Below are positions 1-64,000 of a stretch of 64,000 nt of DNA, piece after piece. This DNA is from Acidobacteriota bacterium (GTDB lineage: Bacteria; Acidobacteriota; Blastocatellia; Chloracidobacteriales; JADJPF01): NCBI GenBank assembly GCA_016213785.1, contig JACQZQ010000118.1, forward strand, positions 1 through 64,000, in the 5' to 3' direction. The position numbers were made by a program, and so were the translations under genes. Within the stretch, counting starts at the first letter, position 1, and every line of letters starts with the position of its first letter. The notes beneath the pieces were generated by a model. The model saw only the letters and a program-made list of their open reading frames with translations, had not been told where the DNA came from and made no database searches.

Positions 1-2
1 CA

Positions 3-1340
3 ACAGGAGTCAATGGGGCAACCGGAGCAACAGGAGCGACAGGAGCCAATGGAGCAACAGGAGCAACCGGAGCAACAGGAGCCAATGGGGCAACAGGGGC
101 AACAGGAGCAACCGGAGCAACAGGAGCCAATGGGGCAACAGGGGCAACAGGAGCAACCGGAGCAACAGGAGCCAATGGGGCAACAGGGGCAACAGGAGCA
201 ACAGGAGCGACAGGAGCCAATGGAGCAACAGGAGCGACAGGAGCCAATGGAGCAACAGGAGCAACAGGAGCAACAGGAGCAACAGGAGCCAATGGAGCAA
301 CAGGAGCGACAGGAGCCAATGGAGCAACAGGAGCAACAGGAGCAACAGGAGCCAATGGAGCGACAGGAGCAACAGGAGCAAGAGGAGCAACAGGAGCAAC
401 AGGAGCTAATGGAGCTAATGGAGCAACAGGAGCAACGGGAGCAACAGGTGCAAGAGGAGCAACGGGAGCAACGGGAGCAACAGGAGCAACAGGAGCAACA
501 GGCATAGCTTTACCTTTTAGCGGTAGTGTAAGCACTCCAAATGATGCTTTTGTAGTAAATAACACAGGCACAGGAGCAGCTATCGTTGGTACTGCTGCAA
601 CTGGCAATGTAACTACTATCTTAGGTGTTGGTGCTACAGTTGCTACAAGCGCTGGTGTTGCTGGTACTGCTAATAACGCTTCTGCTACAGCAGGCGTGTT
701 AGGTGTCGCTAATGGTGGTACTTTAACTGTTATTACAGGCTTAAGCGCTGGCGTACTTGGTAGAGCAGGCATAGGTGGTGCTAATAGTGCTGGTATCGTA
801 GGCGTACCTGCTAGTGCTGGTAGTTTAGCTGGTTTATTCTTAGGTAATACTTCAGTTACAGGCGTTCTAAGCAAAGGTGCTGGTACATTTAAGATTGACC
901 ATCCACTAGATCCAGAAAATAAATACCTCTATCACTCATTTGTAGAATCTCCTGATATGATGAATATCTACAACGGTAATATTGTTACTGATAAAAATGG
1001 GGAAGCTGTTGTTGTGCTACCAGAATATTTTGAGGCTCTTAATAAAGATTTCCGCTATCAATTGACCGTTGTTGGTCAGTTTGCCCAAGCCATTGTTGGA
1101 GAAGAAATCTCAAATAGCCGTTTCACAATCAAGACTGATAAACCTGGTGTTAAAGTTTCTTGGCAAGTAACAGGAATACGTAAAGATCCTTTTGCTAATA
1201 CTAATCGTGTTCAAGTTGAAGTTGAGAAGGATGCTAAAGAACGTGGTTTTTACTTACATCCTGAAGCTTATAACCAACCAGATTCTAAAGCAATTAATAA
1301 GAAAGACATAAAAGAAATTAAGTCTGATAAGTCTGAATAG
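3..1340 (+). CDS. Collagen-like repeat surface protein, 5'-truncated
   Basis: The frame starting at base 3 is open without a stop to TAG at 1340, so this is the 3' part of a gene that begins before the window. The first ~165 codons are an almost perfect Gly-X-Y repeat dominated by G-A-T and G-A-N triplets, the signature of bacterial collagen-like proteins. A Gly/Ala/Thr/Val-rich region follows (~500-880). The last ~150 residues are a globular domain of the type found at the C-terminus of collagen-like or tail-fibre-like proteins ([12 protein letters not shown] near 940-975, [26 protein letters not shown]). Such domains are thought to trimerise or attach the collagen stalk; that role is family knowledge. 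The protein is probably secreted or surface exposed, but its signal lies outside the window. A start at 696 would lose the collagen region and is not the gene start. Confidence 0.9.
84..218 (+). repeat. 45-bp higher-order tandem repeat inside the collagen region
   Basis: Three consecutive 45-bp units begin at 84, 129 and 174, each encoding five Gly-X-Y triplets (G-A-N followed by G-A-T types). They sit on top of the 9-bp GGAGCAACA-type periodicity that runs from 3 to about 503. The near identity at synonymous sites suggests recent slippage or unequal crossover rather than only amino-acid selection. Confidence 0.85.
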
Positions 1341-1379
1341 TTTTCTCTGTAACTCTTTAATTTTATTATGGCTGAATTA

Positions 1380-1414
1380 AATCCTGGAAATTTTAATTTC
1401 CAGGATTTTTTTTA
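1380..1414 (+). terminator. Rho-independent terminator of the collagen-like gene
   Basis: A perfect 13-bp stem (1380-1392 with 1395-1407) contains TCCTGG/CCAGGA and is followed directly by a run of T to about 1414. It lies between convergent genes ending at 1340 (+) and 1418 (-). The T-run is on the plus side, so it mainly serves the collagen-like gene. Confidence 0.85.
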
Positions 1415-1417
1415 TTT

Positions 1418-2134
1418 TTAATGCTTTCCTGGTTCCATAACGGTTCCTTTACGTTGAGCCATAATATAAGCTTCTAAAGCACGCATTTTAGGGTCATCAG
1501 GGTGTAATTTAGCTCCTCGTGATGGGTTTTCAATACACCAATTAATCATATCCCTAAGTAAAGCTACTTTTCTAAGTTGGATTTGAAATTTAGGGTAGGT
1601 TTCAGGATGTGTATTAGCTGCATGTGGATGGCACATTGCACAGGAAACCCCGTTAGTGCTACCTAGTAATTTATCATCGTGAAATATTTGATCGCCATAG
1701 GTAACTTCTTGGTCAAGCTCTTTTTTCCACATTTGATAATCTCGTACAGAAAAATCTATGGGTTGATCTTGGGTTGAAGCACTAACAGCATTAGTTGGTT
1801 GAGAAACTTTACTACTTTCCTTAGCCGTTAAATTTTCTTTCATCCAAGCCTCTGCAACTTCTTTAGGTTGTTTAGCCAGCCATTGTGCCATTAACTGATT
1901 AGAAACAACTTGCGCTTGATCAGAACTTAAACGCTCACCAGGTTTTACTCCCTTTACTTCTAAATTAGTTTCACCATCGCAGAGTTGGACAACTAAGCTT
2001 TTGCCATCACTTTTAGCAGGAGGATGAGTAGGTAATTGAACTGGGCCTTGTGCTTTAACACTTTGATAAAAAATAACGCTACTTAAAAGACAGATAGCTA
2101 TTACAGAGAGTTTTATTAATTGTAGTCTGTTCAT
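1418..2134 (-). CDS. Secreted monohaem c-type cytochrome
   Basis: A 238-residue protein with an N-terminal signal peptide (hydrophobic residues ~8-24, ending near VKAQG), a low-complexity middle and a C-terminal cytochrome c domain. One CxxCH haem motif, CAMCH, lies at residues 165-169, followed by a His- and Pro-rich stretch. M217 and M225 are possible distal ligands. The C-terminal region resembles the SoxA/TsdA-like cytochrome superfamily, but no specific substrate can be assigned. The longer open frame to 2251 overlaps the upstream gene. AAGGAG at 2141-2146 sits 6 nt before the ATG at 2134 and only 3 nt before the ATG at 2137, so I chose 2134. It is the third gene of a minus-strand operon after a metallophosphoesterase and a dihaem peroxidase; a periplasmic electron-transfer role with the peroxidase is inference. 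Confidence 0.82.
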   Translation of the reverse strand: MNRLQLIKLSVIAICLLSSVIFYQSVKAQGPVQLPTHPPAKSDGKSLVVQLCDGETNLEVKGVKPGERLSSDQAQVVSNQLMAQWLAKQPKEVAEAWMKENLTAKESSKVSQPTNAVSASTQDQPIDFSVRDYQMWKKELDQEVTYGDQIFHDDKLLGSTNGVSCAMCHPHAANTHPETYPKFQIQLRKVALLRDMINWCIENPSRGAKLHPDDPKMRALEAYIMAQRKGTVMEPGKH

Positions 2135-2150
2135 CATAATCTCCTTATTT

Positions 2151-3287
2151 TCAGTAAGATGACAAAGTAGTTTTAGCTGGAACATCACTTGCGCCATCAG
2201 AATCAAGATATTGTGCTGAGACAAAAAGCGGATTGCGGTTCCATAAATCATAACGTTTATTTACTCGTCCGTTGCCTAACACATCTATAATGCCATCACC
2301 TAAGCCTTCTGTTTGATTAAAAGGATCGGGTCGGTTCATTTGCATAGTTAATTTAGGTAAGCCTTGAGGAGCATAAGGCCAAGGCCAAGCTGTTGAAAGC
2401 ATTCCATGAAAATGAATATTGTCTATACGGTTTGATAAAACTTGGTGTGTATGCCCATGAATTACTGTTACTGTTTGAAACGGTTTAAGCAGCGCTTGAA
2501 CTTGTTCAGCATCATCTGTCCAGAAATTCCATGCTTTATAGAGTTTATAAAGTGGAGAGTGTGAAAAAACTACGATAGGAGTTGTTTTAGGGATATTTGC
2601 TAAATCGCGGGCTAGCCATTCTCTTTCTTCTTCGCCTACTTCAAATGGGCTTTGTCGGCCATCATCTAAGCCTGAGACTATTTGCATTCTTTGCATAGGA
2701 GAAAGACCTTTAGCTGTCCAAAAATCTTTTTCATTAACACTCATTAATGTAATAAAGTGAACGCCTTTATGATCAAAAGAATAATATGGTTTACCAAATA
2801 ACTCTTTCCAAAGATCACCTAAATCTAAGAACCAGTCATGTTCCCCAACCATCATTCTAATAGGGGCTTTAACTTGTTTAAGGATTTGTGCTCCTAGTTT
2901 TAGCTCACCTGGTTGAGCAAGTTGGGCTAAATCTCCTCCATAGAGGACAAAATCAGGCTGTGGATCTAGAGCATTAATATCTACAACAGCACGCTCTAGT
3001 TGACGAACAAAACGCTCATTAAGTGTTTTTTCATAAAGATGAGAGTCAGAGATATAAGCAAATGTAAAAGGCTTAGTCTCAGGAGTTGCAGCATTAACAA
3101 CGTCTACTAATTGAAATGAGTGTGGTACAAAAGATTGAGTTGCAGCAAACCCAGCTGCCATTGAAGCCATTTTTAGAAATTTACGGCGACCTTCCCAAAC
3201 ATTTCCTGTTTGATAAAGCTCTTTCATCCACGTTTCACGGTTTTTTAAGTATTCTTGAAGACGTTTTTCCCATTTTAATGGAATCAT
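2151..3287 (-). CDS. Tat-exported calcineurin-like metallophosphoesterase
   Basis: A 378-residue protein with a twin-arginine motif RRKFLK at residues 34-39 followed by an Ala/Met-rich hydrophobic segment, indicating export folded through Tat. The metallophosphoesterase signature runs through D-S-H at 81-83, then GGDLAQ, GEHDWF, FSHSP and HGHTH. Together these form the dinuclear metal site expected to hydrolyse phosphomono- or diesters. The natural substrate is unknown. The open frame could start at 3326, but that overlaps the upstream gene; the ATG at 3287 has AAGGAG at 3297-3302. It lies between two cytochrome c genes in one operon, an arrangement I infer to be a periplasmic redox/phosphoesterase unit. 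Confidence 0.88.
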   Translation of the reverse strand: MIPLKWEKRLQEYLKNRETWMKELYQTGNVWEGRRKFLKMASMAAGFAATQSFVPHSFQLVDVVNAATPETKPFTFAYISDSHLYEKTLNERFVRQLERAVVDINALDPQPDFVLYGGDLAQLAQPGELKLGAQILKQVKAPIRMMVGEHDWFLDLGDLWKELFGKPYYSFDHKGVHFITLMSVNEKDFWTAKGLSPMQRMQIVSGLDDGRQSPFEVGEEEREWLARDLANIPKTTPIVVFSHSPLYKLYKAWNFWTDDAEQVQALLKPFQTVTVIHGHTHQVLSNRIDNIHFHGMLSTAWPWPYAPQGLPKLTMQMNRPDPFNQTEGLGDGIIDVLGNGRVNKRYDLWNRNPLFVSAQYLDSDGASDVPAKTTLSSY

Positions 3288-3306
3288 AGTTATTTTCTCC
3301 TTATGT

Positions 3307-4533
3307 TTATTGTGGAAAAGGCGCACGTGTTTGTGGCTTTAAGGTTTGTGCTTTACGACGGCTTTCGTCGCTAGTAAAAGTTTTCATAAGCTCAACTAAA
3401 TCAGCCATTTCAGGATCACTTAATTTTAATGGTCGCATTCCTCCATCAAGATTTGGGTTAAGCTCTCCACCTTTATTATAGAAAACTACTACATCAAGTA
3501 ATGTTTTTTCTGATCCGTTATGCATATAAGGTGCAGTTAATTCTATGTCTCTTAACATAGAGGTCTTAAATGTACCTAAATCTCTTAGTTGTTTAGTTAC
3601 TAGATAGCGTCCTAGCTCAGAAAATCCTGGCGATAAAGCCATTTCATCTATTAATTGTTCTGCACGTTTAGGATTTGCTGCTAGAGTTTGTTTAGCTTTT
3701 TGTACTAAAGCAGGGAAGTTTTGATCTTTAGCTGCTACTCCTATGTTATGAAATTTGAAATCACTAAAAAATGGTGCAGATTTATTAAAAGTATGACAGC
3801 TAATACAACGAGCTTTGCCATTAAATAATTCCCAACCTCGTTTAGCTGCATCAGAGATGGCTTTTTGATCTCCAGCAATAAAACGGTCAAAGGGGGAGTT
3901 TCCAGAAAGTTGAGTTCGCTCAAATGCTGCAATCGCCTTAGCAATAGTATCTATTGTGATTCCATCTTTACCAAAGACTGAGCTAAATTCTTTTTGGTAT
4001 TCAGCGATTTCTTTAACACGCGCTACAACAGCTTTATGATCAGGCATTCCCATTTCAATAGGGTTAATTAAAGGCAATTTAGCCTGTTCTTCAAGTGATG
4101 GTGCACGGCCATCCCAAAACTGCGCTTCATTAAACATAGAGTTTATTACTGATGGTGAATTACGTGCGCCCTTTTGATTTTTAATTCCTACACCAACAGA
4201 ATTAATGTCTGCTAAGGCTGTAGCAGGGTCATGACAAGTCGCACAACTAACGGTTTTATCTAAAGAAAGCCGTTTATCAAAAAATAGCTTTTCGCCTAAA
4301 GCTATTTTGGAAGCTGTCATAGGGTTATCTGCTGGTATTAACTCGTTCCAAAGCTCTTGAGGTAGCCCAAAAGGTATCTGTGGTTTAAACTCTTGAATAT
4401 TGGGTGCAGCGGTTACTCTTCTTTCACTATTAATAGATATAACAACCATTATTAGCCCAATGGCAAATAGAGAAAGTTTTGTAACTAATAGCTTTTTATT
4501 ACTGTAAAATAGATTATTTATTGTTTTTCTCAT
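3307..4533 (-). CDS. Dihaem cytochrome c peroxidase / MauG family protein
   Basis: A 408-residue protein with an N-terminal hydrophobic segment (~17-33) and two c-type haem motifs, CATCH (97-101) and CISCH (243-247). Family features include LGEKLFFDKRLS before the first haem, FWDGRAPSLEEQA (~139-151) and YMHNGS near the C-terminus. Bacterial cytochrome c peroxidases reduce hydrogen peroxide in the periplasm with electrons from small cytochromes; MauG relatives oxidise protein substrates. I cannot separate the two from sequence alone. The first gene of the minus-strand operon, it is divergent from the ECF sigma gene at 4815, and AAGGG precedes its ATG. Confidence 0.9.
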   Translation of the reverse strand: MRKTINNLFYSNKKLLVTKLSLFAIGLIMVVISINSERRVTAAPNIQEFKPQIPFGLPQELWNELIPADNPMTASKIALGEKLFFDKRLSLDKTVSCATCHDPATALADINSVGVGIKNQKGARNSPSVINSMFNEAQFWDGRAPSLEEQAKLPLINPIEMGMPDHKAVVARVKEIAEYQKEFSSVFGKDGITIDTIAKAIAAFERTQLSGNSPFDRFIAGDQKAISDAAKRGWELFNGKARCISCHTFNKSAPFFSDFKFHNIGVAAKDQNFPALVQKAKQTLAANPKRAEQLIDEMALSPGFSELGRYLVTKQLRDLGTFKTSMLRDIELTAPYMHNGSEKTLLDVVVFYNKGGELNPNLDGGMRPLKLSDPEMADLVELMKTFTSDESRRKAQTLKPQTRAPFPQ

Positions 4534-4569
4534 AGTCCCTTTCCATTATGTAAATAGCAATTTTAGCCT

Positions 4570-4691
4570 ATGGATAAATCCTTAAGCTACTTTGGGTTGC
4601 TCTTTTGGATTTAAGAGCAACTGCTAAGAAAGATTTTTCTGAATTTGCAAGATTACAAGAAGAAATTCTGTCAAACTGGTTTCATAAGTAG
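4570..4691 (+). pseudogene. Possible remnant of a small frameshifted gene
   Basis: In the divergent gap, ATG at 4570 opens a short frame (MDKSLSYFGLLF) that stops at 4614. The next frame is open from 4578 to TAG at 4691 and reads like coding sequence (ALLDLRATAKKDFSEFARL, then a short tail). A single frameshift near 4605 would join them into one protein of about 40 residues. No ribosome-binding site or family is recognised. This is a weak call based only on residue composition. Confidence 0.2.
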
Positions 4692-4814
4692 AGAACACGC
4701 CAGTTAAATTTTTATTCCATAATTTTAGCAGACTGGAATATATTTCTTGCTCAAGTGTTATTCTTTATTAGAGGCAAAATATTTTAAGACTCCAAAACTT
4801 GAAGTGATTATTCA

Positions 4815-5360
4815 ATGGTAAATAAAGACATAGATTTTCGTCAGGTGGCCTTAGAACATTTAGATGCTTTGTATGGTTTTGCTATGGTCTTAACTCGAAA
4901 TCAAACCGAGGCAGAAGACTTAGTACAAGAAACTTACCTTAGAGCTATGCGAGCATTTGGTCAATTAGTCCCTGATAGCAACTTAAAAAGTTGGCTTTTT
5001 ACAATAATGCGAAATATTTGGCGTAATCAAATCCGCCATATACGTAGCGGCCCTCAATTTGTTGAAATTAGCTCTGATGAACTTCAAAGCAATTCCTCGG
5101 CTTATTTTGAGTCTGATCAAGACCCTCATATGCTCTTAGTCCGTAAAGTTGAACAAGAAACTGTTAGAGCCGCAATAGAAAAGTTACCAGAACATTTTCG
5201 TGAGATTATAGTACTTAGGGATTTAGAAAACTTTAGCTATCAACAAATTGCTAATATCTTAGATTGTCCTGCTGGTACAGTAATGTCACGGCTAGCTCGC
5301 GCTCGTACACAGTTAAATATTTTACTTAATCAATGGCAAAACCTAGCTACACAAAGATAA
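4815..5360 (+). CDS. ECF-type RNA polymerase sigma factor
   Basis: A 181-residue sigma-70 family protein containing only regions 2 and 4, as in extracytoplasmic-function sigma factors. Region 2 spans ~12-77 (TEAEDLVQETYLRA, NLKSWLFTIMRN). Region 4 spans ~115-165, with LPEHFREIIVLRDLEN and the helix-turn-helix YQQIANILDCPAGTVMSRL. It directs RNA polymerase to stress or envelope-response promoters. The gene just downstream encodes a zinc-finger anti-sigma factor, the usual partner. It is divergent from the cytochrome/peroxidase operon, which is a plausible target (inference). Confidence 0.95.
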   Translation: MVNKDIDFRQVALEHLDALYGFAMVLTRNQTEAEDLVQETYLRAMRAFGQLVPDSNLKSWLFTIMRNIWRNQIRHIRSGPQFVEISSDELQSNSSAYFESDQDPHMLLVRKVEQETVRAAIEKLPEHFREIIVLRDLENFSYQQIANILDCPAGTVMSRLARARTQLNILLNQWQNLATQR

Positions 5361-5380
5361 AGTTGTTTTAGGATATATTT

Positions 5381-6307
5381 ATGTTAGAAGTAAATTATTG
5401 CAAAAGAATACAAGAACAAATTGCGCTCTATTTAGATGATGAATTAGAAGGTCAAGAAAAAATAGAAGTTCAAACCCATTTACAGACTTGTGAATCTTGT
5501 AAGCAAACTTATGAACAAGTAAAAAGCCTATTAACTCAAATTCATCAAATAAAACCTTTATATCCAGCCCCTATAACCTTACGTAAGTCTATTGAAAAAA
5601 TTCTAGATGATGCACCTAGCCCTTATCAAGCCTCACCTGAACTGCATAACAAGGTTTTAGCTATTTTAGAAACAGCAAAAGAATCAAAGGAAAGAAAAGC
5701 CTCTAAACTTTATTATAAAAAAGTTTTTGTTGCTCTAGCTGCAACATTAGTTATTTTTGTGATGAGTTTTAGTTATTGGATTAATTACAATAAATCTATT
5801 TCAAATAGTACTTCAGAATTTGCTTTAATGGCAGTAGATACACATCTTCGTCATCAAAAAGGTCAGCTACCTTTAGAAATTAATTCTAATTCTGCTGAAG
5901 ATATCTCTAAATGGTTTGCAAATAAACTTTCATTTGGGGTAAAACTCCCAAACTATCAAGAAGTCTCTGGACAAGAAAAGCTTTATCAATTAGAGGGTGG
6001 TAGACTAGTAGGCTTTAAGAATGATTATGCTGCATATATTTCTTATAAAATGCAAAATCGGCCTATTACTTTAGTTGTAACCTCTAGTTCTGTTGCAACG
6101 CCTTCAGGAGGCGAGGAAATTATTTCCAAGGGCTTAACTTTTCATTACTCAGTAATTAGAGACTTAAAAGTAATTAGTTGGACAGATCGTGGTTTAACCT
6201 ATGCTTTAATCTCAGATTTAGCTGAACGTGGTCAACAATCTTGCATTGTTTGTCATAGTGGTACAGAAGATAAAGACTTTATTGATGGTTTAAAGATAAA
6301 ATCCTAA
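5381..6307 (+). CDS. Membrane anti-sigma factor with zinc-finger domain and a C-terminal CxxCH motif
   Basis: A 308-residue protein starting 20 nt after the sigma gene. Residues 1-50 form a ZAS-type zinc-binding anti-sigma domain (C7, then H33-x3-C37-x2-C40). One transmembrane helix lies at ~115-134, followed by a periplasmic domain of about 170 residues. Near the C-terminus, C288-I-V-C-H292 is a complete c-type haem attachment motif, which is not part of standard anti-sigma factors. I infer that the cytosolic domain sequesters the sigma factor and the outer domain may sense redox, haem or a cytochrome partner. A zinc or redox CxxC role is the alternative. Confidence 0.88.
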   Translation: MLEVNYCKRIQEQIALYLDDELEGQEKIEVQTHLQTCESCKQTYEQVKSLLTQIHQIKPLYPAPITLRKSIEKILDDAPSPYQASPELHNKVLAILETAKESKERKASKLYYKKVFVALAATLVIFVMSFSYWINYNKSISNSTSEFALMAVDTHLRHQKGQLPLEINSNSAEDISKWFANKLSFGVKLPNYQEVSGQEKLYQLEGGRLVGFKNDYAAYISYKMQNRPITLVVTSSSVATPSGGEEIISKGLTFHYSVIRDLKVISWTDRGLTYALISDLAERGQQSCIVCHSGTEDKDFIDGLKIKS

Positions 6308-6348
6308 ATATTTTTAGTCTTAATCTTTAGAAAAACTAGTAACCTCTA

Positions 6349-7095
6349 ATGTCAATATCTGTAACAATTATTACCTACAATGAAGAAAATAATATTGTTG
6401 ATGCTCTGGAATCTGTCAAATGGGCTTCAGAAATTATTGTTGTTGATTCTGGAAGTACTGACAAAACCATTTCTATTTCTAAAAAATTTACAAATAGAGT
6501 TATTACTAACTCTTGGCCTGGATATGCCTTACAAAAACAATTTGCCGCAGACCTTGCAACAAATGATTGGATATTAAGTCTTGATGCAGATGAACGGGTA
6601 ACTCCCTTATTAGCCAAAGAAATTCAAGAAACTATCCTAGACCCTAATAATCAATACGATGGTTTTTATATTAGCCGTCAAAATTATTATCTTAATAAAG
6701 CTATTTATCACTCAGGATGGTCGCCTGATTTTCAATTAAGGCTTTATAAAAAAAATAAAGGTAAATGGACAGGTAATTTTGTTCATGAGTCTGTTACTTT
6801 AGAAGGAAAAATAGGAAAACTTAAAGGTAAGCTTGATCATTATTCAATACCATCTTTAGCTTTTCATCATGAGCGATTAAATAAATATACAACGCTTGCA
6901 GCCAATGAATTGTGCTCTCGTAATAAACCTGTTGGAGTATTAGACTTATTATTTCGTCCTATTATAGCTCTATTTCGCAGCTACATTTGGCGTTTAGGCT
7001 TTCTTGATGGTTTTTGCGGTATTATCATTGCTTATTTTGCTGCTTATTATGTCTTTCTCAAATATGCTAAAGCTTGGGAACATAAACAAAGCTAA
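6349..7095 (+). CDS. Family 2 glycosyltransferase, LPS core type (WaaE/KdtX-like)
   Basis: A 248-residue GT-A glycosyltransferase. The N-terminus has SVTIITYNEENNI, then IIVVDSGSTDKT and the DxD-like DADERV near residue 80. The fold continues with a conserved HESV motif (~145) and a C-terminal amphipathic/hydrophobic segment that would hold it to the inner membrane. Relatives transfer sugars to the lipopolysaccharide core. The sugar donor cannot be told from sequence. It follows the anti-sigma gene by about 40 nt and could be read from the same transcript. No strong Shine-Dalgarno is visible. Confidence 0.9.
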   Translation: MSISVTIITYNEENNIVDALESVKWASEIIVVDSGSTDKTISISKKFTNRVITNSWPGYALQKQFAADLATNDWILSLDADERVTPLLAKEIQETILDPNNQYDGFYISRQNYYLNKAIYHSGWSPDFQLRLYKKNKGKWTGNFVHESVTLEGKIGKLKGKLDHYSIPSLAFHHERLNKYTTLAANELCSRNKPVGVLDLLFRPIIALFRSYIWRLGFLDGFCGIIIAYFAAYYVFLKYAKAWEHKQS

Positions 7096-7161
7096 GATTT
7101 GTCTTATCTATAATATTACGTAAATCACTATATACTAAATTATTAAATTAAGGGAATAGTT

Positions 7162-8796
7162 ATGAATAGCAACATTGGCAGTTATGAAGAGACTTATAAG
7201 AAATTTAGTTGGTCAGTCCCAGAATATTTTAATTTTGCCTTTGATGTAGTAGATGAGTGGGCAAAAGACCCTAATAGGCTGGCAATGCTTTGGGTAGGCG
7301 AAAATAGAGAAATAAAAAAACTCTCTTATCAATATTTTCAAACTCGTGCTAATCAAGTAGCTAATGTTTTAGAATCACTGGGATTAAGAAAAGGTGATAG
7401 GGTGTTATTACTTATGGCGCGAATCCCAGCTTGGTGGGAATTAGTTTTAGGGATGATAAAGTTAGGAGTGGTTTTTCTTCCTGCAACTACTCAGCTTACT
7501 AGTAAAGATATTATTTATCGAATAGAAGCCTCAAACGCTTCTGTTGTAATTACTGATGAAGAGAACGCTACTAAATTTGATGTAATTAGAGATAAAACCC
7601 CTCAAGTAAAACATTTTATTTTGGTTGGAGAAAAATGGGAAAACTGGCATTCCTATAATGATTTGATAGAAAAGGCTAGCCTAGATTTTAACCCTAAAGA
7701 AAAAACTAAAAAAGACGACCCACTACTGCTTTATTTTACTAGCGGAACAACAGGCTATCCTAAAATGGTACTTCACACACATAGTAGTTACCCGATAGGA
7801 CATAAGATAACAGGTTATTATTGGCTAGATCTTAAAACTGAAGACTTACATTGGAACTTATCTGATACAGGTTGGGCTAAGGCTGCGTGGAGTAGTTTAT
7901 TTGGCCCTTGGAATACTGGCTCAACTCTTTTTGTTCATAATGGCAAAGGCAAGTTTGATGCACAGTTAACACTTGAACTACTTAGTGAACATAAAATTAC
8001 TAGTTTTTGTGCTCCTCCTACGGCTTATAGAATGCTAGTTGGATTAGATTTAACACAATATAATTTAGAGAAATTACGAAGTTGTGTAAGTGCTGGTGAA
8101 CCATTAAATCCAGAGATAATAGATATCTGGGAGGAAAAAACAGGTTTAGTTATTCGTGAAGGCTATGGACAAACTGAAACTTGTTTACTTGTTGGTACTT
8201 TTCCAGAAATGCTAGTAAAAAAAGGCTCAATGGGAAAATCTGCTCCAGGTTTTATAGTAGATATTATTGATGAAAATGGAAATATTGCTAGCGATCATCA
8301 TGAAGGAGATATAGGAGTAAGAACTAATCCTATACGCCCAGTAGGAATATTTCAGGAATATTGGGAGGACACTCAAGCTACAGCAAATAGCATTCGTGGA
8401 GATTGGTATATTACTGGTGATAAAGGTTTTCGTGATAAAGACGGCTATTTATGGTTTGTTGGTCGTGCTGATGATGTAATTATTAGTGCAGGTTATCGTA
8501 TTGGGCCTTTTGAAGTAGAAAGCGCTTTAATTGAACATCCAAATGTTTTAGAAGCGGCTGTAGTAGGAAAGGCCGATAATGCACGAGGTCAAATTGTCAA
8601 AGCCTATGTTATCTTAAAACCAGGTGTTGAGAAAACAGAAGCCCTATCTCATGCTTTGCAAGACTTTGTAAAGCAAATTACTGCTCCATATAAATATCCA
8701 AGAGAAATAGAATTTGTTGATGAATTACCTAAAACTATCAGTGGGAAAATTAGACGTGTTGAGCTTAGAGAAAGGGCTAATAAGTTGTCTATATAA
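7162..8796 (+). CDS. AMP-forming acyl-CoA synthetase, medium-chain (ACSM-like)
   Basis: A 544-residue ANL-superfamily enzyme that activates a carboxylate to acyl-AMP and then acyl-CoA. The phosphate-binding loop is TSGTTGYPK (193-201). GYGQTET forms the adenine site, followed by TGDKG and the hinge region VGRADDVI. The C-terminal catalytic lysine is K529 within KTISGKIRR. The N-terminal start and the WxLSDTGWAKA region fit the medium-chain/acetyl-CoA synthetase branch better than long-chain FadD. Substrate chain length is not determined. AAGGGA precedes the ATG, and a hairpin terminator follows at 8820. Confidence 0.92.
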   Translation: MNSNIGSYEETYKKFSWSVPEYFNFAFDVVDEWAKDPNRLAMLWVGENREIKKLSYQYFQTRANQVANVLESLGLRKGDRVLLLMARIPAWWELVLGMIKLGVVFLPATTQLTSKDIIYRIEASNASVVITDEENATKFDVIRDKTPQVKHFILVGEKWENWHSYNDLIEKASLDFNPKEKTKKDDPLLLYFTSGTTGYPKMVLHTHSSYPIGHKITGYYWLDLKTEDLHWNLSDTGWAKAAWSSLFGPWNTGSTLFVHNGKGKFDAQLTLELLSEHKITSFCAPPTAYRMLVGLDLTQYNLEKLRSCVSAGEPLNPEIIDIWEEKTGLVIREGYGQTETCLLVGTFPEMLVKKGSMGKSAPGFIVDIIDENGNIASDHHEGDIGVRTNPIRPVGIFQEYWEDTQATANSIRGDWYITGDKGFRDKDGYLWFVGRADDVIISAGYRIGPFEVESALIEHPNVLEAAVVGKADNARGQIVKAYVILKPGVEKTEALSHALQDFVKQITAPYKYPREIEFVDELPKTISGKIRRVELRERANKLSI

Positions 8797-8819
8797 AAGC
8801 ATGTTTTAATTTATTTTTT

Positions 8820-8850
8820 AATTCCCAGGTATTACTTGGGAATTTTTATT
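8820..8850 (+). terminator. Rho-independent terminator after the acyl-CoA synthetase gene
   Basis: An 11-bp stem (8820-8830 with 8834-8844, one G-U pair, loop ATT) with core TTCCCA/TGGGAA, followed by TTTATT. It overlaps the stop codon of the convergent minus-strand gene ending at 8846. Confidence 0.8.
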
Positions 8851-9469
8851 CATCTTTTGTTCCTGCGTCTTCGCTTTCTTCGTCATCTTTTTGAGTTTTT
8901 TTCTTTTTAGTCTCTTTATCTTTATCTATTGTGCTACTACGTAGTGCACTAGGGTCATAAGCTTTAATTATTTGTTTAGTTTTACCTTTAGGTAAGTTTT
9001 GTTGAAAAATTACTTGATCGGGGTCTATTTGAAGGATTTCACCATCATAAAAAAGCATTCCTCTATAAGCAAAAAAAAGTCTTCCATTAATTGCTTTTAA
9101 AAAAGCTCCATAACCCTCTACAGATTTATACACACCATTAACAGTAACTTCTTCAATTAAATAGGGTTGAGACTGCTCACGTTCTTCACCACGTCTTAAG
9201 GCTAAGCGTTGTTGATTAAGACGGTCTGCTAAAGAAGGGATTTCTATGACTTCTTCTTTAACGGCAATGGGTTTTCTTTTTGCTATTTTTTTTGTTTTAG
9301 GCGCTGAAAGGCTTTGAGTACTAGTTGTTGAAGTAGTTGAGTTAGTTGAGTTAGTTGAGTTGGAAGAAGTTGTTGTTTCTTTAGGTGTTTGTTTAGTTTG
9401 TTGGGCTAGGCTAAAATTAGGAGCTAGCAACAATACTGTTAGGAATAATAAGAAAATGTTTTTGTTCAT
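8846..9469 (-). CDS. Secreted protein of unknown function with Ser/Thr/Asn linker
   Basis: A 207-residue protein that I do not recognise. It has a signal peptide (MNKNIFLLFLTVLLLAPNFS, cleavage probably after SLAQ). A Ser/Asn/Thr-rich repetitive linker (~33-55) is followed by a Lys-rich stretch, a small conserved-looking domain (~95-165, with TVNGVYKSVEGYGAFLKA), and an acidic/lysine-rich tail ending EDAGTKDE. The central domain looks like a short beta-rich periplasmic module of the kind found in pilus-assembly or secretion accessory proteins; that is only an impression. There is no Shine-Dalgarno; three copies of a 9-bp repeat lie directly before the ATG. Confidence 0.7.
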   Translation of the reverse strand: MNKNIFLLFLTVLLLAPNFSLAQQTKQTPKETTTSSNSTNSTNSTTSTTSTQSLSAPKTKKIAKRKPIAVKEEVIEIPSLADRLNQQRLALRRGEEREQSQPYLIEEVTVNGVYKSVEGYGAFLKAINGRLFFAYRGMLFYDGEILQIDPDQVIFQQNLPKGKTKQIIKAYDPSALRSSTIDKDKETKKKKTQKDDEESEDAGTKDE

Positions 9470-9496
9470 AACTTTAATAACTTTAGTAACTTTAAT
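9470..9496 (+). repeat. Three 9-bp repeats upstream of a minus-strand start codon
   Basis: AACTTTAAT, AACTTTAGT and AACTTTAAT follow one another immediately upstream of the ATG at 9469. They occupy the place where a ribosome-binding site would be expected, and no GGAG-type motif is present. Confidence 0.7.
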
Positions 9497-9618
9497 AAAA
9501 AGAAAAACTTTTGTGTAGGACTGGCTTTGATTTTACGACAATCTATGCATTAGGTGCAAAGTAATGTTATCAAAAATCTTATTTATAATGTTTTAAATTA
9601 GCTAAACTCACTTGTTAT

Positions 9619-10986
9619 TTAAAGTTGTCCAGCAAGACTATTAATATTTTGAACTAAGGTTTGATAATTAGCATCTTTATATCTCTCTAGTAAAAAGTTT
9701 GACGTATAATCAGGTAATTTACTTCCTGCTATGTGTGCAGCTAATAGCTCACCTGCTGCTTGAGATGCCATAATTCCATAACCAGATAATGCTCCAATTA
9801 TATAAGCTCCATTTATAGGCAAGGGGCCTATTAAAGGGCGGTTTTCTGGGGTTTTACAGTAATATCCACCATCTAGATAAGCTTTATCGCTTTTGCCAAA
9901 GTAAGAGGATAATTTAGGGATCATTTTAGATAAACCACGAATTAGAATTTCTTTGTAATAAGGGTCAAAGGAAATAGGGCTAAACTCATCTTGGGTTTTA
10001 TGTTCATAAGTCCAAATAATCATAAGCTCTAGATTATTTTTATCTCCTTTTGGTCTTAAGTGGACTCCAGTAGGGAATTTTTCTAGTAACCTTTGTGTGC
10101 TAGCATCTTTATTAAATAAGTCTATTTGGTCTTTTTCCCAGGGTAAATAAAGGGGATCATCCCAAATCATTAAGGGCGCTTCAGAAGAAAAAGTATTAGC
10201 CGTGTCAGAAAGAGTAATTTTACCGTGTAATTCATTAAAAACAGGGAGGTCTAGTCCAAGAAGTCTTCCTGTAGCTTTTAAGTGAGGGCCAACAGCAAGC
10301 ACTAAAATATCTATATCTAATACTTTACCAGAACTTAATTTAATAGAGGAAATTGAGTTATTAATGATTTTTACTGATTCTAATTTGTCTAATAATATTT
10401 TTGTGCCTGCTTTTATTACTTCGTCTTTAAGCCAATGACCAAGTTTTACAGATTCCATCCATCCAGCACGACGCACATGTAATCCACCAACAATATTTTT
10501 AGTAAGAAAAGGATATTTTTTAGTTATTATTTCAGGGTTTAGTATTAGATCTGCTCCTGTTAAATTTTTATCAAAACTACTGGTGATTGTGGATAGGTAG
10601 CTATTTTCCTGAGTATGTTCTCTAAAATCTCCTGTGCCTAATTTAGAGATTTCTAATGCAGATTTTTTCCACTGAGCTAAATGCGTTTGCTCAGCAGTTA
10701 AAAAAAGATAGCCTCGGCGATTAAGATTAAAGAAATTATTATTTTCTAAAGCTAATTCATCTATTAAGTCAATACTACGATTAATAAACTTTACCATAGT
10801 ATCATCTGGCCCAGGCCACCAATTGCGATAAGCTTGTGTGCCTTTATCACTCGTAAGAGAAAGCGGATTAAGTTCATCAATAATGGTTACATTTTTTTGT
10901 TTTTGTTTAACTACTAAGTGATATGCAGCAGATAATCCTGCCATTCCAGCACCACAAATTACTATTTTAGGAGAAGAGTTAGACAT
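9619..10986 (-). CDS. FAD-dependent oxidoreductase of the DAO / glycine-sarcosine oxidase family
   Basis: A 455-residue flavoenzyme. The N-terminal dinucleotide fold has the GAGMAG motif at 12-17 within IVICGAGMAGLSAAYHL. The C-terminal FAD-contact region reads RPLIGPLP, then IIGALSGYGIM and AAGELLAAHI, as in D-amino-acid oxidase-like enzymes that oxidise amines or amino acids and yield hydrogen peroxide or feed electrons to a quinone. The substrate is not determined. It is a single-gene unit. TTTAAGGAAAT precedes the start. Confidence 0.88.
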   Translation of the reverse strand: MSNSSPKIVICGAGMAGLSAAYHLVVKQKQKNVTIIDELNPLSLTSDKGTQAYRNWWPGPDDTMVKFINRSIDLIDELALENNNFFNLNRRGYLFLTAEQTHLAQWKKSALEISKLGTGDFREHTQENSYLSTITSSFDKNLTGADLILNPEIITKKYPFLTKNIVGGLHVRRAGWMESVKLGHWLKDEVIKAGTKILLDKLESVKIINNSISSIKLSSGKVLDIDILVLAVGPHLKATGRLLGLDLPVFNELHGKITLSDTANTFSSEAPLMIWDDPLYLPWEKDQIDLFNKDASTQRLLEKFPTGVHLRPKGDKNNLELMIIWTYEHKTQDEFSPISFDPYYKEILIRGLSKMIPKLSSYFGKSDKAYLDGGYYCKTPENRPLIGPLPINGAYIIGALSGYGIMASQAAGELLAAHIAGSKLPDYTSNFLLERYKDANYQTLVQNINSLAGQL

Positions 10987-11029
10987 AATTTCCTTAAAGT
11001 TTAGTTTAGAGAGTAGATTAATGTTAAAT

Positions 11030-11068
11030 AGAAAAAGGCACGAACTTTTTTAATTCGAGCCTTTTTCT
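11030..11068 (-). terminator. Terminator hairpin of the Ig-like protein gene
   Basis: A 15-bp stem with one mismatch (11030-11044 with 11054-11068), rich in GAAAAAGGC/GCCTTTTTC. It lies downstream of the minus-strand gene ending at 11120. On that strand the T-rich half of the stem and the following TATTTAAC suit termination. Confidence 0.6.
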
Positions 11069-11119
11069 GAGTCTTCTAGTTTAAGACCTTAATTAATAGC
11101 TTAATTACTTAATTAATAG

Positions 11120-13516
11120 CTATTTCTTAGGTTTAATTTTGAATGGGGTAGAATTACCAGAACCCATATTACCAGCAGCATCTCTAGCAATTACACGAAT
11201 AATACTAGCTTTAGTCTTCATATTAGGAATAGTGACCATAGCAGAAGTAGCAGTTCCAGGTAAACCACTTGCTAAAGTTGTAAAGTTAGTTCCGTCTAAT
11301 GCAATTTGTATATCATGTGAAGCTACTGCAACATTATCGCTAGAGGTAAATGTAACATTAAATTGAGTGTTACCATTAATTTTCTTGGTGCTAGCACTAG
11401 GAGAAGTTACCATTACGGTTGGAGCAGTTGTATCAGTAACAACTTTTAATTGATTAACAACAGAATTTCCTCTATTTCCAGCAGCGTCTACAGCTTCTAC
11501 ACGGATTGCGGCGGTTGTGCTGCTAATGGCAGGGACTCTAAAGTTAAATGAATTTGCACTACCAGGTAAGCCATTAGCTAATGGAGTATTAAAGTTATTA
11601 CCATCAGCAGAGAAGGCAATATTTACAGACATTACACCCACATTATCTGTGGCAGAGAAACTAATTGTAGCCATTGAGTTGCCGTTTAATGAATCGCCAG
11701 ACTTAGGTGCTGTAATAGAAACTGTAGGAGGCATTGTATCGCCAGTAGTTGCTTTTACAATGGTAAAGTTTGCATCACTAGCATCGTTAGCCATATTACC
11801 AGCAGCGTCTTTAGCAACGACTCGAATTCTAGCCATTTGACTATCAAATGCAGGTGGAACAGGGAAGTTAAATGTTTGAACATTTCCTGCTAAACCGGAG
11901 GCTACAACAACAGGGAATGTTGTTCCTCCATCGGTTGAAAGATTAATATCATGAGAAGTTACTCCAACATCATCGCTAGAAGTAAAGCTAATAGCTAATT
12001 GAGAACCACCATTTACCATTTCACCACCATTAGGTGAATTAACTTTAACCATTGGAGGAGTAGAATCACCAGCAGGGAAGTTATTAGGAACACCTGCAAC
12101 TATTGAATAAATAGCAAAGCCGCCATTTTGACCTTCTCTAGGAGCATCTAAGAGTTTAACAGGGGCATCTCCTGTGCCATCGGGTTTCTCTTTACTTGTA
12201 GCAAGACCTGAAGCGGTTATTGAGTTACCTGTTACAGCAATAAAGGTAAAAAATACTTGACCATCCCCTACATCCATATGAGTGCTTTCTAAACCTGAAG
12301 CACCACCATCTGAATCAAATAAAACTTGACGGAAGCTAGCAGGAATAGCTAAGTATGTAACAGGTGGGCCATCAGCCATTAGATCGCCATTAGCATCAGT
12401 ATATTTAGCAATTTGTAAAACACCATTACGAAAAACATTGTTAATGGAATAAGTAAATAACTGATTTCCACCACCAGCCATTGGTCTAATTGCTAGACTT
12501 GTAGAAGTAATTGGGTTTGAGTCGTCTGCGCTGCCAGCAGCAAAAGTTACTGCTGCATCAGGAATAAGATCCCCATTGGTGTCTCTAAGGGCAATAATAA
12601 ACCCAAGTAACCCATTGTCAGATCTTCCAATACTTAAATAGACATTTCCTTTATTGTCTGTTGTCATACCACCAAAGGTGAAGTTTAGAGTAGCACCACT
12701 AGTAAGTGTTGGTAGAGGGATATTCATCATTTGCGAACCATCTGCAATACCATCAGCATTTGGAAGATAGGCTGTCAATCTAACAGTATCAGAATCAGTA
12801 CCATCAAGAAAACCAGCGCTAAAGAAATGGGTGTAAGCTAATAAAATATCTCCTTTAGGAGAATTAATTACCGATAAAGCTGTAGTAGATCCTGCTCCAC
12901 CTGCAAAAGAAGCAATTTGATTTCCCTTAAATGTACCGCTAGGATCCTTAAAAACAAGGATAGTTGATTTACCTCTAAGTGGGCCATCGATAGAATTAAC
13001 GCCACCATAAAATGTATTAGTTTTTTTACTTATAGTAAAAGAGGTAAAGAAATCTGTTTGTGGGTCAGCCGCTTTACCAAAAATTTCTGTAGCTTCGGGA
13101 GTTAAATCATCATTTGTGTCTGCAAATGCAGTTATATTTGTAGAAGTATCACTAGCAACAAAAGTAACACGATTTAGTTTAATTCCAGCAGGAATTGCTG
13201 TTGGTTCTGGCTCAATTATAGAATTAGAGCCTTTAGCTTTATTAGCTTTTGATTTAAGCCTATTTGAGCGAATTTCTTTACCAATAGCTCGCATTTCATC
13301 TAGAGCTTCTCTATCAATTTGATCAAGAGGAATAATATCTAGATTATCTGACAAAATAGGATCTTCTTTTTCTGGGCCTTGACTAAAAGCTTTTAGATTT
13401 GTTTGTAGTGTAAATACAGAGATTAATATTGCGATAAACCCTATAAGTCCTACTATTTTATTGTAAGGACGTGTTTTAGGATTACCAGAGAGTTTTTTAA
13501 GAGACAGCGAATTCAT
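11120..13516 (-). CDS. Large secreted protein with three C-terminal Ig-like repeats
   Basis: A 798-residue protein with a long basic N-terminus and one hydrophobic export segment (~21-38), probably a signal peptide or anchor. Residues ~110-480 form a beta-rich domain with many DTNGD/DANGD-type acidic turns (for example FADTNDD, YTDANGDLMADG), resembling calcium-binding beta-propeller loops. Three Ig-like repeats of about 100 residues follow from ~490 to the end. Each has a PP/AP-T-V motif, SFTSSDNVGV, a DGxxF strand and VxAxDAAGN at its end, like fibronectin/cadherin-type surface modules. Its function is unknown; adhesion is an inference from architecture. GGAGGAT precedes the ATG by about 9 nt. 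Confidence 0.82.
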   Translation of the reverse strand: MNSLSLKKLSGNPKTRPYNKIVGLIGFIAILISVFTLQTNLKAFSQGPEKEDPILSDNLDIIPLDQIDREALDEMRAIGKEIRSNRLKSKANKAKGSNSIIEPEPTAIPAGIKLNRVTFVASDTSTNITAFADTNDDLTPEATEIFGKAADPQTDFFTSFTISKKTNTFYGGVNSIDGPLRGKSTILVFKDPSGTFKGNQIASFAGGAGSTTALSVINSPKGDILLAYTHFFSAGFLDGTDSDTVRLTAYLPNADGIADGSQMMNIPLPTLTSGATLNFTFGGMTTDNKGNVYLSIGRSDNGLLGFIIALRDTNGDLIPDAAVTFAAGSADDSNPITSTSLAIRPMAGGGNQLFTYSINNVFRNGVLQIAKYTDANGDLMADGPPVTYLAIPASFRQVLFDSDGGASGLESTHMDVGDGQVFFTFIAVTGNSITASGLATSKEKPDGTGDAPVKLLDAPREGQNGGFAIYSIVAGVPNNFPAGDSTPPMVKVNSPNGGEMVNGGSQLAISFTSSDDVGVTSHDINLSTDGGTTFPVVVASGLAGNVQTFNFPVPPAFDSQMARIRVVAKDAAGNMANDASDANFTIVKATTGDTMPPTVSITAPKSGDSLNGNSMATISFSATDNVGVMSVNIAFSADGNNFNTPLANGLPGSANSFNFRVPAISSTTAAIRVEAVDAAGNRGNSVVNQLKVVTDTTAPTVMVTSPSASTKKINGNTQFNVTFTSSDNVAVASHDIQIALDGTNFTTLASGLPGTATSAMVTIPNMKTKASIIRVIARDAAGNMGSGNSTPFKIKPKK

Positions 13517-14111
13517 TAAAGCAATCCTCCGTTTGATTATTTGTTTTAGATAGGTGGAATGTTGAGATTTTGATATTAGGAAAGTACAATTATTTCATAA
13601 AATACAAGTACTTGTATAGTTTCTTTTAGATTTTCCCAAGCAATTACGGATAAGTTTAATAAAATTTTATAAAACTAAGTTAGTACATTGTAAACTAAAT
13701 AAGATTAAATTCTTATTTCCTAAGCCCCAGAGGGGCGAAATAATTGTAGCCAAGGGTGTAAATCCTTGGAATGGAATTAGATAGAAGAAAAAGCCGCAAA
13801 GCGGCGAAAGAATAAAAAAATAGAATAGAATATTTAATATGTCGCCCCGCTGGGGCTAGAAGAGTTAACTAGCTGAAAACCCAAGCGCTTACGCACTGGG
13901 CTACAAATATGTCGCCACTTTGTGGCTTAAGAATTAAGAATCTGTACTTTTTAGTTTACTGAGTAGTTATTATCCTAAACTTGCTGCTAAAGACTGTTTT
14001 TACTGCTCTAGTTGCTCTAGTTGAGTAACTGAGGTATTCTTATAAAAATTAACATTTTTATTAAATAAAAAGCTTAAATAAATAGATATAAGAGATGCTA
14101 AAACAAAAGTC
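13517..14111. other. 595-bp intergenic region without a gene
   Basis: No credible coding frame is present. 13517-13720 is AT-rich leader DNA of the minus-strand Ig-like gene. 13724-13926 is a patch of GC-rich palindromes (separate entry). 13930-14111 is AT-rich DNA upstream of the HEAT-repeat gene and must hold its promoter, but I cannot place -35/-10 boxes with confidence. Confidence 0.8.
13724..13926. repeat. REP-like composite of six palindromes
   Basis: Short GC-rich inverted repeats stand out in AT-rich DNA. They are GCCCC-AGA-GGGGC (13724-13736), CCAAGG/CCTTGG (13750-13769), GCCGC-AAA-GCGGC (13793-13805), GCCCC-GCT-GGGGC (13844-13856), CCCA/TGGG (13880-13900) and GCCAC-TTT-GTGGC (13914-13926). 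Each GCC..GGC palindrome touches a CGA or TCG, and a shared phrase 'TGTAGCC(C)A..GGG' recurs in both orientations. The left half is therefore roughly an inverted copy of the right half. This is typical of REP/BIME elements mobilised by RAYT transposases; no transposase is in the window. Confidence 0.65.
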
Positions 14112-14885
14112 ATGATAAGTTGGTATGACTTTTTTGAACCCCAAATCAGCTTTTGGGAATCAAAAAAAGATATAGCAAAATTAATTGGGGCTACTTCTGA
14201 TCCAGATTTAGAAGTACGTTGTCTTGCTTATGATGCATTAGGTCGTGTAGGTTCAAAAGATAATGCTAATAAAATCTGTCAAGTACTTCTTCAAGAAACC
14301 TCTGCACAAGTAAAAGCAAGAGGAGCAATTGCATTAGGTCGTTTAGGTAAAGAAGATAGCGAAGCAAAAGCTGTATTATTTCATCTGCTTGGAGATAAAA
14401 ACCCTGAAGTTCGCGCTGCTGCTACTCGTGGTTTAAGTAGACAAAATGATAAGGAAATGTGGACTATTTTTTGTTCTTTATTAGAAGACGAAGATATTAA
14501 TGTAGTGTTAGAAGCGGTTTATGCTCTAGGCCAATTTGGTGATTATCGTGCAATAACTTCAATTCATCGTATTTTTGATCGTTGTGATCGTGCAATGAAA
14601 GAAGTAGCATCCTCCGCAATTAATTCCATTAACCTCAATCAACCGATGGGCTGGCCTGCTGATGAAGTTTATTTTTTTACCTACTCTAAGGGTACTACTT
14701 TGATTTGTGAGTGTTACTCTTATAAGTTAGTTGCTTGGCGTAACTATTGGAGACGCAGATGGTTATATCCTTTTTCTCGTGATTGGGGAATAGGTTGTTG
14801 GGAAATTAGTACTTTAGCCGATGAACTAAAAGCTAAAGTACTACGCCCAGGGTTAAAATTAAAGGTTTTTGATAAACGTGCCTAG
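14112..14885 (+). CDS. HEAT-repeat protein
   Basis: A 257-residue soluble protein. Residues ~18-180 form four or five HEAT/PBS-lyase-like helical repeats of about 31 residues, visible as recurring 'D..LEVRCLAYDALGRVG', 'VKARGAIALGRLG', 'EVRAAATRGLSR' and 'VVLEAVYALGQFG'. Such repeats are protein-binding scaffolds. The last ~75 residues are a different domain rich in Trp, Tyr and Arg (WRNYWRRRWLYPF) with no assigned function. No signal peptide is seen. It precedes the MauE-thioredoxin gene by 39 nt on the same strand. Confidence 0.8.
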   Translation: MISWYDFFEPQISFWESKKDIAKLIGATSDPDLEVRCLAYDALGRVGSKDNANKICQVLLQETSAQVKARGAIALGRLGKEDSEAKAVLFHLLGDKNPEVRAAATRGLSRQNDKEMWTIFCSLLEDEDINVVLEAVYALGQFGDYRAITSIHRIFDRCDRAMKEVASSAINSINLNQPMGWPADEVYFFTYSKGTTLICECYSYKLVAWRNYWRRRWLYPFSRDWGIGCWEISTLADELKAKVLRPGLKLKVFDKRA

Positions 14886-14924
14886 TATAATGTTTTAGAG
14901 TTTTTATTTTAGGAAAATTAATTT

Positions 14925-15875
14925 ATGGTAAATAGTGATTGGCGCTTTATTGCAGCTAGAATTGTTGAAGTTATAGTAGGTGGTGTACTTTTAGTTGCAG
15001 GCTTAATTAAAGCTTATGAAATGCTAGATTCTGTTAGACAGGTTCTTAGTTATAATATTATTACTACTCCAGGATTAGTTACTGCACTAGTTTGGCTACT
15101 TGTAGTAAGTGAATGCGCTATAGGGTCAGCTTTAATTGTTGGATACTTAAGATATTACACTGTTTTAGCAACATTTGCACTATTTACTATATTTCTTAGC
15201 TTTATAGGTTGGTCTTGGGCAACAGGTTCAACGGAAAATTGTGGATGTTTTGGCTCAAAACTTAAACATAGCCCAAAAGAAGCTTTTATCTTTGACTTAA
15301 TTTTAATAGTTGCCCTAGCCATAACACAGTTTCTTAGCTGGCGTAAAAATAAAGAATCCAACAACCAAAACTCAAATCCAACTTGGAAACTAATATCAGT
15401 AGCCTTAAGTATAATATTAGGTTTAAGTATAGCAACTTATGCTAGTTTTAGCCCTAAACAATCTTCTGATCCAGTCCTAAGACTTAGTGTGAGTCAACCA
15501 AATCCCTTTCAAAATATAACGATTTCAGGCTTAAATGCGGACTTGCAAAAAGGCTTACAAGTCGTTATCTTAATGGATACAGGTTGTGATCATTGTCAGG
15601 CAAATGTCCCTAAATTTAATGAAATTTTTGATTCTTCTAGCACTCTACCTCCAATAACAGCCATTTGTTCTAATAACCCTTTAGATGTTAAAGACTTTCA
15701 ACGAAAATTTAGTTCAAAATTTCCTATAGGAAGAATTTCCGCAGAAGACTTTCTTAAACTATTAGAAAAAGGCGACACACCAAGAACATTTCTTTTACAA
15801 GATGGTAAAGTACTAAAAATTTGGGATAAAGACTCTCCTAGCATTGAAGAATTAAAATTAGCTTTACCTAAGTAA
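14925..15875 (+). CDS. MauE/DoxX-like membrane domain fused to a thioredoxin-like domain
   Basis: A 316-residue protein. The N-terminal ~140 residues hold four predicted transmembrane helices with the MauE-type GxxLLxAGLIKAYE motif and a CGCFG pair (C106, C108). A fifth helix (~155-175) leads to a periplasmic thioredoxin fold with redox motif C221-D-H-C224. MauE relatives support disulfide formation and maturation of periplasmic enzymes, so this fusion looks like a self-contained thiol-redox relay across the membrane. The partner protein is unknown. A thiol maturation role for exported cytochromes is possible but only inferred. Confidence 0.85.
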   Translation: MVNSDWRFIAARIVEVIVGGVLLVAGLIKAYEMLDSVRQVLSYNIITTPGLVTALVWLLVVSECAIGSALIVGYLRYYTVLATFALFTIFLSFIGWSWATGSTENCGCFGSKLKHSPKEAFIFDLILIVALAITQFLSWRKNKESNNQNSNPTWKLISVALSIILGLSIATYASFSPKQSSDPVLRLSVSQPNPFQNITISGLNADLQKGLQVVILMDTGCDHCQANVPKFNEIFDSSSTLPPITAICSNNPLDVKDFQRKFSSKFPIGRISAEDFLKLLEKGDTPRTFLLQDGKVLKIWDKDSPSIEELKLALPK

Positions 15876-15911
15876 ATATAATTTATCATTAATAAATCTT
15901 ACATTTTATAG

Positions 15912-15936
15912 TTCCTAGCATTTATAATGCTGGGAA
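15912..15936 (+). terminator. Hairpin after the MauE-thioredoxin gene
   Basis: A 10-bp stem with one G-U pair (15912-15921 with 15927-15936) and loop TTATA, followed by TTAAAAATTT. It lacks a clean T-run, so it may be a weak terminator. The ATG at 15927 is the first base of its 3' arm, which argues against that codon as the start of the kinase gene. Confidence 0.45.
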
Positions 15937-15956
15937 TTAAAAATTTAGAGTCAAAA

Positions 15957-18900
15957 ATGATTGGGCAGACAATTGGAAAATATAAAATTGAGAAACTTCT
16001 TGGTGCTGGAGGTATGGGGGAGGTTTACCTAGCTACAGACACTATGCTTAATCGGTCAGTTGCCTTAAAATTTCTTCCTCGTGATTTAGAGAGCCGTGAA
16101 AGAGTAGTTAAAAGATTTTTACGCGAAGCGCAAGCTACAGCAAGACTTTCTCATCCAAATATTGCAACTCTTTATAATGTTGAACAACACGAAGGCCGCT
16201 ATTTTATTTTAATGGAATATGTTGATGGAGAGCCATTATCTAGATTACTTCGTCGTGAAAGACTTTCTATAAAAAATGTTTTGAAATATTCAATACAAAT
16301 AGCTGAAGCCTTAGGTGAAGCACATGAACATGGAGTACTACACCGTGATGTTAAACCAGGCAATATACTAATAAACCGTAAACAGCAAATAAAAGTTTTA
16401 GATTTTGGATTAGCTAAATTTATTGATTCAGAAGTAGCTCTTCCTAATAATGTTGTTGATGATGATATTACTCGTGAAGGCGTATTGGTTGGAACTCCTC
16501 GCTATATGGCCCCAGAACAAATACTTGGTAAGGATGTTGACCAGCGAGCAGATATTTTTGCCTTAGGTATTTTGCTATATGAAATGATAGCTAACCAGCA
16601 TCCTTTTAAGGCAGCCAATAACCAACAATTGGTTTTAGCTATTACTTCTCAAGAGCCTGCCCCACTAAATTCCCTTATAACAGATATACCAGAAGAACTT
16701 GAAGCTATTGTAATGAAAGCGCTTAGAAAAAATCCCTCAGAGCGCTATCAAACAGCAAAAGAAATGGCTACTGAGCTTAGAAGCTTAGCTATGAAGTTAT
16801 TTGCAGATCACTATTTTGAATATTCTGGTGCAGAAGATTTTCGTAGCGATATACCAAATCAACGCTCAACTGTGCCTCCTACTCCTGTGCCTCCTACTCT
16901 AGTTGAGTCAAGCCCAAGAAAAACCTTATTTAGTGCTGAAGAAGTTACAATGCAAGAACATGCCCCTAAAACTTCTCAGAATAATATTCTGCTTACTAAT
17001 AAAAGTACTATATTAAAAATAGCTCTTCTAGCTTTATTTTTAATGGTATCTTTGACTGTAGGGGTTTGGTATTTTAAGTTTTACTCAAATTTTTCTACTT
17101 CTAATGGTCGGCCTTTAATTGCAGTAATGTATTTTGACAATTTTACTAATGACTCTGGCCTAGAATGGCTAGGTCGAGGTTTAACAGAAATGTTAACTAC
17201 TGACCTAGCACAACTTCGTACTGTTGATGTGGTCAGTAAACAAAGGCTTTTTGACACTTTACAAATATTAGGTAAAGAAAAAACGCAAACTATAGACCGC
17301 TCTACTGCTTCAGATGTTGCACGTAAGGTAGGCGCTACAGTTGTCCTATCTGGCTCTGTTTTAAAAATTAATAATAAATTACGTCTTAATGTAACTTTAG
17401 AAGAAGTTAATAATGGAAAAATAGTTTTTTCTGATGTTATTGAAGGTAATAGCGTTGACGAGGTTTTTACTTTAGTGGATGCTATTACAGCTAAAATTTC
17501 ACGCCATTATAACCCAACAGCTAATACAGAAGAAAATCCTAACCTAGGAAAAGTGACTACTAATTCTATAGAGGCTTTTAGGCTTTATACTAGAGGACTT
17601 GAGCGTTGCTGGTTAACAAATTTTGATGAAGGACTAGATGATTTAGAAAGAGCAGTTGAAATAGATGAAAATTTTGCTTTAGCTTACTTACAAATTGGTA
17701 ATGCTAAATTTGTACGTAATGATACTTCTGGTGCAGAAAGAGCTTTTAAGAAAGCTCTTAATTATATTGATCGTGCTGGTTATAGAGAACAAATGTTAAT
17801 TCAAGGTGTAAATGCCTACTACAAAGCTTATGATGATGGAGACTACAGCCCAGCTTTAGCGATTTTTGAACAAATGGAAGCTAATTTTCCTAGAGATAAA
17901 GAAGCCTTTCTCTGGAAAGGCTTATGCTTATGGCGTAATGGCGATTATAAAAAAGCTATTGCTAGTTATAATAAAATTTTAGAATTAGACCCTGAGTTTA
18001 ACGTAATGTATGTTTCTTTAGCCCAAGCTTATGCTGATGATGAAGACTATATAGCTGCTAGCGCAATGATGCGTAAGTCAATAGCCTTGCACCCTGGGCA
18101 ACCTGATGGAAGAAATCTTTTAGGTAATATTTATGTTCGTATGGGTAAGTATGATGATGCTCTAAAAGAATATGAAGCAATGTTAGAAATTAAAAGAGAA
18201 TATAGAGGCTATCGAGCATACTTAGATTTAGGCCAAGTTTATTTACTAAAAGGCGATATAGAAAAGGGTAAAGAAACTCTAAAACAGTATATTGAATTAA
18301 GTAGTGATATTGCTGGTACAGCCTGGGCACATTTAGCATTTTATCGTTTAGCTATTGCTATGGGTAAATCTAAAGAAGCTGAAAAACATTTAGAGGCTGC
18401 TTTAGCCGCAGCACAAAAATCAAAAAATACTTCTGTTGAAACTCAAGTAAGATGTTATCAATCAGACTTTTATTTATTTTTAGGCCGCTATGATGAGGCT
18501 ATTTCTTCGGCTAAAGAAGCACTCTCTATTGCAGGCTTTGAAATTGGTGGCCGGGAAGCCTGTCAACAATTGGCTATAGCTTTTTTAGAAAAAGGTGATA
18601 GTGATAAAGCTATATCAACTATTGACGAATATATAAAAAAACTCCCTCAAGCAAGTCAAAAAAATGCTTCTGATCTTAAGCGTGTTATTGATGGGGTAAT
18701 TGCTTATCGTGCAGGGGATTACTCACACAGCGAAGAGTTATTTATGTCCCCGCTAAAATATAATATTCGTCTTTACTCAAAAATGGCTATGGCTCAATTT
18801 CAGGCTAAGAAATATGATCAAGCTTCAGAACAATTTAAAAGACTTTTAGGACGAGATGGCTTTGATCCCGAAAGAAGAGGAGTTTATTGGTCATATCAAA

Positions 18901-19070
18901 ATCCAGAACATGCTATTATTCTTGCAAATTATTACCTAGGCCGTATAGCAGAGATTCAAAATAAAGAAGCTAGTAGCTACTATCAAAAATTCTTAAGCAA
19001 TTGGGAAAGGGCTGATTTTTCTCGACCTGAAATTAAAGATGCCAAAACCCGCTTAGAAACATTAAAATAA
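15957..19070 (+). CDS. Membrane Ser/Thr protein kinase with TolB-like and TPR sensor region
   Basis: A 1037-residue Hanks-type kinase. The N-terminal cytosolic kinase has the Gly loop GAGGMGEV (16-23), K38 in VALKF, catalytic HRD (129-131) and DFG (149-151), and an APE motif, so it should be active. A Pro/Ser linker and one transmembrane helix (352-374) lead to an extracytoplasmic part. That part starts with a TolB/adenylate-cyclase-type nucleotide-like domain (AVMYFDN, GLTEMLTTDLAQL, VVLSGSVLKI), then about a dozen TPR repeats to the C-terminus. This architecture is common in Acidobacteriota. The open frame extends to 15927, but that ATG sits in a hairpin; the ATG at 15957 lets the protein begin MIGQTIGKYKI, the usual kinase start. 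Neither has a strong Shine-Dalgarno. Confidence 0.92.
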   Translation: MIGQTIGKYKIEKLLGAGGMGEVYLATDTMLNRSVALKFLPRDLESRERVVKRFLREAQATARLSHPNIATLYNVEQHEGRYFILMEYVDGEPLSRLLRRERLSIKNVLKYSIQIAEALGEAHEHGVLHRDVKPGNILINRKQQIKVLDFGLAKFIDSEVALPNNVVDDDITREGVLVGTPRYMAPEQILGKDVDQRADIFALGILLYEMIANQHPFKAANNQQLVLAITSQEPAPLNSLITDIPEELEAIVMKALRKNPSERYQTAKEMATELRSLAMKLFADHYFEYSGAEDFRSDIPNQRSTVPPTPVPPTLVESSPRKTLFSAEEVTMQEHAPKTSQNNILLTNKSTILKIALLALFLMVSLTVGVWYFKFYSNFSTSNGRPLIAVMYFDNFTNDSGLEWLGRGLTEMLTTDLAQLRTVDVVSKQRLFDTLQILGKEKTQTIDRSTASDVARKVGATVVLSGSVLKINNKLRLNVTLEEVNNGKIVFSDVIEGNSVDEVFTLVDAITAKISRHYNPTANTEENPNLGKVTTNSIEAFRLYTRGLERCWLTNFDEGLDDLERAVEIDENFALAYLQIGNAKFVRNDTSGAERAFKKALNYIDRAGYREQMLIQGVNAYYKAYDDGDYSPALAIFEQMEANFPRDKEAFLWKGLCLWRNGDYKKAIASYNKILELDPEFNVMYVSLAQAYADDEDYIAASAMMRKSIALHPGQPDGRNLLGNIYVRMGKYDDALKEYEAMLEIKREYRGYRAYLDLGQVYLLKGDIEKGKETLKQYIELSSDIAGTAWAHLAFYRLAIAMGKSKEAEKHLEAALAAAQKSKNTSVETQVRCYQSDFYLFLGRYDEAISSAKEALSIAGFEIGGREACQQLAIAFLEKGDSDKAISTIDEYIKKLPQASQKNASDLKRVIDGVIAYRAGDYSHSEELFMSPLKYNIRLYSKMAMAQFQAKKYDQASEQFKRLLGRDGFDPERRGVYWSYQNPEHAIILANYYLGRIAEIQNKEASSYYQKFLSNWERADFSRPEIKDAKTRLETLK

Positions 19071-19135
19071 AGCTTATTCATTAAAATATTTTTATCAACC
19101 TACTCTTAGTTTTACTTAATTTTATTTTTAATGCT

Positions 19136-21370
19136 ATGAAAAAATCACACAAACAAAAATCAAAAGCCCAAGAAACTACTCTACAAACTAATCAAACTAG
19201 TTCTAGCTCTAAAACTACAAATACTTCAAATAAATATTCTTATTCAACTACAGAGAGTAAACCTAAAGAAAATAAATCTGTAAAAACAGAACCTCTTTCT
19301 CTAATTAGTTTTCCTAGAGAAACCCTTAAACTATTAGGCATTTTTGCTATTATAGCAATAGCTGTTACAATAGTTTACTCTAATCATTTTAACAATGCTT
19401 TTCACTTAGATGACACACATACAATTTTAGAAAATAGCTATATCAAGGATATTAACAATCTAGCTTTATTTTTTAAGGATGGCACAACTTTTAGTGCATT
19501 GCCTTCTAACCAATCTTATCGCCCTATGGTAACGGCTAGCCTTGCTTTTGATTATTGGTTAGGTAAAAGCTTAGATCCATTTTATTTCCATCTCTCAATG
19601 TTTATAGTTTTTCTTGTTCAAGGCTTACTGATGATGTTTTTTTACTGGAAAATCTTAGAACAAGCTGCTATGCCACCAAAATTAAATATTATTTTTACTG
19701 GTCTAGCGACTGCTTGGTATTTACTCCATCCTGTAAATGCAGAAACAATTAACTATGTAATTTCTCGTTCAGATAGCTATTCAACCTTCTTTGTTATACT
19801 TGCTTTTGTTGTCTATATGTACTCGCCTCTTTCTAGAAAGTTACATCTCTACTTAATTCCTGTAGCCCTAGGTGCTTTAACTAAAGAGCCTGTTGTAGTC
19901 TTTGCTGGACTACTTTTTTTCTATCAAATATGTTTTGAACAACAAGTTAACTTAAAAGCGCTTTTAGAAAAATTTGATAAAAAAGAAGTAGAAAAAGTAA
20001 AAAATGCAATAATTTCTTCGCTCCCTTCAATTTTATTTTGTGGGGCTTTAGTAGTATTTCTAGGTGTAATGAGGCCAAAAACTTATAGCCCTGGAGGTAT
20101 ATCCTTAATTAATTATTTAATTACTCAGCCTTATGTAATTGCTCATTATGTTGCATCGCTTTTTCTGCCTGTATGGCTTTCTATTGATACAGACTGGGCA
20201 CCTTTTACAACTATGGCTGAAATACGCATTTTTATAGGCTTTGGTGCTGTTGCTGCTTTAGTTTACTTAGTTATATTTACTTCTCAAGAGCAAAAATTAC
20301 GCCCTATTTGCTTTGGAATAGCCTGGTTTTTACTAGCACTTCTTCCAACCTCAGTTGTTCCTTTAGCAGAAGTATTAAATTATCACCGTCCTTTCTTTCC
20401 TTATGTAGGTATTGTACTTGCTGCACTTATAGCCTTAAGTCTACTTCTTACAAAACATAATTTTATCTCTGAGCAATATGAGTTAAAACCCTCTATTACA
20501 ATTCTATTAGTTTTAACAGTAGGCTGTTATGCTGTAGGCACACACTTACGCAACAAAGTTTGGACAACAGAAGAAGCAATATGGAAAGATGCTACCATTA
20601 AAAGCCCTGAAAATGGACGCGCTTTAATGAGTTATGGATTAACTCTAATGGGTAAAGCTAATTATCAAGAAGCAGAAAAATATATGGTTAAAGCTTTAGA
20701 GTATACTCCTTACTATGCTTACTTGCATGTTAATCTAGGAGTACTTAAAGAATCTATGGCTCAGCCTGCTGAAGCAGAAAAATATTTTCAACAGGCGATT
20801 AATTATGGAAGTATTTACCCTACAGTTTTCTTTTTCTATGGTCGTTTTCTAAAAAACCAAAATCGATTGCCTGAAGCAGTAGAAAAACTTAATAAAGCTT
20901 TAGAACTTGCTCCTAACCATGTAGATTCTCAACGAATGCTAATGGATATTTATCAGCAACAAGAAGATTTTACTAGGTTAGAGGCTTTAGCTAACCAAGT
21001 CCTAAGACAAACACCTAATAACATAGACGCAAAGTTTTATCTTGAAGCTGCTAGAAATAAACAAAGTCCTTTGGATACAGCAAAATTACAAGCTTACGCA
21101 ACTAACACTCCTCAATCGCTCTTAGACTTAAGCTTAAAGTATTATTTAGCTGGTAGATATAAAGAATGTATTGATGCTGCTAATGATGCATTAAAGCTAA
21201 AGCCAGATTATGCAGAGGCTTATAATAATATTTGTACTGCCTATAACGGCTTAAAAGAGTGGGATAAAGCCATTCCTGCTTGTGAGCAAGCAATAAAACT
21301 TAAGCCAGATTTTCAGTTAGCCAAAAATAACCTAGCTTGGGCAATGGATGAAAAGAAAAAACAACCATAA
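19136..21370 (+). CDS. Polytopic membrane protein with TPR tail (TMTC/PMT-like)
   Basis: A 744-residue protein. A Lys/Ser/Thr-rich N-terminal tail (~1-58) is followed by about ten transmembrane helices (~65-465) and then TPR repeats (~485-744). The first extracytoplasmic loop carries an HLDD acidic motif and a SYRPM-T motif, as in TMTC and protein O-mannosyltransferase-like GT-C enzymes. Such proteins transfer sugars from lipid-linked donors, but activity here is only inferred from architecture. A DNA hairpin ends the region at 21390. It is probably co-oriented with, but separate from, the kinase gene. Confidence 0.82.
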   Translation: MKKSHKQKSKAQETTLQTNQTSSSSKTTNTSNKYSYSTTESKPKENKSVKTEPLSLISFPRETLKLLGIFAIIAIAVTIVYSNHFNNAFHLDDTHTILENSYIKDINNLALFFKDGTTFSALPSNQSYRPMVTASLAFDYWLGKSLDPFYFHLSMFIVFLVQGLLMMFFYWKILEQAAMPPKLNIIFTGLATAWYLLHPVNAETINYVISRSDSYSTFFVILAFVVYMYSPLSRKLHLYLIPVALGALTKEPVVVFAGLLFFYQICFEQQVNLKALLEKFDKKEVEKVKNAIISSLPSILFCGALVVFLGVMRPKTYSPGGISLINYLITQPYVIAHYVASLFLPVWLSIDTDWAPFTTMAEIRIFIGFGAVAALVYLVIFTSQEQKLRPICFGIAWFLLALLPTSVVPLAEVLNYHRPFFPYVGIVLAALIALSLLLTKHNFISEQYELKPSITILLVLTVGCYAVGTHLRNKVWTTEEAIWKDATIKSPENGRALMSYGLTLMGKANYQEAEKYMVKALEYTPYYAYLHVNLGVLKESMAQPAEAEKYFQQAINYGSIYPTVFFFYGRFLKNQNRLPEAVEKLNKALELAPNHVDSQRMLMDIYQQQEDFTRLEALANQVLRQTPNNIDAKFYLEAARNKQSPLDTAKLQAYATNTPQSLLDLSLKYYLAGRYKECIDAANDALKLKPDYAEAYNNICTAYNGLKEWDKAIPACEQAIKLKPDFQLAKNNLAWAMDEKKKQP

Positions 21371-21384
21371 TTAACATAAGAATT

Positions 21385-21412
21385 AAAAAGGGGCAAAGAA
21401 ACACTTTGCCCC
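21385..21412 (-). terminator. Rho-independent terminator of the ABC transporter operon
   Basis: A perfect 9-bp GC-rich stem GGGGCAAAG/CTTTGCCCC (21390-21398, 21404-21412) with loop AAACA. On the minus strand it is followed by TTTTTAATT (21389 downward). It lies between genes ending at 21370 (+) and 21440 (-), and on the plus strand a shorter T-run (AAAATATTTT) may also serve the TPR gene. Confidence 0.85.
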
Positions 21413-21439
21413 AAAATATTTTAGGATATTTAATGTTAA

Positions 21440-22558
21440 TTAGACATTAGTTTGTCTAAATCTAAATGCAGCTAAAATTAGCATTGTCAATCCCATTACT
21501 AAAAGAGCTAAACCATTCATCCATAAATGCTTAAACTCAGCACCACGAATAATAATTCCTCTTAAAGTATCTATATAGTAAGTTGTTGGAATAAAACGAC
21601 TAATTATCCAAAAAACTTGAGGCATATTATCTAAAGAGAAAATATAGCCTGATAAAAAGATTGAAGGTAGCAATGTGCTTGTTGCAAGCTGCATTGCTTC
21701 GCTTTGAGTACGTGCTCTAGTAGAAATAATTAACCCCATCCCTAAGATAGTCAAAATAAATGGAATAGAGAAAATTAGTAGTAAAAGGACACTACCATGA
21801 ATTGGTACATCAAAGAGATAACGCATTACTAATAAAATCCAACATAGTTCAAAAAATCCTAATAGTCCATAGGGTAACATTTTTCCAATCATTAACCCTA
21901 AAGGGCTTATTGGTGCAAGATAAAGGTTTTCTAATGTTCCTCGTTCTCGTTCTTTAACTAGCGAAAAAGATATTAAGATTATAATCATTAATTGCATCAC
22001 AACAGCCACTAAGCCGGGGATAAAAAAATTGGCTGAACGAGTGTTTGGATTAAAAAGCACCTTATGTCTTGACTCAACTATACCTGGGGATTTGGTAGCA
22101 ATCCGCTTAAGAGATTCTTGAAGAGTAATTGCACTAGATACGTTTACTGCTTCGCTTGTAACATTTGATTCTGAGCCATCTACTATTAGTAGGACGCTAG
22201 TGCTAGTATTTTTTTGTAGAGCACGAGAATAATCTTCAGGGATTTTAATTCCTACTTTAGCTTCACCTGAAACTATTTTGTCATAAAGCTCACGGTCAGA
22301 ATTTACTTTTGCTACTACATTAAAATCGTCGCTAGAAATATAACGTTCTATAAGCACTTGGCTTTCTTGAGTTTTAGCTAAATCATAGACTACTGTTTTT
22401 ATCTGCCTAACATTAGTATCAACAGCAACTCCTAAAAGAACCATCTCAAAAATCGGTACAAAAAGAGCAAAAAAAAGTGTAGTAGGGTCACGTAAGATTT
22501 GTAAAACTTCTTTTTTGAAAATCGGCCATAGCCCAGCCAGAAAATTATTTTCCCACAT
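21440..22558 (-). CDS. ABC-2 type transporter permease
   Basis: A 372-residue inner-membrane protein. A cytosolic N-terminus (IFKKEVLQILRDPTTL) is followed by one membrane helix, a large extracytoplasmic domain (~45-180), and five further helices with the ABC-2 signature (GLVAVVMQLMIIILISFS, then VKERERGTLENL and a DTLRGIIIRG loop). This is the YhhJ/YbhR-S topology seen in drug and lipid efflux exporters that pair with an HlyD adaptor. The start codon lies 2 nt from the stop of the ATPase gene upstream, consistent with translational coupling. Confidence 0.92.
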   Translation of the reverse strand: MWENNFLAGLWPIFKKEVLQILRDPTTLFFALFVPIFEMVLLGVAVDTNVRQIKTVVYDLAKTQESQVLIERYISSDDFNVVAKVNSDRELYDKIVSGEAKVGIKIPEDYSRALQKNTSTSVLLIVDGSESNVTSEAVNVSSAITLQESLKRIATKSPGIVESRHKVLFNPNTRSANFFIPGLVAVVMQLMIIILISFSLVKERERGTLENLYLAPISPLGLMIGKMLPYGLLGFFELCWILLVMRYLFDVPIHGSVLLLLIFSIPFILTILGMGLIISTRARTQSEAMQLATSTLLPSIFLSGYIFSLDNMPQVFWIISRFIPTTYYIDTLRGIIIRGAEFKHLWMNGLALLVMGLTMLILAAFRFRQTNV

Positions 22559-22560
22559 AG

Positions 22561-23517
22561 TTATTTTCCACCTCCTAACTCTTTGTTAATAATATTGTTA
22601 GTAAGAGTAACAAATATATCTTCTAGAGATGGAATAATTGGACTTATTTGAGAGATATTAAACCCTTGGTCTTGCAAATCTTTAGAAAGCTGTTCTCTTT
22701 TATTTGCTTCACATAAAACATGGATTGACTGCCCAAATATAGTAGATTCCCATACATAAGGCAGTTCTTTAATAAAAACTAAAGCTTCTGAAGGCAAGTT
22801 GCAAAGGATTTCTAGTCTAGCTGAATTATCAGGAGAGATTTCTGGTAATTGTCTTAACTCACCTATGGTTCCAACTGCAATTAAATTAGAAAGATAGATA
22901 TAACCAACTCTACGGCATCGCTCAGCTTCATCCATATAATGAGTAGTAACAAAAATCGTTACACCTTCACCAGAAAGCTTAAAAAGTAAATCCCAAAGTG
23001 TACGTCTAGCAACAGGGTCAATTCCTGCCGTAGGTTCATCTAAAAATAGTACTTCAGGTTCATGAATAATTGCACAGGCTAGAGCTAAACGCTGTTTCCA
23101 ACCCCCAGATAAAGCACCTGCACGACGCTCTAAATAAGATGTGAGTCCTGTTAATTTTAATACTTCAGGCTTACGCACTTTTATTGCATCTTTTTTCATT
23201 TGATAAATGCCTGCATAAAAATCAAGGTTTTCATTAACTGTAAGTTCTTCATAAAGGCTAAATTTTTGAGACATATAGCCAATACGCTTTTTTATTTTGA
23301 AAGAATCTTTATGAATATCTAAACCTAAAACCTTGCCTTCTCCTAAAGCATTAGTTATAAGCCCACATAAAGCTTTGATAATAGTTGTTTTACCTGAACC
23401 ATTAGGGCCAAGTAGCCCAAATATTTCACCTTCCTTTACATCAAAAGTAACTTTGTTAACAGCAGTAAATTTACCAAACTTAATAGTTAACTCTTTAGTT
23501 AAAATTACGGGTTCCAT
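22561..23517 (-). CDS. ABC transporter ATP-binding protein
   Basis: A 318-residue ATPase. Walker A is GPNGSGKTT (37-45), the Q-loop is [12 protein letters not shown], the ABC signature is [12 protein letters not shown] (~136-147), Walker B is LFLDEPTAG and the switch histidine is in TTHYMDE. The C-terminal extension of about 80 residues is the type found in drug/lipid exporters of the YbhF/CcmA group. It energises the permease encoded immediately downstream and sits 5 nt after the HlyD gene. Confidence 0.95.
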
Positions 23518-23522
23518 AGAGT

Positions 23523-24668
23523 TTACTCCTTAGGTGCTAGTTTGACATCTGCTGCCATACCTGCTTTTAAGAGTCCATCTTTATTATCAATACGAACCTT
23601 AACAGCAAATACTTGATGAGCACGATCATCACGATTTTGAACATTACGAGGGGTAAACTCAGCTTTGGCAAAGATTTGTTCTACTTCACCAGAAAAAGCT
23701 CTGCCAGGAAAAGAATCTACATAAATGCTAGCTTTTTGACCAACAAAAACATGCCCTAAATTAGGCTCAGCAACATAAACACGTACACGAATTTGATCAG
23801 TCTCAAGCATTGTTGCTATAGGGTTATTAGGAAGTACTAAATCACCAACACGCACACTTAAGAGATCTATTTGGCTATCAACAGGGGCTAAAACTTCACC
23901 CTCATTAATTTGAGTCTTAAGTTTTTCTACTAGTGCATTAGCTTCGGCTAACTGAGCATTTGCTTGAGAAATATCTTCAGCACGTGAACCTGCACGAAGT
24001 AGTTTTAAGGCTGCATCAGATTGATATAAACGCTCTTCAGCAGCACGTATTTCTTCTTTACGTGTTCCTGCTTCTAAAAGTGAAAGCCTTTGTTCTAGCG
24101 ATTGATAACGTGAGCTAGTTAATATTACTTTGGCCTCAGCATCATCCCGGCTTTGTTTAGAGGTATAACCTGCTTGGTAAAGCTGTTCTAGGCGTGCAAG
24201 AGAGGTTTTATCATGTTCAAGTTCTCCTTTTACACCTATAAGTTCTTCTTTAATTTGAGAGATTTCTTGAGGACGTGGCCCATTTTTTAAGGCTTCAAGT
24301 TGAGCTTGGGCTTGACTTACTTGAGCTTGAGCTTGGGCAATTTCTTCACTACGATAACCATTTTTTAGCTTTTCAACTTGAGCCTGAGCCTGAAGAACTT
24401 TAGCTTGATATTGTTTTTCTTCTGCTAGTAAGGTGGCTATATCAAAACGAACAAGCGGAGTTCCTGCTTTAACTATATCTCCTTCTTTAGCTAAGACTTC
24501 TTTAACTCTACCTCCTATTTTTGAACCAATTTGGATTTCTTGAGCTTCAATTGTTCCTGAGAGTAAAAGCTCTATAGGTTTTGAAGGCTCGTCTTTTAAG
24601 TACATACCTGTTAAGGCTAAACCAAATACAATCAATAAAATAATAATGACAATTAGTTTTTTATACAT
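23523..24668 (-). CDS. HlyD/EmrA family membrane fusion adaptor
   Basis: A 381-residue periplasmic adaptor anchored by an N-terminal helix (~4-22). A biotinyl-lipoyl motif ([19 protein letters not shown]) is split by a long coiled-coil hairpin (~70-245). The hairpin contains four recurring segments of the form [N/A]-G-x-R-x-E-I followed by Ala/Gln-rich helix, a recognisable internal repeat. A beta-barrel with [13 protein letters not shown] follows. It links an inner-membrane exporter to an outer-membrane channel such as TolC, which is not in the window. AGGTGA lies just before the ATG. Confidence 0.93.
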
Positions 24669-24711
24669 CTGTCACCTCGTTTATAAAAAGTTGGGAAAAC
24701 AAATTAATAAA

Positions 24712-27387
24712 TTATCTTTTTATAATCACTTCTCCTTTATCCCCATCAACAATGATTTTGTCATCGTTTTTAATTAAACTTAGTAGGTTGGGGATATTAA
24801 CTACGGCTGGTAAGCCATATTCACGGGCTACTATAGCTCCATGTGAAAGAAATCCGCCTATCTCCATTACTACAGCAGAAGCACGTAAAAATAATGGAGT
24901 CCAACCAGGGTCAGTTGAAGGTGCTATAAGAATTTCTCCTGGTGCTAAAAGATTACCTTCTTCGGGGTGTAAAATAATTCTGGCTTGTCCTGATGCTTTT
25001 CCACTAGCTACACCAAGACCTTTTAAGAAAAGCCCTTCAGCCGTTTCTGTAATAGTTAGAGTAGGTTGATTTACTGTTGTTAAAGATGTGTTTAAGTTCC
25101 CATTAAGGCCAAAAATAAAACAATCTTCTGAGCCTTGAGCTAAAAACTTAGCTCTTTCAAGTTTATTATCACTAGCAAGTTCTTTAGCTCCTTTACCAGA
25201 CCATTCACCTAATAAGTAAGAAGCTGTAGTTAGGCCACTTAGATGAAAGATATCTGTAGGTTCATCTAGCAAATTATCTATTACCATTCTACGGCCAATT
25301 TCTAGCATCACTTTTCTAATAGGCTCAATTGCCCTAACTAGAGTAGATTTGCTTAGCTCTCTTAGCCCAGCACCATAGCGAGCTTTCTTTATTAACCATT
25401 TCAAAATAAAGCGATAAGGCAAACTTAACTCAGAAATCTCTTTTTCTGCTTTTTGGCGAAGTTCTAAAGCTTTGTTTTGTGGGGGAGTAGAATTTCCTGA
25501 TTTTAAGATTATTTGGATTTGTTCTAGTAAATAGCTAGGGTCTTCATTCCAACGAGGGTTTGCTACTTCGGCCTCATAGACAGCGCGATGTCCAAATTCT
25601 TCTAAAAATCCCTCAAACTCTTTACGAAATAGCGATTTAGCTGGTAATTTACACCAAGCTTTAGGATCAAAAGATTTTTGATTTAAGTAATTAAGCGCAT
25701 CAGCATCTTTTTGTGCTGTAGTGGCAAGACTATAAAGCCTATAACCATGCTCTGCCGTAGTAATTTGTCCTGTTCCTGTTAATAGTGCGTTAGTTAAAGA
25801 TTCTGCACGCTCAGGTTTTATTTTCATCAAAGTATCATAAATAGGCTTAACCCAAGCCCCAGCAACAGCATTTGCTAGTTGAAACTTGTAGGCAAAATCA
25901 TATTGTGCATTACTCATTTCTTCTAGCAGATAAAAAAGCTCTTGATTAGTTCTTTTTGAGACATCAATTGCTTTCCACTGTTTTGTTTTATTAGTAAGTT
26001 CATTGATTTCATTTGGATGGTTTTTTTCAGTTTTTAGTATGGCAAGTAAAAATTTTATTTGTCTAAGTTGACGTTCTCTGCCAACTTTTCCTGCTAACGG
26101 ATTGCCTTCTGCTATAGGGATAGGCGGGTGATGACCTCCAAGACTACGGTTAACATCTTCAGGCATTAACCCAAAAGCATCATAAAAAACCCATTGCATA
26201 TTATTTACTTCAAAATATCCTCGTCCATTAATTCTACGTGCTATTTCTAGACCATCAGGGCGTTTATACCCAATTTCATCAGTTGAGGCATAAATAATTT
26301 CTGTTACACAATCTAAGACCATATTCCAAGTAATTGTAGTAGGCACTCCTGCTACAGCATCTTTAATATTTGCAGTTGACCAAATTGTAGGAAGGTGAGA
26401 AATAGCTGAAGAAGTAAGTTGAGGAAGTTTTGTAACAGGTCTAGCTTGAAGTAACCAAAAGTCTTTTCCATCAAAAGCCCACTCAATATCTTGAGGTGGA
26501 TGTGATTTGCCTAAAGCCCAATGAACACGCCAAACTAACCTAGCAAGTTTTAATACTTGTTCATCACTTAAAACTTGTTTATTAACTAAATTTCGTTCTA
26601 TTTGCTTGAATTGGCTATATTTATATAAAACTGTAATTTCTTCTGGGTTGATATGACCACTAACTAATTTATCCCCTAGGCCAAATGTAGCATTAATTGT
26701 TACCACATTACGTCTACCTGTTCGAGGGTCACAGGAAAATGCTACTCCTGCTGAAATAGGAGTGTTACTACTAGGTGCTGTTACCATCTGACAAAGGACT
26801 ACAGCACATAAAACTTCATCGTCTAAAAGTTTCATTTTGCGACGATAAGCCAAAGCTTGAGGTGTCCAAAGTGATGCATAACAACCTTTGATAGCTTTAA
26901 TTATGGACTCTAATCCTATGACATTTAAAAAACTTGTATGAATTCCAGCAAATGAAGCCTCTAGGCCATCTTCAGCCGTTGCACTAGAACGAACTGCTAT
27001 AGCTTTATCTAGTAAATTTAATGAGTCAAGAAATGTTTTTAGCTCATTTATAAACTCTACGCTTAGTTCAATATTTTCTATTAAATCTCTGATTTTATTA
27101 AGCTTTTTGGTTATTTCTATATTAGTGGCTTCTAAAGCAGTGATTTTTAAGAGTTCAATCTGTAGGTTTTTAATTTCAGGGGTTGAGGTTATTTGTTGAT
27201 AGTAATTTGCAGCAATTACACCGCCTAAAGGGATTTGAAAACCATAGCGGTAGAGTCTGCCTAAGTTCCATCCTTTACCCCCACAAACACTTGCTCCTGC
27301 TAGTGCTGCATCAGCCCAATTTAGGATTTTATCTAGAACAGGGCTGTTTTTAGTTTTGTTTTCTGATTCTGTTAGTTGAATGCTCAC
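24712..27387 (-). CDS. PEP-utilising enzyme, rifampin-phosphotransferase-like
   Basis: An 891-residue protein with the domain order of PEP synthase and rifampin phosphotransferase. The N-terminal ATP-grasp part has GGKGWNLGRLYR (~36-47), AVRSSATAEDG (~130) and DIEWAFDG-x-FWLLQARP. A unique middle region (~330-770) follows, with the C-terminal swivelling His domain GGFLSHGAIVARE carrying catalytic His849. The length and the absence of the PEP-binding TIM barrel fit the ATP-Pi-drug phosphotransferase type (about 870 residues) rather than PEP synthase. GTG is the start, with AAGGAG 9 nt upstream, and it overlaps the TetR gene by 38 nt. Co-transcription with an efflux pump suggests detoxification; the drug is unknown. 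Confidence 0.85.
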   Translation of the reverse strand: MSIQLTESENKTKNSPVLDKILNWADAALAGASVCGGKGWNLGRLYRYGFQIPLGGVIAANYYQQITSTPEIKNLQIELLKITALEATNIEITKKLNKIRDLIENIELSVEFINELKTFLDSLNLLDKAIAVRSSATAEDGLEASFAGIHTSFLNVIGLESIIKAIKGCYASLWTPQALAYRRKMKLLDDEVLCAVVLCQMVTAPSSNTPISAGVAFSCDPRTGRRNVVTINATFGLGDKLVSGHINPEEITVLYKYSQFKQIERNLVNKQVLSDEQVLKLARLVWRVHWALGKSHPPQDIEWAFDGKDFWLLQARPVTKLPQLTSSAISHLPTIWSTANIKDAVAGVPTTITWNMVLDCVTEIIYASTDEIGYKRPDGLEIARRINGRGYFEVNNMQWVFYDAFGLMPEDVNRSLGGHHPPIPIAEGNPLAGKVGRERQLRQIKFLLAILKTEKNHPNEINELTNKTKQWKAIDVSKRTNQELFYLLEEMSNAQYDFAYKFQLANAVAGAWVKPIYDTLMKIKPERAESLTNALLTGTGQITTAEHGYRLYSLATTAQKDADALNYLNQKSFDPKAWCKLPAKSLFRKEFEGFLEEFGHRAVYEAEVANPRWNEDPSYLLEQIQIILKSGNSTPPQNKALELRQKAEKEISELSLPYRFILKWLIKKARYGAGLRELSKSTLVRAIEPIRKVMLEIGRRMVIDNLLDEPTDIFHLSGLTTASYLLGEWSGKGAKELASDNKLERAKFLAQGSEDCFIFGLNGNLNTSLTTVNQPTLTITETAEGLFLKGLGVASGKASGQARIILHPEEGNLLAPGEILIAPSTDPGWTPLFLRASAVVMEIGGFLSHGAIVAREYGLPAVVNIPNLLSLIKNDDKIIVDGDKGEVIIKR

Positions 27388-28006
27388 TTAAATTTTCTCC
27401 TTTGCTTAAAGTAGTAGGAGCAGGTTTTTTTAATATGCCTTCTAAGAAAATATTTAAACATCTACGAAGTTTGGTTTTAATAGTTATTTCAGGCATTTCA
27501 AGCCAAGACATTACAGAATAAACATAAAGCACGCTTAACATATGAGCTAATTCTTGGGCAGTGCTGTCATTGCGGATTTCGCCTCTTTCTTGACCAGCAG
27601 CTAAAAAGCCTTCCAAAATCCGTCTAAATGAAGGTTCAGAACGTTTTCTAGTCTGGCGATAGTTATTAACCGCATAATGAAATAAAACATTAGCTACTGT
27701 TGGATTTTCTGTTAGCCATTCAGCCGCGCTATCTAGAAAATCTCGTAAGGCATCTAACGGAGTTTGACCACTAACAATATTATTTTGAATACGCAAAGCG
27801 CTTTCTAGCATTGCACTTTGACCTAGTGCCATTACAAGTTCTTCTTTACATTCAAAATGATAATAAAATGTGCCTTTTGCTACTCTTGCGGCTTTTGTTA
27901 TATCGTCGATTGTTGTGGCTTCATAGCCTCGTTTAGTAAATAGCTCAATTGCTGTAGATATAATTTGCTGACGGGTTGCTGTTCGTTTTTCTTCTCTTAA
28001 TCCCAT
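27350..28006 (-). CDS. TetR/AcrR family transcriptional regulator
   Basis: A 218-residue repressor. The N-terminal helix-turn-helix spans ~27-50 (ATTIDDITKAARVAKGTFYYHFE). The C-terminal ligand domain follows with WLTENPTVANVLFHYAVNN. It is the first gene of the operon encoding the phosphotransferase-like enzyme, HlyD adaptor, ATPase and permease, and its promoter region contains two nested inverted repeats. Autorepression relieved by a toxic ligand is the likely control (inference). No Shine-Dalgarno is visible. Confidence 0.93.
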   Translation of the reverse strand: MGLREEKRTATRQQIISTAIELFTKRGYEATTIDDITKAARVAKGTFYYHFECKEELVMALGQSAMLESALRIQNNIVSGQTPLDALRDFLDSAAEWLTENPTVANVLFHYAVNNYRQTRKRSEPSFRRILEGFLAAGQERGEIRNDSTAQELAHMLSVLYVYSVMSWLEMPEITIKTKLRRCLNIFLEGILKKPAPTTLSKGENLSEHSTNRIRKQN

Positions 28007-28311
28007 TTTTTACTGACCAAAGTTTATTTTTATACTAAAGTTCATTTTTGAACTACGGTCAGTTTTTATTAAAAGTTTCTCTTTAGCAAGAAAAATTTGT
28101 GGATAGCCACATTTTTATTTTGAGCTTTTTACGCTTTATTTTAGTTGGTTTAATTGATTACAGTTGGCTAGCATTTTTATCCATTAAAGAAGTAAAATAG
28201 ATAAACAATTCTTTTGAAAGCTCTTTGCCATACTTATGGTAATTGGTAATATCCCTACCTTAAAGGGTAAGGACTCCATTTAATGTTTTGAGCAACTTAG
28301 GAGTTTTTCTT
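28007..28311. other. Divergent intergenic region
   Basis: The 305 bp separate the TetR operon from the VIT/vWA gene. The TetR-proximal part holds the operator at 28012-28063. The rest (28070-28298) is AT-rich, with a short imperfect repeat CCCTACCTTAAAGGGTAAGG near 28250-28272. No gene is supported. The promoter of the plus-strand cluster must lie here but is not clearly readable. Confidence 0.7.
28012..28063. promoter_or_regulatory. Candidate operator of the TetR-regulated efflux operon
   Basis: An outer inverted repeat ACTGACC (28012-28018) / GGTCAGT (28057-28063) encloses a second palindrome, AGTTCA-TTTT-TGAACT (28039-28054). The element TGACC-N2-AGTT occurs at both ends in opposite orientation. 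The site begins 6 bp upstream of the repressor ATG and includes a TATAAA-like -10 on the minus strand (about 28029-28034), as expected for a repressor that blocks its own promoter. Confidence 0.65.
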
Positions 28312-30705
28312 GTGAATAAAACCTTCCTCGCCTTATTTATCCTTTTGCTAGTAATATTTTTCCCTAGTCAAATTTATGGTCAAGCTGGAGTGCTAATTCC
28401 TAATGATCTTACTGGAAATGCACAAATAACAAACCCTAGTGCTAGTAAGTTTTCTGTAGCGACTGCTCTTTCTCTCTCTGAAATGACTGTAAAAGTTGAT
28501 ATTAATAACCAATTTGCCCGTGTAAAAGTAATGCAGATTTATACTAATAATACAGGGCGAGTACTTGAGGGAAAATATGTATTTTTAATTCCTAATACAG
28601 CCATTATTTCAGATTTTGCTGTTTGGGATGGGGATGTTCGTATCCCTGGAGTCATCATAGAAAAACGTCGTGCTAATGAAATTTATGAAGAAATTAAACA
28701 GCAATATATTGACCCAGGGCTTTTACAATCAGAAGAAGGTGAGGCTGCTTTTTCAACAAAAATTACCCCTATTCAGCCCTATAGCACCAAGCGAATGGAG
28801 TTAGAATATACAGAAGTACTTTCAGTAGACGGACTTAAATCCTATTTTTCTTTTCCCTTACGCCCATCAGACTTTGGTAAACAGCTAGCAAACGGATTTA
28901 AGCTAGATTTAACAATTTCTAGTAAATATAAAATGAAAGATTTTAATTTACTTAGTAAACAATACCCCTTAACTTTTTCACAACAAAGCGAGAATTTAAT
29001 CACTGCAAGCTATGAAGCCAGCCAAATTGTTTTTCAAGAAGACTTTGCCTTTAATTATTCGTTAAATGTCCCAAAGAGTGAAATACAATTTCTTGCTTAT
29101 CGTGCTCCTGAAAAAATTTCTCCACTAGAACTCCGCGATCCTGCACGTGCTAACCCTAATCCTGATGGCTATTTTGAAGCTAGCGTTATTTTTAGTGGAA
29201 CTAAAAAGGCTACAAAAGCAAAGTCTGAGCCTCGCTCAATGGTTTTAATGCTAGATACTTCGCTTTCAATGAGACTTGAAAAATTAGATAAATCCATTGA
29301 AGCTATAGAGTATTTTCTTCATTCCTTAACGCCTAAAGATAATTTTAACTTAGTCCTTTTTAATGATGATATTAACGTGTTTTCTAGCTCACCTATGGCA
29401 GCAACAACAGATAATGTTGAAAAAGCTATATTATTTATTCGCAATAGCTACTTAAGCGGTGGAACAGACTTAACAGCAGGGCTAAAAGCAGGTCTTGACG
29501 CAGCAAGAAAATTACCTGGTAATGAGCGAAATATTGTAATGATAACAGATGGTAACTCTACTTTAACAAGTACCTCATTAAAGAAAATTACTAATAGCTT
29601 TAATACAGAAAATAAACAGGTTGCACGCCTTTATGTTTTTGGCATAGGTAGCGATACTAACACACAAGTTCTAGGTGAGTTAGTAAGGGGTAGCAACGGT
29701 TATTTTAATTGGGCACGTGAGACAGAAGATTTAAGTTTTAAGCTAGCAGCATTTTTTGACAAAGTTGGTAAACCTGTTATTGAAAATATAGGGTTTACTT
29801 CAAATATTTCAAATTATCGTGATGACTTTTATCAAGTTTATCCTGATGTTGACCGTGTTTCCTATGATGGCTCAAGATTTGCCTTTGTTGGTCGTTATCG
29901 CCACCCCATAGAAAAACACCCTGTAGCGATTACTGGAACTCAATCAGGCGATATAGATTTATTAACCGCTACAGTAAAATTGCCAGAATTAGATATAACC
30001 TATGATCACCTACCAAGGCTATGGGCTAAAGCTAGAGTTGATGCACTGCTAAGAGAAATAGCCTTAAATGGTGAGACTGAAGAAGCTATTAATGAAATCA
30101 TAGCTCTTTCTAAAAAATATAAATTTATCACTCCTTATACAGCTTTTTTGGCTGCGCCTCGTTCGCTACTTCGCCCTCGTATTATTAAACCAGGTGATCC
30201 TGTTTTAAGAGTTCGTACAGATGAATCAATAGTCTCTATTGTTGCAGTTCTTCCCTATGGTGAAACTAAAGAATTAACTTACTTAAAAGATGAAGATGTT
30301 TGGGAGACTCGCTTTCTAGCTCCCAAAACTATGCAGGATGGTAGTTATAATGCTAGGTTGATTTTAATTGATAAAAATAATAACTCTTATGAAGAAGAAA
30401 AGAGTTTTATTATTGATAGTCGCCCGCCTAATTTAAGCGCCGAGCTAAGTAATAAACGAATTCAAGCTGGTAGAGATTTAGTAGTAAAAGTAAAAGCTGA
30501 TAGAGACACAAGACGTATTGCGGCTAGACTTTTTGGAGCACAACCCATTGCTATTGTTTGGGATGAGAAAGAAAAAATTAATCGTGGGCTTTTGCATATT
30601 CCCGAAGGCTTACCCGCAGGCCGTTATCAGCTAATTATTACTGCTGAAGACTTTGCCCATAACAGCAGCAACCTAGAACTTTCTTTAGAAGTATTGGGAA
30701 AATAA
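28312..30705 (+). CDS. VIT and von Willebrand factor A domain protein
   Basis: A 797-residue exported protein with a signal peptide (FLALFILLLVIFF, cleavage near IYGQAG). A VIT domain (~35-165) with the EGKYVFLIP and RRANEIYEEI motifs is followed by a vWA domain (~295-475) with MIDAS residues DTSLS, the GGTDL threonine and TDGNS. The C-terminal part is beta-rich. VIT-vWA proteins bind metal and other proteins and often act in surface complexes. The open frame runs from TTG 28288, but AGGAG at 28299-28303 sits 8 nt before GTG 28312, so I chose that start. It lies 4 nt upstream of the giant TPR gene, which supports an operon. Confidence 0.88.
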   Translation: MNKTFLALFILLLVIFFPSQIYGQAGVLIPNDLTGNAQITNPSASKFSVATALSLSEMTVKVDINNQFARVKVMQIYTNNTGRVLEGKYVFLIPNTAIISDFAVWDGDVRIPGVIIEKRRANEIYEEIKQQYIDPGLLQSEEGEAAFSTKITPIQPYSTKRMELEYTEVLSVDGLKSYFSFPLRPSDFGKQLANGFKLDLTISSKYKMKDFNLLSKQYPLTFSQQSENLITASYEASQIVFQEDFAFNYSLNVPKSEIQFLAYRAPEKISPLELRDPARANPNPDGYFEASVIFSGTKKATKAKSEPRSMVLMLDTSLSMRLEKLDKSIEAIEYFLHSLTPKDNFNLVLFNDDINVFSSSPMAATTDNVEKAILFIRNSYLSGGTDLTAGLKAGLDAARKLPGNERNIVMITDGNSTLTSTSLKKITNSFNTENKQVARLYVFGIGSDTNTQVLGELVRGSNGYFNWARETEDLSFKLAAFFDKVGKPVIENIGFTSNISNYRDDFYQVYPDVDRVSYDGSRFAFVGRYRHPIEKHPVAITGTQSGDIDLLTATVKLPELDITYDHLPRLWAKARVDALLREIALNGETEEAINEIIALSKKYKFITPYTAFLAAPRSLLRPRIIKPGDPVLRVRTDESIVSIVAVLPYGETKELTYLKDEDVWETRFLAPKTMQDGSYNARLILIDKNNNSYEEEKSFIIDSRPPNLSAELSNKRIQAGRDLVVKVKADRDTRRIAARLFGAQPIAIVWDEKEKINRGLLHIPEGLPAGRYQLIITAEDFAHNSSNLELSLEVLGK

Positions 30706-30709
30706 AATT

Positions 30710-33700
30710 ATGAAACGTAAATTTACTATTTTAGCCATTATCCTTAGTGTGTTAATTGTGTCTTCCTTAGCCCTACAAGCTGATACAGGGCAGGGAAAAA
30801 CTAAATCGACTGCTGCTGATAAACTAGCTCCAGGTAAGAAAATATCTGATAAACCTGCTACGGTAAATAAAGCAAATAAAACACCTACCCCAACCGAACA
30901 GGAAAAACCTGTTGCCAATGCTTCTAGGATTTTACCTGCTCAAATTGCTAATGCAGATTTAGCCACTCAACTTGATATAGATAAAGCTCTTTATACTTCA
31001 GAAGAGTTTTTTGGTACAAATAGCAGAACAAAAAGAGCTTATAGTGATGCTCGTAAAGAAGTCTCTAAGCTTATTTCACGCTATCCAAAAGATCCACGTC
31101 TTCAACTCACATCCGCTTTACTAGATGAAAGACTAGAAAATTTTGATCAAGCTATTTCATCAATGAATCAGTTTGTTGTTTTAAGTGGCAATTCTGTGCC
31201 TGCTTTGCGTAGGCTAGCTACTTTTTATCACAACAGAGCAATGTTTAAGGCTCAAGTTGAAACCCTTCAAAAACTAACATCAAATCTTAAAGTAGAAGAG
31301 AGAGAACCTGTTTACCGTGAAATTATTTCTATTGTAAAAGACCATGAAGTGAAAGGTTTTTCTATTGAAGATGCTTACAAAGAATTACTAGCTAGTGATA
31401 AAGATAATGTTGGACTTGTAAAAAGTTATGTTGAAGAATTAGCTCTAAAGAGAAAATACTCAGAAGCTATTAATATTCTAAATACTTATCAAGAAAAATA
31501 CCCAAGCGAGTTAAATTACTTTTTAGAAAAACGCTCAAGTGTTTATGAACAACAAGGTGACAGATTAAAAGCTGAAGCTGTTTATAGAGAAGCGTTTGAT
31601 CCGCTTTGGCCTAGCACTATCTCTACTAAATACTATGAGCTTTTAAGAAAATTTGGCCGCTATCGTGCTTATCGTCGTGAACTTCAATTAGAATCTAGCC
31701 GCAATGTTAGCTTTAACCCTACTACAAGACTTTTTAATTTATATGCTTATGAGGAAAATCGCCCACTAGCTTTTAATTTGCTTAAAGCTTATGAGGTAAA
31801 ACGCGGTGAACAAGCCAATTGGAAGCAACAAGAGCTAGAAACCCTAGCAGGGCTTTATATTTCTATTGGTCATTATGATGAAGCTTCGCGCTATCTCTAT
31901 ACTCTTTATTTGTCTGAAGGAATAAAACAAGGTTCTAAAGAAAGAGAAAAATATCTATCTAGGCTCTTTCAAATTCTTATGGATTCAGGCTCTCAGCCTG
32001 TACGCTTAAGTAATGGCGACCTTTCGCTTTATAAAGATATTGCTAAACTTGATCAAAATCCAGGTCTACTTAATGGAGTACTTTCGCTAATTTTATCTGG
32101 CAGTAGCATAGTTGATGAGTTTCAACAAAAAGAACTTAACGCCGCTAGTTATTTTAATCGCGCTTTTGCTTATAGAATCTTTAATAGCTTTAAGCAAGAA
32201 TATGCAAACTCTACAGAACTCCCTGTGATGTATAGCTATTTAATGTCTATGTTTGCTGGGTTTGGTGAACATAAGCTAGTTATTAACTTAGGTAAAGAAT
32301 TTCAAAATAAATTTCCTCAAGCACCAAACTACACCCAAATTACCCTGCAAATTGCTGATGCTTATGTTGCATTAGGTCAAAGAGATGCAGAAAGAGCTTT
32401 ACTTACTCAACTTTTAGATAAAATAGCACAGCAAAATGCTAATAGAGTTTTGCTACCATCTTCTCGGACAGTAAAAACTCTTAACCCTCAAGTAGAGGCG
32501 TTTGTAGATGAAGTAACCCGTGAAATTCAATTTTTTAGCGATACTTATAACCCTATTTGGATGAGCCAAGATAATGGTAATGAAAATTATAAAAATACTT
32601 ATAATACATACTCGTCTGATAATGGTGAGATAAATTATTCTCGTATTTTAGAAAGAGTGGTTTCTAGTTTTGGTACTGAAGGAAAAAAACAAGAAACATT
32701 AAAATTTTTCTCAGGAGAAATTAAAAAACATCCTAAAGAAGAAGGGCTTTATGAGAGGATGTTAAAATGGCTAGAATCAGCAAGGCTTTTTGAAGAACAA
32801 CTTAAGGTCTATACTGCTGCAATAAATAACTTTCAAGATAATAGCTGGTATCATAGCTTAAGCCGTTGGTATATTCGTAATAAGAAGAAAGCTGAATTTA
32901 GGGCTTATTCTAAGGAAATCGTTGACACCCTAGACCAAGCTGATATTAGAGAATATTTAGAACGATTTGTTTTAATGAATTATGGTAAAGTCACTGATAT
33001 AAATTATGACTCAAAGCTATATTTTGAACTCTATAGCTATGCCTTAAAGCGTTTTCCTAGCAATGTAGCTTTTGTTAATGGCTTACTACGTTATTATGCT
33101 GTTGAGAAAAACTGGACAGAGTGGGAACGTTTATCTTTTGAGTATTATTCTGTTGATTCAGCTATTCAAGAAAATTTACTTCGCTATTTAGCAAGCAAGA
33201 AAAAATTGCAAACTACTTATGAACAGGCGCGTCAAAAAGCTACTACTTCGCTTGCTTATCAACAATTTGCCGCCGATGCAGCAATAAAACTCTCTCATTT
33301 TGATGAAGCATTAGAGACTTATAGCTTATTAGTAGCTAATTATCCTGGAGAAACCCGCTATGCTCTTAAATTAGCCGATTTAATGCGCTCCTTTAGCTAT
33401 CAGGGAGAGAAGTTTTCTGAAGAATCAGCAAAAGTTTATCTTCAACTTGCACGAATTTATCCAACTAACCATGACTATAAAACTAAAGCAGGTGAAGTTT
33501 TTGCTGATATAAGCGATTTTGCTCGTGCTCGTAAAGTTTGGGACACTATCCTTACTAATGAACTAGGAGTCTCTAATACCTACTTAGAAGTAGCTAGTAT
33601 TTACTGGGATTATTACCAGTATGATGATGCAATTCGTGTAATAAATGATTATCGAGAAAACACTGGAGATAAAACAGCCCTAGCTTATAAAATGGGCGCA

Positions 33701-36700
33701 ATTTATGAAGGAAAAAATGATTGGAAACGCGCTATTAATGAATATGTTAGTGTGCTCTCTGAGCCAGGAATAGGTAGAGATATTGTAGTTAAACGCCTTG
33801 TCCAACTTACTCCCCGCCGTGATTTTGCTCAAGTAATTGCTCGTAGCTATATGGAACAGGCTTCAAATAATCCTAGTAACTGGCTTTTAAGCTTAGGTTA
33901 TAGCGAGTATTTAAGATCTGCTGGACGAGAAACTGAGGCTGATAACTTCTTACGCGATCAAGTTGCAAAACGTAGCGAAATAGAATTTCTAGAGGCTGTT
34001 AGGGATGTTTTTCATCGTGAAAGACTATCCCAAGATGAAGAGCAAACCTTTACAAGACTGATAAAACTTGCTCGTGATGAACGTGAAGCAATGAAATATC
34101 GCTTACAACAGGCTGATTTTTATGAGCAACGAAGGGATTTAACAAAGGCTAGTGAGGTTTTTGACGGGCTACTTACTCAATATCCTAATAATTTAGGTAT
34201 TATTCAAGATGCGGCTCAATTTTTTAGCCGTGCAGGGCTTACAGATAAATCAATTGCTTTATTTAAGGGTTCTGCCGGTCGTGCACAAGGTGATTATCGT
34301 AAGCAATTTACTTTACAGCTTGCTAAGCAGCTAGAAAAAGCTAATAAACTTGATGAAGCAGAGCAAACTTTAAGAGCTTGGTATAGCGAACATCCCCTAG
34401 ATAATGAGTTTTTCCGTAATCTAGTGGGAGTCTTAGGTAAAGCTAATAAGCAAGAAGCATTAGTAGAGCTTTATAGAGAAGCCTTAAAGCAACCTTCTAC
34501 AAATGGGTTATCTCAAGATGAATCAAAGACTTATATTATTAATATACGTCTTGCAATGGTTGAAACTCTAGCTAAACTTAATCGTCATAGCGAAGTAGTT
34601 GATCAATATATTGAGATAATAAATAAACAATTTGATAATGGTTTAATCATAGATGCAGCGTTTCGCTATGCACAGGCTAATAATCAATTAGAGCGTTTTA
34701 AGGCATATTATGAAGACACGTCTAAGAAATCTTTTAAGGACTATCGGTGGAACTTAGTTTTAGCCGCAATTTATGCAGCTAATGGAGAGGTTCCTAAAGA
34801 AATTGATCAATATAAACTTGCTTTAACTAATGAACCTCAACGTTTAGACCTACGCGAAACTCTAGCTACACTCTACACTCGCCAACAACGTTATGATGAG
34901 GCTGTAGTAGCATTAAAACGTAATTTTGAAATTGATGGAAATAATCCTGAATGGCTGACTAAAATTGCTAGAGTGCAGATTCAAGCTGATAAACCTGATC
35001 AAGCTGTTGCAACTCTAAAAGATAGCTTAACTCGTAATCCTAAAGTCACTATTAAATTGCTTTTTAATGCTGGAAAATTACTAGCAGAACGTAACTATAC
35101 AAAACAGTCGCTTGATTTTTACAAAGAAGCAATTACGCTATTTAAGGCAAATCCTGCTAAAGAAAACCTTGAAGTAGAACAAATTATAGACTATAGCCTT
35201 GCTTTACTTAAGAATACTAATGCACTTGCTACTTATCAGGAGCTAGAAAATCTAGAAACACGTATAAGAGCCATTTTAACAAGCGAAGATGGTAGAGATT
35301 ATGCCTATACTAGTTTTTCTAATATGGAAACTTTCCGAGCAAATAATTTTGGCGCTCAGGTTATGTCTATTAGCTCACCAAAAGAGCGTTTAGACTTAGC
35401 CACATATCTAAATCAATCAGTAAAAAATATTAAAGGATATGATGATAATAGCGAGCTAAATTTGAAAAAAATGCTTTCACTAGCTCAAAGTATTGGACTA
35501 ACAGAGCTTGAAGAATCTTTGTTAGTAAAAATAAAAGACCTTTCTTACTCTGTCTCTAGTAACAAATACTATAATAATATTGTTAGTTTACTATCATTTT
35601 ATGAGCGTTATGCGCTTTATGCTAAAGCAGCAGAGCTTTTAGAGGCTGAAAAGAAAGCAGGGCGGTGGAAACCTCTAGCAAAAGAGAGTAACACTGTTGA
35701 TTTTGAAATTGCTTATTATGAGCTAATTTCTGACTATTGGCATAAAGCTGGAATGTCTGATCGTGAACTAGCGGCTTTATCTGAGTATTACCGCAGTCGG
35801 TCAGGTTCATATACAAATAATTATGATGCTCTTGTGCAACGTTACTTAATTTTGCTAACAGAGCTAAATAAAAAAGAAGAGTTTAAGCAAATTGCTAATA
35901 AATCAAATCCTTTCCAACTTCAACTAATTAATTTTTTAATTTTACGTAAGGAAAAAGAGTTAGCTCTACAAGCTATTGATAATAGTAGCTTTAGCCAAGC
36001 TTGGAAATCTTCACGACGTGCTCAAGTTGGGCTTTATTTCCAAGACACAAGTCAAAATGTAGAAAAATCTTTCCAAGCTTCATTAGACTTAAAGCCTATT
36101 GGGCAAATGGTAAAACAAAAACCCAATGGTGAGAATGTTTTAGGCGGTTCAGATTGGTATGTCTCGGCTTCTAACTATGGTGTTTGGCTAAGTTTATCTC
36201 AAGATAAACTTTCTCAAGCACGTAAGTATATTGTTGCAAGAGCAGAGGACAAGCCCAAAGATGCTGTTGTACAATTAGAACTAGCTAATTTTTATATCAA
36301 TAGTAAAACCTTTAATTTAGCTGAAAAACATTTGGATTTAGCAAGCGAACTCTCACCTAATTCTCCTGCTATTTTAGTAACACAAGGTAATTATCACTTT
36401 ATGCGTGGAGATCGTGAAAAAGCTATTGCTACTTGGAATAACCTGATAGCAAAACGTAATGCTGGGTTATTACAGCATAATAGTTATTTTGATGCTTTAG
36501 CCTCACATGATTTAACAGAACAAGCATTGCCTTCAATAAGTCGTTTTCTTTCACGAGCATTAACAAAGATTTCTTGGGATGAACTTTCGCCTTTTGTCCG
36601 TAAAGTAGCTTTAGCAGGAAAAAATAACCCTAACTTAAGTAAGGCTATTGCAGACACGCTTTATCAAGTTATTAGAGATAATCCTAATAATATTAAATTA

Positions 36701-38419
36701 GGCCAAATGTTAGTTGAAGAGGATTTAATTACTACAACAGACGCAAAATCAACTATTTATCGTGCAATGCTTGAGCGCTATCAAGATTTAGTTGTAGCTA
36801 TTACTGCAACTGGGGGATCTTATAAAGACGGAGAGTATTACTATAGCGAAAAAGCAAGAAGTCTTTTAGATAGACATGAAAGAAAATTAATTGATTTTTT
36901 AATTACTAACCGTCAATTTGACCAAGCAAGGCAAAATATTCGATATTTACAAGATTCGCACTCAGAACTTGGGATAGAAATTACTCCTGAATGGATGGAA
37001 ATGGCTCAGGCTGTGGTTGAACTGCGTACAGGAGCAGTTGAAAAGGCCGTTCTAGCATTACGTCGCTATATTGGAGTAGCTAAAGAAAAGAAACCCGAAG
37101 ATTACTCTAACACTATAGAAGAAAATCGTCATCTTAAAGCTTACACTCTTTTAGTTAATGAACAACAAACTCAAGCTGCTGATGAATTGCTTTATGAATA
37201 TTACCAAGCACAACTAAGAATAGGACAAGGGACTATAGTTAATTATACTGGTATTGCAGGAGTTGAGTTTAGGCGTGGGAATAGCAAAGAAGCGCTAAAT
37301 TGGTTACAAAAGATGGTTGCAATTCTTGGTACTGCTGATGCAGCAATTGAGGCAGGAAAGTTAGCTGAACGTTATGAGGCTCATAAAGAGGCTTTTGAGT
37401 GGCGTAGTCAAGGAGCAAAACTTAATCCCTCACATGTAGAAAATCGCTTAGAACTAGCTCGTAATGCTGCTTTAATTGGACAAAATCAATTAGCCGTAAA
37501 TACTCTTAAGCAATTAATAGAAAGTCGTGAGACTAGTAATATTATTCGTGCTCAGGCTATTATGTTGATTCCTAGTGTAGCAGGTGGTAAAGATGGTGCA
37601 AATAATATACTCACTACTTTCCAAAATAACCCTGACTATTATGCTCAGCTTGTTACTTCAGGGCTTTTAATTGCTGCTGATCGTAAGGCAGAAGCAAAAG
37701 TAATACTTCAACAAGCCTCTAAATCAAGCACCGCAGCACAAGCAAGATTAATGCTTGCTGCCTTAGAAGTAGAGGAAAAATCACCTAATGCTAAAGTCTT
37801 ACTTCAAAATGCTCTTTATTCTGATAGTAAAGCTATGATTAATCAAGCAATAGCTTTTAGTATTGATGAGCCTAACTCAATTTTAGTACAAGCATTTATA
37901 AGCAATAACCAACTTAATGCAGCGCTTGCCTTTTCTCCAATTAAAGCTAAACGAATGTTAGTTCAACAAGAAGAAGAGGAATATTATGATGAATCAGAAG
38001 AAAATTCTTCTGAAAACTCACAAAATATTACTATTCGTAGCTTTAATTATCAGGAAATAGACATAACTGCTAAGCAGGCTAAGTATTTAACTTTAGCTGA
38101 AATGGCTGCTGAGCGTAGAAAAGCTACTGAAAATAAACTTTTAGAATCTCTAATTGATGTAGCTATTAAAGTTGGCGACTTACCTCAAGCAATAAATTTA
38201 ATTGCTAATTACCAAGCTACAATAAATAATCCACAACAATTTGCTTTACTTGAAGGAAAACGCAAAGGTTTAGTTGCACAAGTAAATAACACTCAAGCTA
38301 TTGAAGAAGCTGCATTAAAACTAGGCACGGAATTAACACAATCAGTTTTAGATCAGTTTTTATCTAAGTCTATTGGAAGCCAAGCATTAGAAGTTTCTAA
38401 AGAAGGAGAGGGATTATAA
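30710..38419 (+). CDS. Giant secreted TPR-repeat protein (2569 residues)
   Basis: A very long protein with a hydrophobic signal segment (~6-24) and a short Lys/Thr/Pro linker, then essentially all-helical TPR and TPR-like repeats from ~80 to ~2400. They are recognisable as recurring A-x(7)-Y/F-x(10)-P spacing, for example YPKDPRLQLTSALLDER, YPGETRYALKLADL and DEAEQTLRAWYSEHP. A Glu/Tyr/Ser-rich acidic patch occurs at ~2420-2445. Such superhelices are protein-binding scaffolds; no enzymatic motif is seen. It is translationally close (4 nt) to the VIT/vWA gene and to the next gene (3 nt). I infer a scaffold in the same envelope complex. The exact function is unknown. Confidence 0.85.
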   Translation: MKRKFTILAIILSVLIVSSLALQADTGQGKTKSTAADKLAPGKKISDKPATVNKANKTPTPTEQEKPVANASRILPAQIANADLATQLDIDKALYTSEEFFGTNSRTKRAYSDARKEVSKLISRYPKDPRLQLTSALLDERLENFDQAISSMNQFVVLSGNSVPALRRLATFYHNRAMFKAQVETLQKLTSNLKVEEREPVYREIISIVKDHEVKGFSIEDAYKELLASDKDNVGLVKSYVEELALKRKYSEAINILNTYQEKYPSELNYFLEKRSSVYEQQGDRLKAEAVYREAFDPLWPSTISTKYYELLRKFGRYRAYRRELQLESSRNVSFNPTTRLFNLYAYEENRPLAFNLLKAYEVKRGEQANWKQQELETLAGLYISIGHYDEASRYLYTLYLSEGIKQGSKEREKYLSRLFQILMDSGSQPVRLSNGDLSLYKDIAKLDQNPGLLNGVLSLILSGSSIVDEFQQKELNAASYFNRAFAYRIFNSFKQEYANSTELPVMYSYLMSMFAGFGEHKLVINLGKEFQNKFPQAPNYTQITLQIADAYVALGQRDAERALLTQLLDKIAQQNANRVLLPSSRTVKTLNPQVEAFVDEVTREIQFFSDTYNPIWMSQDNGNENYKNTYNTYSSDNGEINYSRILERVVSSFGTEGKKQETLKFFSGEIKKHPKEEGLYERMLKWLESARLFEEQLKVYTAAINNFQDNSWYHSLSRWYIRNKKKAEFRAYSKEIVDTLDQADIREYLERFVLMNYGKVTDINYDSKLYFELYSYALKRFPSNVAFVNGLLRYYAVEKNWTEWERLSFEYYSVDSAIQENLLRYLASKKKLQTTYEQARQKATTSLAYQQFAADAAIKLSHFDEALETYSLLVANYPGETRYALKLADLMRSFSYQGEKFSEESAKVYLQLARIYPTNHDYKTKAGEVFADISDFARARKVWDTILTNELGVSNTYLEVASIYWDYYQYDDAIRVINDYRENTGDKTALAYKMGAIYEGKNDWKRAINEYVSVLSEPGIGRDIVVKRLVQLTPRRDFAQVIARSYMEQASNNPSNWLLSLGYSEYLRSAGRETEADNFLRDQVAKRSEIEFLEAVRDVFHRERLSQDEEQTFTRLIKLARDEREAMKYRLQQADFYEQRRDLTKASEVFDGLLTQYPNNLGIIQDAAQFFSRAGLTDKSIALFKGSAGRAQGDYRKQFTLQLAKQLEKANKLDEAEQTLRAWYSEHPLDNEFFRNLVGVLGKANKQEALVELYREALKQPSTNGLSQDESKTYIINIRLAMVETLAKLNRHSEVVDQYIEIINKQFDNGLIIDAAFRYAQANNQLERFKAYYEDTSKKSFKDYRWNLVLAAIYAANGEVPKEIDQYKLALTNEPQRLDLRETLATLYTRQQRYDEAVVALKRNFEIDGNNPEWLTKIARVQIQADKPDQAVATLKDSLTRNPKVTIKLLFNAGKLLAERNYTKQSLDFYKEAITLFKANPAKENLEVEQIIDYSLALLKNTNALATYQELENLETRIRAILTSEDGRDYAYTSFSNMETFRANNFGAQVMSISSPKERLDLATYLNQSVKNIKGYDDNSELNLKKMLSLAQSIGLTELEESLLVKIKDLSYSVSSNKYYNNIVSLLSFYERYALYAKAAELLEAEKKAGRWKPLAKESNTVDFEIAYYELISDYWHKAGMSDRELAALSEYYRSRSGSYTNNYDALVQRYLILLTELNKKEEFKQIANKSNPFQLQLINFLILRKEKELALQAIDNSSFSQAWKSSRRAQVGLYFQDTSQNVEKSFQASLDLKPIGQMVKQKPNGENVLGGSDWYVSASNYGVWLSLSQDKLSQARKYIVARAEDKPKDAVVQLELANFYINSKTFNLAEKHLDLASELSPNSPAILVTQGNYHFMRGDREKAIATWNNLIAKRNAGLLQHNSYFDALASHDLTEQALPSISRFLSRALTKISWDELSPFVRKVALAGKNNPNLSKAIADTLYQVIRDNPNNIKLGQMLVEEDLITTTDAKSTIYRAMLERYQDLVVAITATGGSYKDGEYYYSEKARSLLDRHERKLIDFLITNRQFDQARQNIRYLQDSHSELGIEITPEWMEMAQAVVELRTGAVEKAVLALRRYIGVAKEKKPEDYSNTIEENRHLKAYTLLVNEQQTQAADELLYEYYQAQLRIGQGTIVNYTGIAGVEFRRGNSKEALNWLQKMVAILGTADAAIEAGKLAERYEAHKEAFEWRSQGAKLNPSHVENRLELARNAALIGQNQLAVNTLKQLIESRETSNIIRAQAIMLIPSVAGGKDGANNILTTFQNNPDYYAQLVTSGLLIAADRKAEAKVILQQASKSSTAAQARLMLAALEVEEKSPNAKVLLQNALYSDSKAMINQAIAFSIDEPNSILVQAFISNNQLNAALAFSPIKAKRMLVQQEEEEYYDESEENSSENSQNITIRSFNYQEIDITAKQAKYLTLAEMAAERRKATENKLLESLIDVAIKVGDLPQAINLIANYQATINNPQQFALLEGKRKGLVAQVNNTQAIEEAALKLGTELTQSVLDQFLSKSIGSQALEVSKEGEGL

Positions 38420-38422
38420 TTT

Positions 38423-40273
38423 ATGAGAAAAAAACTAGCTTTTATTTTGTTACTCTTAATGAGCGCAATTGCTTTTGCTGGTGATAGAGTAGCTCCTCCT
38501 TTAGCTGAAAGCTTTCCTTTAGCCCAAAGTATGCCAAAAGGCGCGTTAGTTTATATTCAGTCTAAAGACTTGGCTCTACAATTGCGGACTTGGTATTTAT
38601 CTGCAACCCATAAGCGTTATTTTGAAAGTAATAATTATAAAGAATTTACAGGTTCTAGGCTTTTTCTAAAATTCCAAGAACGTATTCAGGAATTTGAAAA
38701 CATTACAGGGTTTTCTTTAGCTGAAGAAGATTTTGCTAAGGCTGTGGGGGGAAAGTCTGCTCTAGCCCTTTATAATATTGGAGACTTAGAGTTTGTTTTT
38801 GCTACAGAACTACCACAAGCTCAACTTGCTAGCTCAATTCTTGCACAAAAAGGTGACAAACTTCAAACTCGTAAATATGCAAATTTAACTTACTACTTAA
38901 AAACTACAAAGTCAGACTTTGGCGAAACTAAAACTTTTGCAGTAGCTTTAGTAGGAAATAAAGCCATTGTTGCTACAAGCGAAACTTTAATGCAACGCGC
39001 CTTAAAAAATAATAGTGATACTAAATCTGAAGATCAGTTAGTAAATACTTTAGTAGAAACTGTTAGCCAAGCAGAAGGATTTACTGGTCATGATGTTACT
39101 TTATGGTTAGATCAGGCTTTATTAAATAAAGACCGCTATTTTAGAAACTATTGGATCCATAAAAACTTAAAAAGCCTTGAAGGACTCTCAAAAGTACTTA
39201 TTGATCTAGAACTTGCTAGTGATAGATTTATAGAACGTAGATGGCTATTTAATAGCACAATTACTACATTAGATAAAGAGACTAATTTTAGCCAGTTATT
39301 ATCTTATGTTCCTACTAGCACTCAACTTATAAATATTAATCAAGCAAATGCTGATAACACAGATCTTAATCAAGCTCTAGAAACAGTGATTTTAGGGCCA
39401 AAACGAGAAGTTGCCGCTTTAGAAACTGGCTATAATCCTGCAAGTAGCGAACTAGGGTTTGACTATAATAATGAAGAGCTAGCAAATAACCCTTACAAAC
39501 GCTATCTTTCTTTAGATCAACGTTTTGATCAAGATATTGATAGCCAAGAACTTAAAGCAGAAGTAGTTAAAGCTAATGAAAGTAAATTTTTTGCAAACCT
39601 TAACAGTATCTTATCTTCTGCTCAGCCGCTAAAATTTGCTGTAATTGCTGAATCTGCTATAGATACTACTAGCTCATTTGTTAGTTTTAACCGTGCTGTA
39701 ATAGTAGAATTTGCTCAAGGAGAAAAACTAACAGGCTCACAATTAGAAAAAGTTATTTCAGATGAATTAAAAGAAAGATTTGTAATAAATGGGAGTCCAA
39801 TAAAGTTTAATTGGCAGACATCACCAGATAGTTCGCGTAGTTTATCACGAGTTTTGATTGAACATGGTGGGGCTTATCTGTTACAAAAGAATGTTCTTAT
39901 AGTTGCTAGTTCTGCTGATTATTTAAATAAACTAACATCTAACAACACTATTAGTGATACAACACTTTTAGTAAATAATACAAAACTAACTCGGTTTGCT
40001 ATGGTAAAAGTTAGTAGTAGTAAAACATCTTTTGATAAATTAATGAGACGATTAGACGGGCTTGGGCTTTCAGATGCTACACCTAAGCCAACTGCAAACC
40101 CTGATACAGAATCAGAAGAGTCAGAAACTAGCTCAAATAATTTGCTTTTTAGTCAAAATATTTCTAGTTTAATAGGTGTTGCAAAAGACATTAATTTTGT
40201 CACTCTGGAACAAACTACTAGTAGTGGCGTGATTAAAGAACAAATCAATTACAAATTTTCACAACAAAAGTAG
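38423..40273 (+). CDS. Secreted DUF3352-like protein of unknown function
   Basis: A 616-residue protein with a clear signal peptide (LAFILLLLMSAIAFA). The body alternates alpha and beta elements and repeats a pattern such as FVFATELPQAQLASSIL and VALVGNKAIVATS. This resembles DUF3352-type exported proteins in which a 'protein X is present or removed' module is repeated, but I cannot confirm the family. A Ser/Glu-rich stretch (TESEESETSS) lies near residue 560. It is encoded 3 nt after the giant TPR gene, so it is probably a partner of it. Confidence 0.72.
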   Translation: MRKKLAFILLLLMSAIAFAGDRVAPPLAESFPLAQSMPKGALVYIQSKDLALQLRTWYLSATHKRYFESNNYKEFTGSRLFLKFQERIQEFENITGFSLAEEDFAKAVGGKSALALYNIGDLEFVFATELPQAQLASSILAQKGDKLQTRKYANLTYYLKTTKSDFGETKTFAVALVGNKAIVATSETLMQRALKNNSDTKSEDQLVNTLVETVSQAEGFTGHDVTLWLDQALLNKDRYFRNYWIHKNLKSLEGLSKVLIDLELASDRFIERRWLFNSTITTLDKETNFSQLLSYVPTSTQLININQANADNTDLNQALETVILGPKREVAALETGYNPASSELGFDYNNEELANNPYKRYLSLDQRFDQDIDSQELKAEVVKANESKFFANLNSILSSAQPLKFAVIAESAIDTTSSFVSFNRAVIVEFAQGEKLTGSQLEKVISDELKERFVINGSPIKFNWQTSPDSSRSLSRVLIEHGGAYLLQKNVLIVASSADYLNKLTSNNTISDTTLLVNNTKLTRFAMVKVSSSKTSFDKLMRRLDGLGLSDATPKPTANPDTESEESETSSNNLLFSQNISSLIGVAKDINFVTLEQTTSSGVIKEQINYKFSQQK

Positions 40274-40278
40274 GAAAA

Positions 40279-40491
40279 ATGTTTCCTAAAGGAATCCAAA
40301 TTTTTATAGGTCTGGAACAAAGCGAAGGAACAGGATATGAGCCTATAGGGTCTTTTATTACAGGTACTCCTGAGTATTTAGCTGCACTCCAAGATGCTTG
40401 CGAGCGTGCCAAAGAACTTAATGAAGAATATGCTGAAGCAGATTGGTATGCTTTTGTTTCAGATGAGTTTGGGAGGAGAATTATTTTATAA
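40279..40491 (+). CDS. Small conserved-looking protein (70 residues)
   Basis: A 70-residue acidic protein (IGLEQSEGTGYEPIGSFITG, a helix rich in Ala/Glu, then WYAFVSDEFGRRI). It has no signal peptide or known motif. The ATG follows the previous stop by 5 nt with GGAAAA nearby, and its stop overlaps the next ATG (TAATG), so co-translation within the operon supports it as real. Confidence 0.65.
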   Translation: MFPKGIQIFIGLEQSEGTGYEPIGSFITGTPEYLAALQDACERAKELNEEYAEADWYAFVSDEFGRRIIL

Positions 40492-41171
40492 TGCAAGTAA
40501 GTAATTTTGTTAAAGTTTTATTTTTAGTCTTAGTCCTTTGCTGGACTGCTTGTAATAAATCACAAGGAACAGGTAATAATAATAGTACAACTACTAATAC
40601 TGCTACACCAACCCCTAGGATATTTGCAGATATTGAAGCTATTAGAAACAACAATCGTATAAACAACAAAGCTATTAAAGATTCTTCAGATTTCTTAAAA
40701 CTAGTTTCAGAGGGTGATGTAGATTGGGTTAAAGACCTACTAAAAACACAAAGAGATAAAATTGATATTAATGAAAGAGATAAAGGCAATCGCAGTGCTT
40801 TAATAATTGCTGCTAAAAATAGCGACGTAGAAATGGCAAAAGTACTTTTAGAAACAGATATTGATGTTAACTTACAAGATACCTTTGGTAGTACTGCCTT
40901 AATGCACGCTATAGCTCGCAATAATAAAGAATTTATTGACCTACTTTTTACTAAAAATGTCAATGTTAACTTAAAAGATGGAACAGGTATGTCTCCACTT
41001 ATGAGAGCTACAGGTATTAGAGATGCTGAACTTAGAGATTATGTAGTCAAGGAACTAATCGCTAGAAAAGCAGAACTTAATATAAAGTCTCAAAATGGAA
41101 TGAGTGTGCTAGATTATGCTGAACCTTATCCAGAAACAGCAAAATTAATTAAAAAGGCAGGAGCGCGATAA
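40491..41171 (+). CDS. Ankyrin-repeat lipoprotein
   Basis: A 226-residue protein. An N-terminal hydrophobic segment ends in a cysteine (VLCWTAC, about residue 22), a lipoprotein-like signal although W at -3 is atypical. A short Asn/Thr linker precedes four ankyrin repeats (~90-226), with recurring DVNLQDTFGSTALMHAIA, VNVNLKDGTGMSPLMRAT and LNIKSQNGMSVLDYA phrases. Ankyrin repeats bind partner proteins. The start overlaps the stop of the preceding 70-residue gene by one base. Confidence 0.85.
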   Translation: MQVSNFVKVLFLVLVLCWTACNKSQGTGNNNSTTTNTATPTPRIFADIEAIRNNNRINNKAIKDSSDFLKLVSEGDVDWVKDLLKTQRDKIDINERDKGNRSALIIAAKNSDVEMAKVLLETDIDVNLQDTFGSTALMHAIARNNKEFIDLLFTKNVNVNLKDGTGMSPLMRATGIRDAELRDYVVKELIARKAELNIKSQNGMSVLDYAEPYPETAKLIKKAGAR

Positions 41172-41249
41172 GAGCACATTTAGATTTATTCCTTGTGCTG
41201 AAATATAGATAAACAAACAGGTTTATCTATTCTCCTAAGGTTAAAGATA

Positions 41250-41657
41250 ATGTCTGGGTCTGACCGAGAAGAGCCTAAGTTATGTCAGGAATGTCAACAA
41301 TGGCTTTGCGCTACTAAAGATGTTTTTTGTGCTTATTGTGGAACTAGCCTAGTTGTTGCTAAATTTTCTTCTGAAACTTTGGTTCTTTCTCCTTCCGGTG
41401 TTGTATTAAGTATTAGTAATAGAGGGTTATTTAAGTTATATTGGGCTGCTGAAATCCTTAGTCCAGAACCAAGAGTTAAAACCTTTTTTTCTATTCGTCC
41501 TGACTATGGAATGGTTTCTCCAAATAGCGAACAAGCTTTTTTAGTCCGTTTGGTTAGTCCAATACAAAAAAGTTTTCGCGCAGAGCTAGAAATTGCTTCT
41601 AATGACGCTAGCCAACCTATAGTAAAAATCCCACTTCTTATGGAGGAAATAGCTTAA
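41250..41657 (+). CDS. Zinc-ribbon protein with beta-sandwich domain
   Basis: A 135-residue protein. The N-terminal zinc ribbon has paired cysteines C12-x2-C15 and C28-x2-C31 (FCAYCG). Residues ~38-135 form a beta-rich domain resembling the ASH/HYDIN-type immunoglobulin fold, with SNRGLFKLYWA and SNDASQPIVKIPLL. There is no signal peptide. It ends 4 nt before the next zinc-ribbon gene, with which it probably works. Confidence 0.72.
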   Translation: MSGSDREEPKLCQECQQWLCATKDVFCAYCGTSLVVAKFSSETLVLSPSGVVLSISNRGLFKLYWAAEILSPEPRVKTFFSIRPDYGMVSPNSEQAFLVRLVSPIQKSFRAELEIASNDASQPIVKIPLLMEEIA

Positions 41658-41661
41658 GTCT

Positions 41662-42939
41662 ATGTCTTCCAACAATACAGAAAAAATTCTTTGCTCCAAC
41701 CCTATGTGTGAGACTGTGCTTGCAAATAAAGCAACAAGATGCCCTCGTTGCAAAGAAGCACAATCATTTTGTCCTAATTGTTTATCAAGCGTTAGAGTGC
41801 TATCTAGATTTTGTCGTACCTGTGGTATGACATTAAGAAATAACTGGTCAGTAGAACAACCTGGTCTAAGAACTCGCCCAACAAGAAACATTGATGTAGA
41901 AGCAAAATCATTTTTTCGGCTAGATTGGGAACTTTCAATTGATAGCGAAATGACTGCTACTCCCCTTGTAGCAAGGGGAATTATTATTTTAACCCTAAAT
42001 AATGGTCATATTATTATATTAGATGAAATAGATGGTAATGTACGTAGGGAACTCTCTACAGCCCCACCTCTTAGTTTTACTCCAATAATTACAGATAATT
42101 TACTTATTGTTGCTACAGGAGAAGCCATAGTAGCTTTTGATTTAATAGCAGCAATTTATGGTAATGTTGCTCGTGGAGGGCTAAAACTTTGGCAATATCG
42201 CTTTAATTCAGATCAGCAAGTAACCCAACCTCTTTTAGCTACAGGTGATTTAGTATTAGCTATTATTAAAAGTAATCAACAAACTGAGCTTTTAATTTTA
42301 GATAAAAAAACAGGGCAAAAACAAAATAGTGTTTTAATTGACCAACGTGGAAATAAAACAACAACCCCTTATTTAATTGGAAAAGATATTTTTATTGGTG
42401 TTAAAAATTCTACAATAATGGCAATTGATATTACTCAAGCTAAAATTATTGCTACTAGCACTCCAGGCCGAAGCGTAGATACAAATATTAGCCCTGTTGG
42501 ATTAGGTAATAACTTGTCATATGTGCTAGTAGACGGGAAAATTTGGACAGGGCAAACTACAGATTTAAGCCAAGGAAAATTTAGTTTACAACCTTTTGGT
42601 GATATTGGTGGATTAATAATTAATTCTTTAGCTAGTAGTAATAAATACTTGGCTGTAGCTCATGGTTTTGGAATTGCGCTTTATGATAGTTTTGGTAAAT
42701 TAATTTGGGAAACGCAATTAGATGGCAATTCTATTGTAAGCCCTCCTTTAATCGTAGATGATTGGGCTTGGGTGATTGATGATAGCGGAGTGATGTTTTT
42801 CTTTAATTTAATGTCTTCTGTTCCAAAACTCCGCCAACGTATTTTTGAGTATTCTTTATCTTTACCAACTCTTTTAACAGCAGACCGCCTAATTTTTAGT
42901 AACCGAATAGGCCAAATAAAGGTTTTTCGTTGGAAATAA
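41662..42939 (+). CDS. Double zinc-ribbon protein with PQQ-type beta-propeller
   Basis: A 425-residue protein. Three CxxC-type knuckles occupy ~8-55 (CSNPMC, CPRC, CPNC, CRTCG), as in double zinc ribbons. They are followed by a beta-propeller (~85-425) made of repeated blades such as ATPLVARGIIILTLNNGHIIIL and SPPLIVDDWAWVIDDSG, of the PQQ/BamB-like type. No catalytic residues or signal peptide are seen, so the propeller is likely a protein-binding platform. The DNA for the last two residues begins the 10-bp repeat at 42931. Confidence 0.8.
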   Translation: MSSNNTEKILCSNPMCETVLANKATRCPRCKEAQSFCPNCLSSVRVLSRFCRTCGMTLRNNWSVEQPGLRTRPTRNIDVEAKSFFRLDWELSIDSEMTATPLVARGIIILTLNNGHIIILDEIDGNVRRELSTAPPLSFTPIITDNLLIVATGEAIVAFDLIAAIYGNVARGGLKLWQYRFNSDQQVTQPLLATGDLVLAIIKSNQQTELLILDKKTGQKQNSVLIDQRGNKTTTPYLIGKDIFIGVKNSTIMAIDITQAKIIATSTPGRSVDTNISPVGLGNNLSYVLVDGKIWTGQTTDLSQGKFSLQPFGDIGGLIINSLASSNKYLAVAHGFGIALYDSFGKLIWETQLDGNSIVSPPLIVDDWAWVIDDSGVMFFFNLMSSVPKLRQRIFEYSLSLPTLLTADRLIFSNRIGQIKVFRWK

Positions 42940-42966
42940 CTGGAAATAACTGGAAATAACTGGAAA
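42931..42966 (+). repeat. 10-bp tandem repeat at a gene junction
   Basis: TGGAAATAAC occurs three times in a row plus a partial fourth copy (TGGAAA). The first copy contains the stop codon of the propeller gene, and the repeat ends 15 bp before the vWA start at 42982, with GGAG lying between them. Slippage of this repeat would change the gene spacing by whole units. Confidence 0.8.
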
Positions 42967-42981
42967 GAAATTGGAGCCACC

Positions 42982-44631
42982 ATGAAAAAACTTTCTCTGT
43001 TTTTAAGCTTTTCTGTTTTAGCGCTACTCTTTATTTTTCCAGATAAAATATTAGGCCAAACACAACGTAACCATGTAATTTTATTAGATGGTTCTGCTAG
43101 TATGAAATCCAATTACCAAACAGGTTTGCGCGATTGGTTGATAGCACCTCTTTTATCAAGTGGAGTTTTTCAAACAGGCGATAAAATTATATTACGTACT
43201 TTTGATAGGCGTGGTAATAAAAATTTTATCAAAGATGATCCACAACGCCGCTATCAGGGCGAGTTTAACAAAGAAAATGTTTTATCCTCTGTTCCTAATA
43301 CAGATCAAGCTAATGGACGATTTACTGCTATTGCTGAAGGCTTGGAAATTGCTATTGCTGATATTGAAGCATATAACTGGGCAGGAGATACATTAATTTG
43401 GTTAATTACTGATAATGTTCAAGATACAGGTGATCCAGGCGATGAACCTATCAGCCCTTTTTATGAAAAAATTTATACTGATCCTAATTTTCGTAATATC
43501 TATTTTTTCCCAATAGTTAAAGAAGGTAACTCAGATGCTGTAGTAATGTATATGCTAGATTATGCTAAGAAAGACAACCATTTACAAGTAGCAAGTTTAA
43601 TGGAAATGGTAGGAAAATCTATAGGTAATCCTGCTGTACTCTTTCGCCCAATTCGCCTTTCAGCACTTGAATTAGACCGTAGCAATATTGTTTTAGAAAC
43701 AGACGATGGCTCAACTCAGCCTGTAGAGCTAGAAGATGGAGGTATTCTAGTCACTTTACCTAATGGCCGAAGCCTAGCAGGTAGAATTAAGTTTAAACTT
43801 CGTTCAAAGTTTCGTGAATGGAGAATTGAACAAGCTAATGTCTCTAACGCTATAGTTAGAATGGAGCGCTCAGACGCTTTAGATATAGGTGAAACAGAAA
43901 CTCTAGAGTGGCAGCTTGACCCACGTACTCTAGAATTAGGCCCACAAGAAACCAGCAAAAAAGTCTATATAATTAATCTTGCTAGTGGTCGGGAAATCTC
44001 TGCTCGTAAAGTTGGTTTTTTAGAATCTTTTTTTATTGAGTCAGAAATAAAAGTAAAAGCAAAAATTAGTTTTGAAGTCAAAGATCCAAAACTAAAACTT
44101 GCTTTTTTTGATGATGCAGAACTTGCTGATAAAATTCGTAAAGTAAAAGGTTTAGAACAAATTGAAGATTTTTTGCTTCCTCGCTCAATTTCCGCTGCTG
44201 AACGCGATTTAGCTCTAGAAATCCCACTAATACTAAAAATAGAACAGCCTCCTAAACCTATTTGGCTACTAGTTTTATTAGCTATAGTACTTTTAGGTGC
44301 AATTGCAGGGACAGTAGTTTTATTTACTGGACAAACAAGCTATAAATTAATTGGCCCTGACGGGGAAAAAATCATAAAACTTCGCCCTATTGCAAGCGTC
44401 CCTTTAACAATTTCTCAAGAACAAGTAGCCCTCTTAACACGTCGTTTAGGGACTTTCAAAGTTAAATCCTTTATACCCTATGTCTTAGAAGGTGAATTAA
44501 CTGAACAAAAACTAGATCAACATTCTAGTTTATTTACTATAATTAATAGCGAGAATAAACGAACCTGGAACTTTTCATTAGAAATTATAGCTAAACAGTC
44601 GTCTGATAATGAAAATGATTTTTTGGTCTAG
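42982..44631 (+). CDS. Membrane-anchored von Willebrand factor A protein
   Basis: A 549-residue protein. A signal peptide (~1-24, ending ILGQ) is followed by a vWA-like domain (~28-215) starting with VILLDGSASMKSN, which holds the D-x-S-x-S metal site (DGSAS). A beta-rich middle domain and one transmembrane helix (IWLLVLLAIVLLGAIAGTVV, ~425-447) lead to a cytosolic C-terminal domain of about 100 residues. The cysteine-free extracytoplasmic part and cytosolic tail could link a surface complex to cytosolic partners such as the zinc-ribbon proteins encoded next to it. That link is inference. Confidence 0.82.
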   Translation: MKKLSLFLSFSVLALLFIFPDKILGQTQRNHVILLDGSASMKSNYQTGLRDWLIAPLLSSGVFQTGDKIILRTFDRRGNKNFIKDDPQRRYQGEFNKENVLSSVPNTDQANGRFTAIAEGLEIAIADIEAYNWAGDTLIWLITDNVQDTGDPGDEPISPFYEKIYTDPNFRNIYFFPIVKEGNSDAVVMYMLDYAKKDNHLQVASLMEMVGKSIGNPAVLFRPIRLSALELDRSNIVLETDDGSTQPVELEDGGILVTLPNGRSLAGRIKFKLRSKFREWRIEQANVSNAIVRMERSDALDIGETETLEWQLDPRTLELGPQETSKKVYIINLASGREISARKVGFLESFFIESEIKVKAKISFEVKDPKLKLAFFDDAELADKIRKVKGLEQIEDFLLPRSISAAERDLALEIPLILKIEQPPKPIWLLVLLAIVLLGAIAGTVVLFTGQTSYKLIGPDGEKIIKLRPIASVPLTISQEQVALLTRRLGTFKVKSFIPYVLEGELTEQKLDQHSSLFTIINSENKRTWNFSLEIIAKQSSDNENDFLV

Positions 44632-44809
44632 AATTATGCTTTAGTGTTTTTTTAGTACCCTGGTTTTGCTTATCGATAAAAACTCCTCTTTAACTACAAT
44701 AAATACCCTTTACAGAACTTTTTTATAGAATAAAAGACTTTTCTTCTAATATAGTAAAAACAATATTTAGCCCCCCTATAGGTAATAAACAAAGGAGATA
44801 TTAAGATTT

Positions 44810-45205
44810 ATGAGCGATAGCAAACAAGCAGCAAGAGAAGCATTAAGTAGATATTCTATGGAATATAGAGTTTGTCATTTAATGTTATTTTTTGCAGCCT
44901 CAGATGGACAACTTTCCGAGCAAGAAATACAGACTACTTGTGTTTATATTAAAGCTGTACTAGAAGCATTAAAATCTAATACTGACCTAAAAGAGTTAGT
45001 TTTAGGCTGTCTTGAAGATATGAAAAACAATGGCAATGTAGAAGTGTTAAAAGAGACTATCGCAATTTTTGCTCAAGATGTTGTGCCTAAAGATGCTTTA
45101 GAAAAAATAGTACAAGGTATCCAAGATGTTTGTAAAGTTGATGGGCTTTCTCCAGCAGAGGCAGAATTATTAGAGTGTTTGAAAAAAGATTGGAATTTAA
45201 GCTAG
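44810..45205 (+). CDS. TerB-like small helical protein
   Basis: A 131-residue all-alpha protein of the TerB-like fold. It shows two similar halves with the acidic 'FFAASDGQLSEQE' and 'VCKVDGLSPAEAELL' motifs, each a D-G-x-L/S-x-x-E pattern that binds a divalent metal in TerB. TerB-like proteins act with membrane-bound vWA/TerD systems, and this gene follows a vWA gene. It has its own upstream spacer of 178 bp, with AAAGGAG about 12 nt from the ATG, so it may have its own promoter. Confidence 0.75.
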   Translation: MSDSKQAAREALSRYSMEYRVCHLMLFFAASDGQLSEQEIQTTCVYIKAVLEALKSNTDLKELVLGCLEDMKNNGNVEVLKETIAIFAQDVVPKDALEKIVQGIQDVCKVDGLSPAEAELLECLKKDWNLS

Positions 45206-45230
45206 CTATAATTCTAAAAATAAGCCCTAA

Positions 45231-45262
45231 ATATTTAAGCTTTTGTAAAAAAGCTTAAATAT
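45231..45262 (+). terminator. Hairpin after the TerB-like gene
   Basis: A perfect 14-bp stem ATATTTAAGCTTTT (45231-45244) / AAAAGCTTAAATAT (45249-45262) with loop GTAA. It follows the stop codon by 25 nt. It lacks a T-run, so it may act as a 3' stabiliser as much as a terminator. Confidence 0.55.
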
Positions 45263-45263
45263 T

Positions 45264-45325
45264 AGGAACGGGAGCATTTAGCTCGTATGTTGGAAAAACA
45301 TATACAAGTGGGAGTGTACGTTCCT
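45264..45325 (+). ncRNA. Candidate structured RNA element in a convergent gap
   Basis: AGGAACG (45264-45270) can pair with CGTTCCT (45319-45325). Inside this closing helix are two hairpins, GAGC-ATTTA-GCTC (45272-45284) and a longer one formed by GTATGTT and AACATATAC (45285-45305). This gives a branched fold of about 62 nt. No homologue is recognised. The closing helix and inner stems could arise by chance in AT-rich DNA, so this is only a candidate. Confidence 0.25.
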
Positions 45326-45360
45326 GATTAATTTCCTTTGCTAAAATTTATTTTTTAAGC

Positions 45361-45391
45361 TAAAAGCACAAGCAAAACACTTGTGCTTTTA
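45361..45391 (-). terminator. Terminator hairpin of the SBBP-repeat gene
   Basis: A perfect 12-bp stem TAAAAGCACAAG (45361-45372) / CTTGTGCTTTTA (45380-45391) lies 5 bp beyond the stop of the minus-strand gene. T-rich sequence lies within the stem on both strands. Confidence 0.65.
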
Positions 45392-45395
45392 GTGT

Positions 45396-48300
45396 TTATT
45401 GAATTATTAATGTTAGTGTCCCGCTACGTATATTTCCTTGCTCGTCTCTACCTGTAAAACTCAATTGTTGCCTACCTAAAGGAGCTTTAGTCTTAACCTT
45501 AAAGTTAAATGTTGTAGTAGCTGCATTTGTTGTTTGTGATGTAGGGTTAACTTTAATTTTAAGGGCTTTTAATTGAGTTGGATCAGGGTTAACCGTAACA
45601 TTACCAGTAAAACCTCCGCTCCTAGAAATATTAGCTGTAAACTGTCCACTTTGCCCACGAGTGATATTTACTTGTGCTGGATTAAATGTAATTTGAAAAT
45701 CTGGTAATAGTACATTTACTGTTGCAGTCGCCGTACGTGTTATTTGCCCTGAAGTTGCTGTTAACATTACTGTAAATGTTCCAGATGCAATGCTAGAAGC
45801 TTTAACTGTAAATGTAGCACTATTATTAGGCATAATTGTTGTAGTTTGAGGGCTAAGGGTTAAATCACTAGTAGCAGGGCTAAACATAGCTTGTAGACTT
45901 ACAGGAGCACTAAAACCTCGAATAGGCTGTATTCTAGCTATAAAGTCTGTTGATGCTCCTGCCATTAAGCTTGTTGAATTTGGAGATAAGGAAATAGTGA
46001 AATCAGGGGCATTTGTTGTTACTTCTAATATAGCCATTTGACTACGGGCTAAATTTCCTACTGTGCCAGTAAATGTAATTGGATAACGAGCTAAAGGAGT
46101 GCTATTTGTAGTGCTAACAGTAAATGTTGTGCGATTTCCTGGTGTAATTGTTACTGATACAGGGTTTATGGAAATATTAGCACCAGGGGCATTTATACTA
46201 GCACTAATTGTAACAGCTTGAGAAAAATTACTTGCTCCTTGTAAATCAATGTTAAAACTAGTACTTGTGCCAGCCGAAATGCTTTGCAAACTTGGAGAAA
46301 TATTAAGATTAAAATCTCCTGCAACCTCTCTTACTACTAAAGTAAATTGTTGAGTATTTACACAACCATTGGGATCTGTCGCGGTTATAAGTAAATTAAA
46401 TGATCCTGATTCTGTAGGAGTGCCAAAAAGTAAGCCATTAGAATTAAACATTAAACCACTAGGTAGTTTACCAGTTAAGTTAAATGTATAAGGTATAGTA
46501 CTAGCAGCAATGCTTATTGTCTGGTTATAAAAAGTGTTAATAAAAGCTTCTTGTAAATTGTTTGGAGAAAAAGAAACTTTAGGACAATTAATTACAGGAT
46601 CACTAATCTTAATTATAAAAATATCATCGCTTCCAACTTTGTTTGGGTTAAAAGCATTAGCTGTAGGGAAATCAAGTGATGGTGTATCGCCAATTAGATA
46701 AACATTTCCTTCTAAATCAAGTGCCATTTTGCCTGGGCTATCAACATTGCTGCCGCCTATATATGTAGAGAAAACCACCTCACCATTTCCATTATATTTA
46801 GTTAAAAAAGTATCAAAAAAACCGCCTGTGCTTGTAGCTTGTAAAGGTCTTAGGGTCGGAAAATCTTGTAGAGAGCCAGTTTGACCATATACATAAATAT
46901 TATTACTAGTATCAACAGCGATATTAAGACCAACTTCATCTCTACTACCACCTAAAAATGTTGAGAATAAAACAGTTTTAGCAGTTGGGTCTAGTTTTAA
47001 TACATAAGCATCGAGTTGGCCTGCTTTTCCTGGTTGAGGTGGTTTAACTGTAGGAAAATCAATCGCATTAGTCATTCCAGTAAGATAAATATTTTTAGCC
47101 GAATCTACAGTAATAGCAAAAGCCCTATCTAAATCCAATGTTCCAAAATAAGTAGCAAAAGTTAAAACACCAAGAGGAGTAAATTTAGCAATAAAAATAT
47201 CAATATTAGTAGTTCCACCACCTGATGGTTGCATAGCATTTTTAACAGGAAGATTAGTGGAATTAGTTTCTCCTGCTAAGTAAATATTCCCGTCAGAATC
47301 AATTGTCATCCCATGACCTTTATCTAAATCGTTTCCGCCAAAATAAGTAGCAAAATCTATACTACTTCCATCAGGACTAAAGCGGACTACATAAGCATCA
47401 AAGCTAAAGTTATCACCTTTTTTAGGTTGAAAAGCGTTTTTTACTGGTAGGTCAGGGGAATTGGTTTCTCCAGCAAGAACAATATTTCCTCCTGCTGTTA
47501 ATGCAATATTAAAAGCTCTTTCAACCTGACTTCCTCCAAAATAAGTAGAGTAAAGGAGCTTATTTCCTTCAGGGCTGATTTTAACAAGAAATGCATCTAT
47601 ATTAGCTCCACCACCACCTTTAGCTTGAAATGGTGTTACAGTTGGAAAGTCTGATGAATAAGTCTCTCCTGTTAAATAAGTATTTCCCTGTGCATCAATA
47701 AGTAGAGCAAACCCTCTATCTATATCATTTCCAATCAAATAAGTAGAGTAAATTATTTCTGTAGCAGTAGGATTTAATTTAGTAACAAAAATTTCTAGAC
47801 TGCTATCATTTTCTTTAGTCTGAATAGGGTTCTTTAAGGGAAAAACTGTAGAAACTGTTTCTCCTGTAATATAGATATTACCTAATTTATCAACATTAAT
47901 ACCATAACCTTTATCATTATCAGTTGTACCAAAGTAAGTAGAGTAAACAAATATTGGGTCAATTACTAGGGGTTTTGTAATGTCATACTCACCTAGTTCA
48001 AATCCAAGTAAGTTATCGCCATTAAGCTTATAATTACCTGCAATGATCTGTTTTTCTCCTTCTATTTCTTGGTAAATAATAGGTTTATGTTTAAGAAGTT
48101 TCCCTTGTGAAGTTTCAATAACTAAATTTCCTTCTAAATCTATTTCTAAAGCAGAAGAGTTATTAGTGTCAATTTGAATGCTTATTTGAGAAGGGTCTGC
48201 TCCAGGTTTTACTAACAAGTCATACTCTATTTGTTGTTGATTTCCATAATAAATTGCATCAATACCAGGATAGACTTCACTATATTTTACTTTATTATAA

Positions 48301-48743
48301 ATAGGTAAGTCAGTGTGCCAGTTGCTAGGATTATTGCCAATAAAATAATTTGTCTTACCAAATCTTTTATCTATAGGTTCTATTCTAGGCTTAGGATTGC
48401 TGCCTAAGAACTTCATTTTGACCAAGCTAGTTTTTTCTTGAGAATCGTTTTTTAAGGTAAGTAGAGTTTCTTGTTCAGTAAGCAAAAAAGAATAGCCTTT
48501 ACCACGAGAGAAAAACTTTACTTTATCATCAGCTTGACCTTGGTTAGCCTCAAAACTTAATGGTATTTTTGCATAGTTTTCAAGCGCTTTAGCTTTAATA
48601 TTTTGATCTTGGCTAAAAGAATTTGAGCTTTCTACTAACTCAGAATTTGGTTTATTAGTTAAACAATAAAAAAATGTAGAAATTATTAAAAATAAAGAGA
48701 TTAAACACACTACAGAAAGATAAGCTAGGTTACTTGGACGCAT
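45396..48743 (-). CDS. SBBP-repeat beta-propeller protein with C-terminal Ig-like domains
   Basis: A 1115-residue exported protein with an N-terminal hydrophobic anchor (~8-27). Residues ~60-260 form the domain that usually precedes SBBP repeats (SFEANQGQADDKVKFFSRG, then EYDLLVKPGADPSQI). About eight SBBP beta-propeller blades follow (~265-730), each with a YSTYFGG-like strand, D-x-GNIYLAGET and a FP/LPV-x-x-x-Q motif. The last ~380 residues are Ig-like or putative-Ig modules (NLTGKLPSGLMFNSNGLLFG). Such proteins are large surface or outer-membrane-associated scaffolds common in Acidobacteriota; no enzymatic motif is seen. AAGGAG precedes the ATG by about 11 nt. Confidence 0.88.
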   Translation of the reverse strand: MRPSNLAYLSVVCLISLFLIISTFFYCLTNKPNSELVESSNSFSQDQNIKAKALENYAKIPLSFEANQGQADDKVKFFSRGKGYSFLLTEQETLLTLKNDSQEKTSLVKMKFLGSNPKPRIEPIDKRFGKTNYFIGNNPSNWHTDLPIYNKVKYSEVYPGIDAIYYGNQQQIEYDLLVKPGADPSQISIQIDTNNSSALEIDLEGNLVIETSQGKLLKHKPIIYQEIEGEKQIIAGNYKLNGDNLLGFELGEYDITKPLVIDPIFVYSTYFGTTDNDKGYGINVDKLGNIYITGETVSTVFPLKNPIQTKENDSSLEIFVTKLNPTATEIIYSTYLIGNDIDRGFALLIDAQGNTYLTGETYSSDFPTVTPFQAKGGGGANIDAFLVKISPEGNKLLYSTYFGGSQVERAFNIALTAGGNIVLAGETNSPDLPVKNAFQPKKGDNFSFDAYVVRFSPDGSSIDFATYFGGNDLDKGHGMTIDSDGNIYLAGETNSTNLPVKNAMQPSGGGTTNIDIFIAKFTPLGVLTFATYFGTLDLDRAFAITVDSAKNIYLTGMTNAIDFPTVKPPQPGKAGQLDAYVLKLDPTAKTVLFSTFLGGSRDEVGLNIAVDTSNNIYVYGQTGSLQDFPTLRPLQATSTGGFFDTFLTKYNGNGEVVFSTYIGGSNVDSPGKMALDLEGNVYLIGDTPSLDFPTANAFNPNKVGSDDIFIIKISDPVINCPKVSFSPNNLQEAFINTFYNQTISIAASTIPYTFNLTGKLPSGLMFNSNGLLFGTPTESGSFNLLITATDPNGCVNTQQFTLVVREVAGDFNLNISPSLQSISAGTSTSFNIDLQGASNFSQAVTISASINAPGANISINPVSVTITPGNRTTFTVSTTNSTPLARYPITFTGTVGNLARSQMAILEVTTNAPDFTISLSPNSTSLMAGASTDFIARIQPIRGFSAPVSLQAMFSPATSDLTLSPQTTTIMPNNSATFTVKASSIASGTFTVMLTATSGQITRTATATVNVLLPDFQITFNPAQVNITRGQSGQFTANISRSGGFTGNVTVNPDPTQLKALKIKVNPTSQTTNAATTTFNFKVKTKAPLGRQQLSFTGRDEQGNIRSGTLTLIIQ

Positions 48744-48896
48744 CTTTAAGTGATCTCCTTGAGGGTTATGAAAGGCAAATATTATAACAAAGTTTTATTT
48801 TTCTGTATTTTGAATGCGCGTGAAAATCAGGGTTAAACTTATAAATAAATTATTTAAGCTTTAATTAAATGTATTTGAGGGTATTATAAAAAATGG

Positions 48897-48928
48897 TTAG
48901 CTGATAAGCTTTATAGCCTATCAGCTAA
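48897..48928 (-). terminator. Terminator-like hairpin downstream of the NmrA-like gene
   Basis: A perfect 10-bp stem TTAGCTGATA/TATCAGCTAA (48897-48906, 48919-48928) with a 12-nt loop. On the minus strand it is followed after a few bases by TTTTTT (48885-48890). It lies about 80 bp beyond the stop at 49010. Next to it is a short direct repeat of CTAAAATTGG. Confidence 0.5.
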
Positions 48929-49009
48929 AATTGGCTAAAATTGGCTAAAACATAATTTTAGTTTTGGTAATTATCCTAAGTTTATTATTTATAATAATAA
49001 GCTTAGTAC

Positions 49010-49930
49010 CTATACATTAGCGCTAGTAGATTGATTTACTCCATAAGCAGGAGCAAAGATTTCTTCGGCAAATTCTTCTATAGTAGTTGGAGTAGTATTT
49101 GATGATGAACGTTTTTCTATACCAATTAATGACTTATTATTAATACCTTGATACATTTCTAACATTGCATCAACTAAACTAGCCGAAAAACCTAGACCTA
49201 ACATAGCATTTCTTGCATCTGCAAAAGAAAATTGAATATAGTTTAAGTCTGGCTTTCCAATGTATTTACCTAATACTTTAGTAGCTTCAAGAATGGTTAG
49301 ATCTCTTTGACCATAGAGTTCTCTAGTGCTTTTACCTATAAAAGAAGGGGAACTTAATGCATCAAATGCAACATCAGCAATATCTTTAGTTGCAATCATT
49401 GGCACAGCAATATTAGGATCTTGAGGACTACCATTAAATCCTAAACTTTTGATTGTATTTATGCCATTAAGTAAATTCTCCATAAAGAAACCAGGTCTTA
49501 AATGCAATACATTTACTTTTTCTAGCTTATTAAACTGTTCTTCAGCGTCATGTAAACCTAGAATTGGGCCTGTTCCGCTAGGTAAATGCGCCCCTAAACT
49601 ACTTAATGTAACTATATGAGTAATATTTGTTGATTTAACAGCATTTACTAAAGCTTTACTAACTCTATTTTGAAAAGCCCGTAGATCTTCAGCAATAAAG
49701 TTAGGCGGAATCATTGCAAATAAATAGGTTGCACCTTGAAAAGCCGTGTTTAAGAAGCTCTCATCTTCTAAACTACCAATAAGAGCAGTAGCACCTTTAT
49801 CTACTAAAGAACTTAATTTAGCTGCTTCTCTACCAATTACCCTGACAATTTTGCCTGAGGCTAATAGTTTTTCAGCTAATCTTTTACCAATATTTCCAGT
49901 TGCACCTGTTACTACATAAATATTATTCAT
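49010..49930 (-). CDS. NmrA-like NAD(P)-binding oxidoreductase
   Basis: A 306-residue atypical short-chain dehydrogenase. The N-terminal Rossmann motif is VTGATGNIGKRLAEKLL, followed by VRVIGREAAKL. The YxxxK catalytic pair of classical SDRs is not evident, as in NmrA/HSCARG-type NAD(P) sensors or quinone reductase QorB-like enzymes. The C-terminal region has the MIATKDIADVAFDAL motif of the family. It lies directly downstream of a TetR-type gene that shares its operator, so it is the probable target of that regulator. Confidence 0.88.
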   Translation of the reverse strand: MNNIYVVTGATGNIGKRLAEKLLASGKIVRVIGREAAKLSSLVDKGATALIGSLEDESFLNTAFQGATYLFAMIPPNFIAEDLRAFQNRVSKALVNAVKSTNITHIVTLSSLGAHLPSGTGPILGLHDAEEQFNKLEKVNVLHLRPGFFMENLLNGINTIKSLGFNGSPQDPNIAVPMIATKDIADVAFDALSSPSFIGKSTRELYGQRDLTILEATKVLGKYIGKPDLNYIQFSFADARNAMLGLGFSASLVDAMLEMYQGINNKSLIGIEKRSSSNTTPTTIEEFAEEIFAPAYGVNQSTSANV

Positions 49931-49957
49931 TTGTGGCTCCTATTTGTTTATAAACTA

Positions 49958-49971
49958 ACCATCCAATTGGT
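49958..49971. promoter_or_regulatory. Operator for the NmrA-like gene
   Basis: ACCATCCAATTGGT lies 28 bp upstream of the NmrA-like start. Its reverse complement shares ACCAA-2-GGATGGTTA with a site just upstream of the neighbouring TetR gene. Both fit an ACCA-x-CC-xx-x-TGGT pseudopalindrome. Confidence 0.65.
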
Positions 49972-49991
49972 CAGATTATAAAGTAAAAAAA

Positions 49992-50591
49992 TTAGATAAT
50001 AAAAGTTTTAAGATAGCTTAATGCCATTTGTTTAGCATTTTCTATCGTTTGAGTGTCTTTTTTAGCTTTAGCAATTAGTAAAGAACCTTCAAGAAGCGAA
50101 ATAATAACTTCAGCCGTAGAATTAGGATTAAAGCTTGTATGGAAATGGCCTTGAGTTTGTTTTAGAGCTAAAAAGTTACCTAATTGTTCTATCCAATAGC
50201 TAAAGAGGTTAGAGATTTTAATTCTAATATTCTCATTGTAATTACTGAGTTCTTGAGCTAAATTGCCGACAAAACAACCTAACTTACAATGACTTTCTTG
50301 CATTGAAAGAATTACAGAATCAAACATTTGAGAGATATTATTGAGAGGACTATCAGAGCTATCTATTAAATAAGAATTTATCCATTGCTTAAAACCATCG
50401 CTAGCATAATCAAAGACTGCTAAGGCTAAAGCTTCTTTAGTTGGATAATAATGAAAAAGGTTGGCCTTTTTTATTTTAGCTGCAACAGCAACATTTTCCA
50501 TACTCACACCCTTAAATCCTTGCTCATAGATTAATTGTTGAGCAACGCTTAAAATATGTTCTCTTACAGCCAAATTTTGTTTTTTTGTCAT
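49992..50591 (-). CDS. TetR/AcrR family transcriptional regulator
   Basis: A 199-residue repressor. The N-terminal HTH spans ~28-48 (VSMENVAVAAKIKKANLFHYYPTK). The C-terminal domain has a conserved cysteine in HCKLGCFVGNLAQEL, as in the electrophile- or quinone-responsive subgroup (C-terminal TetR_C_6-like). It is encoded next to an NmrA-like NAD(P) protein, and both promoters carry a similar operator. Sensing of reactive electrophiles through that cysteine pair is inference. Confidence 0.9.
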   Translation of the reverse strand: MTKKQNLAVREHILSVAQQLIYEQGFKGVSMENVAVAAKIKKANLFHYYPTKEALALAVFDYASDGFKQWINSYLIDSSDSPLNNISQMFDSVILSMQESHCKLGCFVGNLAQELSNYNENIRIKISNLFSYWIEQLGNFLALKQTQGHFHTSFNPNSTAEVIISLLEGSLLIAKAKKDTQTIENAKQMALSYLKTFII

Positions 50592-50600
50592 AATAAACTT

Positions 50601-50614
50601 ACCAACCGGATGGT
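50601..50614. promoter_or_regulatory. Operator upstream of the TetR gene
   Basis: ACCAACCGGATGGT is a near-perfect palindrome 10 bp upstream of the repressor ATG. It matches the site at 49958-49971 in ACCAA, GGATGGT and the flanking TA. It supports autoregulation plus control of the adjacent NmrA-like gene. Confidence 0.7.
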
Positions 50615-50807
50615 TATACTATAAATATATTAATTTAATGTCAAGCTAAAAAAGCCTGGTTCAGAGGAGACTGGGAGTAATGGAACAGAAATATGAAATT
50701 GGACTGTTTACTTAAATCTAATTAAACCATGAGAAAGAGAGAATCTTTCAGAACACCTTTGCTAAATAGGATGTTCGGTTAAGTAATGTTGAATATTTTT
50801 AATATTG

Positions 50808-52958
50808 CTAATCTTTAGAAACTAAACTAGATGGCTTAGGCAATACAGAGCGGTTTTTAAACTCATTTTGCGGTTCAATATTAAGATATCGATTTTTACC
50901 GTCTTTTTCCAAGCTTTTCCCAATATCATAGCGCAACATAACTAATAGTTCTTGTAATCGGCTGTTCTGCCAAAGAGAAGATTTATCATTTTCGTTAAGC
51001 TCTTTCAGAATATATTGTTCAAATAGCCGTTTTTTCTCCAATAATTGATCACTTACAGCAATATCATTGTGCCATTCTGCAAAAAAATCTGTGTATCGTT
51101 TTTTTACGTCAGAAAGATAGAGTGTTGGTGTAACAGAAATGGAACCTAAACCAAGTGGTTTACCCATGCCTAGTTTATGTCCACAACCTTCTGGTAAATC
51201 TAAGGTAAAAAGTAAAGCACCTAGCTCCTCACCAGAAAGATTTTCAAAGCGAACTCTTCCACGAAATCGTGTTCCTGGTTTTACTGGTTGAATTTTTGTA
51301 TACAGCTTGGGGTTTTTATCGATCAATTTTTTGTCCATTTCAACCCATTTATCTTTTTCACCCGATTTGTGCCAATAGCATTTATATCCTCGAATACTTG
51401 AATTACTGTTGTAATGGTTTAACTGCTTTATCTCTGTGCTATTTTGGACAAGATATTGTTGAAATGTAGTAGGTTTAGGCGAAGATAAAATTTTGGGGGA
51501 TACTATATCAAGTTGTAGGTCAGTTTGTTCATCAATAAGAAAAGCATCTTCAAAGAAAACTCTTCCCGAATGCTTTTTCTCATTACCAAAAATAGCTTCT
51601 GCAAAATCGATTTTATTTTCACATTCAGTTGATGATTTAGCATTAGACTCAAAATTTTGTTTGATATGAGCACTAATAGTTTTTTCGTAAGCTAAACGAA
51701 ACATGCCCGTGTGACCAAACGAAACCCTATTCTTACCTTCTCTATCTGTCCAGCGCACAAAAAAACATGGTATTTCTTCGCCTCTTCTGGCCTGTTCTAG
51801 TATGTCTGGAACCTGTTCTCCGCGAGTACGATCTTGTTTATAGTTTTTTATATCCTCATCTAGAATAGCTATTACCTCTGCATCATCATATGGATAGTTA
51901 ATTACCCAATCACGTTTTTTATTCGGCACATTACCAGAAACTACCAAAAAATCCTTTCCAAGCCTATAAAACTTAAATTCTTCATATTTTTCACCTTTCT
52001 TCTCAACAAGATTCTTTGCATCAGATTTCAAAATCCTATCAAATCTATTGCCAGAAGACTTAATTTCAAAATGGAGTCTATCTTTTTTATCAGTACTTTT
52101 TCGTAAAATACCCACTGAAAAGTTGTATTGTGTCCTTCTTTTTTGTCTATCAAATGAAGCCATTTTATTTTGATATTCTTCACGTAAATTACTTTGATCA
52201 GCAAGCCCTCGGTAATAAAGTCTCCTATCTTCAAAAAACTTAAACTCGCTAAAACTAACTATCTCTACCATATTTCGAGTCATACCACGTAAAGAGCTAC
52301 CAGGAATACTAATTTTTTTAACTGGAGCAAAAAAGTCAGATTTATCTTTATTGTCTAACTGTTTCTCGATATCAGATTTTGTTAACGTTCCACGAATATA
52401 AAGTGGGGTAATTGCTTCTATTTCAAGTTCTATCCAACCAGTATTTTTAGTTGTGTCATATTTATTCAACTCTGGAACAGGTAAATTATTGCAAACAATT
52501 TTTTCATTTAATGGAATAAAATTATAGGGAGCAAAAGCTGAATAAGAAACATAGCTAACCTGATCATATTCTAATTTATACTCTGAATTTTGTGTAGGCA
52601 TAGATTGGCTATCATTTTGCTTAGAGGAAAGATTTTCTTTATTAATAGAGGTAGATTGGTCATGAGATTTTTTAGGTGGAGGTGCTTTAATATCTGGCTT
52701 TGGTGGTATAACTTTTTTATGCCCGCTTGTAGGAGTAGGGATATTTTTTTGTGGATTGTTAGGAAACAAAACTTTACCATTTGCTTCTACTACTAATACA
52801 GGTATTCCGTTCTCGCGGGTAACTTGGACTTCTGTATTGTTTAATTCTGTATTTTTCAATTGCAATAAAAGAGGCATCTTTTTTCCATTTTCAAATTGCA
52901 ACTCAACTACAATCTTTTCCTTTTTTGATTTCCACACTAAGAGCGTTGCTTTTTCCAT
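50808..52958 (-). CDS. Type III-D CRISPR RAMP protein (TIGR03986 type) with extra N-terminal domain
   Basis: A 716-residue protein, the last gene of the type III operon. Residues ~140-716 form a large RAMP (Cas7-like) protein. The family start is APYNFIPLNEKIV, the glycine/serine loop is IPGSSLRGMTRN (~215-226), and the C-terminal glycine-rich region is CGHKLGMGKPLGLGS. This matches the TIGR03986 CRISPR RAMP family found in type III-D complexes, where it is one of the Cas7 backbone subunits. Residues 1-65 are an additional small beta-rich domain, and ~68-130 a Pro/Lys/Ser linker, which are not part of the core family as I know it. It may contact crRNA, target RNA or another subunit. Confidence 0.88.
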   Translation of the reverse strand: MEKATLLVWKSKKEKIVVELQFENGKKMPLLLQLKNTELNNTEVQVTRENGIPVLVVEANGKVLFPNNPQKNIPTPTSGHKKVIPPKPDIKAPPPKKSHDQSTSINKENLSSKQNDSQSMPTQNSEYKLEYDQVSYVSYSAFAPYNFIPLNEKIVCNNLPVPELNKYDTTKNTGWIELEIEAITPLYIRGTLTKSDIEKQLDNKDKSDFFAPVKKISIPGSSLRGMTRNMVEIVSFSEFKFFEDRRLYYRGLADQSNLREEYQNKMASFDRQKRRTQYNFSVGILRKSTDKKDRLHFEIKSSGNRFDRILKSDAKNLVEKKGEKYEEFKFYRLGKDFLVVSGNVPNKKRDWVINYPYDDAEVIAILDEDIKNYKQDRTRGEQVPDILEQARRGEEIPCFFVRWTDREGKNRVSFGHTGMFRLAYEKTISAHIKQNFESNAKSSTECENKIDFAEAIFGNEKKHSGRVFFEDAFLIDEQTDLQLDIVSPKILSSPKPTTFQQYLVQNSTEIKQLNHYNSNSSIRGYKCYWHKSGEKDKWVEMDKKLIDKNPKLYTKIQPVKPGTRFRGRVRFENLSGEELGALLFTLDLPEGCGHKLGMGKPLGLGSISVTPTLYLSDVKKRYTDFFAEWHNDIAVSDQLLEKKRLFEQYILKELNENDKSSLWQNSRLQELLVMLRYDIGKSLEKDGKNRYLNIEPQNEFKNRSVLPKPSSLVSKD

Positions 52959-52969
52959 ACATGTTTCTC

Positions 52970-53575
52970 CTAAAACAGCTTTTTCTTACCATTCATAAAT
53001 GCTACAAAACGACAATCAAAGTAAGTGGCTTGGTGTGTAAGAGTTGTTTTGATGTAATTATGGGTTTGTAAAAAGATACGGTTATTTTTATCTTTATCAT
53101 CAACCATTAGGTTCGTAAATGGAAGTATTAGCTTTATTCCACGATCTTCATATATTTCTGTAAAAAAATTATCTAATGGTTTGCTTTTAGTTCCAAAAAT
53201 AAGCTGCTTTGCTATAACTGTGGCAACCTTACTACCTTCTTGGTTATCTTGGCGTAATCTACCTTTTAATTGTTCATTTGTTCGCCATAAAAAAAGTTCT
53301 TTTTCTTGATTAAAGATCCGCAATCGTTGGACATACTTTAGGTCTAAATTTTTACTATTATAAAATATAAATTCTTGGTTTTCCCAAATGCCGATTAACA
53401 CTTCATAATCAAGCCATGCAACTACATATGCCCTGCTCATAGAATTTTCTTGTACAAACATATTAGCTAAGGTCTTATCAAGTTTTTCACGGTTTATATC
53501 AAGAAGTGGCTCAGAGTATGTAGAAATCTCTGTTAGCTCAAGCCCATTAGTCTTCAAACTACAACTTGCATCCAT
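52970..53575 (-). CDS. csx19: Csx19, type III-D CRISPR-associated protein
   Basis: A 201-residue protein. It has the features of the TIGR03984/Csx19 family: AYVVAWLDYEVLIGIW (~49-64), LRIFNQEKELFLWR (~85-98), KGRLRQD, and a C-terminal YFDCRFVAF. Csx19 is a marker of type III-D and is a small accessory subunit of the effector complex in the studied cyanobacterial III-D system. It lies between the double-RAMP gene and the TIGR03986 gene, in the usual order. Confidence 0.82.
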   Translation of the reverse strand: MDASCSLKTNGLELTEISTYSEPLLDINREKLDKTLANMFVQENSMSRAYVVAWLDYEVLIGIWENQEFIFYNSKNLDLKYVQRLRIFNQEKELFLWRTNEQLKGRLRQDNQEGSKVATVIAKQLIFGTKSKPLDNFFTEIYEDRGIKLILPFTNLMVDDKDKNNRIFLQTHNYIKTTLTHQATYFDCRFVAFMNGKKKLF

Positions 53576-53580
53576 TAAAA

Positions 53581-54957
53581 CTACTCCTCTTGTAATGCAT
53601 AAACAAAATCTTCGAGCTTACGTTTTTTATCTGATGACAGTTTACTTATATCTTTTTCTAAAACTATTTTTTCTTTATCCCAAGAAACTTCTGTAGATAT
53701 GCCTTCAAAGACACCTCGACCTACATTTTTCTCGCCTCCAATTGCTAAATTTCCACTACACAGATCTTTCAACACTAACAATAACAACCCAGCTTCGCGC
53801 TTTTTATAATTTTGGATTTTAATTTCAATGGTAACAATATTTTCTTTAGAAGGAGCAAAAATAGGCATACTATCAAATAATGCTCCTTCAATAACTCCTC
53901 CTGTAAATCGATCAATCTTGATACGTGTTTGTAACTCAGCCTTAAAATCATTCTCTTTAAGGTTTATTTCTTCTATTCTAATTTTACCTTTTGTTGCAGT
54001 TTTTGATCGGTTTTTATCATCTACATTGCCAAATAACTCAGTAATAATTTGCTCAACATTTTTTAAATCAAGAGTTCTGGCAATCCGTTCAGCCCTTGAA
54101 CGGATTGCGCCTCTAAGAGAAGACCCAGGAATTACAAAGTCATTTTTAGATTTAAGCTGTGTTGTGTCTGGCATTTCTGGTTCACGGCTGTAAGAACGCA
54201 CAATCAACGAATTTTTTAGCTTTAGCCTAGTTATAATACTGAAATAGCCATTAGAATAACTTAAAGGTCGTGCTAAGTCTAAGTCTAAGTCTTTTAATGA
54301 AATAGCGTTTTCCTGCGAGAAGTTTTGTGTAAGCCAATAAAAAACATCCTTTTTTTTTGAAAAGTCAAAAACATAGACTGTTGTCTTGTCTTCTAATAGA
54401 GAGATTTTCCCTAATCCAGTATTGGTTTTTGCTCCAATTTGAATGTGTCCTTTTTTGAGTAAATCATAAATAGTTCGAGCAGATATCTTTACAAATATTT
54501 CATTTTTTTCATGATATGTAAGTTCGATATAAAACTGAAAGCGGCTATCTCTTTCTATTACCTCAAAATCAAATTTACTATGTTCTTGAGCTATACCTTT
54601 TTTATTGTCGATACGAATCCCATCACGTATAAAAATTTCTGCTGGTTTATCTGCTAAAAAAGTTAGGTCGGAAGAAAAAATGGCACTTTGTTGGCTATTT
54701 TCTTTTTCTGTATATCCCCAAAAGTCTTTGAACTTTTGTTCCCATTCAGGTTCTAATTTCTCAAATTCAGATCTTAACTCTTCAAACTCATGGCGTAAAA
54801 CCCCAATAAAGCTAGTTGCTGGAATAAATGGATTTCCTATAGTATCAAACTGGATATCTGAATCACTATGCTTACTCTTGCCACTACCAACGTGAATTGG
54901 TGACAAGCACTGAATTATTCCTTTTATTAAAATCTTTCCTTTAACTTTATTAGCCAT
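53581..54957 (-). CDS. Double-RAMP Cas7 (Csm3-like fusion) of type III-D
   Basis: A 458-residue protein with two RAMP modules. The first begins KGIIQCLSPIHVGSGKS and has FIPATSFIGVLRHEF. The second begins near residue 240 and has PGSSLRGAIRSRAERIART (~275-293) and a C-terminal GGEKNVGRGVF. D32 and D34 in the first loop are candidates for the target-RNA-cleaving aspartate of Csm3-like Cas7. The open frame could start at 54993, but ATG 54957 has AAGGA upstream and overlaps the csx10 stop by 8 nt, typical of coupled operon genes. Confidence 0.87.
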   Translation of the reverse strand: MANKVKGKILIKGIIQCLSPIHVGSGKSKHSDSDIQFDTIGNPFIPATSFIGVLRHEFEELRSEFEKLEPEWEQKFKDFWGYTEKENSQQSAIFSSDLTFLADKPAEIFIRDGIRIDNKKGIAQEHSKFDFEVIERDSRFQFYIELTYHEKNEIFVKISARTIYDLLKKGHIQIGAKTNTGLGKISLLEDKTTVYVFDFSKKKDVFYWLTQNFSQENAISLKDLDLDLARPLSYSNGYFSIITRLKLKNSLIVRSYSREPEMPDTTQLKSKNDFVIPGSSLRGAIRSRAERIARTLDLKNVEQIITELFGNVDDKNRSKTATKGKIRIEEINLKENDFKAELQTRIKIDRFTGGVIEGALFDSMPIFAPSKENIVTIEIKIQNYKKREAGLLLLVLKDLCSGNLAIGGEKNVGRGVFEGISTEVSWDKEKIVLEKDISKLSSDKKRKLEDFVYALQEE

Positions 54958-56770
54958 TAAGTCCGTCCTTTTCAGCACTTGCCTTTTTAGCACTTGCCTT
55001 TTTTCGCATCGTCAAAAAGAAGGTTGTAAAATAAGTCTTAAAAAGTTCAGCTTTCAGCTTTTCATCTTCTTCAGGGCGAATGCTGATTTCTTCATATAGT
55101 AACTTTAGGTGTTCATTTTTAAGGTCTTTAAAAAAATCCTCTAAATCAATAGGGTTTTCACAAAACTTTACATGTCTTAGTAAAAGTAATTTCTCTGAAG
55201 TATTTAGCTTTCTACTTATCTTTTCCTCTAACTCTTTAATCAATATATACTGCTCTTTTAGGAGCAAGTGCAATTTGTTATAAATTTTAGGATCAATGTG
55301 CTCCTTTAAATTTTCCATTGAATTTTTATCTACCTTAAAACCAGCTATAAGCTCTAGTAGATTTCTTTCTCGGCTAAAGCAATGCTCAAGATGATCAGTT
55401 GCAATTTTTCGTAATCTGCTTATCTTTTCAACAAAATCGATACGATTACTGCAATTCTTTATTATGGCTTCTAACTTAGCAAGCAATGCGTTAGGTGGAA
55501 ATGGGGAAAAAAGCTCTTGATCTTCCATAGCTTTCAACTTTATTTTTCCTACAATATCTTCTTTTACTATTTTATATATAATTTCTCTAGCAATATCAGG
55601 AATGTCCTTTTGTGGTTTTACTAAATTATCAATTTCTTGTTCTTGTTCTCTTTTATTCTCATCTTCAACAAAGGGTTCTGCTTTAGTTTGTAACCCAAAA
55701 ACACATCTACCAAACCCCTCATGTGTTCGTTCGCCAATACCATTTTGTTGGAGTTCTGTTAGTTGCTTAATATTTGCCTCATTACGCTCAACTTCTAATA
55801 AAAAAGTTGAGCCAGCAGCAAAGCAAGTTTCAGAAGTTTTTTTCATTTGCCACACCCCAACAAAATTTTCAACTTCAGCGCTTTTAACAAATGATTTATG
55901 TATAGCAATATTGCTAATATATTTATTTAACTCATTGCACAAATCATGCACTTCTACAGTAGGATAGCCATATTCGTTATATAAAATTAAATTTGAAAGT
56001 AACGCCATAGATATGTATTTAGCAGATTTAGATTTTCCTTCTTCATAATCGTCTTCATCATCTTCATCATCTTCATTTTTGACTTCAAGCCAAGCAACTT
56101 GTTTCTTTTCCTCTACAACATTCTCATCAACTATTAAAAACTCAACTCTACCATATTCAGCACTACGCGAGCGCCCAATAGAGGCATCCCATTTATTTCC
56201 ACATACACTTAATAAACCTTTTAGATCAAGCTCATTACCAAATAAATTACCTTCAAATATTTGATCACCAGAAATTGACTCATAATTGAAAATCATGCCT
56301 TCTTTTGAACTCCCTTTCTCAGAATCTCTAGCATGATGGAAATTAATAGAGGTTTTTACTTGTCTAGTTTGTATTTTTCCTTCACCAAAAAAACAAAAAT
56401 CATCTATTCCACTTGTTGAGTCAACACTCTCATGAAAAAGAAAATCATAAACCCTTTCATCGTATTTCTCTTTTTCAAGAGAAAAGGGTGATGGATAGTG
56501 AGCATAATCACCATACTCATCTTTTGAGAAAATATAAGCATTGCTAATTTTAAGCCTGCCAGCTAAAAACCAGTTGTAGAAAGTCTCATCCTTATGGGCA
56601 AATTTGCTATTAAAATTACTTCCCTGTTTTTTTATAAATCTTTCTGCAAGTACTCCTAATACTACTGTTCCTGGTATGAACTTTCTTGTGTGTACCATAT
56701 TTCTATCACCTAATACGGTTGCCAGTACTACAGGGGATTTAAGTAGGATTCTATATCTCAAACTATACAT
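54950..56770 (-). CDS. csx10: Csx10 (Cas5-like) RAMP with long helical C-terminal extension
   Basis: A 606-residue protein. Residues 1-365 are the Csx10 RAMP: ILLKSPVVLA, FIPGTVVLGVLAE (31-43), IGRSRSAEYGRVEF (198-211) and the terminal Gly-rich loop GIGERTHEGFGRCVF (344-358). An acidic run (EDDEDDEDD, ~233-241) interrupts the fold. Residues ~370-606 are Lys/Glu/Leu-rich helix with no RAMP motif, a candidate Cas11-like small-subunit module. The tail carries the repeat KKASA/KKASAE, encoded by a 15-bp DNA duplication. Csx10 acts as the Cas5-type subunit that holds the crRNA 5' handle. Confidence 0.85.
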   Translation of the reverse strand: MYSLRYRILLKSPVVLATVLGDRNMVHTRKFIPGTVVLGVLAERFIKKQGSNFNSKFAHKDETFYNWFLAGRLKISNAYIFSKDEYGDYAHYPSPFSLEKEKYDERVYDFLFHESVDSTSGIDDFCFFGEGKIQTRQVKTSINFHHARDSEKGSSKEGMIFNYESISGDQIFEGNLFGNELDLKGLLSVCGNKWDASIGRSRSAEYGRVEFLIVDENVVEEKKQVAWLEVKNEDDEDDEDDYEEGKSKSAKYISMALLSNLILYNEYGYPTVEVHDLCNELNKYISNIAIHKSFVKSAEVENFVGVWQMKKTSETCFAAGSTFLLEVERNEANIKQLTELQQNGIGERTHEGFGRCVFGLQTKAEPFVEDENKREQEQEIDNLVKPQKDIPDIAREIIYKIVKEDIVGKIKLKAMEDQELFSPFPPNALLAKLEAIIKNCSNRIDFVEKISRLRKIATDHLEHCFSRERNLLELIAGFKVDKNSMENLKEHIDPKIYNKLHLLLKEQYILIKELEEKISRKLNTSEKLLLLRHVKFCENPIDLEDFFKDLKNEHLKLLYEEISIRPEEDEKLKAELFKTYFTTFFLTMRKKASAKKASAEKDGLNG

Positions 56771-57417
56771 AAACTCTCCAGTTTTTTGTTTATGGACAAA
56801 ACCTCACCAGACTCGAAAAGCAAACATTTTACTTCCCCAAAACCTCTATTACGCTTAGTACCAAAACGGCGAAAATTTAAGCAAGCTAGAAGCAAAGTAT
56901 TGGTTATTTGTTCTTGATCTGTTCTTATTTCTACATTCCCATAAAATGTTAAACCTTTATTTAAGACTCTTATTGTTCGGAGTGAGTGTTCATAAGCAAC
57001 CCCACCATTATCAATTTTGGTTTGTTGCCTTATTTCAGTAAATGTTTTCAAAATCTGTTCGTTAGTAACAATATTTTTATAATTTTTTGACTTTAGGAAA
57101 TATCTTAGCCACGCTCTGTTTTGCTCATAGTCTTTGATATAAAGATTTGAAAAGTAAATAAGTGCAGAGTTTTCATCGCCAGTTTTACCAAAGGCTTGCT
57201 TAATTTGAATTTCGCTTTTCTCAATATCTGCAATAGAAAATAATGTTTCAACTTCTCTAATAGAATCTAATAAACAACCCTTGATTCGCTTTGCTGGAAT
57301 AAATGGAATACCACTATCATCAAAAACAACATCACTGTCTATATTTGTACCATATCCAATACCTGAGCCTACTAGTGTTGGTGATAATAGTTCTAACTGC
57401 AATATATAATTCTTCAT
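56758..57417 (-). CDS. Single-RAMP Cas7 (Csm3-like) of type III-D
   Basis: A 219-residue RAMP. It starts YILQLELLSPTLVGSG, with the loop IDSDVVFDDSGIPFIPAKRIKG at ~26-47, and ends with the glycine-rich RFGTKRNRGFGEV. D27 or D29 in the loop is positioned like the catalytic aspartate of Csm3. It forms part of the Cas7 backbone that binds crRNA and may cut target RNA every six nucleotides. Its ATG overlaps the Cas10 stop by 4 nt and its stop overlaps csx10 by 13 nt, giving tight translational coupling. Confidence 0.88.
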   Translation of the reverse strand: MKNYILQLELLSPTLVGSGIGYGTNIDSDVVFDDSGIPFIPAKRIKGCLLDSIREVETLFSIADIEKSEIQIKQAFGKTGDENSALIYFSNLYIKDYEQNRAWLRYFLKSKNYKNIVTNEQILKTFTEIRQQTKIDNGGVAYEHSLRTIRVLNKGLTFYGNVEIRTDQEQITNTLLLACLNFRRFGTKRNRGFGEVKCLLFESGEVLSINKKLESLCIV

Positions 57418-59015
57418 TTTTTAGCACCACTATCTTTTAGTTTAATTAGTTTAATAGGATAAAATTTCCCTAATTCAATCATATCAAAATAAGGGGTTTT
57501 CCCGCCCTCAAACAATGTTTCACTATACTGATGACCTTCAATCTCTGGTAGTTTCTCTTCGCGTATTTTTAGTTGCTGTAAAAATTTCTTTGCTGACTCA
57601 TTAGATAAACTAAGCACTTCTCTAAGCTCATTTAGTTTGTTGTTTGGTAAATTGCTTTCAACCTTATAAAGCTCTGCTACTTTGTTAAGAAACATCTCAA
57701 GACTCTTATCTTGGTCTTTGGGTACTATTTTAAATGGCCGATAAAGTAAATTCCCTTGTGGTACTTCAAAGTGCAAACGTATATCGCTTAATTTGCCAGC
57801 CAAACTACCTAATGAAATTTGGAAGTCTAGAAAAGAATCAGAACTATTACTTATCTTGCGTTCTTTCTTAGCATTTCTACATAATTCTTCTGCAAGTCTA
57901 ACTCCTCTATAAAATGGATATTTTGTTTTTATTATTGCTATGCCAGCACAAGCTGTTAAGTCTTTACCATCACTCACTTTTTCCTGCATAAAAGCTTCAA
58001 TAAAAATCTTTGCAAAATATATCCCTAACTTCCCATCACAAACAAAAGTCACATCGTCCCCACCCAAAATTATAGGACGAATAGGAAGGATATACTTGTT
58101 ATCGCTCTTAGGATATTTACGTGTAGGGTCATTTGATTTTCGGTCAAAACCAAGCGATTGCATAATAGCATCATAGTCTTTCACAGTTTCTTTAATTACT
58201 GCCTTAAATGCTTGCTTAGTTGCCAACTCAACTGTTTTTGAAAGTTCGCGCATTGCTTTTAATGAGGGGGCTGCCTTAAAACGCTCTCCCATACTATTTC
58301 CATCAATGTGTACAATAGCGATATGGCTATCTTCACCAAGGATACTACCGAGTTCTTCAAGCTTGTTAGAAAAACAGAAACGATCTGTTAATTCCTCTTT
58401 ATATATCTCTTCAACCTCTTTCTTTGATAGGCGAGCGGCCTCAAGCTTAGCATTTGTTGCCGCTGAGAGATATGTTTTCTCATGTTCATTGTATACTTCA
58501 GAAGAAGAACCGCTTCTAATGCATTCTGCTGTAATCCCATGTTTAAGAAGATAGTTGATAGGAATGCTCTTTGATTTATTTTCCTTAAGTTTGGTATAAA
58601 GCGATTGTAAGCTTTCACAAAATTTATCTGAAGTTTTAGGAAAATCAAAACAAGCTACAGCAGTTGTCAACTCAGGTGTTTCAATAAGTAATAATTTTGT
58701 CCACTCCTCAATAAACTTATGTGCTAGTTCTTCTTTCTCAAAAAACAACAATGCATTGCCACCACCGATATAACCTATATCATAAACCTTTGAAAAGGTT
58801 GGTTCTAATAAATCACTCTTTTCCCAATAATCTAAACTGTTTAATACTTCTTCAAGTGCTATTCTACTAACTTTACTTAATGCATTAGCTAGATAACCTT
58901 TATAGATCTCTTTAACTAAATAAGAAGCGCCAAGATTTTCTATAAGTTTATTACTAGCAAAAATATATTTTTGAATAGATACACTATCAAGCAACACCGC
59001 GTAGCAATTGCTCAT
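57414..59015 (-). CDS. cas10: Cas10 without HD domain, cyclase GGDD intact
   Basis: A 533-residue type III large subunit. It begins directly with a palm domain (AVLLDSVSIQKYIF, 6-19; degenerate GYIGGGNALLFF, 81-92), so the N-terminal HD nuclease domain of most Cas10 proteins is absent. A second palm carries HIDGNSMGERF (~237-247) and the catalytic GGDD at 318-321 (LGGDDVTF). It should therefore make cyclic oligoadenylate but lack HD-type DNase activity. The C-terminal ~100 residues are helical, as in the small-subunit-like D4 domain. AAGGA precedes the ATG, 15 nt after the CARF gene. Confidence 0.9.
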   Translation of the reverse strand: MSNCYAVLLDSVSIQKYIFASNKLIENLGASYLVKEIYKGYLANALSKVSRIALEEVLNSLDYWEKSDLLEPTFSKVYDIGYIGGGNALLFFEKEELAHKFIEEWTKLLLIETPELTTAVACFDFPKTSDKFCESLQSLYTKLKENKSKSIPINYLLKHGITAECIRSGSSSEVYNEHEKTYLSAATNAKLEAARLSKKEVEEIYKEELTDRFCFSNKLEELGSILGEDSHIAIVHIDGNSMGERFKAAPSLKAMRELSKTVELATKQAFKAVIKETVKDYDAIMQSLGFDRKSNDPTRKYPKSDNKYILPIRPIILGGDDVTFVCDGKLGIYFAKIFIEAFMQEKVSDGKDLTACAGIAIIKTKYPFYRGVRLAEELCRNAKKERKISNSSDSFLDFQISLGSLAGKLSDIRLHFEVPQGNLLYRPFKIVPKDQDKSLEMFLNKVAELYKVESNLPNNKLNELREVLSLSNESAKKFLQQLKIREEKLPEIEGHQYSETLFEGGKTPYFDMIELGKFYPIKLIKLKDSGAKK

Positions 59016-59030
59016 TGAATACAGTCCTTT

Positions 59031-60086
59031 TTAATTAAATACAAAATTTTCTATCTTTTTAAGGTAAATATTCTCGTTACGTAAATCAGCAATGCCAAGA
59101 GCTAGAATATTTTTTCTTGCCCCTCCAGATTCATACTCAAGTTCTTTTTGTAGCATTTCTGTATTGCCTTGATCTAAACCTCCAACAATAATTGATCTTG
59201 CTTCATCTCCTCCAATTTGTCTGCATCTTTGAATAATTTCAACACCCTTTAATTTTACTTTTTCTGTTTTACGGCCTATAGTGCAGGATAAACCAACCAA
59301 ATGATAGCCATAAAGCAAAATTACATCTAATTCAAAATCTTTTCCCCAACCGTTTTTTTTAATTTTCCAATTTTGTAAAATATTATTATCATTTAGCTTA
59401 TGCCCCATTTTATTGCGGATTTTTTCAGCGAGATATGTTTCTAGCCATCGGCCATCTTTTAAGTCTTTGCCATCAGTATTAATAAAGCTGTCAAATAACC
59501 TCTCTTGTTCTGCTTTATCAATAGTTGAAGGCTCATCTCTGTTAGCTCTTATAAAGCCATGTAGCGCGATTAATTCTGCAAATTCCATTGAAACTTTATC
59601 TCTTAACTTGTCTGCAATAATCTTTTGATCATCTCCTATTAATCTAAAATTATTAGCGTCAAGATATGAGAATGATTGTTGATAGTTTTTTAATTCTTGC
59701 AGGCGTACATAAATATGTATTGCCATTGCTTTAGTTCCACCAGTATAGTCTAAGTGAAAGCCTTCTGAAGGATTCCACCTTTTTAACATCTTATTTTCTA
59801 TCTCACTACGAATTTTTACTGCATCACTTACATCTGATAATGAAATTTTCTCTAATGGAAATTTTAAGCTTGGATGCTTATTTTCCCATCGCTTACGTAT
59901 TAGCCCTTCAAGATTTGCTGCTTGGCTACCTGTACCTCCTTGCAGCAAGTTTTCTTCAGAATGAACAAGCCATACATTTCTTACTTGTGAATTAGTCCTC
60001 AAAAAATAATCGGCAACTACAAAACTAGGCAATGGATTAGTCCCAATAAGAAGTACAAGATGTTTAAAATTCTCATATTTACTCAT
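59031..60086 (-). CDS. CARF-domain nuclease, Card1/Can2-like, with altered active-site motif
   Basis: A 351-residue type III ancillary effector. Residues ~8-150 form a CARF sensor for cyclic oligoadenylate, with VLLIGTNPLPSFV and the ligand loop LDYTGGTKAMA (112-122). Residues ~205-330 form a PD-(D/E)xK-type nuclease domain: GRWLETYLAEKI (E216), FELDVILLYG (D254), then LSCTIG (266-271) where an E-x-K or S-C-K pair is usual. K273 or K276 could replace the missing lysine. RCRQIGGDEARS (~287-298) is a further conserved-looking helix. Cyclic oligoadenylate from Cas10 would activate it to cut RNA or DNA non-specifically. It is the first gene of the type III operon, with GAGGG before the ATG. Confidence 0.82.
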   Translation of the reverse strand: MSKYENFKHLVLLIGTNPLPSFVVADYFLRTNSQVRNVWLVHSEENLLQGGTGSQAANLEGLIRKRWENKHPSLKFPLEKISLSDVSDAVKIRSEIENKMLKRWNPSEGFHLDYTGGTKAMAIHIYVRLQELKNYQQSFSYLDANNFRLIGDDQKIIADKLRDKVSMEFAELIALHGFIRANRDEPSTIDKAEQERLFDSFINTDGKDLKDGRWLETYLAEKIRNKMGHKLNDNNILQNWKIKKNGWGKDFELDVILLYGYHLVGLSCTIGRKTEKVKLKGVEIIQRCRQIGGDEARSIIVGGLDQGNTEMLQKELEYESGGARKNILALGIADLRNENIYLKKIENFVFN

Positions 60087-60336
60087 TACTAGCCCTCATT
60101 ATTATTTCTCATCTATTGGCATAAGTACTATAAAACAAAACCCTGTCTTATATACTTAATTTTATTTGAAAGAAGTTAATATGTAGTGATTAAGATAGCA
60201 CGCTACATATAATTATAAACATATTAAGGCGGAAAGCTATCGTATATTTACAAGGTAAGAGTGTTATATTATAAAGTACATTTTGCGAAAAGTACAAAAG
60301 AATAATAAATTATTTTTCTAAATATTGGAGATAAAC
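60087..60336. promoter_or_regulatory. Divergent promoter region of the two CRISPR modules
   Basis: The 250-bp AT-rich spacer between the CARF-nuclease gene (-) and cas8b (+). It contains a 10-bp inverted repeat with one wobble, ATATGTAGTG/CGCTACATAT (60179-60188, 60201-60210), and a 20-bp near-palindrome bounded by GTAC at 60276-60295 (centre TTTTGCGAAAA). No CRISPR repeat unit is present. Both palindromes are candidate binding sites for a regulator controlling one or both operons. Confidence 0.5.
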
Positions 60337-62295
60337 ATGTTAGAGGCAATGCGCAATATTACTCTAATTCATCTACAAGACGAATGTGGTTTGCCTATAG
60401 AAAAAGCTATAGGTCTAAAAGATATTAGAGAAGTTAATGCTGGAAAACTAAATGAAATGTTAGTAGAAGCAGCCGAAAAAATAGAACAAGTTTATATTCT
60501 CTCTCCTAGTAGCGAAGAAAATACTGTTCAAATGACAGTTTCAGATATAAAAGATATAAAGCGGCTTCCTTTTAATAAACCAACAGGTTCTCAATCATCT
60601 GCTATTGGGCCAGTAATAAAACGATCTTTTACTGATAAAAAGCTTAGCCCTTCGCAAAAAATTCAAAACTCAACACAGAAATATTTTGAAGAGCTTAGCA
60701 AAGAAAATAAGCCTTGGAGCAAGTATTTTGGTGAAGTTGTTAGTGTTTTATCTGCTAGCAAAATGGTTTTTAATGGGCAAGCTATCGAAGTCGGAGACAA
60801 TTGCCAATATCCATCAATACTTGCTGCCGCTATTAGCCTTATCCCAGAGAAAAAAAATACTGTATTTCTTACAGTAGCCGATAAAGAAGGCTCTTGGCCT
60901 GGAGATAGAAAGGAATATCAAGAGTATTTAGCTCAAGTTTTAGCTAGTGAAAAATATCTTACAAGCGATGCTCCAATAAAAGAAAATGGCGAATGTCCTT
61001 TATGTGGGGAAAATAATATCTCGTTATACCCTAATGGATTAAAAGGGGCAGGGCTAAATTTATCTAATATGGATAGGGAAGGGGCTTTTCCTAGTTTAAG
61101 GAAATCTTGGTCTTGGAAAAGTTATGCTCTTTGTTTGGATTGTGCTGATTCTCTCTATATTTTCAAAAATCATTTAATGAAAAACTTTATTACTAGAATT
61201 GCTGGGGCAAAGTGCTTAGTTTTAGCTGATTTAGTGGCTGATCAAGAAACACGTTTTGATTTTATAGATGCTTTTAAGAAATATATTGATAAAGGTACTC
61301 AGGATAATATTGCTTCTCATGAAAGAGATTTACTGGAGTTTTTTAAAGACCAAAAAGACTCAAGCTTAGTGCTACACATAATTTGGGCTACATTTGGTCA
61401 AGTGGTAGAAAAATTTACTGGTGTGGTAACAGAAATTCTACCATCTAGATTAAATCAACTTAGTCAAGTAAATAGGGGACAAAGACAATGGCAACACGTT
61501 CTAGCCCCAACAGTTTATTTGGATGAAACAGAATTTGATTTAGGGTTAAATTTCCTTCATAAACTTTTTGAACGCCCTGGTGGTAAAAGAACAGAAAAGC
61601 TTAATAGTAGTGTTAGGCTTTTTGAAATAAAGCGTGCTTTGGTTTCAGCTATTTATCGTGGTGATAGATTAGATAACTCAAGCGTTAACGTTTTTTGGAA
61701 AGAAATACTTCAAACAGCACAATGCTATCTAGAGCAAGTTAATCAATCAGGAATTTGGCTTTCATTAATACAAGAAAAATTAGGAGATAAACCCGCTAAA
61801 TACTTAACTTTAGCCGGTTGGGTACGTCATCTAGCAAGATTTTTATCATATCTGTCAATTGTGGAGGTTTATTCAATGCAAGAAGTTGAAAATTTTAATC
61901 CAGAAATGGAAGCGCTTAAGCCATATTTTGCAAAAGGTAGTGGCATAGACTCACTAGAAAAAGCGTTTGCTTTTTTACTTGGGGTTTTATTTGGGAAGTT
62001 AATCCAAGTACAAGCGGCTAAGGGTGTAAATGTTGGAGCAAATGCACTTACTTGGTTAAAACGACTTAATTTAACAGGTCGTGATTTACCAGAATTATAT
62101 GTAAAAATTAGAGAAAAATTGCTAGCTTATGAAACAGAGGCTAGTCATGATATTCAATTGATTCTAAAAGAGATAGCTTACCTTGGGATTAAGTTAGGGG
62201 ATAAAATACAGCTAGATAATGTCTCTACCTGCTATTTTTTACTACTTGGACAATCAATGACAACTACCATTTTACCAGCTAAAAAAACAAATTAA
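60337..62295 (+). CDS. cas8b: Cas8b / Csh1-type large subunit of type I-B Cascade
   Basis: A 652-residue protein. A zinc-binding region carries two CxxC pairs, CPLC (near residue 220) and CLDC (near 265, in SYALCLDCADSLYIF), as in Csh1/Cas8b proteins. The rest is a long, mostly helical body. In type I-B the Cas8b subunit recognises the PAM and recruits Cas3. The open frame extends to TTG 60325, but GGAG at 60327-60330 is 6 nt before ATG 60337. cas7 and cas5 follow directly, confirming the type I-B assignment. The protein is divergent enough that the family call rests mainly on context and the cysteine pairs. Confidence 0.85.
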   Translation: MLEAMRNITLIHLQDECGLPIEKAIGLKDIREVNAGKLNEMLVEAAEKIEQVYILSPSSEENTVQMTVSDIKDIKRLPFNKPTGSQSSAIGPVIKRSFTDKKLSPSQKIQNSTQKYFEELSKENKPWSKYFGEVVSVLSASKMVFNGQAIEVGDNCQYPSILAAAISLIPEKKNTVFLTVADKEGSWPGDRKEYQEYLAQVLASEKYLTSDAPIKENGECPLCGENNISLYPNGLKGAGLNLSNMDREGAFPSLRKSWSWKSYALCLDCADSLYIFKNHLMKNFITRIAGAKCLVLADLVADQETRFDFIDAFKKYIDKGTQDNIASHERDLLEFFKDQKDSSLVLHIIWATFGQVVEKFTGVVTEILPSRLNQLSQVNRGQRQWQHVLAPTVYLDETEFDLGLNFLHKLFERPGGKRTEKLNSSVRLFEIKRALVSAIYRGDRLDNSSVNVFWKEILQTAQCYLEQVNQSGIWLSLIQEKLGDKPAKYLTLAGWVRHLARFLSYLSIVEVYSMQEVENFNPEMEALKPYFAKGSGIDSLEKAFAFLLGVLFGKLIQVQAAKGVNVGANALTWLKRLNLTGRDLPELYVKIREKLLAYETEASHDIQLILKEIAYLGIKLGDKIQLDNVSTCYFLLLGQSMTTTILPAKKTN

Positions 62296-62304
62296 GGAGA
62301 GTTT

Positions 62305-63258
62305 ATGAATACAAGCTTATCAGCAAGGCGAGAGATACTGTTTATTTATGATATAAAAATGGGTAATCCTAATGGAGATCCAGATGAAAATAGACCTAGA
62401 CGTTTACCAGATGGGACTTTCTATGTTACGGATGTAAGGCTTAAACGATTTGTTAGGGACTATGTTGCCCTACAAGGAAAACCTATATTAGTTGGAAATA
62501 TTGAAGGTCGTACTAGTAACTTAACGGGTCGTGTAGCTCATCATCTAAATGCTATTAACCGCAAAGAAGCTAATGGACGCGAACTAGTAGATATTTTGCT
62601 AAATGATTTTGTAGATGCTCGTTGGTTTGGTAGTTCCTTGGCATTTAAAGAAGCGCCTGGTTTTAAGCTTGAACCTGAGCCAAAAACCTTAACGGGCGCA
62701 GTTCAATTTAATATGGGTGAAGTAATACACAAGGCCGAGGAAATAAATATCCAAGGAACAGCTATTTTTTCAAGCGATGAGAGTAAAAAACAAGGAACTT
62801 TTACTTCTTATGCAGCCTTGCGCTATGGTCTTATTGCTTTTAATGGTGTAGCTAATGAACATTCTGCCAAACTCTCTAGAATGACAGATGATGATTATGA
62901 GTTGTTACTAAAAGCTATTTGGTGTGGTGTGCGTAGTAGTGGCAATACTAGAACTAAAGTTGGTCAAGTTCCAAGATTACTAGTAAGCATTGAATATAAT
63001 AGCGGCCAAGAGTTTCAGTTTGGTAATCTAGTTGATTATGTTCGAGCTAGAGCTTGTGGTGAAAAGGTAGAAACAGAATGGTCTTCGCCAGAAGACTACT
63101 TGCTAGATTTAACTAAACTGCAAGAAAGATTTTCTACACAAAATAGTAGAATTAAACAGATACGCTATGAAATCTCACCAGACATTAATTTAGTGGGCGA
63201 TAGAAATGCTATCTTAAAAGAATGGTTGCCATTAAATATTGATACACCAGAGATTTAA
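62305..63258 (+). CDS. cas7: Cas7 / Csh2, type I-B Cascade backbone
   Basis: A 317-residue Cas7 with the family signature MGNPNGDPDENRPRR near the N-terminus, then VTDVRLKRFVRDYV and GRTSNLTGRV, and the later GTFTSYAALRYGLIAF. It forms the helical backbone that binds crRNA. AAGGAG sits 6 nt before the ATG, which is 10 nt after the cas8b stop. The 'GDPDENRP' motif is the most distinctive evidence for the Csh2/I-B type. Confidence 0.93.
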   Translation: MNTSLSARREILFIYDIKMGNPNGDPDENRPRRLPDGTFYVTDVRLKRFVRDYVALQGKPILVGNIEGRTSNLTGRVAHHLNAINRKEANGRELVDILLNDFVDARWFGSSLAFKEAPGFKLEPEPKTLTGAVQFNMGEVIHKAEEINIQGTAIFSSDESKKQGTFTSYAALRYGLIAFNGVANEHSAKLSRMTDDDYELLLKAIWCGVRSSGNTRTKVGQVPRLLVSIEYNSGQEFQFGNLVDYVRARACGEKVETEWSSPEDYLLDLTKLQERFSTQNSRIKQIRYEISPDINLVGDRNAILKEWLPLNIDTPEI

Positions 63259-63271
63259 GGAGGCTAAAGCT

Positions 63272-63991
63272 ATGGAAGTAGTCTCTTTTATTTGGCAAGC
63301 AAAGTATGGACATTTTCTAAGAGCAGAAGCAAATGTAAATGCTTTGACTTATCCTTTGCCGCCGCGTACAGCAATAATTGGTTTGCTTGGAGCAATGTTA
63401 GGCTTAGAAAAAGATTCTCCACAACATGAGCTACTAGGCTTAAAAGTAGCTATAACAGGCTCACCACCTCAAAAGTTTTGGCATAGGGTGAAGTTACGTA
63501 AAGATCCGCCTACAGCTTTACCCTATACTGTTAAAGCAAAAGATAAAGGGAGTGAAAGCTCAAAACCAGAAAAAGCTGCTTTGATTAATCAAGAATGGTT
63601 ATGGAAACCGTCGTTTTTAATTTCTGTTGCATTGCCTACAAAATTGTTGCTTTTTACAGATTTAGTAAATCGCTTGCAAAATCAACAATGGCACTTTTCT
63701 TTGTCAATGGGGCTTTCTGAACTCTTAGCTCAAGTTGAGTATCAAGAACTTAGCCAAGCTCAAAATTTACCAGAAGGTGAATATGAGATTGATTCTATTT
63801 GCCCACAAAATCTAGGAGAGTTACGAGCAAAAGATAATGTAGCTATATATCTTTTAAGAATGCCTGTAAATGTTGATAAAGAACGTGTTTTTAAGCATGA
63901 AAGCCTTTATTTAGAGCGACATGGCAAACCAATTAAAATCCATACTTCTCATGCTTGGCAAGTTGGCAACAGAAAGTTAGTCTTTTTTTAA
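63272..63991 (+). CDS. cas5b: Cas5, type I-B
   Basis: A 239-residue Cas5 RAMP. It begins VVSFIWQAKYGHFLRAEANVN and continues LTYPLPPRTAIIGLLGAMLG, the typical Cas5 start (substrate-facing F/R residues and the PPRT-x-x-GLLGA turn). Its C-terminus ends KIHTSHAWQVG. It caps the crRNA 5' handle. The open frame runs from TTG 63239, but AAGGAGG lies 8 nt before ATG 63272, which is clearly better. The following gene starts 3 nt after the stop. Confidence 0.93.
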   Translation: MEVVSFIWQAKYGHFLRAEANVNALTYPLPPRTAIIGLLGAMLGLEKDSPQHELLGLKVAITGSPPQKFWHRVKLRKDPPTALPYTVKAKDKGSESSKPEKAALINQEWLWKPSFLISVALPTKLLLFTDLVNRLQNQQWHFSLSMGLSELLAQVEYQELSQAQNLPEGEYEIDSICPQNLGELRAKDNVAIYLLRMPVNVDKERVFKHESLYLERHGKPIKIHTSHAWQVGNRKLVFF

Positions 63992-63994
63992 GTT

Positions 63995-64000
63995 ATGAAA
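63995..64000 (+). CDS. Start of the next gene, probably cas3 (cut by window end)
   Basis: ATGAAA begins at 63995, 3 nt after the cas5 stop. In type I-B operons the gene after cas5 is usually cas3. Only two codons are visible, so identity rests on gene order alone. Confidence 0.3.

Follow-up and report, generated by a model that had tools for sequence, protein, structure and literature searches.

A conserved c-type haem attachment motif in ZAS anti-sigma factors of Acidobacteriota and Myxococcota and its candidate peroxidase regulon

Anti-sigma factors are among the commonest sensors of the bacterial envelope, and the signal is unknown for most of them. To our knowledge, no c-type haem motif has been described in anti-sigma factors of the RsiW, RsrA or ChrR type. 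The locus considered here lies in a stretch of 64,000 nucleotides (the window) of the 6.4-Mb genome of an Acidobacteriota bacterium and encodes a zinc-finger anti-sigma (ZAS) protein with a complete CxxCH motif, which raises the questions of whether this motif carries haem, what such a haem would sense and which genes the partner sigma factor would serve. The explanation favoured here, to which we give an even chance, is that a membrane ZAS anti-sigma factor with an exported, covalently bound c-type haem would sense an oxidant and free its sigma factor onto two promoters, including that of a peroxidase operon. The features on which the argument relies are collected in Table 1.

Table 1. Coordinates of the genes, protein features and promoter-like sites of the locus within the window.
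Feature	Position	Strand	Evidence
Mono-haem c-type cytochrome gene, SoxA/TsdA-type domain, one CxxCH	1418..2251	-	PF21342 E 2e-10; conserved neighbour
Calcineurin-like phosphoesterase gene	2151..3326	-	PF00149 E 8e-15; conserved neighbour
Di-haem cytochrome c peroxidase (CCP)/MauG-family gene, two CxxCH	3307..4533	-	PF03150 E 4e-59
Promoter-like site GGAATAAAAATTTAACTGGCGTGTTC facing the CCP/MauG gene	4693..4718	-	Conserved motif; with partner unique in genome
Promoter-like site GGAATATATTTCTTGCTCAAGTGTTA facing the sigma gene	4735..4760	+	Conserved motif; with partner unique in genome
ECF sigma factor gene, 181 aa	4815..5360	+	Sigma70_r2, r4_2, TIGR02937
Anti-sigma factor gene, 308 aa	5381..6307	+	zf-HC2 match, translation, orthologs
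ZAS zinc-finger anti-sigma domain, residues 7-40	5399..5500	+	PF13490 E 2.5e-10; H33/C37/C40 invariant 67/67
Hydrophobic, presumed membrane-spanning segment, about residues 114-134	5720..5782	+	Sequence reading; helix 110-138 in model
His155, possible second haem ligand	5843..5845	+	37/39 in CxxCH group, also 28/28 without CxxCH
CIVCH, residues 288-292, c-type haem attachment motif	6242..6256	+	C, C, H invariant in 39/39

A sequence-only reading of this DNA had placed the CIVCH motif in a ZAS anti-sigma protein, and both the translation and the PF13490 match confirmed this assignment. The match to zf-HC2 exceeded the Pfam cut-off, the candidate zinc ligands were C7, H33, C37 and C40, and the ZAS signature HxxxCxxC was found in the 308-aa protein, with H33, C37 and C40 kept in all 67 proteins compared. 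Like RsiW, RsrA and ChrR, which are ZAS (class I) anti-sigma factors, the protein combines a zinc-finger anti-sigma domain with a gene placed right after that of an ECF sigma factor and in the same orientation, an arrangement expected of ZAS anti-sigma factors. Its family profile matched RsiW and RsrA in the PDB; the specific models for RsrA (TIGR03988, 36.9 bits) and ChrR (TIGR02451, 23.7 bits) scored below their curated cut-offs of 62.5 and 124.5, respectively. The ZAS domain is followed by a linker, the hydrophobic helix and a second domain with GQQSC-IV-CHSGTEDKDFIDGLKIKS at its end. The AlphaFold2 model (mean pLDDT 85.5) presented helices up to residue 138 and then at 146-159 and 172-180, followed by seven strands (203-278), with the CxxCH on a lower-confidence tail. 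No cytochrome model matched the protein at E up to 1, so that it lacks a cytochrome c domain by this search. The C-terminal tail would be exported and lie outside the membrane, because a cytosolic ZAS domain is followed by a single hydrophobic helix.

The conservation of the motif was assessed with orthologs collected by three routes, namely the whole protein, a fragment (residues 139-284) ending before the motif, and a scan with a peptide outside the motif. All close orthologs, including those recovered with the motif-free fragment, presented CxxCH at the same place, and divergent members with CAVCH were gained by searching Myxococcota and the phylum to which L048 belongs. In total, CxxCH was present in 39 of the 67 compared proteins, and C288, C291 and H292 were invariant in all 39; among the positions whose residue kinds were tabulated, the only others so conserved were H33, C37 and C40 of the ZAS domain, G206, W267 and Y274. 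The two residues between the cysteines varied widely (including IV, MV, AV, VV, LV, FV, LI, FI, PT, TS and SR) while C, C and H were fixed, therefore conservation extends only to the letters needed for haem attachment. The columns of C288, C291 and H292 were empty in nearly all of the 28 proteins without the motif. In a tree of the 67 proteins the CxxCH label required one change (support 86/100), and the same split was recovered with everything after residue 280 removed (support 88/81), so the grouping is not produced by the tail itself. Homologues lacking CxxCH, which the sequence-only reading had named as evidence against it, occurred only beyond that one branch, as the 28 more distant relatives, and every one of the 39 subfamily members keeps the motif. 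The subfamily spans two phyla, Acidobacteriota and Myxococcota, and CxxCH likely, though with several long branches in this tree not certainly, had a single origin. A chance motif was ruled out by the complete conservation together with the one-branch distribution.

Regarding the genomic context, the CCP/MauG, phosphoesterase and cytochrome genes are divergent from the ECF sigma gene, which directly precedes the anti-sigma gene. The divergent mono-haem cytochrome and di-haem peroxidase genes had been pointed out before and were borne out by the PF21342 and PF03150 matches, while the phosphoesterase gene between them was missing from that account. The nearest solved structures for the CCP/MauG protein were bacterial cytochrome c peroxidases, and the true start of the cytochrome gene is probably further in than annotated in Table 1. 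These five genes, for ECF sigma, CxxCH anti-sigma, di-haem CCP/MauG, calcineurin-type phosphoesterase and mono-haem cytochrome, form a module that accompanies the subfamily. In fact, 14 other loci (L046, L051, L082, L084, L085, L090, L094, L095, L098, L161 and L189-L192), from two phyla, have the trio of CCP/MauG, phosphoesterase and cytochrome next to the CxxCH pair, in three gene orders: divergent, as a single operon led by sigma (L090, L161), or as a single operon with sigma last (L189-L192). In L080, L093, L040 and L042 the divergent gene encodes another di-haem protein, MauG/CCP-like in its C-terminal half. In L081 and L096 the divergent place is taken by KatG, well over the family cut-offs and with an N-terminus that looked signal-peptide-like when judged by eye. 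One of these enzymes was near the CxxCH pair in 21 of 35 loci versus none of 18 control loci with other ZAS proteins (Fisher p ~1e-5, for loci that are not independent and controls that are imperfectly matched). A peroxidase-type neighbour was absent from the Acidobacteriaceae loci (L052, L086-L089, L162) and from the group of L083, L097 and L099, which counts against the favoured explanation.

Some further arrangements were observed among these loci. Silvibacterium (L162 5795-7284, L052) carries two pairs of CxxCH anti-sigma and ECF sigma genes, neither beside a peroxidase, and in L045 (6526-7802) the CCP/MauG gene next to sigma is broken into two ORFs, by decay or sequencing error. Moreover, sister ECF/ZAS pairs without CxxCH (L150 5901-9096, L154 2231-4681, L093 1393-3874) each face, in divergent orientation, a Tat-type calcineurin phosphoesterase distinct from that of the window (31-33% identity), and L093 also encodes a mono-CxxCH protein. 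These sister pairs are a haem-less parallel of the window locus.

The intergenic regions suggest a link between these genes and the sigma factor. The motif GGAATA-N14-GTGTTA occurred on both strands of the divergent regions, directed towards the sigma gene and towards the peroxidase gene; a -35 box of the GGAA type is a typical element of ECF promoters. Across 10.4 kb of divergent regions, 11 exact and 22 one-mismatch sites were found, versus 0 and 0.025 expected from Markov backgrounds. In the entire 6.4-Mb genome of the window, GGAATA-N14-GTGTTM had two exact matches, both in this intergenic region, and a scan of 27 other genomes gave 15 exact sites, mostly in the sigma/anti-sigma locus. Moreover, in genome G005, where an esterase gene faces sigma, the CCP-phosphoesterase-cytochrome operon is unlinked, on another contig, and is preceded by its own copy of the motif, its CCP being 75% identical. 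The sequence-only reading had proposed that a redox or haem-status sensor controls cytochrome genes through the ECF sigma factor; the control half of this proposal gained much weight from a conserved, genome-unique, two-way motif that also precedes the unlinked operon, and the sensing half stays an inference. Control of the divergent cytochrome and peroxidase genes by the sigma factor is thereby a well supported prediction.

The predicted regulon is wider than the trio. In G018 the sigma locus faces KatG and an extra motif copy precedes a gene of the glucose/sorbosone dehydrogenase family; in L039 a gene of the same family faces sigma itself. An Acidobacteriaceae genome (L086 7573-8213, G198:C2) presented an exact motif copy a few kb away from its sigma locus, where it precedes a cupin gene, and this genome possibly has a different regulon. 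As sugar dehydrogenase-family and cupin genes carry the motif, the regulon is not purely one of peroxidases, which again weighs against the favoured explanation, as does the lack of any site in L088, L089, L092, L052 and L045 in the motif scan. The sites in L084, L085 and L098 had variant -10 letters and longer spacing. One-mismatch scans gave counts near those of a reversed-pattern control in several genomes, therefore a site was counted towards the regulon only when other, independent evidence supported it. The reading of an off-locus site in G033 (L107) as one preceding a vanadium haloperoxidase was discarded, since the protein downstream of it had no Pfam match. A site beside a two-component gene pair in G152 (L109) was left out of the regulon.

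On these grounds a sequence of events can be proposed. In the resting state, the ECF sigma factor would be held by the cytosolic ZAS domain. The haem on the outer domain would be altered by an envelope oxidant, for which H2O2 or an oxidised electron-transfer pool are the most likely candidates, and the change in that domain would free sigma through a conformational switch or regulated proteolysis. The free sigma factor would then fire the back-to-back GGAATA-N14-GTGTTM promoters, one serving its own operon and the other the genes for the exported peroxidase, phosphoesterase and cytochrome, after which the oxidant would be removed by the peroxidase. Candidate signals would be peroxide, redox state, NO or haem status. 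Envelope peroxide or another oxidant is the better guess, ahead of haem status, because unrelated hydroperoxidase families swap at one regulatory position.

The genome encodes a ResB homologue and two CcsB-type proteins, therefore the system II route of cytochrome c maturation is encoded, and the anti-sigma tail may carry covalent haem. The case for His155 as a dedicated haem ligand was weakened by its distribution, since it occurred in 37 of 39 proteins with CxxCH and also in 28 of 28 without it. In fact, the 67 compared proteins showed no evident second axial ligand particular to the CxxCH group, which is another point against the favoured explanation.

This last result can also be read in favour of a checkpoint on cytochrome maturation or haem supply, an unlikely alternative. 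The motif would be a test substrate for the cytochrome c synthase, its haem loading would report whether cytochromes can be built, and sigma would be released in one of these two loading states; besides the lack of a haem-specific second ligand, it is in favour of this reading that the targets are mostly c-type haem proteins and that the maturation genes are in the genome. However, L081 and L096 have as target KatG, an enzyme with a haem that is not c-type, and G018 and L039 have a sugar dehydrogenase-family gene. It is quite unlikely, in turn, that no haem is bound and that the cysteine pair works in the envelope as a thiol-disulfide switch or metal site. CxxC pairs often act as redox switches, but here H292, which directly follows C291, is no less invariant than the two cysteines while the intervening residues are free, and cells that possess a c-type maturation route normally load haem onto an exported CxxCH. 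Release of sigma triggered by binding of NO (or CO) to the haem, along the lines proposed for haem-c Cache domains, which behave like NO sensors when fused to signalling modules (PMC12889525), is very unlikely: a haem with no group-specific second ligand would have a free site for the gas, but the targets are peroxidases, and a family search of the loci examined found no NO-handling genes. Finally, the inverted pair of motif copies in the divergent regions could be taken for the operator of a separate DNA-binding regulator, a highly improbable reading, as the gap between the copies varies from 2 to 35 bases, so that two separate promoters fit better than one operator, single copies precede unlinked targets and sigma genes without a divergent partner, and the motif has a GGAA-type -35 box.

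Compared with known systems, the nearest concept to the anti-sigma factor of the window is the haem-c Cache sensor domain (sCache_heme, DUF3365/Tll0287, PF11845; PMC12889525), an extracytoplasmic sensor in which a scaffold that is not a cytochrome gained CxxCH, and for which it has been argued that a cytochrome fragment was inserted into the Cache scaffold (PMC12889525). The anti-sigma protein differs in having another domain (no match to PF11845 at E up to 1), a motif appended C-terminally and an anti-sigma output, whereas Cache domains act on kinases, MCPs or cyclic-di-GMP enzymes. HasS-HasI and related haem-responsive ECF systems also place an ECF sigma factor under haem-linked control, but haem is there an external ligand perceived through an outer-membrane receptor, and here the attachment motif is in the anti-sigma factor itself. 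When the outer domain was compared with the PDB by fold search, only weak RseB/MucB/LolA-like matches were obtained (E 0.01 or worse); RseB and MucB, the regulators of RseA and MucA, share this resemblance but are separate periplasmic proteins without a haem motif. A full-text literature search, which covered few subscription papers and in which absence is no proof, found no anti-sigma factor with c-type haem, and a study of the class I anti-sigma/sigma interface mentioned neither haem nor cytochromes. If it bears haem, this anti-sigma factor would directly connect the biochemistry of cytochromes with sigma-factor control and, like the haem-c Cache domains, be a non-cytochrome sensor that has gained a c-type haem motif. 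The subfamily might then constitute a new class of one-component envelope sensors, c-type-haem ECF anti-sigma factors that read peroxide or redox state and command, in Acidobacteriota and Myxococcota, a nearly one-locus regulon of exported peroxidases, a proposal that we hold tentatively, at a little under an even chance. The haem motif, the two predicted promoters and the target operon are all defined to the base.

Elsewhere in the window, a collagen-like (GATGATGAN)n repeat lies in the first 500 bases of 3-1343 on the + strand, in frame with a longer protein, and the long ORFs in other frames over this repeat are by-products of it.
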